Assembly (NCBI GenBank): GCA_902826715.1
Contig: CADEFX010000022.1
Span: forward strand, 1 to 32,434
DNA: 32,434 bases
Reading direction: 5' to 3'
DNA from: an uncultured Hyphomicrobiales bacterium
Lineage (GTDB): Bacteria > Pseudomonadota > Alphaproteobacteria > Rhizobiales > Hyphomicrobiaceae
The translations under genes were made by a program, and so were the position numbers. The notes beneath the pieces were generated by a model, which did not search any database, was not told where the DNA came from, and saw only the letters and a list, made by a program, of their open reading frames with translations. Every line of letters starts with the position of its first letter. The first letter of the stretch is position 1. This document shows positions 1-32,434 of this stretch, one piece after another.

Positions 1-53
1 CTGGCGGCTGGCTGTCCGGTCGTGGTGCGTGGAGCGGCGAGCGCCGCATCCCC

Positions 54-61
54 AATTTATA
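54..61. repeat. Left copy of 8-bp target-site duplication
   Basis: AATTTATA directly precedes the left end of the IS1595-type element and recurs at 3045-3052 after its right end. Eight-base duplications are the usual length for the IS1595 family. Both copies are preceded by TCCCC: the left one belongs to host DNA, the right one to the element end, so that longer match is coincidental. Confidence 0.85.
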
Positions 62-92
62 GGCGATTACGTAGTTGACACACCCAGCGATC
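62..92 (+). repeat. Left terminal inverted repeat of IS1595-type element
   Basis: Begins GGCGATTACGTAGTTGACAC and pairs with the inverted sequence at 3014-3044 (20 of the first 25 bases match). It contains a perfect TTGACA hexamer at 75-80 that the right end lacks (TTCACA there), so this end may supply the -35 box for the transposase. Confidence 0.8.
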
Positions 93-103
93 TAAGGCAT
101 TGT
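75..103 (+). promoter_or_regulatory. Possible transposase promoter within left element end
   Basis: TTGACA at 75-80 matches the sigma-70 -35 consensus exactly. Seventeen bases downstream, at 98-103, is CATTGT, a poor -10 match. The Shine-Dalgarno-like GAGGG at 113-117 and the ATG at 128 follow. The -35 box is convincing; the -10 is not. Confidence 0.35.
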
Positions 104-127
104 GTTTCTTAGAGAGGGACACAAGCC

Positions 128-1072
128 ATGTCGGCACTAAACCTGAAATATCTTCATGATGAAGCCGCCGCTTTCGCGGAGCTAGAACGCCTGATGTGGC
201 CTGACGGCCCGGTCTGCCCGCATTGCGGCGGGATGGATCGCATCTATGCCCTCAAGGGCGTTCGTTCGAAGCCCAGCAAGAAGAACCCTGAAGGCGTCGA
301 ACGCCACGGCCTCAAGAAGTGCGGCCACTGCCGCAAGCAGTTCACCGTCCGCGTTGGCACGATCTTCGAGGACAGCCACGCCCCGCTGCACAAGTGGTTT
401 CAGGCTATCCGCCTGATGGTGTCGTCCAAGAAGGGCATCAGCAGCCATCAACTGCACCGCACTCTGGAGGTGCAGTACAACACCGCTTGGTTCATGAGCC
501 ACCGCATCCGCGAGGCGATGCGTTCCGGCTCGCTGGCGCCCATGGGCGGCGGTGGCGGCATCGTCGAAGTGGACGAGACCTTCATCGGCAAGAAGAAGGA
601 CACGGCGAAACGCCGTGGCTACGCCCATATGCACTCCGTCCTCACTCTAGTTGATCGCACTGGCGAGGCGCGAAGCTTCCATGTGGATGGCACGAGCGCG
701 AAGGAAGTGGTTCCGATCGTGCTCCAGAACCTCGCTTTTGAAGCGAAGGTTGTGACCGACGAGGCTGGTCAGTACGCCCACCTCCACATTGACGTAGCCG
801 AGCATCACGTTGTGAAGCACCGCGTCAAAGAGTGGGGTCGCGGCGAGATCCACACCAACACGGTGGAAGGCTATTTCAGCGTCTTCAAGCGCGGCATGAA
901 GGGCGTCTATCAGCACTGCTCGGAGAAGCATCTGCACAGGTATCTGGCGGAGTTCGATTTCCGTTACAACAACCGCTCAAAGCTCGGGGTTGAAGACAAG
1001 GAACGCGCCGAGAAGGCGACCGTAGGCGCCAAGGGCAAGAGGCTGACTTACAGGGCCGCTGATAGGACCTAA
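128..1072 (+). CDS. IS1595-family (ISXO2-like) transposase
   Basis: Catalyses transposition of the element that carries it. The 314-aa protein has the usual IS1595 layout. An N-terminal zinc ribbon has C30-x2-C33 and C65-x2-C68. A central helical region follows, then an ISXO2-like DDE nuclease domain with D149 in EVDETF, D211 in VTDEAGQY, and N244/E247 plus K254 in the HTNTVEGYFSVFKR segment. The C-terminal FRYNNR motif is also typical. The length is normal and the frame is uninterrupted. GAGGG lies ten bases before the ATG. It sits just inside the left terminal repeat and is the only gene in the element with recognisable mobility function. The large antisense frames over it carry none of these motifs and are shadows. 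Confidence 0.95.
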   Translation: MSALNLKYLHDEAAAFAELERLMWPDGPVCPHCGGMDRIYALKGVRSKPSKKNPEGVERHGLKKCGHCRKQFTVRVGTIFEDSHAPLHKWFQAIRLMVSSKKGISSHQLHRTLEVQYNTAWFMSHRIREAMRSGSLAPMGGGGGIVEVDETFIGKKKDTAKRRGYAHMHSVLTLVDRTGEARSFHVDGTSAKEVVPIVLQNLAFEAKVVTDEAGQYAHLHIDVAEHHVVKHRVKEWGRGEIHTNTVEGYFSVFKRGMKGVYQHCSEKHLHRYLAEFDFRYNNRSKLGVEDKERAEKATVGAKGKRLTYRAADRT

Positions 1073-1156
1073 CGCAGAACAGATGACGCGCGAATTGCGT
1101 CGCGCGTATCGTGTCTGGATGCGATCGAAGAGCCGTCGCTAGAAGGAGCGCGGATC

Positions 1157-2011
1157 GTGGAACCTCAATCGCTTTGCGGGTGCTACGCACAGACCAAATG
1201 GGCCGAAACCGCTATCGACAAGCTCCAGGCCGACATCGAGGAGTTTGTCGCGACAGACCCATATGAAATCGCGTCCAAGGTGGACCTTCAGGCTAGCGAG
1301 GAGATCCGATATTTTAAGATCAAAGGGAAGCTTCCGCCCTGCATCTTCATTGATGTTCGCAACATCCTCGCGAACCTCCGTGATCCTTTGGACAACGTCC
1401 TTGCCATCCTCTCCCAACGGAAGAGAGGGGCTGCTGACAAAGTTGGCTTCCCGTTCGGCAAAAGCCCAAAGGCGCACAGTTCCGCGCTTAAAGAAATAAA
1501 AGATTTCCTCCCGGATGGCGCCGTCGATCTGATCCGCAAAGCCGAGACGCATCCGGGAGGGAATGCTCACCTTCGCGCCCTTCACGACCTCAACATCGAC
1601 AAGAAACACCGACTCCCCATCGCGCCATTCAACATCCGCACGTCCTGCTTGGCGCAGTGGCTGGCCGTGTTCAAGGGAGGCCGTGTTATTCGCGTCGGTT
1701 TCAAGAATGGCACCTATCTGGTGCCGATTCTGCCCGGTCTGCCTGGAGCCGGAAACCTCGCGCAGTCCAACCCGCCGCCCACCTTCATTCCCGACAAGGG
1801 TTTTGTCCTTGAGCCCGGACCGGGAGATGATGATATGGCCTTCTTGACCGTTGTGCCGGGAACGGAGTTTCAAGCAGATTTCAAGCCGACTCTCGATGTA
1901 GCGTTCACTAAGACGGTCGGGCTCGAACGGGAGCCTATTTGCGTAGCGCTCCATCAGATGCGCCATCTCGTCGAGGGCATCTTGCTGACGTTTGAGAAGC
2001 GCTTCTTCTGA
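1157..2011 (+). CDS. IS cargo protein, NLR-x2-LD / DKHR-type hypothetical
   Basis: Function unknown. The 284-aa product has no signal peptide or membrane segment. Two blocks look conserved and recall a widespread family of uncharacterised bacterial proteins: NLRDPLDN (73-80), followed by FPF (98-100), and LHDLNIDKKHR (142-152). In the family as I remember it these read roughly NLRSALDH, FPI and LxNxDKHR. The C-terminal half looks beta-rich. The start is GTG at 1157, chosen because AAGGAG at 1142-1147 lies nine bases upstream. It is 84 bases after the transposase and inside the element, so it travels with it. A 294-aa open frame on the opposite strand (1139-2023) covers the same DNA; I prefer this strand because of the motifs and the ribosome-binding site. 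Confidence 0.75.
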   Translation: MEPQSLCGCYAQTKWAETAIDKLQADIEEFVATDPYEIASKVDLQASEEIRYFKIKGKLPPCIFIDVRNILANLRDPLDNVLAILSQRKRGAADKVGFPFGKSPKAHSSALKEIKDFLPDGAVDLIRKAETHPGGNAHLRALHDLNIDKKHRLPIAPFNIRTSCLAQWLAVFKGGRVIRVGFKNGTYLVPILPGLPGAGNLAQSNPPPTFIPDKGFVLEPGPGDDDMAFLTVVPGTEFQADFKPTLDVAFTKTVGLEREPICVALHQMRHLVEGILLTFEKRFF

Positions 2012-2081
2012 CTGCTTACCCATGGCGCACCTCGCGGTGCGCGAACGAGTATGCTAGTGCGCGTAGCCATCTGGAGGCCCC

Positions 2082-2258
2082 ATGGCACAACGCAAGACGA
2101 AATCTGACGACGACAGGACACAGCGCCAGAAGTTTATAGAGACGGCGCGTGAGCACGGCGTCGACGAGAAAAGCGACAAGGCTTTTCTGGATGTGGTGCG
2201 CAAGATCGCGAAGGCACCCCCTCAGAAGGCCAAGAAGGCAGCCCGCAAGAAGTCCTAG
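2082..2258 (+). CDS. Small basic IS cargo peptide, 58 aa
   Basis: A short gene: ATG at 2082, TAG at 2256-2258, with GGAG at 2073-2076 at good spacing. The 58-aa peptide is highly charged, with an acidic/basic N-terminal part and a Lys/Ala-rich tail (KAPPQKAKKAARKKS) resembling nucleic-acid-binding tails. It contains FLDVVRKIAKAP but no domain I recognise. Its stop overlaps the stop of the convergent membrane-protein gene in the shared bases CTAG (2255-2258). The ribosome-binding site and tight fit between two cargo genes argue that it is real. Any function, including nucleic-acid binding, is guesswork. Confidence 0.6.
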   Translation: MAQRKTKSDDDRTQRQKFIETAREHGVDEKSDKAFLDVVRKIAKAPPQKAKKAARKKS

Positions 2259-2974
2259 CCCACCTCGTTTTCCCTTTTTGGATGGCGGCGCTTGTCCAGC
2301 CAGTTGCTCAGGCTGGTACCGTACCAAGCCGTCTTGAGCCACACCCACGACCGCGCCCAAACGCGGAGCGGCAAGGATGCGGGCGGCCAGACTATCTTTA
2401 ATTCGACGGTAGCTATGGAAAGTTCGGTGTAGACCGGCTTGTGAAGATATGGGGCTGCTCCCGGCACCCGTGCATCGAAAGTGGACGGATCGATCGCGAG
2501 CGCCTTCCATAGGCGTCGCTCCATACGAATGACCTTCCCTTCTTGGGTGCCAAACCCGAATACGAGAACGTGTCCATCTCGGGCCGCTCGAGCGAATTCC
2601 TTGAGATGCTCCCCGTCCACCATCTCCCAAAAATTCAGCCTTGCGTATTGGCGCCAGCCCCAGGCGCTCTCGCGATGCAAGTACCGCAGAACTTCGATTA
2701 TGTCGGTTTCCGGGTACGAGCCCGGCTCTAGTTCTGTCCTGATACGGCGCCGAACATCTTTGGCGCTCTGTCGATCGATCCACCACTTGAGGGGTGTGTA
2801 AGAAAACAGGAGCGCCGCCAGCACAAAGCAGGTGAGCGCGATCCAATTGGCGTCCAGCCATGCCCATGGGATCATGCTCCATGGGCCAGTCCGGTCGGGC
2901 GTGTGGCGCTCGCCCACAATGAGCAAGCCAATACCCACCAGCCATTGGATAGCGGGCCGCACAAATCGAGACAT
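2255..2974 (-). CDS. IS cargo membrane protein, hypothetical
   Basis: A 239-aa protein of unknown function read from the right end of the element inward. Two hydrophobic segments near the N-terminus (about residues 7-21 and 42-60) should anchor it in the inner membrane. They are followed by a basic stretch and a cytoplasmic domain of about 170 aa rich in Trp and Arg. A recognisable block is GHVLVFGFGTQEGKVIRMERR, which looks like a beta-hairpin fold but matches no family I can name. The ATG (2972-2974) is preceded by a G-rich stretch. Its stop overlaps that of the 58-aa gene. It lies entirely within the element, so it is cargo rather than host DNA. Confidence 0.7.
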   Translation of the reverse strand: MSRFVRPAIQWLVGIGLLIVGERHTPDRTGPWSMIPWAWLDANWIALTCFVLAALLFSYTPLKWWIDRQSAKDVRRRIRTELEPGSYPETDIIEVLRYLHRESAWGWRQYARLNFWEMVDGEHLKEFARAARDGHVLVFGFGTQEGKVIRMERRLWKALAIDPSTFDARVPGAAPYLHKPVYTELSIATVELKIVWPPASLPLRVWARSWVWLKTAWYGTSLSNWLDKRRHPKRENEVG

Positions 2975-3013
2975 CGAAAACGCCCCCGGATGAGCTTTCC
3001 TAATCTATATCCG

Positions 3014-3044
3014 GATTCGTGGGTTTGTGAAATACGCAATCCCC
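3014..3044 (-). repeat. Right terminal inverted repeat of IS1595-type element
   Basis: Read on the reverse strand it begins GGGGATTGCGTATTTCACAA and aligns to the left end with 23 of 31 identities. It is followed at once by the second AATTTATA. Confidence 0.8.
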
Positions 3045-3052
3045 AATTTATA
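3045..3052. repeat. Right copy of 8-bp target-site duplication
   Basis: AATTTATA, identical to 54-61, marks the right boundary of the inserted element. The uninterrupted target can be reconstructed as GCATCCCC-AATTTATA-ACGGTACG. Confidence 0.85.
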
Positions 3053-3218
3053 ACGGTACGGCCCTCGCCGTTCCGCCCCTGCGGGGGCCATGCAGTGACG
3101 CAAAGCCTCGGGCCCGATGGGCCGCGAGGGGTTTGTGCATGGAATGCGCGCACCCATCGACGCCACTGCGTCCCCGGCGATGTGGAGAGCGCGGTGCGTT
3201 GGCCGGGGCGTGTGAAGA

Positions 3219-3260
3219 TCCCGGATCGCCGCGCCGGCTTCGCAGGCGCGGCGTCCGGGA
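3219..3260. repeat. Long GC-rich palindrome
   Basis: TCCCGGATCGCCGCGCC (3219-3235) pairs with GGCGCGGCGTCCGGGA (3245-3260). All 16 base pairs form, with one bulged T at 3226 and a nine-base loop. It resembles abundant dispersed palindromes in Bradyrhizobium-type genomes and differs in sequence from the GTCATCC-type repeats nearby. Confidence 0.75.
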
Positions 3261-3338
3261 ATGCAGAGGGAGAGGGTGGGGCGACTCGGAGCGACGGGAG
3301 CAGGCGCAAAACAAAGCTGACCCGGACTCGTTGAGCCG

Positions 3339-3393
3339 TGGGTCCTCGGGACCCTCGGAACACGTCCGAGGGCAGGCAAGCCCGAGGATGACA
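3339..3393. repeat. Two-stem intergenic repeat, GTCATC/GGACCCA type
   Basis: Bounded by TGGGTCC and GGATGAC. An outer stem CCTCGGG/CCCGAGG encloses an inner stem CCCTCGGA/TCCGAGGG with an ACACG loop, followed by GGCAGGCAAG. Nearly the same block recurs at 3585-3637. Confidence 0.75.
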
Positions 3394-3483
3394 CCGTGAG
3401 AGTGGTTAGTCGGTGCACTTGAGGACAATCACAGCGATGCCGCACCCGCAGAGAGCGGGGATGGCGGTGCCACGCCCACCGAT

Positions 3484-3512
3484 GTCATCCTCGCGCTTGT
3501 CGCGAGGACCCA
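3484..3512. repeat. Single-stem intergenic repeat, GTCATC/GGACCCA type
   Basis: A 29-base unit from GTCATC to GGACCCA with stem CCTCGCG/CGCGAGG and loop CTTGT. It differs from the copy at 12914-12942 only by one G-C pair inverted to C-G, that is, a compensatory change. Confidence 0.75.
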
Positions 3513-3584
3513 TCGATCCGCGGATTGGATGGGCGAGTTGATGCGAGGCATCGCAAATCACGCTTGCCCGGGTTCGTGGAGCCA

Positions 3585-3637
3585 TGGGTCCTCGGACTCC
3601 TCGGAACATGTCCGAGGGCAGGCAAGTCCGAGGTGAC
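3585..3637. repeat. Two-stem intergenic repeat, second copy
   Basis: Same architecture as 3339-3393. The outer stem is CCTCGGAC/GTCCGAGG, the inner stem is CCTCGGA/TCCGAGG with an ACATG loop, and the shared tract GGCAGGCAAG follows. The last bases read GGTGAC instead of GGATGAC. Confidence 0.75.
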
Positions 3638-3782
3638 GTCGAGAGAGAGTGTATGGGCCGCGCCGTCCTTAGCGCTTAAGAACATGCTCGAGCCGCGTGA
3701 GGCGTGACGCCTATCACTCCAGGAGGAGTGGCGACGCATGCAGGCTTCGCCGATCGGAAGACGGAGGCGGCCGTGCCGCGCT

Positions 3783-4589
3783 CTAGCTCGCTGCCTTGCC
3801 TATTGTCGTTACGGCACCGCCGACCGCGGTGCGGCCGCCATCCACCACGTACTGCGCGCCCGTGATGCTGCTCGCGTAGTCCGACGACAGGAACAGCACC
3901 GTGTTGGCGATCTCCTCCGGCGTTGCGTAGCGGCCGAGCGGAATGGCGGCGCTGTAGCGCTTGCCGACGCTGGCGGGATCGGACGGATCGATCTGCGACT
4001 CCACGGAATGGATCATGCGCGTGTCGACCGGCCCGGGACAAACCGCGTTGATGCGGATGCCGAAGCGACCGTTCTCGCCCGCCGACGCCTTCGTCAGGCC
4101 GACCACCGCATGTTTGGACGCCACATACGCCGGCATGTTCGGCGATGCCACCAGCCCCGCCACCGACGCGGTGTTGACGACCGTGCCCGACTTCTGCGCG
4201 ATCATCACCGGCAGCACGTGGCGCAGGCCGAGGAACACGCCTTTGACGTTCACGCTCATGATCTGGTCGAACATCGCCTCGTCGTATTCCGCCGTCGGGG
4301 CGATGGTGCCTTCGATGCCGGCGTTGTTGAAGAAGCAGTCGATGGTGCCATAGGTGTCGAGCGCTGCCTTGACGTACGCCTGCACGTCAGCCGATCGGGT
4401 CACGTCGGCTGTCACCGATATCGCCTCGCCGCCTTGCTGCTTGATGGTACCGGCTGTGCGCTCGGCGCCCGCCGCGTCGCGATCCACCACCACCACCCTG
4501 GCATTGTGGGTGGAGAAGGCCAGGGCCGTGGCCCGGCCGATGCCGTTGCCGGCGCCTGTGATCAGCGCGACTTTGCCCTTGAAATCCAT
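3783..4589 (-). CDS. SDR-family NAD(P)-dependent dehydrogenase
   Basis: A classical short-chain dehydrogenase/reductase, expected to interconvert an alcohol and a ketone in the cytoplasm; substrate unknown. The 268-aa protein shows TGAGNGIG (11-18) for dinucleotide binding, an Asp at 36 after the second strand (suggesting NAD preference), NNAG (88-91), catalytic S142, Y155 and K159 in YVASK, and the PG motif near 185. The end (DGGRTAVGG) is typical. The frame extends 27 codons upstream, but GGAGG six bases before the ATG at 4587-4589 fixes this start. It is divergent from the two GMC flavoprotein genes, with a 163-base shared promoter region, so the three may act on the same alcohol or ketone. 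That link is inference. Confidence 0.92.
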   Translation of the reverse strand: MDFKGKVALITGAGNGIGRATALAFSTHNARVVVVDRDAAGAERTAGTIKQQGGEAISVTADVTRSADVQAYVKAALDTYGTIDCFFNNAGIEGTIAPTAEYDEAMFDQIMSVNVKGVFLGLRHVLPVMIAQKSGTVVNTASVAGLVASPNMPAYVASKHAVVGLTKASAGENGRFGIRINAVCPGPVDTRMIHSVESQIDPSDPASVGKRYSAAIPLGRYATPEEIANTVLFLSSDYASSITGAQYVVDGGRTAVGGAVTTIGKAAS

Positions 4590-4752
4590 GAACGTCCTCC
4601 GTCTGCCGCGGGGTTTGGATGCGAGTGCGGCCTTGCTGCCACGGTGGGCTGGGATGAGGCGTTCGGTCAACCCAGTTGCACTCGAAAGTGCGTCTTGATT
4701 TGGCTACGGTCTTTCGCCAAAGGAAGACCAAGGGTGGAGGGAGTAAAGCGTA

Positions 4753-6537
4753 ATGCCGCGTCTTGGCCGTCCGGCCGCGGAGTTAGGGCCGGAATATGAC
4801 GCGGTGGTCGTCGGCTCCGGATATGGCGGCGGCACGGCCGCGTCGCGTCTGGCACGCATGGGCTTCAAAGTCGCCGTGCTCGAGCGCGGCCGCGAGTATC
4901 TGCCAGGCGAGTATCCGACCAATCCGCTGCAGGCGCAGCGTGAGACGCAGATCTCATTCGGCAACAAGCGCATCGGCCCGACGAACGCGCTGTTCGACCT
5001 GCGCCTCGGCAGCGACGTGCACGTGATGCTCGGCTGCGGCTTGGGCGGCACGTCCCTCATCAACGCCAACGTGTGTCTGGCGCCGGACTTCCTGGTGTTC
5101 GAGGACGACGCGTGGCCGACGCCTGTCCGGTCCGACCACTGGCTCAACGTCGGCTATCACCGCGCCAAGCAGATGCTGGCGCCGGGTCCGCTGCCCGCCC
5201 AATTCAATCCGATGAAATTGCGCGCGCTGGAAACAGCGGCCAAGGCATTCGATCGGACGGTGGAGCGGGTGCCGCTGCATATCGCCTTCAGTGATGGCGC
5301 GACGTCCGCCGGCGTCCGCCAGCCCGCGTGTACGCACTGCGGCGATTGCATGGGCGGCTGCAACGTCGGCGCCAAGACAACGGTCCACTCCACCTATCTC
5401 GCCGATGCCGCCAATCACGGCGCGCAGATGTTCACGCACGTGCTGGTGCGGGCTGTGGAACCCGTCGGCGACGGACGCTGGCGCATCATCTACGTGCGCC
5501 AGGACGAGACGGCGCGCACGGTGCCGGTGCGCATGGTGACGGCGCGCCACGTCGTGCTCGCCGCCGGCACGCTCGGCTCCACCGAGATTCTGATGCGCTC
5601 GCGCGAGCGCGGCCTGAGCGTGTCGGACCGCCTCGGCAAAGGCTTTTCCACCAACGCGGACGCCATTGCCTTCGGCTACAACAACACGATGCCGGTCAAC
5701 GCCATCGGCGTCGGCTATCCACCGCGCAAGGGCGTGCCGAGCCCCGGTCCCGCTGTCACGGGCCTCATCGATTTCCGCCGCCGCAAGGACCCGCCCGACC
5801 GCCTCGCCATCGTCGAGGCCTCCGTGCAAAGCGCGATGGCGGCGCTGCTTCCGTTCGTGCTTCCCGCCGGCGCGATGGCGGGCACGTCCACGCAATCGGG
5901 ATTGAGCAGTGCCATTGCCGAGCTGCAGCGCACGCTGCAGAGCGTGATCCAGGGCGCCTACTCCGGCGCCGTGCACAACACGCAGGTGTTCCTCGCCGTC
6001 GGACACGACGGTGCCGCCGGCGAGCTGTCACTCAAGAACGATCAGATGGCCATCGCCTGGCCTGACGCTCTGAAGAACCCGGTCTACGACCGCATCCACG
6101 CGACACTCCAGAAGGCGGTTGCGGCGACGGGCGGCACCTACGTTCCCAACCCCGTGAGCAACAAGCTGCTCGGCGGCAACCTCATGACCGTGCATCCGCT
6201 GGGCGGCTGCGGCATGGGCGAGGATCGCATGCGCGGCGTCGTCGACCACAAGGGCCGCGTCTTCGATACCGATTCCGGCAAGGCTGCCGACGCCGTTCAC
6301 GATGGCCTGTTTGTCATGGACGGTTCGATCGTGCCGCGCTCGCTCGGAGTGCATCCGCTGCTGACCATCACTGCGCTGGCCGAGCGCTCCATGCTGCTGC
6401 TGGCCCGCGACCTCAAGCGCAACCTGCCGCTGGATCCGCCGGCCAATGCCCCGCAGCGCGATTTCACGCCGGGATTACGCGTGCTCGATAAGAGTCCGGG
6501 ATTCATGTCGCGTATGTTCGGCCGCGGTACGAGCTGA
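4753..6537 (+). CDS. GMC-family FAD oxidoreductase, cholesterol-oxidase-like
   Basis: Probably oxidises a hydrophobic alcohol with FAD. The 594-aa protein has an N-terminal Rossmann motif GSGYGGG (21-27) with E44 for the ribose, GCGLGGTSLINAN (flavin region), and the C-terminal GMC signature. The expected catalytic pair is H481 (HPLGGCGMG) and H534 (GVHPLLTI); many relatives, including cholesterol oxidase, carry Asn at the second site. A cysteine cluster C193-x2-C196-x2-C199-x3-C203 (CTHCGDCMGGC) sits mid-protein, spaced like an iron-sulfur site, as in the mycobacterial ChoD-like branch. GGAGGG lies shortly upstream of the ATG. It is paralogous to the N-terminal half of the next gene, 26 bases downstream, and likely co-transcribed with it. 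Exact substrate and electron acceptor are unknown. Confidence 0.9.
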   Translation: MPRLGRPAAELGPEYDAVVVGSGYGGGTAASRLARMGFKVAVLERGREYLPGEYPTNPLQAQRETQISFGNKRIGPTNALFDLRLGSDVHVMLGCGLGGTSLINANVCLAPDFLVFEDDAWPTPVRSDHWLNVGYHRAKQMLAPGPLPAQFNPMKLRALETAAKAFDRTVERVPLHIAFSDGATSAGVRQPACTHCGDCMGGCNVGAKTTVHSTYLADAANHGAQMFTHVLVRAVEPVGDGRWRIIYVRQDETARTVPVRMVTARHVVLAAGTLGSTEILMRSRERGLSVSDRLGKGFSTNADAIAFGYNNTMPVNAIGVGYPPRKGVPSPGPAVTGLIDFRRRKDPPDRLAIVEASVQSAMAALLPFVLPAGAMAGTSTQSGLSSAIAELQRTLQSVIQGAYSGAVHNTQVFLAVGHDGAAGELSLKNDQMAIAWPDALKNPVYDRIHATLQKAVAATGGTYVPNPVSNKLLGGNLMTVHPLGGCGMGEDRMRGVVDHKGRVFDTDSGKAADAVHDGLFVMDGSIVPRSLGVHPLLTITALAERSMLLLARDLKRNLPLDPPANAPQRDFTPGLRVLDKSPGFMSRMFGRGTS

Positions 6538-6563
6538 GGCGCGGGATGTCAGGAGAAGGACCC

Positions 6564-9500
6564 ATGCGCCTAGCGCGCGAGCTGGACAAGATGCAGGCAC
6601 GCTATGACGCAGTCGTCGTCGGCTCGGGCTATGGCGCCGGCGTCGCTGCCTCGCGCCTCGCCCGCATGGGCTACAGCGTCGCCGTGCTGGAGCGCGGCCG
6701 CGAGTTCGCCATCGGCGAGTTTCCCGACACACTGCCGGAGGCCACGCAGGAGTTTCAGTACGTCTTCAACGGCAGGCATGAGGGCAAGCGGACTGGGCTT
6801 TTCGAGCTGCACTACGGCCGCGACATGCACGTGCTGGTCGGTTGCGGACTGGGCGGCACCTCCCTCATCAATGCCAACGTTTCGCTGCCGCCCGATCCGC
6901 GTGTGTGGGAGGACCGGCGCTGGCCGACCGAGCTTTTCCACGACGATACGCTCGAGGAAGGTTTCGCCCGCGCGCGCCGCATGCTGCGTCCGATGCCCTA
7001 TCCAAATGACAAGCCGCTCGACAAGCTGACGCGCCTCGGCGAAGCGGCAACGGCGCTTGGTGCCGAGCTGTCGCATCCGCCCATCAACGTGGCCTTCCAG
7101 ACCGGCCCCAATGCGGCCGGCGTCGTCCAGCCGGCTTGCAATCTGTGCGGCGATTGCTGCTCGGGCTGCAACGTCGGCGCCAAGACCACGGTGCAGATGA
7201 CCTATCTGCCGGACGCCGTGAACCACGGTGCGGAGGTCTTCACCGGGGCCACCGTCCGTCACGTGAAGAAGGAAGCCGATGGCTGGCGCGTGCTGTATAC
7301 GCCGACCTCGGCCCGGCGCGATGGCTTCCGCTCGCCCGAGCGCTCGGTGGCCGCCAAGATGGTCGTGCTCGGCGCGGGCGCGCTCGGGTCCACGGAAATT
7401 CTTCTCCGCTCGCGCGCCGAAGGCCTCGCCGTGTCGGACCGCCTGGGCCAAAGCTTCACCGGCAACGGCGACGTGCTGGCCTTTGCCTACAACGGCGACA
7501 AGGCCGTCAACGGCGTCGGCGTCGGTGTTCCCGCGCGCACCGATATCGCTCCGCCCGGGCCCTGCATCGCCGGCGCCATCGACCTCAGGGCATCGTTCGC
7601 CCTCGAAGAGGGAATGATCATCGAGGAAGGCGTGCTTCCCTCCGGCCTCGCCGAGATCCTGCCCGCCACCTTCAGCGTCGGCCGCATCTTCGGCAAGGAC
7701 ACGGACCACGGAGCCGTCGACGAGGCAAAAGAGGCGGCGCGCCGTGCCACGAGCGCGTTGCTCGGCACCTGGCGCGGGGCCATGCACAACACCTCGACCT
7801 TCCTCGTCATGGCGCACGACGGCAGCGCCGGCCGCCTCGAAATGGACGACGACCGCATTCGCGTGGACTGGCCGGGCATCGCCAAGGAGCCGGTGTTCGA
7901 GCGCGTCGGCGATGCCTTGCTGAAGGCTGCGGCGGCCAACGGCGCCACCTACATTCGCAATCCCATCCAGAACACGTTTCTGGGCAAGAACGTCGTCAGC
8001 GTGCATCCGCTCGGCGGCTGCGGCATGGGCCGCGACAGCACGCAGGGCGTCGTCGATCATGCCTGCCGCGTCTATGACGCGAGCTCCAGCGCCGGGCCCA
8101 ACGCCGTCCATGAGGGCCTCTACGTCTGCGACGGCGCCGCCGTTCCGCGGTCAGTCGGTGTCAATCCGCTGCTGACCATCACGGCGCTTGCCGAGCGCGC
8201 CATGATGCACGTTGCCAAAAGCGGCGGCCGAGATTTCGACGACAAGGCCAAATCTGATGCGCCGGTCCGCCAGCTCCCGGCAGCGGCAGAGATGCCGTCG
8301 ACGAAACTCGGCATGCTGGTGCGCAAGATCGGACTGCATGATCTGACGGGAATGGCCACCGAGGCCATCGCCACCCTGAAAGCCGCCGGTCAAGGCGCCG
8401 ATGCGAAAACGGTGCCGGTCGACACATCGGCGGCAGGCATCGAATTCACCGAACGCATGGCTGGCTACGTCTCCGACAAGCGCGGTGCCGACCACGCCGA
8501 GGCCGCGGCGACCGGCAAGGCTGCAGGCGCCGACTTCAGCTTCACCGTGGCCGTCCGCATTGGCGACATCGATGCTTTCATTCGTGATCCCGCCCACGCC
8601 GGCACGCTCTCGGGCACCGCCATGTGCTCCGCGCTGTCGCCCGATCCGCTCGACATCAGCAACGGCGTGTTCCGCCTCATGCGCCGGTCGGACGAGCAGG
8701 TCGAGACGCGGCTGTTCGAATACCTGATGACGCTGACCACCCGCGACGGCCGGACCTTCGACTTCAAGGGCGTGAAATACGTGCACGACGATCGTCGCGC
8801 CGATCTGGTGGCCGATACGACGACGCTGTTCATCGATCTGGCCGAGACCGGCACGACCGGCAACGCCGCGCGCGGCATCCTGCGCATCAAGCCTCTGGAC
8901 TTTGCCAAGCAGGTGCGCACGCTCAAGCCCATCGGCGGCGGGTCGCATATCGAGCGCGCGAGCGCGGTCGCCAAGTTCGGTGCCCTGTTCGCGGGCCAGC
9001 TTTTCGACGTCTACGGCGACATCTTCGCGCCCGTCCGCCGCTTCGATCCCGAGCGCGCGCGCAAGAAGCGCGGCCTGCGCGCCGGCGAGCCGGAGGTCCA
9101 CGGCTTCACCACCGCCGACGGCAAGCGTCTGCGGCTCGCCCGCTACAAGGGCGGCGCCAAGGGCCCGCTCCTCTTCAGCCATGGCCTGGGCGTCTCGAGC
9201 CTGACTTTTCGCATCGACACCATCGACACCAACCTGCTCGAGTTCATGGTCGAGCACGGCTACGACTGCTGGCTGCTGGACTTCCGTGCCAGTATCGATC
9301 TGCCATATGCGCGCGAGCGCTGGACCGCCGACGATTGCGCGCGCGAGGACTACCAGCCGGCCGTCGATCTCATCCGCCGCGAGACCGGCGCCCAGAGCGT
9401 GCAGGTTCTGGCACATTGCTTCGGTGCCACCACCTTCGTCATGGCCATGCTCGGCGGGCATCTCTCGGGGGTCCGCTCGGCCGTGATCTCGCAGATCGCC

Positions 9501-10118
9501 GCCGACGTCATCGTTCCCTTTTATCCGCAGCGCCTCTTGGCCTACCTGCGGACGCCGTCCGTGCTCAGCCTTCTGGGCATCGGCGCCGTCAACGCCCGCG
9601 CCACCGTCAACGACGGCATTGCCAACCGCATCGCAGACGGCCTGATCCGCGTGGCCGTGCCCTTCCAACGCGAGGAGCGCACCCGCAACGCCACCTCCAG
9701 CCGCATCACTGCGTTGTATGGCCAGCTTTATGAAACCGACCAGCTCAACACACTGACGTTCGAGACCGGGCTGCCGGAAATGTTCGGCGACGCCAACATC
9801 GACGCCTTCAAGCACCTCGCCCTCATCGCCCGCCGCACTACCGTAGTCGATGCCGCCGGCAACGACGCCTACATGCCGCATCTGGAGCGTCTGGCAATTC
9901 CGATCTCATTCATTCATGGCGGCGAAAACGCCTGTTTCCTGCCCGAAAGCACAGCACGCACGCTGGCCAAGCTGTCGGCCCGCAACGGCTCCCATCTCTA
10001 CGACCGTCATGTGATCCCCAACTACGGCCACATCGACTGCATTTTCGGCAAGTCGGCCGCCGTAGACGTCTATCCTAAAATGCTGACACATCTGGAAGAA
10101 ACGGCTATCGTCAGCTGA
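6564..10118 (+). CDS. GMC oxidoreductase fused to alpha/beta-hydrolase
   Basis: A 1184-aa multidomain enzyme. Residues 1 to about 570 are a second GMC flavoprotein, with GSGYGAG (20-26), cysteine cluster C192-x2-C195-x2-C198-C199-x2-C202, H481 (HPLGGCGMG) and N534 (GVNPLLTI). A middle domain at about 624-790, rich in beta strands, is of a type I cannot name. From about 842 to the end is an alpha/beta-hydrolase with oxyanion region SHGLGVSS, nucleophile elbow AHCFGA (Cys at 952 instead of Ser), probable acid around E1121 in HGGEN, and His 1156 in NYGHIDC. The frame is open from an ATG at 6546, but AGGAG at 6551-6555 is placed for the ATG at 6564, so I use that. It probably oxidises an alcohol and cleaves or transfers an acyl group on the same molecule; that coupling is inference. 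Confidence 0.9.
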   Translation: MRLARELDKMQARYDAVVVGSGYGAGVAASRLARMGYSVAVLERGREFAIGEFPDTLPEATQEFQYVFNGRHEGKRTGLFELHYGRDMHVLVGCGLGGTSLINANVSLPPDPRVWEDRRWPTELFHDDTLEEGFARARRMLRPMPYPNDKPLDKLTRLGEAATALGAELSHPPINVAFQTGPNAAGVVQPACNLCGDCCSGCNVGAKTTVQMTYLPDAVNHGAEVFTGATVRHVKKEADGWRVLYTPTSARRDGFRSPERSVAAKMVVLGAGALGSTEILLRSRAEGLAVSDRLGQSFTGNGDVLAFAYNGDKAVNGVGVGVPARTDIAPPGPCIAGAIDLRASFALEEGMIIEEGVLPSGLAEILPATFSVGRIFGKDTDHGAVDEAKEAARRATSALLGTWRGAMHNTSTFLVMAHDGSAGRLEMDDDRIRVDWPGIAKEPVFERVGDALLKAAAANGATYIRNPIQNTFLGKNVVSVHPLGGCGMGRDSTQGVVDHACRVYDASSSAGPNAVHEGLYVCDGAAVPRSVGVNPLLTITALAERAMMHVAKSGGRDFDDKAKSDAPVRQLPAAAEMPSTKLGMLVRKIGLHDLTGMATEAIATLKAAGQGADAKTVPVDTSAAGIEFTERMAGYVSDKRGADHAEAAATGKAAGADFSFTVAVRIGDIDAFIRDPAHAGTLSGTAMCSALSPDPLDISNGVFRLMRRSDEQVETRLFEYLMTLTTRDGRTFDFKGVKYVHDDRRADLVADTTTLFIDLAETGTTGNAARGILRIKPLDFAKQVRTLKPIGGGSHIERASAVAKFGALFAGQLFDVYGDIFAPVRRFDPERARKKRGLRAGEPEVHGFTTADGKRLRLARYKGGAKGPLLFSHGLGVSSLTFRIDTIDTNLLEFMVEHGYDCWLLDFRASIDLPYARERWTADDCAREDYQPAVDLIRRETGAQSVQVLAHCFGATTFVMAMLGGHLSGVRSAVISQIAADVIVPFYPQRLLAYLRTPSVLSLLGIGAVNARATVNDGIANRIADGLIRVAVPFQREERTRNATSSRITALYGQLYETDQLNTLTFETGLPEMFGDANIDAFKHLALIARRTTVVDAAGNDAYMPHLERLAIPISFIHGGENACFLPESTARTLAKLSARNGSHLYDRHVIPNYGHIDCIFGKSAAVDVYPKMLTHLEETAIVS

Positions 10119-10143
10119 TCGTAGATCTCGACGACACCCGCAC

Positions 10144-10401
10144 ATGCCCAATCCCAAAAAGCCACGCCAGGGCGCCGCGCGCACGACCCCCTTGCGCCAC
10201 AACACTCTGGAGGCGCGCCGCGAGGCCCTGCTGATGCGCCTGCAGAATCTCGATGAAGCCGCGAAGAGCAGCCGCGGCTATCGCAGCACGCTGGTCCTGC
10301 TGAACCAGAAGTATCGCAAAGCCACCCTGGCGGCCCGGCTTGGCATTCTCCAGGCTGCCGCCTTCATGATCGAAGTGCTGGAAATGCTCCCTTTTGTGTG
10401 A
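10144..10401 (+). CDS. Small helical hypothetical protein, 85 aa
   Basis: Not recognised. The product has a basic Pro-rich start (MPNPKKPRQG), then a charged amphipathic helix (about 18-45) with the look of a coiled coil, and a more hydrophobic C-terminal helix (about 60-82, ILQAAAFMIEVLEML) that could be a short membrane or interface helix. No clear ribosome-binding site precedes the ATG, and the gene follows the GMC-hydrolase gene by 25 bases, so it may be translated from the same message. Conserved-looking codon use and the absence of a better frame opposite favour a real gene. No function is suggested by context. Confidence 0.55.
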   Translation: MPNPKKPRQGAARTTPLRHNTLEARREALLMRLQNLDEAAKSSRGYRSTLVLLNQKYRKATLAARLGILQAAAFMIEVLEMLPFV

Positions 10402-10616
10402 CGCGGAGAACAAGACCACAAAAATCCAATATTTCCCGCGCTTCCTACGCCGGGACATCATCTCGGCTGGTTGCTGCTCGCCATCGCCAACGCGCCCCGC
10501 AACGACATCACCGTTGCACCGAGCACATTCCGCCTGAAAAGCAAAGGGCGTGCCCTTGCGTCTCGCTCTCTCCTATCCCACAACTACCGCCCTCCCCGCG
10601 GAGAGGCGAACGCCAC

Positions 10617-10919
10617 ATGACACCGTCACAAAGCTTTTTTGCACACTGGTACTTTCACGGCCCCAATCTCATTCTGGCTGCATTGATGTATGCCCTCGCC
10701 GGCCGTCTCATCCTGTCGTTGTTTCTGGGCGAGGATCGGATGATCGCCCGTGTCTTCAACGCTGTGACCAACCCGGTTCTCAGCGTGGTAGGCGTCGTGA
10801 CGCCCCGCATCGTGCCGGTCGGGCTTTTGATCGTTTTTGCGATGATCTGGCTATTCGTCGCGCGAATCGCGCTGGTCTTCGTGCTGGCGATGTTCGGCAT
10901 TCGCCCCTCGCTCGGTTAA
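10617..10919 (+). CDS. Small membrane protein, YggT-like
   Basis: A 100-aa inner-membrane protein with two hydrophobic segments (about 16-36 and 66-92) separated by a loop containing RVFNAVTNPVLSVVGVVTP. This order of helix, then R-x4-T-x-P-[LV]-L, then helix recalls one half of YggT-family proteins, though the match is loose. The frame is open from 10398, but GGAGAGG about ten bases before the ATG at 10617 and the sudden hydrophobic start favour this start. Its stop overlaps the next start (TAATG at 10917-10921), so the two genes are translationally coupled. Function unknown. Confidence 0.65.
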   Translation: MTPSQSFFAHWYFHGPNLILAALMYALAGRLILSLFLGEDRMIARVFNAVTNPVLSVVGVVTPRIVPVGLLIVFAMIWLFVARIALVFVLAMFGIRPSLG

Positions 10920-11266
10920 TGGCCATGCCAGGCTCCAGCGATCGCGAAAGCACCCTGAAAAATGTGCTCCTTATCGCCACGGCCGGTCTGGCCCTGCTGA
11001 ACGGCATGCACTTCTCACCCCTGTTCGATCCGGTGCTTTTCTTCGTCCATCGTTTGGCGCCAAAGTTTCTCAGTCCCCTGGTGCTCTTCTATTTCAACTC
11101 GTTGTTGATATCGCTCACGACGCTGCTGCTGGCCGGCGTGCCGACCGCCATCTATGAGCGCGTGCGAGGACTGAAGGAGAGCACAACGGTGTCCCTCTGC
11201 ATCTGGCTCTCTGGCGTCCTTCTGCTCACTCTGCCTGCCTTGCAGTCAGCGGCCCGCGGCGAGTGA
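10919..11266 (+). CDS. Small membrane protein, hypothetical, coupled to upstream gene
   Basis: A 115-aa protein predicted to cross the membrane three times (about 16-36, 50-78 and 91-109), with short charged loops including YERVRGLKEST. I do not recognise the family. The ATG shares bases with the stop of the preceding YggT-like gene, which implies coupled translation at similar levels and perhaps a common membrane complex. It ends 98 bases before glpD. The overlapping reading through 10550 upstream is the out-of-frame shadow of the preceding gene. Confidence 0.65.
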   Translation: MAMPGSSDRESTLKNVLLIATAGLALLNGMHFSPLFDPVLFFVHRLAPKFLSPLVLFYFNSLLISLTTLLLAGVPTAIYERVRGLKESTTVSLCIWLSGVLLLTLPALQSAARGE

Positions 11267-11319
11267 AACGCATTCCAAACCTCCGAATAAAAGCAGGATT
11301 CACGTTTCGGCCGAGCCCC

Positions 11320-11339
11320 TTCATGTGTATTGACATGAA
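11320..11339. promoter_or_regulatory. 20-bp inverted repeat upstream of glpD
   Basis: TTCATGT (11320-11326) and ACATGAA (11333-11339) are perfect 7-base arms around GTATTG, centred about 35 bases before the glpD ATG. A perfect TTGACA (11330-11335) overlaps the right arm, but no good -10 follows at 16-18 bases. Such a site could bind a dimeric regulator; which one is unknown, and no regulator gene is nearby. Confidence 0.45.
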
Positions 11340-11364
11340 TCCATCCGAAATGGCCTTGCTCTAG

Positions 11365-12864
11365 ATGAGCCCCGCAATCTACGACCTCGTCATCATCGGT
11401 GGCGGCATCAACGGATGCGGCATCGCTGCGGATGCGGCAGGTCGCGGCCTGAAGGTTCTCCTTGCCGAGCAGGGCGACCTCGGCGGCGCCACGTCATCGT
11501 CGAGCTCCAAGCTCATCCACGGCGGCCTGCGCTATCTCGAGCACTACGAGTTCCGCCTCGTGCGCGAAGCGCTCACCGAGCGCGAGGTGTTGCTCAAGAA
11601 GGCGCCGCACATCGTCTGGCCCTTGCGCTTCGTGCTGCCGCACGTGCCGGGGCTGCGCCCGCCCTGGATGATCCGCGCCGGCCTGTTCCTCTACGATCAC
11701 CTCTATCGCCGCCGGGCCATTCCCGCCTCCCGCGCCATCGATCTGCGCAACGATGCTGCCGGCACACCGCTCAAGTCCGAGCTCGCCTCCGGCTTCACCT
11801 ACTGGGACTGCTGGGTCGACGATGCCCGCCTCGTCGTCCTCAACGCCCGCGCCGCTGCCGACAAGGGTGCCGACATACGCACGCGCTGCCGCGTCGAAAG
11901 TGCCCGTGCAGATGCAGCGCTATGGCACGTGACCCTGCGCACCGGCGATGCGCGCCAGGACATCACGGCGCGCGCTCTCGTCAACGCCGCAGGCCCATGG
12001 GTCGGCGCCGTGCAAGCGATGATCCAGCAAGGCCCGCGGCGCAACCATGGCGGCGTGCGCCTCGTCAAAGGCAGCCACCTCGTCGTCCCGCGCATCCCCG
12101 GCGCCAACGATGCCTACTTGCTGCAAAGCCCAGACCGCCGCATCGTGTTCGCGTTGCCCTATGAAGAGGACTTCACGATCATCGGCACGACTGATGTCCC
12201 CTACGCCGGCGATCCCAGCGGCGTGCACATCGACGACAGCGAGATCGACTATCTGCTGAGCCTCGCCCAGGATTTCTTCAAGGCGCCGCTGCGGCGTGAG
12301 GACATCGTGTGGACCTACGCCGGCGTCCGTCCTCTCTACGACGACCAGGCCGCCGATCCCTCTGCCGTCACGCGCGACTATCATCTTGAGCTTGCCGCCG
12401 GAGCGGACAACCCACCGCTGCTGACCATTATGGGCGGCAAGGTGACGACCTACCGCCGCCTCGCACTCGAGGCGCTGGAGCGGCTGGCGCCCTACCTGCC
12501 GGCCATGGGACCGGCCTGGACCGAGAATGCGCCGCTGCCGGGGGGTGACATCCCGAGCGGCGACTTCAAGGCGTGGCTTGCCGATGTGCAGTGCCGCCTC
12601 CCGGGCTTCGATCCCGCCTTTTTGCGCCGTCTCGCACGCCGGCACGGGACCGCAGCCTTGGACATCGTCGGCGACGCCTGCGATATGGCCGGCCTGGGCC
12701 GGCATTTCGGCGCCGGCCTTACCGAGCGCGAGGTCCTCCATCTTGGCGACCGTGAGTGGGCTCGCACGCCCGAGGACGTGCTCTGGCGCCGCACCAAGGT
12801 CGGCTTGCATCTCACACCGGCCGAGCGCCAGACTGCCGTCCGCGAGATCGCGCGGCTTCTATAG
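11365..12864 (+). CDS. glpD: Glycerol-3-phosphate dehydrogenase, aerobic (GlpD)
   Basis: Membrane-associated flavoenzyme that oxidises sn-glycerol-3-phosphate to dihydroxyacetone phosphate and passes electrons to the quinone pool. At 499 aa it has the normal GlpD length. It begins with the FAD motif GGGINGCG (12-19), then the family signatures SSSSSKLIHGGLRYLEHYEF and, further on, NAAGPWVG, RLVKGSHLVVPR and IIGTTDVPY. The C-terminal all-helical domain follows (GKVTTYRRLALEALE onward). The ATG lacks a strong ribosome-binding site; no better in-frame start exists. It stands alone, without glpF, glpK or glpR beside it, so it is probably a single transcription unit with an inverted repeat at its promoter. 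Confidence 0.95.
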   Translation: MSPAIYDLVIIGGGINGCGIAADAAGRGLKVLLAEQGDLGGATSSSSSKLIHGGLRYLEHYEFRLVREALTEREVLLKKAPHIVWPLRFVLPHVPGLRPPWMIRAGLFLYDHLYRRRAIPASRAIDLRNDAAGTPLKSELASGFTYWDCWVDDARLVVLNARAAADKGADIRTRCRVESARADAALWHVTLRTGDARQDITARALVNAAGPWVGAVQAMIQQGPRRNHGGVRLVKGSHLVVPRIPGANDAYLLQSPDRRIVFALPYEEDFTIIGTTDVPYAGDPSGVHIDDSEIDYLLSLAQDFFKAPLRREDIVWTYAGVRPLYDDQAADPSAVTRDYHLELAAGADNPPLLTIMGGKVTTYRRLALEALERLAPYLPAMGPAWTENAPLPGGDIPSGDFKAWLADVQCRLPGFDPAFLRRLARRHGTAALDIVGDACDMAGLGRHFGAGLTEREVLHLGDREWARTPEDVLWRRTKVGLHLTPAERQTAVREIARLL

Positions 12865-12913
12865 CCCGGAGAGAGGGCACGTGGCGTCGGCACGACCTCA
12901 CCTCCCAATAAAT

Positions 12914-12942
12914 GTCATCCTCGGGCTTGTCCCGAGGACCCA
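12914..12942. repeat. Single-stem intergenic repeat, GTCATC/GGACCCA type
   Basis: A 29-base unit with stem CCTCGGG/CCCGAGG and loop CTTGT, just after glpD. It forms an inverted pair with 13025-13053 (26 of 29 bases match after reversal), so either single stems or one long hairpin could form. Confidence 0.8.
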
Positions 12943-13024
12943 TGGTCCCACAAGTCCCAAAGGCAGTTTCGCAACTCTGCAGCGCGGCACGTGGCATCCA
13001 ACGGTGTCCCCGTTTGTGGCGCGC

Positions 13025-13053
13025 TGGGTCCTCGGACCAAGTCCGAGGATGAC
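13025..13053. repeat. Inverted partner of the repeat at 12914
   Basis: TGGGTCC to GGATGAC with an 8-bp stem CCTCGGAC/GTCCGAGG and loop CAA. With its partner it fills the 252-base gap between glpD and the M81 gene and may act as a transcript end or stability element. Confidence 0.8.
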
Positions 13054-13116
13054 ACCGAGGGTGTGGCACCGCATCTCCATGCTATGACGGTCATAAGTCG
13101 ATAGGCAAACATAGTG

Positions 13117-14649
13117 ATGACCGGTCCCCGCGTTGCCATCATCGGTGTCTGGCTGGAAAGCAACCGGCAGGCGCCCGTCGCCAAAGAGGACGATTTCCGC
13201 AGCCTTTACTGGCTCGAAGGCGACGCCATCCTGGAGGCCGCCCGCGCCCCGCAGCCCTACATCCTGGGCGAGGCCGCAGCATTCGTTAAAACCATGGATG
13301 CCACCGGCCCCTGGCAGCCGGTCCCGATCCTCCTCGCCGCCTGCCATCCGCACGGCCCCGTCGATGGCCGTCTCATGGACCAAATGCTTGGCATCATGCG
13401 CGCCGGCCTAGAAAAAGCCGGGCCCCTCGACGCCGTCTACGTCGCCAACCACGGCGCCATGATCGCCACCGACCGCGACGACCCCGACGGCGAGATCATC
13501 GCGCTCGCCCGCGAGTTCGCCGGCCCGAAAGGCAAGGTCGTCGTCACGCTCGATCTGCACGGCAACATCTCCGAGCGCATGGTCGAGGAGTGCGATCTCA
13601 TCGTCGGCTACCGCACCAACCCGCACGTCGACATGACCGAGCGCGGCGAGGAAGCCGCCCTGTCCTTCCGCCTCATCCTGGCCGGCCTCGCCGATCCCAA
13701 GGCCGTCCTCATCCGCCTGCCCCTCACACCTGCCCCCGTCGGCCTGCTCACCGGCAGCGGACCTTATGGCGACATGATCGACTACGGTACGCGCCGCCGC
13801 GCCGAGCTCGCCGGCGACATCCTCAACGTCTCCATCTTCGGCGGCTTCGTCTTCGCCGACAGCGACAAGAACGGCGTTGCCATTATCGTCACCGCCCGCA
13901 ACGACGTGACGCGAGCCCAGATGCTGGCCCGCGAGATCGCCGAGCGCGGCTGGGCGCAGCGCGAGACGTTCAAGAAAAGGCTCGTCCCGCTCACCGAGGC
14001 CGTCACCCTGGCCCGCCAGCGCAACCGCCCCGCCGTCATCTTTGCCGACACCGGCGATAATCCCGGCGGCGGCGGCACGGGACGCACCACCGAGTTGCTC
14101 GCCGCCCTGCATCAATCCGGCGTCGAGAACGTCCTCTACGGCAGCTTCTTCGATCCACCGCTCGCCGCGGCTGCGCATCAGGCCGGTATCGGGGCAAAGC
14201 TGCGCGCCTGCTTCAATACTGCTCCGGGCCTCCCCTGCGACGCGCCCTTCGAGGCCGATGCCGAGGTCGTCGGCCTGCATGACGGCACCATCGTCGGCCG
14301 CCTGGGCTGGGCGCAAGGGCGCACCCTTCGGCTCGGCCCCTCCGCCGCGCTGCGCATCGGCGGCATGACCGTCATTGTCATCTCCGACCGCATGCAGACG
14401 CTCGACCCGATGTTCTTCGAGATGTTCGGCCTCGACATCGGCGCCGCGCACACCGTCATAGTCAAATCGCGCGGTCATTTCCGCGCTGGCTTCATCCCCT
14501 GGTTTCCGCCCGAGCGCGTGCACGAGATCGACAGCGAAGGCCTCACTTCGCCGGTGCTCGAACGTCGGCAATGGCATCGCTTGCCGCGTCCCTCCTACCC
14601 GCTTGACGAGACCGCGGAGTGGTCCCCGCCGCCTTGGCCCACCTTCTAG
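13117..14649 (+). CDS. M81-family metallopeptidase, MlrC-like
   Basis: A member of the MlrC/M81 family, named for the enzyme that completes microcystin degradation; most members act on other small peptides or amides and their substrates are unknown. The 510-aa protein starts with AIIGVWLESNRQAP, has VYVANHGAMIATD, then the metal-site motifs DLHGN (D146, H148) and NPHVDMTERG (H170, D172), and a C-terminal MlrC domain with DTGDNPGGGGTGRTTELL. No signal peptide is seen, so it is cytoplasmic. I chose the ATG at 13117; a GTG immediately before it is also possible, and neither has a strong ribosome-binding site. Genes of this family often accompany dipeptide-type ABC importers, and one begins 1.2 kb downstream. 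Confidence 0.9.
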   Translation: MTGPRVAIIGVWLESNRQAPVAKEDDFRSLYWLEGDAILEAARAPQPYILGEAAAFVKTMDATGPWQPVPILLAACHPHGPVDGRLMDQMLGIMRAGLEKAGPLDAVYVANHGAMIATDRDDPDGEIIALAREFAGPKGKVVVTLDLHGNISERMVEECDLIVGYRTNPHVDMTERGEEAALSFRLILAGLADPKAVLIRLPLTPAPVGLLTGSGPYGDMIDYGTRRRAELAGDILNVSIFGGFVFADSDKNGVAIIVTARNDVTRAQMLAREIAERGWAQRETFKKRLVPLTEAVTLARQRNRPAVIFADTGDNPGGGGTGRTTELLAALHQSGVENVLYGSFFDPPLAAAAHQAGIGAKLRACFNTAPGLPCDAPFEADAEVVGLHDGTIVGRLGWAQGRTLRLGPSAALRIGGMTVIVISDRMQTLDPMFFEMFGLDIGAAHTVIVKSRGHFRAGFIPWFPPERVHEIDSEGLTSPVLERRQWHRLPRPSYPLDETAEWSPPPWPTF

Positions 14650-14955
14650 GTTTCAGCCGCAAGCTGCGCCATGTGGTCGCTCGCACCGCTGGCGGAGAAG
14701 CGGCTGCAACCGGTGGAAAGCACTGTGTTAACCGATAAATCTCATTGCATATCAAATCATTGACAGATGACAGAGTGCCTTTCTCTGGCCTCAAACACCT
14801 TCCCTTCAGGTTAACCACAAGTGAAGCCCTCCGTGCCAATTGGCGCCCGATGCCCTTAGGGGTCGGATTGGAGGGGTACCTGTCATCCGGCCCGAGTTCG
14901 TCGCCACCACTCTTTAAAGCGGCGTGCCGGGCACCCACGAGGGGAGAGATCCAGT
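14650..14955. other. Intergenic region before secreted M15 peptidase gene
   Basis: 306 bases without a credible gene. An AT-richer patch at about 14725-14775 contains TTGACA at 14760-14765, but no recognisable -10 box at normal spacing. The region likely holds the promoter of the next gene; nothing more specific can be supported. Confidence 0.5.
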
Positions 14956-15726
14956 ATGAGCGTACTTTCCATGACCGCGCGCGCGGTCGTGTCGGCCTGC
15001 GCCTTGTGCCTTTTTGCAATGCTCGGCGTTTCGCCCGCCGCAGCCGACGACAACGCGGCGTGGTTCGGCAGCAGCTTCAAAGGCACCAATCTCGGCCTGA
15101 GCGCCGGCATGATGAAGTTGGGTGCCGGCCGGCATGAAGGGGCGACAAGCCGGCGCAAATCTCGCGGCACACAGGTGGCGAGCCTCGGCACCGACTATGC
15201 CGTCGGCGAGGAGGTCCGCGAGGAACGCAGCACCCGGCGCGGCAGGACGGCGCGTCGCACGCGCACGGCAAGCCTCGGTGACGAAACCCTGCCCGGCATG
15301 CGCTCCGCGCGCAGCGAGCGCCGGACGGCCAAGCGCCGCGTCGAGCGCCGCACGCGCGTCGCGAGTCTGGGCGGGGGCTTCAGCGCCACGCCGTCAACTG
15401 GCCCCAGTGTCTCCGGGGGCGGTGGCATCCGCTGGGCGGCGAGCTCGGGCTGCCTGAATTCCGGTCTACGCTCGGTCGTTGCCAGCGTCGCCTCGGTGTT
15501 CGGCAATGTTACCGTCAACTCCACCTGCCGCAGCCGTGGGCACAACCGCCGCGTCGGCGGCGCCAGGCACTCGCACCACCTGACCGGCAACGCGGTGGAC
15601 TTCCGAGTGCGCGGCAACTGGCGCGGCGTCTGGGCCTACCTGCGCAGCTCCGGCGGTGTCGGCGGCATGAAGCACTACGGCGGCGGCCTCTTCCACATCG
15701 ACACCGGCGCCCGCCGCTCCTGGTAA
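14956..15726 (+). CDS. Secreted M15-type (DUF882) peptidase with Arg-rich linker
   Basis: Probably a zinc-dependent D,D/L,D-type peptidase acting on peptidoglycan in the periplasm. Residues 1-30 form a signal peptide ending ASPAA-like (VSPAAA, cut near 30). Residues 60-140 are an Arg-rich low-complexity linker with the motif ASLG three times, at 75-78, 105-108 and 136-139. The C-terminal domain (about 155-256) has the M15 metal motif S206-x-H208-x2-G211-x-A213-x-D215 and the second His in FHID (H247). Cys 166 and Cys 191 could form a disulfide. GGGGAG precedes the ATG at 14956. A perfect hairpin follows the stop by five bases. The family call is secure; the exact bond cleaved is not known. 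Confidence 0.85.
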   Translation: MSVLSMTARAVVSACALCLFAMLGVSPAAADDNAAWFGSSFKGTNLGLSAGMMKLGAGRHEGATSRRKSRGTQVASLGTDYAVGEEVREERSTRRGRTARRTRTASLGDETLPGMRSARSERRTAKRRVERRTRVASLGGGFSATPSTGPSVSGGGGIRWAASSGCLNSGLRSVVASVASVFGNVTVNSTCRSRGHNRRVGGARHSHHLTGNAVDFRVRGNWRGVWAYLRSSGGVGGMKHYGGGLFHIDTGARRSW

Positions 15727-15731
15727 GCGTT

Positions 15732-15762
15732 CATGCCGCCGCGACCCGTTCGCGGCGGCATG
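15732..15762 (+). terminator. Strong hairpin after M15 gene
   Basis: CATGCCGCCGCG (15732-15743) and CGCGGCGGCATG (15751-15762) form a perfect 12-bp stem with a 7-base loop, five bases after the stop codon. There is no run of T after it, so it may block or protect the 3' end rather than act as a classical intrinsic terminator. Confidence 0.55.
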
Positions 15763-15861
15763 TCCCGTCCGGACGCGCATCTTGGCTTCGCTGCCGCTTA
15801 TGCTAGGCTGCGCCCCAACGCGTGGATGCCCACGCCCGTCAAGCTACCGGAGGGGATGTTG

Positions 15862-17439
15862 ATGCCGTTCGTACGAACGACACTCGTCGCTATTGCAATT
15901 GCAGCATTTGGACTGTTCAGCCCGGCGCTGGCGCAGGATCTGCGCATCGGTCTTTCGGCCGAGCCGACCGCCATGGACCCGCACTACCACAACCTGACGC
16001 CGAACAATTCGCTTCTCAGCCACGTCTTCGAGCGCTTGATCGAGAACGACGAGAAACAGAATCTCATTCCGGGCCTTGCCGAGAGCTGGAAAGCCATCAA
16101 CGACACGACCTGGGAGTTCAAGCTCCGCAAGGGGGTCAAATGGCACGACGGCTCGCCGTTCACGGCCGATGATGTCGTGTTCACCTTCGCTCGCGCCGGC
16201 AACGTCCCCAACAGCCCGTCACCGTTCATCGTCGCCAAGGGCAAGACCGTCACCAAGATCGACGACCACACCGTTCACATGAGCACGGCGGCCGTCTATC
16301 CGTTGATGCCGAACGATGTCGCCACCATCATGATCGTCTCCAAAAAGAATGCTGATGGCGCCAGCACGCCGGACTTCAATTCCGGCAAGGCCGCCATCGG
16401 CACGGGCGCGTTCAAACTCGTCAAGTTCACGCCTGGCGACCGCATCGAGGTGACGCGCAACGACGACTACTGGGGCGCCAAGCCGAAATGGAAAACGGTG
16501 ACGTTCCGTCCCATCAAGGCCGGACCTGCGCGCGTGGCGGCTCTCCTGGCCGGTGACGTAGACATGATCGAGGACACGCCCACCGCCGACATCGAGCGCC
16601 TGAAGACGGAGCCGAAGGTCGAGCTCAGCCAGGAAGTGTCCAACCGCATCATCTATTTCTTCGTCGATCACAGCCGTGACGTGACGCCATTCGCCAAAGG
16701 CAAGGATGGCGCCGAGATCAAGAATCCACTGAAGGACCTGCGCGTCCGCAAAGCCATGTCGAAGGCGCTCAATCGCGACGTCATGGTGTCGCGTGTGATG
16801 GAGGGCGTGGCCATCCCCGCCAGCCAGTTCCTTCCCGATCATTATTTCGGCGTTTCCAAGAAGCTCAAGGTCGAGAAGTACGATCTCGAAGGCGCCAAGA
16901 AGCTGCTGTCGGAGGCAGGCTTCCCGAACGGCTTCAAGCTGACGCTGCATGGCCCCAACGGCCGTTATATCAACGACGTGAAGATCGCCGAGGCGACGGC
17001 GCAGATGCTGACGCGAGCCGGTATCGAGACCGCCATCGAGATGCTACCTCCCGGCAACTTCTTCACCCGCGCTTCCCAGGGCGGACCCGGAGGCGTGCCG
17101 GAGTTCAGCTTTATCCTGGTCGGCTGGGGTTCGGGCACCGGCGAGAATTCAGGCGCGCTGAGGCCGCTCGTGGCGACCTTCGACAAGGACAAAGGCCAGG
17201 GCGCCTCCAACCGCGGCCGCTACTCCAATCCCAAGGTCGACCAGCTCATCGACGAGGCCATGAAAACAGTCGACGACGGCAAGCGCGCAGAGTTGCTGGG
17301 CCAGGCGACAGATGTTGCCATCGAGGATCTCGCGATCATTCCGTCGCACTACCAGGTCAATACCTGGGCCGCGCGCAAGGGGCTCAAGTACAAGGCCCGG
17401 TCGGACGAAAACACGCTGGCCATGGGCGTCACAGAGTAG
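15862..17439 (+). CDS. ABC importer substrate-binding protein, peptide/nickel type
   Basis: Periplasmic binding component (SBP_bac_5, DppA/OppA class) of the importer encoded by the next four genes. The 525-aa precursor has a signal peptide MPFVRTTLVAIAIAAFGLFS with cleavage after ALA, before QDLRIG. Family marks include DPHYHNLTPNNSLLSHVFERL, W-x2-KLRKGVKWHDGSPFTADDVVFTF and GTGAFKLVKF. The frame is open from 15733, but that ATG lies inside the preceding hairpin stem. GGAGGGG at 15849-15855 abuts the ATG at 15856 and is correctly spaced (six bases) for the ATG at 15862, which also gives a clean signal peptide. The ligand, which may be a peptide, opine or glycoside, cannot be told from sequence. 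A hairpin separates it from the permeases. Confidence 0.93.
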   Translation: MPFVRTTLVAIAIAAFGLFSPALAQDLRIGLSAEPTAMDPHYHNLTPNNSLLSHVFERLIENDEKQNLIPGLAESWKAINDTTWEFKLRKGVKWHDGSPFTADDVVFTFARAGNVPNSPSPFIVAKGKTVTKIDDHTVHMSTAAVYPLMPNDVATIMIVSKKNADGASTPDFNSGKAAIGTGAFKLVKFTPGDRIEVTRNDDYWGAKPKWKTVTFRPIKAGPARVAALLAGDVDMIEDTPTADIERLKTEPKVELSQEVSNRIIYFFVDHSRDVTPFAKGKDGAEIKNPLKDLRVRKAMSKALNRDVMVSRVMEGVAIPASQFLPDHYFGVSKKLKVEKYDLEGAKKLLSEAGFPNGFKLTLHGPNGRYINDVKIAEATAQMLTRAGIETAIEMLPPGNFFTRASQGGPGGVPEFSFILVGWGSGTGENSGALRPLVATFDKDKGQGASNRGRYSNPKVDQLIDEAMKTVDDGKRAELLGQATDVAIEDLAIIPSHYQVNTWAARKGLKYKARSDENTLAMGVTE

Positions 17440-17447
17440 GCACCCGG

Positions 17448-17466
17448 TGGCCTTCCCTGAAGGCCA
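17448..17466 (+). other. Intercistronic hairpin between binding-protein and permease genes
   Basis: TGGCCTTC (17448-17455), loop CCT, GAAGGCCA (17459-17466): a perfect 8-bp stem, extendable by a G-T pair. It lies in the 54-base gap after the binding-protein gene. Such hairpins commonly protect the upstream message and so raise binding-protein levels above those of the membrane components. Confidence 0.6.
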
Positions 17467-17493
17467 TCGATCCCGGCTTCGGAGCGCAATGGC

Positions 17494-18471
17494 ATGACCG
17501 CCTTCATCATCCGCCGCCTGATGCAGAGCGTGCTGGTGGTGGTGGTCATGTCGCTGATCGTGTTCTGCGGCGTGCATCTGGTCGGTGACCCCGTCTATCT
17601 CCTCATCAATCCCCAGGCCGATCAGAAGGACATCGAGGCCGCCATCCGCGCGCTAGGCCTCGACCGCCCGATCTGGGAGCAGTACCTGTATTTCGTCGGC
17701 GGCGCGCTGCGCGGCGATCTCGGCAACTCCTTCATCTTCGGCGAGCCGGCGCTCAAGGTCATCGTCCAGCGAATGCCAGCCACGCTGGAGCTCGCCTTCG
17801 CCGCCATCGCCATGGCGATCGTGCTCGGCATTCCGCTGGGCCTCTACGCCGGCCTTTATCCGACCTCGCCGGTTTCCCGCGGTATCATGGCAACGTCCAT
17901 CCTAGGCTTCTCCCTGCCCACCTTCTGGGTCGGGCTGATGCTCATCATGGTGTTCGCCGTGATGCTGGGCTGGCTGCCGTCCACCGGACGCGGACAGACG
18001 GCAACGTTTCTCGGCATCACCACCAGCCTGTTCACCCTCGATGGCCTGAAGCACATGCTGCTGCCGGCGCTCAATCTGGCGCTGTTGAAGATCTCGCTCG
18101 TCATCCGCCTGACGCGCGCCGGCGCCCGCGAGGCGATCCATCAGGACTACATCAAGTTCGCCCGCGCCAAGGGGCTGTCCAACCGCCGCGTCATCGGCGT
18201 GCATCTTTTGAAGAACATCCTGATCCCGGTCGTCACCGTACTCGGCCTGGAGTTCGGCAACCTCGTCGCCTTCTCTGTCGTCACGGAGACCATCTTCGCC
18301 TGGCCCGGCATGGGCCGGCTGCTGATCGGCTCCATCCAGAGCCTCGACCGGCCCGTCATCGTCGCCTACCTCATCATCATCGTGCTGATGTTCGTGGTCA
18401 TCAATCTGCTGGTCGATATCCTCTACTCGATCCTCGATCCGCGCGTGCGCCTCGGAGAGCAAAGCGCATGA
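17494..18471 (+). CDS. ABC importer permease, DppB type
   Basis: First inner-membrane subunit of the peptide/nickel-type importer. The 325-aa protein has six predicted membrane helices. Diagnostic features are the N-terminal FIIRRLMQSVLVVVVMSLIVF, the region LDRPIWEQYLYFVGGALRGDLGNSF typical of DppB proteins, and the EAA-type loop REAIHQDYIKFARAKGLSNRRVI that contacts the ATPases. GGAG at 17481-17484 is nine bases before the ATG. Its stop overlaps the start of the next permease gene by four bases (ATGA), so the subunits are translated in a coupled way. Confidence 0.95.
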   Translation: MTAFIIRRLMQSVLVVVVMSLIVFCGVHLVGDPVYLLINPQADQKDIEAAIRALGLDRPIWEQYLYFVGGALRGDLGNSFIFGEPALKVIVQRMPATLELAFAAIAMAIVLGIPLGLYAGLYPTSPVSRGIMATSILGFSLPTFWVGLMLIMVFAVMLGWLPSTGRGQTATFLGITTSLFTLDGLKHMLLPALNLALLKISLVIRLTRAGAREAIHQDYIKFARAKGLSNRRVIGVHLLKNILIPVVTVLGLEFGNLVAFSVVTETIFAWPGMGRLLIGSIQSLDRPVIVAYLIIIVLMFVVINLLVDILYSILDPRVRLGEQSA

Positions 18472-19396
18472 CCATCGCCGACGACATCGTCGCGCCCGAG
18501 ACGCCGGAAGCTGGCGCCATCGCTGTGGAAACGCCGCTGCGGCGGTTCCTCAGCGAGTTCTTCGAGAACCGCCTCGCCACGCTCGCGCTCGTCACGCTCG
18601 CCATCATCGTCGTGCTGGCCGTCATCGCGCCCTGGATCGTGCCGCAGAACCCCTACGACCTGGCCCAAGTCGATGTGCTCGACAGCCGCCTGCCGCCCGG
18701 CGAGAAGAACGCCGTCACCGGCTACACCTACTGGCTCGGCACGGACGGCGCCGGCCGCGACCTTCTCTCCGCCATGCTCTACGGCGTGCGTATTTCGCTG
18801 GCGGTGGGTGTTCTGTCCGGGCTCATCGCCATGGCCATCGGCGCCTCCGTCGGCTTGCTCGCCGCCTATGCGGGCGGACGCGTCGAAGGCTTCATCATGC
18901 GCGTGGTGGATCTGCAGCTTTCCTTCCCCGCGATCCTGCTGGCCCTGATGCTGATCGCGATCCTGGGCAAGGGCATCGACAAGATCATCATCGCGCTCGT
19001 GACCGTGCAGTGGGCCTACTACGCCCGCACGGTGCGCGCCAATGCCCTGGTGGAAAGCCGCAAGGAATACGTCGAGGCCGCCCGCTGCCTCGGCCTCAGC
19101 CATGCGCGCATCATGGCGCGCCACATCATGCCCAACTGCCTGCCGCCGCTGATCGTCGTCGCCACCGTGCAGACCGCGCACGCCATAGCGCTAGAGGCCA
19201 CACTCTCCTTCCTCGGCGTCGGCCTGCCGCAGACCGAGCCGTCGCTCGGCCTTCTCATCTCCAACGGCTTCGAGTACATGCTCTCGGGCAAGTACTGGAT
19301 CAGCTTCTTCCCCGGCATCGTCCTGCTCGTCACCATCATGACGATCAATCTGGTCGGCGATCAGTTGCGCGACACGCTCAATCCCAGGCTCAAGCG

Positions 19397-19400
<4 letters not shown>
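18468..19400 (+). CDS. ABC importer permease, DppC type
   Basis: Second inner-membrane subunit, partner of the DppB-type protein. The 310-aa product has a longer cytoplasmic N-terminus (about 40 aa), six membrane helices, the DppC-specific periplasmic segment ending TYWLGTDGAGRDLLSAMLYG, and the EAA loop KEYVEAARCLGLSHARIMARH. The start ATG overlaps the previous stop (ATGA) and follows GGAGAG. The stop overlaps the ATPase start in the same way. The unusual length of the loop before the GTDGAGRD motif (LPPGEKNAVTGYTYW) is within family range. Confidence 0.95.
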
Positions 19401-21390
<1,990 letters not shown>

Positions 21391-21406
21391 CGCGCCTCGG
21401 CGCCGC

Positions 21407-22030
21407 TTAGGGCAGTCCGTTTCGCACATGCCGCATGAAGGCCGGACGCGTGCTGAGTGTCTCGTAGTAGCGCGACACGGATGGATACTCCGGCTTGTCG
21501 AAGTTCAGGTTGAACCACCGATTGACCACAAGACCGGTCGGAATGTCGCCGATGGTGAAATCGTCGCCCGTCACATGGGGACCGACGCAGCAAAGGTGCT
21601 CCTCCAGTTGTCCGACTTCCTTAGTGATCTGTCGCCGCCCCTGCTCGACAAACCAAGGATTATTCCACGGCGGCTCATTGAGCATTCCGCCCAGAAATGC
21701 GCCCCGCAGCGAAATCGACGTTTCATAGTTGGCCCAGTCCATCCATTGTTCGACGCGCGCGCGACGCAGCGGGTCTTTGGGATAGATGATATCCGTGCCG
21801 TGCTTGGTAGCGAGATACCTGACGATCGTATTCGACTCGCGCAAAACCTCGCCATCGTCGATCGCGGCTGGCACGAGTCCGATCGGATTGATGCGCAGGA
21901 ACTCCGCATCCGTGGTCGGGCGAAAGCCGCGGCCCCAGTCCTCGCGTCTGTAAGGGATGTTCAGCTCGTCGCAGACCCACAGCACCTTTCTAACGTTGAA
22001 GGAATTGGCGCGTCCGAGAATCCGCAGCAT
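21407..22030 (-). CDS. Glutathione S-transferase family protein
   Basis: A 207-aa cytosolic protein with the two-domain GST plan. The thioredoxin-like N-terminal half (1 to about 80) has MLRILGRANSFNVRKVLWVCDE, the cis-proline motif GLVPAAIDDG and ESNTIVRYLA that contacts the glutathione gamma-glutamyl group. The helical C-terminal half has the N-capping motif region FTIGDIPTG. The Ser-Phe-Asn near residues 10-12 is where beta- and theta-like bacterial GSTs place their catalytic Ser or Cys. Possible roles are detoxification or a thiol-dependent step in catabolism; the sequence does not say which. It is convergent with the ABC operon and divergent from the lyase gene downstream. Confidence 0.9.
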   Translation of the reverse strand: MLRILGRANSFNVRKVLWVCDELNIPYRREDWGRGFRPTTDAEFLRINPIGLVPAAIDDGEVLRESNTIVRYLATKHGTDIIYPKDPLRRARVEQWMDWANYETSISLRGAFLGGMLNEPPWNNPWFVEQGRRQITKEVGQLEEHLCCVGPHVTGDDFTIGDIPTGLVVNRWFNLNFDKPEYPSVSRYYETLSTRPAFMRHVRNGLP

Positions 22031-22225
22031 GGGCAGGTTACCTCAGGGTCAGGGCCGTGTAGGCCGACGTTCGATCAGGCGGTATCCGCCACGCGGCGTT
22101 GAGTCAAATCCCGGCCGCGTTCGCCATCCCGGCACAGACGATCTCGCGGATGAACAGTGATGATCTGATTTGAACTCGTGGCTATACTGGCCGTCTCATG
22201 CCAAAGGCTTGCCCACCGTCGCAAT

Positions 22226-22241
22226 AAGGAGACCCACCTTG
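22226..22241 (+). promoter_or_regulatory. Ribosome-binding site fixing a TTG start
   Basis: AAGGAG (22226-22231) lies seven bases before TTG (22239-22241). No ATG or GTG in frame has a comparable site, and an earlier in-frame TTG at 22170 has none. Confidence 0.7.
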
Positions 22242-23153
22242 ACTTGGCTTGAAGGTAGCGACGCGCCGGCGGAACCGGCAGGCGACCGGCTGCGCAAATT
22301 GATGGCCCGTGGGCCCATCCTGCGGGTCCCTGGTGCCCACAACGCCATGGCGGGACTGCTTGCCCGCGACGCCGGCTTCGAGGCCCTCTACGTCTCCGGC
22401 GCCGCCGTCACCGCCAGCATGGGCCTTCCCGACCTCGGCATCCTCTCTATGGAGGAGTTGACCAATCTCACGCGCTCGATCGCGCGCACCTCCCGGCTGC
22501 CGCTGATCGTCGACGGCGATACCGGCTACGGCGAAGCGCTCAACGCCATGCGGCTCGTGCGCGAGCTGGAGGTCGCTGGCGCCGCCGCCGTCCACATCGA
22601 GGATCAGGTTCTTCCCAAGAAGTGCGGGCACCTCAATGACAAAACACTGGTGCCACCCGAGCAGATGGCCGCCAAGATCGCCGCCGCGCGCCGCGCTGCC
22701 CGCCACCTCGTCATTATCGCCCGCACGGACGCTGCCGCCTCCGAAGGCGTCGAGGGCGCCATCAAGCGCATGAAGCTCTATGTAGACGCCGGCGCCGAGA
22801 TCGCGTTCGCTGATGCGCTGCGTTCCGCCGAAGAGTTCCGCCAGTTCGCAGCCGCCGTGAAGGTGCCCGTGCTCGCCAACCTCACGGAGTTCGGCCGCAC
22901 GCCTGCGCTCACCGCCAAAGAGCTGCAGGGGCTCGGCATTCGCATCGTCATCTGGCCGGTCAGCTCGCTGCGCATCGCCGCGCATGCCATGGAGAACTTT
23001 TACGGCCAGCTTGCCAAAGAAGGCACCACCGAGCCCCAACTCGCCCGGATGCAGACCCGCGCGCGCCTCTACGAGACGATCGGCTACCACGAATACGAGG
23101 CGCTGGACGCTTCCATCGTCAAGAGCCTGCTACCCAAGCTCGACGGCGCCTGA
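22239..23153 (+). CDS. Isocitrate lyase/PEP mutase family protein, PrpB-like
   Basis: A 304-aa TIM-barrel enzyme that makes or breaks a C-C (or C-P) bond next to a carboxylate. It has DGDTGYG (D92, D94; magnesium site) and VHIEDQVLPKKCGH with catalytic C129, the KKCGH motif of the lyase branch. That favours a 2-methylisocitrate-lyase-like reaction over oxaloacetate decarboxylase, which lacks the Cys. Further marks are IIARTDA and the C-terminal ARMQTRARLYETIGYHEYE. The start is TTG at 22239 with a strong ribosome-binding site. No prpC or prpD lies nearby, so a role in propionate breakdown by the methylcitrate cycle is possible but unsupported by context. Confidence 0.87.
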   Translation: MTWLEGSDAPAEPAGDRLRKLMARGPILRVPGAHNAMAGLLARDAGFEALYVSGAAVTASMGLPDLGILSMEELTNLTRSIARTSRLPLIVDGDTGYGEALNAMRLVRELEVAGAAAVHIEDQVLPKKCGHLNDKTLVPPEQMAAKIAAARRAARHLVIIARTDAAASEGVEGAIKRMKLYVDAGAEIAFADALRSAEEFRQFAAAVKVPVLANLTEFGRTPALTAKELQGLGIRIVIWPVSSLRIAAHAMENFYGQLAKEGTTEPQLARMQTRARLYETIGYHEYEALDASIVKSLLPKLDGA

Positions 23154-23185
23154 CGCGATCCGATGCTGGCAGGAACGATCCTGGC

Positions 23186-24907
23186 CTACTGCGGTGCCGC
23201 CGCGCGTTTCGGCGGCGTGCTTTCGGTACGAAACTCCGGATCGGCCCACGTCCCCGTCACCAGCAGCGTCTCGCCACTGGAAGGCGCCCGCTCCAGGTTG
23301 TTGAACTGCAGCGCCATGCCGAACACCTGCTGCGCGACATTCACGTGCCCGCTGCCAGTAATCGTCAGCCCGGCGGACTTGGCATTCACTTGATCGGCAA
23401 TAACGATACCGTCCACGACGTTCACGCGCAGGTCGAGCACTTCCAGCGCAGTCTGGCCTTTTCCGGCGGACGCCCAGCCCCTGGTCGATGATCGTTGCGC
23501 CGCATAGAGCAGGGCCCGCAGATCGAGCCCCAAGCGCCCCGCATCAATAAGAGCGAGGCCGGCCTTGCCAGACAGGCTACCCAGCACGCCCTTCATATCT
23601 TGGCCGCTGCCCGCCAGGTCGAGCGAAATATTGGCCCGGCCCTGCAAAGGATTGCGATGGAGCAGGCCGGCGAGGCTCCGGCCGGCGTCGACGTTCTCGA
23701 GCTTGCCCGTTAGCTTATAGTGTGGGACAGGGGGGCCCATGTCCGCGGTGATCTGGCCGCCGAAACTGCCGCCTTCCAGCTCCAGCTCGGCAATGTCCGC
23801 CTGGAGCTTGCCATTGACCAGCGAGACCGTCGCGGCGCCGCGGCCCGTCTGCACATGCGGCACAGCAATCTTCGAGGCCGACAGGCGCATGTCCGCATTG
23901 ATGCGGGTCAGCGCGGACGGCACATCGTCATCGCCTATGCCGAGCCCAAACGACCAAAGCAACGCCGGCTGCGCGCTTCGCACCAGATAGCGCGACAGAT
24001 CGAGCGTATCGAACGCCAGTGTTCCGTCGAACGACGGAATGGTCTTGGCCGTGTCCAGGGCCAGCGCGCCGGTGCCCTCGTTGCCGTCCATGCCGACCGA
24101 TGCACGCGAGAACGTAAGAACGCCCGCGCCCCAGTCCAGCGTGCCCTTCACGCGCACATCCTGAAACTCGGTGCCGTTCGATACCGGAATGCCGAACCAG
24201 CGGGCGACATGCCTGAGGTTGCCGGCCGTCAGGTCGGCTAGCCCCTGCAACCGCAAATCATCGGAAACAGCAAGGCGCCCATCGATATTGGCGTTGAGGA
24301 TGGCGGACTTCAGCGCGACCTTGACCGGTACGCGCAGCGGCGCCTTGCGTTCGGCCGGCAGCGACCAACTTGTGTCGAACGAGATGCCGCTGCCGCGATA
24401 GGTAGCGCTTCCCTTCGCCGCGTAGCCGCCCTTTCGGTTGCTGGTAATCTCGGCCGCCACATCCGACAGCGTTTCCGTGCCGCCGCTGCGATTGGCGATA
24501 GTGATCGTGCCTTGCCGGATCTGCAGGCTCTGAAAATCCAGAGAAGCAAGCTGCGACAGGATCAGCGGTAAATCCTCCTCCACCCCGCCGCTCTCCAGCA
24601 CAGCCGGCGAGGTGACGATCCTGAGGACAAGTCCCTCGGCGACTATCTTCGCCGAGACAGAGTTGGAGAGTGTGGCATCGGCTTCACGCACCCATCCCGC
24701 CAGCACCACGACATTCGGTGCGCCAGAAAGCCTCACGGGCGTCGTGACAACGACGGCTCCGCGGGCACCTGCATGCACGGAAGAGCTGTGAATAATACCA
24801 GGCGCCAGCCGCAGGTTGACCACCACTGGCAGGCCGGCAATGAGCGCAAGACCGGCAATTGCGGCAAGCGCTACAGCCGCACGCCGGATCGTAACCGCAG
24901 CGAACAT
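23186..24907 (-). CDS. AsmA-like envelope protein
   Basis: A 573-aa protein of the AsmA/YicH-related superfamily, whose members are anchored in the inner membrane and extend into the periplasm, with proposed roles in lipid transport or outer-membrane assembly. One N-terminal hydrophobic segment (about 9-31) is followed by long beta-repeat sequence. The C-terminal AsmA signature region runs GRANISLDLAGSG, GSLSGKAGLALIDAGRLGLDL and TITGSGHVNVAQQ. The ATG is preceded by AAGGGG. It is convergent with the lyase gene (32-base gap) and divergent from the acetoacetyl-CoA synthetase gene. Length and repeat pattern fit short AsmA-like proteins; a specific cargo cannot be named. Confidence 0.85.
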   Translation of the reverse strand: MFAAVTIRRAAVALAAIAGLALIAGLPVVVNLRLAPGIIHSSSVHAGARGAVVVTTPVRLSGAPNVVVLAGWVREADATLSNSVSAKIVAEGLVLRIVTSPAVLESGGVEEDLPLILSQLASLDFQSLQIRQGTITIANRSGGTETLSDVAAEITSNRKGGYAAKGSATYRGSGISFDTSWSLPAERKAPLRVPVKVALKSAILNANIDGRLAVSDDLRLQGLADLTAGNLRHVARWFGIPVSNGTEFQDVRVKGTLDWGAGVLTFSRASVGMDGNEGTGALALDTAKTIPSFDGTLAFDTLDLSRYLVRSAQPALLWSFGLGIGDDDVPSALTRINADMRLSASKIAVPHVQTGRGAATVSLVNGKLQADIAELELEGGSFGGQITADMGPPVPHYKLTGKLENVDAGRSLAGLLHRNPLQGRANISLDLAGSGQDMKGVLGSLSGKAGLALIDAGRLGLDLRALLYAAQRSSTRGWASAGKGQTALEVLDLRVNVVDGIVIADQVNAKSAGLTITGSGHVNVAQQVFGMALQFNNLERAPSSGETLLVTGTWADPEFRTESTPPKRAAAPQ

Positions 24908-24950
24908 CGTGCCCCTTCGTCCTTCTGATCCGCGATGCTTCGTTATGTAA

Positions 24951-24979
24951 CGTGACGCCGCAGTTCCCCTGGCGTCACG
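24951..24979. promoter_or_regulatory. 9-bp inverted repeat between divergent genes
   Basis: CGTGACGCC (24951-24959) and GGCGTCACG (24971-24979) are perfect arms separated by 11 bases. The site lies 43 bases upstream of the AsmA-like start and within the shared promoter region with the acetoacetyl-CoA synthetase gene. It has no T-run and fits an operator better than a terminator. Confidence 0.4.
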
Positions 24980-25047
24980 GCCATCGTTCTGGACCGTTGA
25001 AGAGACTTAACCTCTTACCGGAGCCTGTGCCGCATCGCAAGATCCCC

Positions 25048-25056
25048 TGCTATTAT
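25048..25056 (+). promoter_or_regulatory. Possible extended -10 element of acetoacetyl-CoA synthetase gene
   Basis: TGCTATTAT matches the extended -10 pattern TGnTATAAT except at one base. No good -35 box lies 17 bases upstream, which extended -10 promoters can do without. It would give a leader of about 80 bases. Confidence 0.35.
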
Positions 25057-25141
25057 GCCGGTGGAATGACACTTGTGCCCGCATGCAACTCGCCTCGCCT
25101 GCATGGCACACGCGAAGCTATCGAACGAGCCGGAGCCGAAG

Positions 25142-27112
25142 ATGATGACCAAGCCGCTGTGGCAGCCCGACGAGCGATCCGTGGCCAAGATGGCCATCAC
25201 CCAGTTCATGGGCGTTGCCGGGCAGCGCAGCGGCCGTTCCATTGCCAGCTACGAGGAACTCCATGCCTATTCTGTGGAAGACCCGGCGACCTTCTGGAAA
25301 ATTCTCTGGGATGAGGCGGGCGTGAAAGGTGATCCCGGAACCGAGCCTTACGTGAGCGACATCGATCGCATGCCCGGCGCGAAATTCTTTCCCCGTGGAA
25401 GCCTCAACGTCGCCGAAAACATGCTGGCACGCGACGGTGACGGCGACGCTCTGGTGTTCTGGGGCGAGGACAAGGTCAAACGGCGCATGAGCTGGTCGGA
25501 GCTGCGCCGCCAGGTCGCGCAGCTTCAAACGCTTCTAAAGGACATCGGCGTCAAATCTGGCGAGCGCGTGGCCGCCATGATGCCCAACATGCCGGAATCG
25601 ATCGTCGGCCTCACAGCCACGGCCTCCATTGGGGCCACGTGGTCGTCCTGCTCGCCCGACTTCGGCGTGCAGGGCGTGCTCGACCGCTTCGGGCAGATCG
25701 AGCCCAAAGTGCTCATTGCCTGCGACGGCTACTGGTACGCCGGCAAGGCCATCGACATCTCCGACAAGCTGGTGCAGATCACCAAGCAACTCCCCTCAGT
25801 CGAGCGCATCATCATCGTGCCCTATCTCGGCACGGATCGCGACGTCGTGCAGGCGCTCGTCGCGCAAGGCCGCGGCGCCGAGACCTGGGGCGACGCCGTG
25901 CTTGCGCGCGATCCCAAGCCGCTCACCTTCGAGCGCTTTTCCTTCACGCATCCGCTCTACATCCTCTTTTCTTCCGGCACGACGGGCATGCCCAAGTGCA
26001 TCGTCCACTCCGGCGGCGGCACTCTGCTGAAGCATCTGTCCGAGCACCGGCTGCACACCGATGTAAAACCCGGCGATCGCCTCTTCTACTTCACCACGCT
26101 CGGATGGATGATGTGGAATTGGCTCGTTTCCGGACTCGCCAACGGCGCCACGCTTCTCCTCTACGACGGCTCGCCGTTCCATCCGTCCGGCAACATTCTG
26201 TGGGACTACGCGCAGGCCGAGCGCTGTACGCACTTCGGCACCTCCGCGAAATACATCGATGCCCTAAAGAAGGCCGGCTTCAAGCCGCGCGAGACGCACA
26301 ACCTGACGCCGCTGCGCGCCATCCTCTCGACCGGATCACCACTCGTCGCGGAGAGCTTCGATTTCGTCTACGCCGACATCAAGCACGACGTGCATCTGGC
26401 CTCCATCTCCGGTGGCACCGATATCGTCGGCTGCTTCGTCCTCGGCATTCCGACGCTTCCGGTCTGGCGCGGCGAGATTCAGGGACCAGGCCTCGGCATG
26501 GCCGTCGATGTCGTCGACGATCAGGGCCACACCGTCACGCACGGAAAGGGCGAGCTGGTGTGCCGCCGGCCATTCCCTTCCATGCCCGTCGGCTTCTGGA
26601 ACGACCCCGACGGCAAGAAATACCGCGCCGCTTACTTCGACCGCTTCCCCGGCATCTGGCACCACGGCGATTTCGCCGAATGGACCGAGCACCAGGGCAT
26701 CGTCATCCACGGCCGCTCCGACGCGACGCTCAACCCCGGCGGCGTGCGCATCGGCACGGCAGAGATCTATCGCCAGGTTGAGCAGCTCGAGGCTGTGCAG
26801 GAGGCGGTCGTCATCGGCCAGGACTGGGAAGGGGACGTCCGCGTCCTCCTGTTCGTCGTCCTGAAATCGGGCTGCCAGCTCGACGACGCCCTGCGCGATA
26901 AGATCAAGAAGCATGTTCGCGTTGGCGCCTCGCCCCGGCATGTGCCCGCCAGGATCGTCGCCGTCGCCGACATCCCGCGCACCAAGTCCGGCAAGATCAC
27001 CGAGCTTGCCGTGCGCGACATCGTCCACGGCCGGCCCGTCAAGAACAAGGAGGCGCTTGCCAATCCCGAAGCGCTCGATCTGTTCCGCGACATCCCCGAG
27101 CTCCGGACCTGA
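25142..27112 (+). CDS. Acetoacetyl-CoA synthetase (acetoacetate-CoA ligase)
   Basis: Activates acetoacetate with ATP and CoA, feeding ketone bodies or polyhydroxybutyrate breakdown products back to acetyl-CoA or polymer synthesis. The 656-aa length is typical. The start MMTKPLWQPDE and FWKILWDEAGVKG are characteristic of this subfamily and distinguish it from acetyl-CoA synthetase. The adenylation P-loop is SSGTTGMPK (277-285); later motifs include GWMMWNW, ISGGTDIVGCF and the C-terminal catalytic Lys 618 in TKSGKITE. The frame is open from a TTG at 25073, but GGAG at 25132-25135 and the family N-terminus place the start at 25142 (or 25145). It is followed after 10 bases by a deacylase-like gene, suggesting one transcript. 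Confidence 0.95.
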   Translation: MMTKPLWQPDERSVAKMAITQFMGVAGQRSGRSIASYEELHAYSVEDPATFWKILWDEAGVKGDPGTEPYVSDIDRMPGAKFFPRGSLNVAENMLARDGDGDALVFWGEDKVKRRMSWSELRRQVAQLQTLLKDIGVKSGERVAAMMPNMPESIVGLTATASIGATWSSCSPDFGVQGVLDRFGQIEPKVLIACDGYWYAGKAIDISDKLVQITKQLPSVERIIIVPYLGTDRDVVQALVAQGRGAETWGDAVLARDPKPLTFERFSFTHPLYILFSSGTTGMPKCIVHSGGGTLLKHLSEHRLHTDVKPGDRLFYFTTLGWMMWNWLVSGLANGATLLLYDGSPFHPSGNILWDYAQAERCTHFGTSAKYIDALKKAGFKPRETHNLTPLRAILSTGSPLVAESFDFVYADIKHDVHLASISGGTDIVGCFVLGIPTLPVWRGEIQGPGLGMAVDVVDDQGHTVTHGKGELVCRRPFPSMPVGFWNDPDGKKYRAAYFDRFPGIWHHGDFAEWTEHQGIVIHGRSDATLNPGGVRIGTAEIYRQVEQLEAVQEAVVIGQDWEGDVRVLLFVVLKSGCQLDDALRDKIKKHVRVGASPRHVPARIVAVADIPRTKSGKITELAVRDIVHGRPVKNKEALANPEALDLFRDIPELRT

Positions 27113-27122
27113 GACATCGAAC

Positions 27123-28172
27123 GTGCGCGGCGCATTCGAAATCGGTGGCGAAAAAGTCGGGGTCGGTGAGCGCAAGCTCGTCGACCTGCCCGTCTCCAAG
27201 CTGTCGAACCATACGCCCGTCACGCTGCCCGTCCACGTCCTGCACGGCGCGCAGCCCGGTCCGGCCATGTTCATCTCCGCCGCCATCCACGGCGACGAGC
27301 TGAACGGCGTCGAGATCATCCGCCGCGTGCTGCGTGCCATGCAGCCCGGCAACATCCGCGGCACTCTGCTGTGCGTGCCGGTGGTCAACGCCTACGGCTT
27401 CATCGGCCGCTCACGCTACCTGCCCGACCGCCGCGACCTCAACCGCTCCTTTCCCGGATCGCCCGGCGGCTCACTCGCCGCACGCCTCGCGCATCTGTTC
27501 CTGACCGAGGTGGTGAGGCGCTGCCAGTTCGGCGTCGATCTCCACACCGCCGCCGTGCACCGCGTGAACCTGCCCCAGATCCGCGCCGATTTCGTCAAGC
27601 GCCCACGCTGCCGCGAACTGTCGGAAGCGTTCGGCGTGCAGGTGGTGCTGGAATCGCCCGAACGCTCTGGCTCCCTTCGCCGCGCCGCGCGTGAGATGGG
27701 CGTCGACGTCCTCGTCTATGAAGGCGGCGAAGGCCTGCGCTTCGACGAGTTCGCCATCAAGGCCGGCGTCGACGGCATCGCCAACGTCATGCTGAAAATC
27801 GGCATGCTCGAGTTGCCGGACGGCGTCGAGATCCCGCACCAGAAGGACGGCGAGCGCCGCCCCGTATTCGCCAACGCCTCCAAGTGGGTGCGTGCGCCCG
27901 ACGGAGGCATCTTCCGCACCTTGCGCAAGATCGGCCAAGCCGTCGGCGAAGGCGAGACCATCGGCTGGGTCGCCAACCCTTACGACGACACGCAGACCGA
28001 GATCCGCTCGCCGCGCCGAGGGATCATCGTCGGCAACACGACGCTCCCCATCGTCAACATGGGCGACGCGCTCTTCCACATCGCGTGGTCCGGCGAGTTC
28101 GAACGCACGCTACGCGACACCGGCCCCGAGCCTGCCAGCGACCCGCTGATGGACGAGGACGAGATCATCTAG
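27123..28172 (+). CDS. Succinylglutamate desuccinylase/aspartoacylase family (M14) protein
   Basis: A zinc-dependent deacylase-like protein of 349 aa related to AstE and AspA, which cleave N-acyl amino acids. The zinc site is visible: H56 and E59 in HGDE, and H141 in DLHT. The substrate-binding region RRDLNRSFPG is present. The C-terminal part (about 255-340) is a beta-rich, barrel-sandwich-like extension common in this family. The start is GTG at 27123, ten bases after the synthetase stop; the open frame further upstream lies in the synthetase gene and is a shadow. A strong ribosome-binding site is lacking, which fits translation coupled to the upstream gene. The true acyl substrate is unknown; no ast genes are nearby. 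Confidence 0.88.
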   Translation: MRGAFEIGGEKVGVGERKLVDLPVSKLSNHTPVTLPVHVLHGAQPGPAMFISAAIHGDELNGVEIIRRVLRAMQPGNIRGTLLCVPVVNAYGFIGRSRYLPDRRDLNRSFPGSPGGSLAARLAHLFLTEVVRRCQFGVDLHTAAVHRVNLPQIRADFVKRPRCRELSEAFGVQVVLESPERSGSLRRAAREMGVDVLVYEGGEGLRFDEFAIKAGVDGIANVMLKIGMLELPDGVEIPHQKDGERRPVFANASKWVRAPDGGIFRTLRKIGQAVGEGETIGWVANPYDDTQTEIRSPRRGIIVGNTTLPIVNMGDALFHIAWSGEFERTLRDTGPEPASDPLMDEDEII

Positions 28173-28215
28173 CTTGCCAACGCGAATTCACGCCGAGCGC
28201 CCGCAGGAGAATGGC

Positions 28216-28731
28216 ATGGCAAAGGTCAAGTACAGAGCCCCCAAGGGCTATCAGGATGCGATGGCCTACCTTCGGGTTGCCGATGCCTCGGCCGCAATCG
28301 AGTTCTACGCCGCGGCGTTCGGCGCCAAGGAGAAGTTCCGGCTGACCATGCCCGGCGGCGGCGCCGTGGGTCACGCCGAGCTCTGGTTTGGCAGCACCTG
28401 CGTGATGCTGTCCGACGAATTCCCCGACATGGGCATTGTCGGCCCCAAGACTTTGGGCGGTGTCAGCAGCCTGATGTCGCTGTACGTCTCCGACGCAGAT
28501 GCGGTGTTCGAACGCGCAATCGCCGCCGGCGCCAAAGTCAAGCGGCCGTTGACCGACGAATTCTACGGCGATCGCACCGGCCAGCTAGAGGACCCGTTCG
28601 GCCACGTTTGGTCGATCCAGACCCGGATCGAGGACGTCACCCCGAAGAAGATGCAGAAGCGACGAGACGCCATGGCTGCAAAAACCGAACCCGAGCCGAA
28701 GGCGAAGTCGAAACGGAAGACCAAGGGATGA
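28216..28731 (+). CDS. VOC-family (glyoxalase/PhnB-like) protein
   Basis: A 171-aa protein of the vicinal oxygen chelate superfamily. One domain with paired beta-alpha-beta-beta-beta units spans about 12-135, including YLRVADASAAIEFYAAAFGA, HAELWFGSTCVMLSDEFP and the closing LEDPFGHVWSIQT, all typical of PhnB-like members. A Lys/Glu-rich tail (KKMQKRRDAM onward, about 36 aa) follows and is likely disordered. AGGAG is six bases before the ATG at 28216; an upstream frame start is rejected. PhnB-like proteins often lack proven enzymatic activity, so it may bind or act on a small molecule that cannot be named. It sits between two hydrolase genes in the same direction. Confidence 0.9.
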   Translation: MAKVKYRAPKGYQDAMAYLRVADASAAIEFYAAAFGAKEKFRLTMPGGGAVGHAELWFGSTCVMLSDEFPDMGIVGPKTLGGVSSLMSLYVSDADAVFERAIAAGAKVKRPLTDEFYGDRTGQLEDPFGHVWSIQTRIEDVTPKKMQKRRDAMAAKTEPEPKAKSKRKTKG

Positions 28732-28771
28732 CCAAGATGAAGCATGAGGTCACGACCTAGGGAGCGATCGC

Positions 28772-30052
28772 GTGCAGCAAGACCCACTCTTCGAACGGAT
28801 CTGGAGCGGCGCGGCTCCCATGGAGGAGTGGACCGCCTCGGTGACGGGCGGTGCAACAAAGCCGATTACCGAGAACATCGTCGCCATTCACACGGGCTAT
28901 CTCTTCGGCAACGTCACCGCCATCCGCACCGGTGCCGGTCTGGTGCTCATCGACACGGGCAGCCGCGAGACGGCGAGCCAGACGCTAGCCGCGCTGCGCC
29001 GCTGGGACGACAGCTCCATCCACACCGTCATCTACACCCACGGGCACATCGATCACACATGGGGCGCAAGGCTGCTCGACCAGGAGGCCGATGCCAGAGG
29101 CCTCGCGCGCCCGCGCATCATCGCCCACCGCAACGTGCTCTATCGCTTCGATCGCTATGACGCGACGCATGCGCTGAACAGCATCGTCATGGGCCGCCAA
29201 TTCAACCAGCCGGGCTACACCTTTCCCGATGACCACCGCCGCCCCGACGAGGTCTACGACGATACGCTCGCGCTCACGGTCGACGGCGTGCGCATCGAGC
29301 TGTTCAACGGACGCGGCGAAACCGACGACGCCACGTTCGTATGGCTGCCCGAGCAGCGCGTGCTGGCGAGCGGCGATTTCGTGATCTGGGTCTTCCCCAA
29401 CGCGGGCAATCCACGCAAGGTCCAGCGCTTCGCGCCGCAATGGGCGATGGCGCTGCGCCGTATGCAGGACCTGCGGCCGGACGTCCTCATTCCCGGTCAC
29501 GGCCCCGTTGTCGCCGGCGAGGCCAGAGTAGCCCAAGTCCTCGGCGACGGCGCCCAGGTGCTCGAAAGCCTCACGGGTCAAACACTCGAGCTGATGAACC
29601 AGGGCCGCTCGCTCAGCGAGATCCTGCACGCCGTATCCGCGCCTGCGGAACTGCTGGCGAAGCCCTACCTGCTCCCGAAGTACGACGATCCCGAGTTTGT
29701 CGTGCGCAACATCTGGCACCTCTACGCCGGCTGGTTCGACGGCAATCCTGCCCATCTCAAGCCCGCGCCCGAAGCTGAGCTGGCTGCCGAGATCGCCTCG
29801 CTCGCGGGCAGCGCACAGGCATTAGCGCAACGCGCTACAGCTCTGGCCATAGCCGGCCGCACGCGCCTCGCCGCCCACCTCATCGAGCTTGCCGCAACCG
29901 CTTCGCCCGACGATAAGACCATCCAAACCGCGCGGGCCGGCGTCTACACGCAATGCATGAGGGCGGAAACGTCCCTGATCGGCAAAGCCCTGTTCGCCGT
30001 CTATCAGCGCGACGCCGCAGCCCAGTCTACTGTCGGAAAATCCGGCTCCTGA
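28772..30052 (+). CDS. MBL-fold hydrolase, alkylsulfatase (SdsA1/BDS1)-like
   Basis: A metallo-beta-lactamase-fold enzyme that by similarity should hydrolyse an alkyl sulfate ester or a related substrate. The 426-aa protein has the binuclear zinc motif THGHIDH (H90, H92, D94, H95), preceded by IDTGSRETA and followed by the later ligand regions GETDDATFVWLP, LASGDFVIWVFPNAG and IPGHGPVV. After about residue 270 comes an all-helical part like the alkylsulfatase dimerisation domain (LMNQGRSLSEILHAV, then HLYAGWFDGNPAHLKP, a well-conserved alkylsulfatase block). It lacks the long N-terminal part and C-terminal SCP2-like domain of full-length SdsA1. The start is GTG at 28772, with GGGAG seven bases upstream. 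No signal peptide, so probably cytoplasmic. Confidence 0.85.
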   Translation: MQQDPLFERIWSGAAPMEEWTASVTGGATKPITENIVAIHTGYLFGNVTAIRTGAGLVLIDTGSRETASQTLAALRRWDDSSIHTVIYTHGHIDHTWGARLLDQEADARGLARPRIIAHRNVLYRFDRYDATHALNSIVMGRQFNQPGYTFPDDHRRPDEVYDDTLALTVDGVRIELFNGRGETDDATFVWLPEQRVLASGDFVIWVFPNAGNPRKVQRFAPQWAMALRRMQDLRPDVLIPGHGPVVAGEARVAQVLGDGAQVLESLTGQTLELMNQGRSLSEILHAVSAPAELLAKPYLLPKYDDPEFVVRNIWHLYAGWFDGNPAHLKPAPEAELAAEIASLAGSAQALAQRATALAIAGRTRLAAHLIELAATASPDDKTIQTARAGVYTQCMRAETSLIGKALFAVYQRDAAAQSTVGKSGS

Positions 30053-30193
30053 GCAACTACTTCCAAGTCAGTTTCAGACAGATCACAGCCAGCTCGGCAA
30101 CGGAAGCGCTGTGGATTGGAAATCTTAACGAGGGGTGGGGGAGGCGAGTATCAGGTAGACTTTGTGAATACGGGAAGAGATAGGAAGGCGTCG

Positions 30194-30503
30194 ATGAACA
30201 CTAAGGACGAGGTTTCATTTCTACAGAAGATTGGAAAAAGAACGTTGACCTGCACATTCATCATGACAACCTCAAACAACAGAGGCTGAGACATTTTATC
30301 ACCATTCAAGCGTTTCTGTTCGCGGCCTTTGGTTTGGTGCTCCGCGAATACATTGCTAACACCAAATTTTTAATTGGGCTTCTCGCTGCGCTCGCAACCC
30401 TGCTGGCGGTCATTCTTTGTATCACGAGCCTTGCGCTCGACGGGCGCAGGACTACTCAAAGGTAGTGAAGCGCACCTTGCGTTACATCGAGGGCAAGTTC
30501 TAG
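30194..30503 (+). pseudogene. Small membrane-protein gene with two -1 frameshifts
   Basis: An ATG at 30194 with AGGAAGG just upstream opens a frame that stops early. Reading shifts by -1 after 30220 (one T missing from the TTT run) into a frame coding WKKNVDLHIHHDNLKQQRLR and two membrane segments. A second -1 shift near 30450 leads to DYSKVVKRTLRYIEGKF and a stop at 30501-30503. The corrected product is about 103 aa: a charged N-terminus, two helices (about 35-50 and 58-81) and a basic tail. I do not know the family. Base composition is clearly lower in GC than neighbours, suggesting foreign origin. Two indels point to a decayed gene, or to assembly error; recoding is less likely. Confidence 0.6.
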
Positions 30504-30527
30504 TTTGGCGCTGACGTATTTGGCCCC

Positions 30528-30571
30528 TGGGTCCGGGCTCGCGCTCGCTCTGCTCGCTTGGCCGGGATGAC
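30528..30571. repeat. Intergenic repeat, GGACCCA/GTCATC type, divergent copy
   Basis: Runs from TGGGTCC to GGATGAC with outer stem CCGG/CCGG and a poorly paired centre. It is related in its ends to the repeats at 3.3-3.6 and 12.9-13.1 kb. Confidence 0.6.
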
Positions 30572-30601
30572 AATCTGGGCGTAGGCGTCGTCTCTCACGA
30601 T

Positions 30602-30676
30602 GTCATCCCGGGCAAGCGCGGGCGAGACTAGAGTCGAGTACACGGCGCCAAATTCCCCCGTGCGACCCGGGACCCA
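30602..30676. repeat. Intergenic repeat, long form, GTCATC/GGACCCA type
   Basis: A 75-base unit from GTCATCCCGGG to CCCGGGACCCA. The ends pair perfectly and enclose a loop of about 50 bases instead of the five bases seen at 12914. It lies in the 217-base gap between the frameshifted gene and the convergent permease gene. Confidence 0.65.
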
Positions 30677-30720
30677 GTGTTCCATGCGGCAGCCAGCCGA
30701 ATTGATCAGTACGCACTAGC

Positions 30721-32434
30721 CTATCGCTCCGCACCACCCTGCCCCGCTCGTCCCCCGGCGACGGCCTTGTGCAGCAGCAGCACCGGCACCAGCCCGGCAA
30801 ACACGATGGCCAGCGCGCCGACCGAAGCGCCCTCGAACTGCTCCATCAGCGCGAAGCTGTAGATGTGCGTCGCCAGCGTCTCGAAGTTGAAGGGCCGCAG
30901 CAGCAGCGTCGCGGGCAACTCTTTCATGGCATCCACGAATACCAGCAGCCCCGCCGCGCCCAGCGACGGCAGCAGCAACGGCACATGCACGTTCACGAGC
31001 GTCGCCAGCGGCGAGCGTCCCAGCGTCCGCGCGGCCGCATCGAGATTCGGCGAGATAAGCGCCAGGCCCGACTCCACCGCCCCGAGCGATACCGCCAGGA
31101 ACCGGACCGGATAGGCCAGGACCAGCACAAACAGCGAACCGGTCAGACGCAGCCCCGTTGATATTCCGAACATGCTGCGGAAGAAATCGTCCACGCGATT
31201 GTCGACGAACGCCAACGGGATCAGAAGCCCCAGCGCCAGCACCGTCCCCGGCACCGCGTAGCCGAGGCCGGCCAGCCGCACCGCCGGGCGCGTGAAGCCG
31301 TTCGGAGCCACCCGACGCGCGTAACCCAGCACCACCGCCAGCGCCACCGCCGCCATGGCCGAGACCGAAGCCAGCAGCAGGCTGTTGCCGGCGGCTCTCC
31401 AGAATCCGCTTTCGGTCACGTCTGCCGCGTGCCGCAGTGCGCCGGCCCCGAGCACGAGCAGCGGCAGCAGGAAGCCGAACGCGAACGGCAGGAAGCACAG
31501 GATCGACGCCGCCACGCCGCGCCAGCCGTCGAGATCAGCGAACGGGATGGACCGGTGCCGGCGGCTCGTATTGTGAAACCGGCTTTTGCCCCGCGCCATG
31601 CGCTCGGCCGCGAACAGGATCAGCACCAGGATCAGCAGTACGACCGCGATCTGCGCCGCCCCGCCGAGGCTCGAGCGCTGCAGCCACGTCGCGTAGATGC
31701 TCGCTGTCAGCGTCCGCACACCCAGGTACTGCACGGCGCCGATATCGTTCAGGCACTCCATCAGCGCCAGCAGGACACCCGCCGCCAGCGCCGGCCGCGC
31801 CATCGGCAGCCCCACCGTCGCGAACGCACCCAGCGGCGTGCGCCCGAGCGTCCGCGCCACCTCCAGCGTGCACACCGACTGCTGCACGAAGCTCGCCCGC
31901 GCCGTCATGTACACATACGGATAGAGCACGCACGACATGACGAAGATCGCGCCGCCCATGCCGCGGATTTCCGGGAACCAGTAGTCCTGCACCGTGTGCC
32001 AGCCCATCGCCCACCGCAGCCAGCTCTGCACCGGGCCGGTGAAGTCCATCAGGTCCCCGTAGCAATAGGCGATGATGTAGGTCGGCACCGCGAGAGGAAT
32101 GACCAGCAGGCGGTCGAGCACCGCACGCCCTCGAAACCGGTACATCGTTACGATCCACGCGGTGCCCGCGCCCGTCACCAGCGTCAGCACGCCGACGCCC
32201 GACAGCAGCACGGCCGTGTCCAGCAGCGAGGCGGGCAAAACGGTGCGGAAAAGATGTGGCCAGACGTTATCGGCAGCCGTCAGCGCCAGAACGATCAGGG
32301 CGACGACCGGTAGCACCACCACCGCCAGGATCGCACCGACGATCACGCTCCACGCCGGCGAGTTGCGCCGCCGCGCGCGCCATTCCGACAGGCCTTGCAG
32401 CGGCGCAAAGAGCACCCGCCAGCGAACCGGCGAC
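30721..32434 (-). CDS. ABC transporter permease, iron(III) FbpB type, 5' end beyond window
   Basis: Inner-membrane permease of an importer for iron(III) or a similar small ligand. Two complete permease domains are fused in one chain, as in FbpB/SfuB proteins. About twelve membrane helices are visible. The first EAA-type loop is LEVARTLGRTPLGAFATVGLP and the second is LDAAARTLGRSPLATLVNVHVP; the subfamily marks LPLAVPTYIIAYCYGDLMDFTGP (read here as IPLAVPTYIIAY) and MKELPATLLLRPFNFETLATH are present. A GTG at 32413-32415 could start a 564-aa protein, but it lacks a spaced ribosome-binding site and the frame stays open to the window edge, so the real start is probably outside. The binding protein and ATPase are not in view. 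Confidence 0.9.
   Translation of the reverse strand, partial: SPVRWRVLFAPLQGLSEWRARRRNSPAWSVIVGAILAVVVLPVVALIVLALTAADNVWPHLFRTVLPASLLDTAVLLSGVGVLTLVTGAGTAWIVTMYRFRGRAVLDRLLVIPLAVPTYIIAYCYGDLMDFTGPVQSWLRWAMGWHTVQDYWFPEIRGMGGAIFVMSCVLYPYVYMTARASFVQQSVCTLEVARTLGRTPLGAFATVGLPMARPALAAGVLLALMECLNDIGAVQYLGVRTLTASIYATWLQRSSLGGAAQIAVVLLILVLILFAAERMARGKSRFHNTSRRHRSIPFADLDGWRGVAASILCFLPFAFGFLLPLLVLGAGALRHAADVTESGFWRAAGNSLLLASVSAMAAVALAVVLGYARRVAPNGFTRPAVRLAGLGYAVPGTVLALGLLIPLAFVDNRVDDFFRSMFGISTGLRLTGSLFVLVLAYPVRFLAVSLGAVESGLALISPNLDAAARTLGRSPLATLVNVHVPLLLPSLGAAGLLVFVDAMKELPATLLLRPFNFETLATHIYSFALMEQFEGASVGALAIVFAGLVPVLLLHKAVAGGRAGQGGAER

Follow-up and report, generated by a model that had tools for sequence, protein, structure and literature searches.

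The stretch of DNA analysed here (the window, 32,434 nucleotides) carries a complete IS1595-family element of 2983 bp at positions 62-3044. Within it lie four genes, the transposase gene tnpA (128-1072), C1 (1157-2011) and C2 (2082-2258) on the forward strand, and C3 (2255-2974) on the reverse strand. All four reading frames are intact, and the GC content by codon position is coding-like. C2 and C3 are convergent, and the bases of their stop codons are common to both at CTAG (2255-2258). The tnpA product is an intact transposase of 314 aa with an ISXO2-like/IS1595 catalytic domain and an N-terminal zinc ribbon, and its matches were all above the curated cut-offs: PF12762 (117.9 bits, cut-off 27, E 5e-34), PF12760 (42.2 bits, cut-off 25.4, E 8e-11) and NF033547 (195.6 bits, cut-off 75, E 1e-57). 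In the domain libraries Pfam, NCBIfam and PADLOC, no match above the cut-offs was obtained for C1, C2 or C3; sub-threshold matches of C2 to AsiA and of C3 to HpsJ were discarded. No relaxase domain was seen in the domain search of the element's proteins.

Both boundaries of the element can be read directly. The left inverted end (62-92, forward strand, GGCGATTACGTAGTTGACACACCCAGCGATC) and the right inverted end (3014-3044, reverse strand, reverse complement GGGGATTGCGTATTTCACAAACCCACGAATC) are identical at 23 of 31 positions by direct reading and at 19 of 24 in a separate comparison. In a scan of the whole 32-kb window with the end consensus of the clade, the left end scored 20/24 and the right end 18/24, and no other site exceeded 15/24. 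The element is bounded by two perfectly matching copies of AATTTATA, at 54-61 and 3045-3052, forming an 8-bp target duplication. Imperfect terminal inverted repeats together with an 8-bp duplication are a feature of membership in the IS1595 family. The complete IS1595-type element of the original prediction, with its ends, perfect duplication and four genes, was thus found as described, and so was the proportion of non-transposase DNA, about two thirds of its length.

The insertion site lies within a multi-copy host repeat. The left flank (1-53) is a piece of this repeat that matches paralogous copies in the same genome, and the interrupted repeat resumes in the right flank (3053-3305), which has many partial copies in the genome and, in the empty copies, runs on collinearly from the left flank. 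No insert is present in at least five complete paralogous copies (L241, L243, L244, L245 and L247), with identity up to 97%; each contains a single AAATTATA, a sequence one base apart from the duplication AATTTATA. The empty sites show a precise insertion accompanied by the 8-bp duplication. They also rule out a longer target duplication in the form of a 14-nt direct repeat (ATCCCCAATTTATA), since its ATCCCC is part of the pre-existing host repeat on the left and of the element's own end on the right. The case that would have counted against the original prediction, the same cargo genes at this locus without the transposase and inverted ends, was not encountered; the paralogous sites are empty. 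Only one full copy of the element was found in the host genome. The contig ends at the start of the window, directly to the left of the element's left flank.

Many relatives of the element have the same layout, in which tnpA, slot A and C2 are aligned on the forward strand and slot B is convergent on the reverse strand. Slot A is the position between tnpA and C2, and slot B that between C2 and the right end. Among the elements examined, relatives that carry passengers and have matched ends with 8-bp duplications were common, and the cargo of slots A and B included PIN toxins (L024, L026 and L060), DUF433 with PIN_10 (L057), SocA/Panacea (L076, and also L279, near a transposase), HEPN (L059), N6_N4 methylase-Mrr (L070) and HigBA (L289). 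A toxin-like appearance was part of the reason for choosing the second group of cargo proteins for the scan, so no enrichment is claimed. Slot B is not universal, as the closest relatives (L180/L270, L265 and L267-L269) have no clear gene there. Direct comparison of these elements demonstrates, at the level of sequence, that the cargo is modular, the genes in slots A and B turning over among relatives. The recurrence expected for the three cargo genes at unrelated sites was seen in part: the order tnpA-C1-C2 was found next to other duplications, CATTTCGG for L180/L270 and TCATGTGA for L265, with transposases 63-71% identical, but C1 was only 24-32% identical and C3 was not found.

Passenger-bearing IS1595 elements are already known as transporter IS (tIS), for example tISCpe8 and MTnSag1 (Siguier, Gagnevin and Chandler 2009, as cited in PMC3129680 and PMC5704250). 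The window's element has in common with the tIS an IS1595 transposase, imperfect inverted ends, an 8-bp duplication and passenger genes inside the ends. As in a transporter IS, C1 and C3 lie between the ends, and C1 does not diverge along with the transposase. tISCpe8 is described as a lincomycin-resistance element, whereas the passengers of the window's element are different.

C2, a basic protein of 58 aa (pI 10.3), was followed by transposase-led sampling. The gene was present in 11/11 loci with a transposase at least 65% identical to that of the window, 6/7 at 60-65%, 11/16 at 55-60%, 3/18 at 50-55%, 0/12 at 45-50% and 1/13 at 30-45%; pooled, these give 17/23 at 55-65% and 1/25 below 50%. 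When loci were found by C2 alone, an IS1595 transposase was located upstream on the same strand in 18 of 22, and the remaining four had no transposase nearby, an end-like motif being kept at one of them. In a tree of 77 transposases, one clade (support 100/99) carried C2 in 16 of its 17 members. C2 was undetected in the relatives L113 and L286. The divergence of C2 was correlated with that of the transposase in two samples (Mantel r=0.55, p=0.0002, n=19, and r=0.47, p=0.0003, n=32). Judged by these patterns, C2 accompanies the transposase almost constantly, diverges in step with it and is not cargo. Such co-inheritance alone could also mean a selfish gene fixed early. That C2 is a conserved cargo gene (an antitoxin, a solitary immunity protein or an addiction factor) rather than an accessory gene of transposition is unlikely, yet this is the alternative that survives best: many antitoxins are likewise small and basic, toxin genes adjoin C2 in several elements and domain searches found no known domain in it, but C2 persists where the toxin gene is absent, then being located directly 3' of tnpA as in several relatives with an empty slot A, and it diverges together with the transposase.

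The gene in slot A, C1, starts with GTG and encodes a protein of 284 aa belonging to a widespread unnamed family, predicted to fold as a helical bundle. Members of this family were located just downstream of IS1595 transposases in 20 of 80 sampled loci; they lie beside such transposases in several phyla, and many of these elements lack C2. No co-divergence between C1 and the transposase was observed (Mantel r=0.09, p=0.22, n=20). C1 is a cargo family exchanged between elements. Searches of plasmids and of viral contigs gave no match to C1; in a viral library a single match was obtained (A0A514TZW7, E 8e-11, unnamed), demonstrating that a virus record, too, contains the C1 fold.

The structural model of C1 gave nothing significant against PDB by Foldseek. 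With a second-look aligner, HEPN chains were at the top of both lists for two predicted members of the C1 family, with Z of 8.0-8.6, values that fall in the range given for common helical bundles, and by this aligner only, 111-129 residues of the family models were aligned with HEPN toxins at rmsd 3.3-4.1. The best resemblance was to HepT (of MntA-HepT) and AF_0298, while no sequence match between C1 and HEPN toxins was detected. The HEPN motif R-x4-6-H is not conserved in the C1 family, in which R75 is invariant and 35 of 59 members have H at position 80; the window's C1 has N there, and its sole R-x4-6-H (R127) lies outside the conserved positions. The element also differs from MntA-HepT in having no gene for a nucleotidyltransferase partner. 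The predicted helical bundle of C1 weakly resembles HEPN toxins.

C3, in slot B, encodes a membrane protein of 239 aa with a hydrophobic stretch near residues 38-63. Among 385 genomes of the class only two matches to C3 were obtained, both over short parts (E 0.002-0.006) and taken as chance, and no relative was found among 38 loci of the host family or on plasmids. A convergent gene of L026 (M. oryzae), also of 239 aa, has the position and length of a C3 counterpart, yet the two are not homologous. Because C3 has no relatives, its standing as a functional gene is drawn from ORF length and composition only. This orphan state, and the loss from the window's C1 of several near-invariant family residues (H19, G68, D69, H72 and D149), would suit an ordinary IS1595 insertion holding decayed, functionless host genes captured by chance. 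We regard such an origin as rather improbable, as the four frames are intact with coding-like GC, the window's C1 keeps the invariant residues N73, L74, R75, L78, D79, K150 and H151, and its family is repeatedly found beside IS1595 transposases in several phyla.

The original prediction that the three genes move as one module was not supported, since C2 tracks the transposase, C1 is exchanged and C3 has no relative in the elements examined. A single co-functioning set, such as a toxin with its antitoxin and a membrane partner, is very unlikely in spite of the tight packing of the genes and the recurrence of tnpA-C1-C2 in two other elements, because C2 occurs beside a wide variety of slot A genes and also where slot A has none, many IS1595 elements have C1 without C2, C3 was found nowhere else in the searches made, and C1 and the transposase do not co-diverge. 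C1 and C2 each occur without the other, unlike the adjacent and co-inherited genes of a type II toxin-antitoxin pair.

The reading that we consider probable is an intact IS1595 transposon, in a genome most likely of the Hyphomicrobiaceae, with a core of tnpA and C2 and with exchangeable cargo, C1 and C3, probably of defence or addiction type. The transposase would act on both ends and yield the 8-bp duplication as other IS1595 elements do. C2, being small, basic and probably helical, may assist or regulate transposition through the ends or the transposase, so that tnpA and C2 would form the transposition module and C1 and C3 the exchangeable part. By analogy, C1 and probably C3 may be toxin-antitoxin-like or defence-like, stabilising the element or protecting the host, because recognisable genes of these kinds fill the same slots in relatives; the defence- or toxin-like role guessed at the outset fits this cargo. 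A fuller proposal is put forward tentatively, at somewhat less than even chance of holding in all its parts: a distinct two-gene IS1595 lineage, in which C2 controls or assists transposition and the slots repeatedly capture toxin-antitoxin or defence genes, with C1 as a widespread toxin or defence family of HEPN-like bundle and a conserved H...GDxxHNLRxALD...DKH active site.

Small insertion sequences are usually regarded as carrying only a transposase, while this IS1595 clade has a conserved second gene, unnamed in curated libraries, and a layout in which genes of toxin-antitoxin or defence type are swapped within 2-4 kb. Should C2 prove to act in transposition, the clade would offer a new and simple case of an accessory factor. 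Slots A and B would be a place to seek undescribed defence genes, as illustrated by the C1 family. Tn3-family transposons likewise carry toxin-antitoxin pairs alongside their transposition genes, PIN and HEPN toxins included, and different elements acquired these pairs independently (Lima-Mendez et al. 2020, PMC7157771). In contrast, their transposase family is unrelated, and the IS1595 clade has a small constant companion gene between its cargo slots.

A promoter scan of the element gave a result at chance level, and an inward promoter in both ends was dropped as a candidate because the right end of many relatives lacks TTGACA. In the window, TTGACA is located at 75-80, inside the left inverted end, and is a possible -35 box for tnpA.

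The element (62-3044) comprises 2983 bp between two copies of AATTTATA at 54-61 and 3045-3052, and the sequence agrees exactly with the original prediction of its boundaries, duplication and genes. The inverted ends agree at 23 of 31 positions. When the end consensus of relatives was scanned across the whole window, the two ends of the element scored 20/24 and 18/24, and no other match above 15/24 was detected outside them. The tnpA gene (128-1072, plus strand) encodes an intact IS1595 transposase of 314 aa, above the curated cut-offs of both Pfam and NCBIfam, and is the single full copy in the host genome, where partial or distant relatives are found elsewhere. By analogy with IS1595 elements, and on the support of structure rather than activity, the transposase would recognise the two ends and insert the element with an 8-bp duplication.

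The flanks of the element are part of a repeat with many copies in the same genome. At least five complete copies are uninterrupted at the insertion point, showing a single AAATTATA and no insert, and this is strong evidence for precise insertion of the element. These empty copies are paralogous sites, at most 97% identical to the joined flanks and one base apart from the duplication (AAATTATA versus AATTTATA); they also show that, in the 14-nt direct repeat at the element, the left ATCCCC was already there before insertion. The segments 1-53 and 3053-3650 are multi-copy repeats of the host genome, with many partial copies and several at contig ends, and apparently belong to an assembly-breaking intergenic repeat family.

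Passenger-bearing IS1595 elements are already known as transporter IS (PMC3129680, PMC5704250), and the window element is a further member of this type. Such elements are common in Alphaproteobacteria, a related transposase being present in 102 of the 385 sampled genomes of the class and, under a stricter threshold, in 31 of the 103 genomes of the host family. Many relatives, measuring roughly 1.9 to 4.3 kb, have matched ends and 8-bp duplications. The gene order tnpA-C1-C2 was found again at unrelated sites, in an element of 2176 bp with duplication CATTTCGG (L180, a Hyphomicrobium MAG, and L270, family genome G763, which have one 23,654-base contig in common) and in another of 2158 bp with duplication TCATGTGA (L265). 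In one further locus (L266, 2909-8448 in reverse-complement coordinates), two C2-bearing IS1595 elements adjoin each other, flanked and separated by the target sequence TGACCTTT, as though the target duplication of either one had served its neighbour as insertion site.

C2 (2082-2258, plus strand), encoding a basic protein of 58 aa with the family signature Q..RF...ARE...DE...F...L..IA, is a core gene of this element clade. A C2-led search gave matches in 20 of the 385 class genomes, and an IS1595 transposase was located upstream on the same strand in 18 of the 22 loci fetched. When 77 transposases were placed in a maximum-likelihood tree, 16 of the 17 members of a single clade (support 100/99) proved to carry C2. 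Since this tree mixes C2-led and transposase-led loci, C2 was recounted on transposase-reached loci alone: it was present in 11/11 loci at 65% or higher identity to the window transposase, 6/7 at 60-65%, 11/16 at 55-60%, 3/18 at 50-55%, 0/12 at 45-50% and 1/13 at 30-45%. Sequence distances of C2 and transposase were correlated (r=0.55, p=0.0002, n=19; second set, r=0.47, p=0.0003, n=32); no correlation was detected between C1 and transposase distances (r=0.09, p=0.22, n=20). From its constancy, position and charge, C2 is most simply taken as an accessory or regulatory factor that would assist or regulate transposition.

The order common to many elements of the clade is tnpA, slot A and C2 on the plus strand, slot B on the minus strand, and the right end. 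Slot A, between tnpA and C2, is occupied by C1 in the window element, and slot B, between C2 and the right end, by C3; in several elements lacking a slot A gene, C2 lies directly behind tnpA. Judged from the accessible literature, the conserved companion gene C2 and this slot layout are new. The slots of relatives carry PIN toxins (L024, L026, L060), DUF433 with PIN_10 (L057), SocA/Panacea (L076), HEPN (L059), an Mrr-domain N6_N4 methylase (L070), DUF3800 (L072) and a HigB/HTH pair (L289), a list that is qualitative because part of the proteins were picked for a toxin-like look. SocA/Panacea was also found near the transposase of L279, an element whose right end was not found, and AbiEi/AbiEii in an IS1595 element without C2 (L301). 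By analogy with this cargo, the best reading of C1 and C3 is as interchangeable passengers that probably serve in toxin-antitoxin systems or defence. Tn3 elements likewise carry toxin-antitoxin genes (PMC7157771), a parallel without kinship.

C1 (1157-2011, plus strand) has homologs of 20-32% identity. A family motif scan of 84,980 genomes gave 80 loci in many phyla; in 20 of them, a same-strand IS1595 transposase or fragment precedes the C1 homolog by 27-1400 bp. C1 of the window is just 26% (L180/L270) and 32% (L265) identical to its counterparts, beside transposases of 68% and 71% identity. Either C1 is very fast-evolving or separate capture events brought in related C1 genes. The invariant residues N73, L74, R75, L78, D79, K150 and H151 are all kept, and the near-invariant H19, G68, D69, H72 and D149 are lost, so that activity may have changed in the window C1. 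Both the window C1 (pLDDT 80.5) and a typical family member (86.3) were modelled by AlphaFold as helical bundles. HEPN toxins top both second-look lists against solved structures, with Z of 8.0-8.6, within the range of common helical bundles; Foldseek alone gave no significant match of the C1 model to solved structures, and conservation in the family does not extend to the classical R-x4-6-H motif. C1 is therefore predicted to be HEPN-like in fold at best, and not a member of HEPN.

C3 (2255-2974, minus strand) is convergent with C2, the stop bases of both lying in CTAG at 2255-2258. Its open frame of 239 aa is coding-like in base composition and includes one clear hydrophobic stretch, and its position suggests slot B cargo. 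No C3 homolog was detected in plasmids, the 385 class genomes or the fetched family loci, and the closest relatives (L180/L270, L265, L267-L269) showed no evident slot B gene.

Among other slot B genes, a protein family marked by a 'WSLWDML'-type motif close to its start recurs in L059, L068, L069, L073, L281, L282, L284, L287 and L289, its L059 member giving the Pfam HEPN match just above the cut-off. DUF3800 proteins are recurrent IS1595 cargo (L072, L273, L274, L284). In L070 (3550-6761), slot B holds the methylase with the Mrr-like domain and slot A a gene pair similar to the L026 PIN pair; this 4.3-kb element may combine restriction-modification with toxin-antitoxin genes. Judged by eye, two adjacent genes elsewhere in the window (4753-6537 and 6546-10118) are GMC-oxidoreductase-like, with about 67% DNA identity over part of their length, and the latter, of 1190 aa, is seemingly fused to an alpha/beta-hydrolase-like part.
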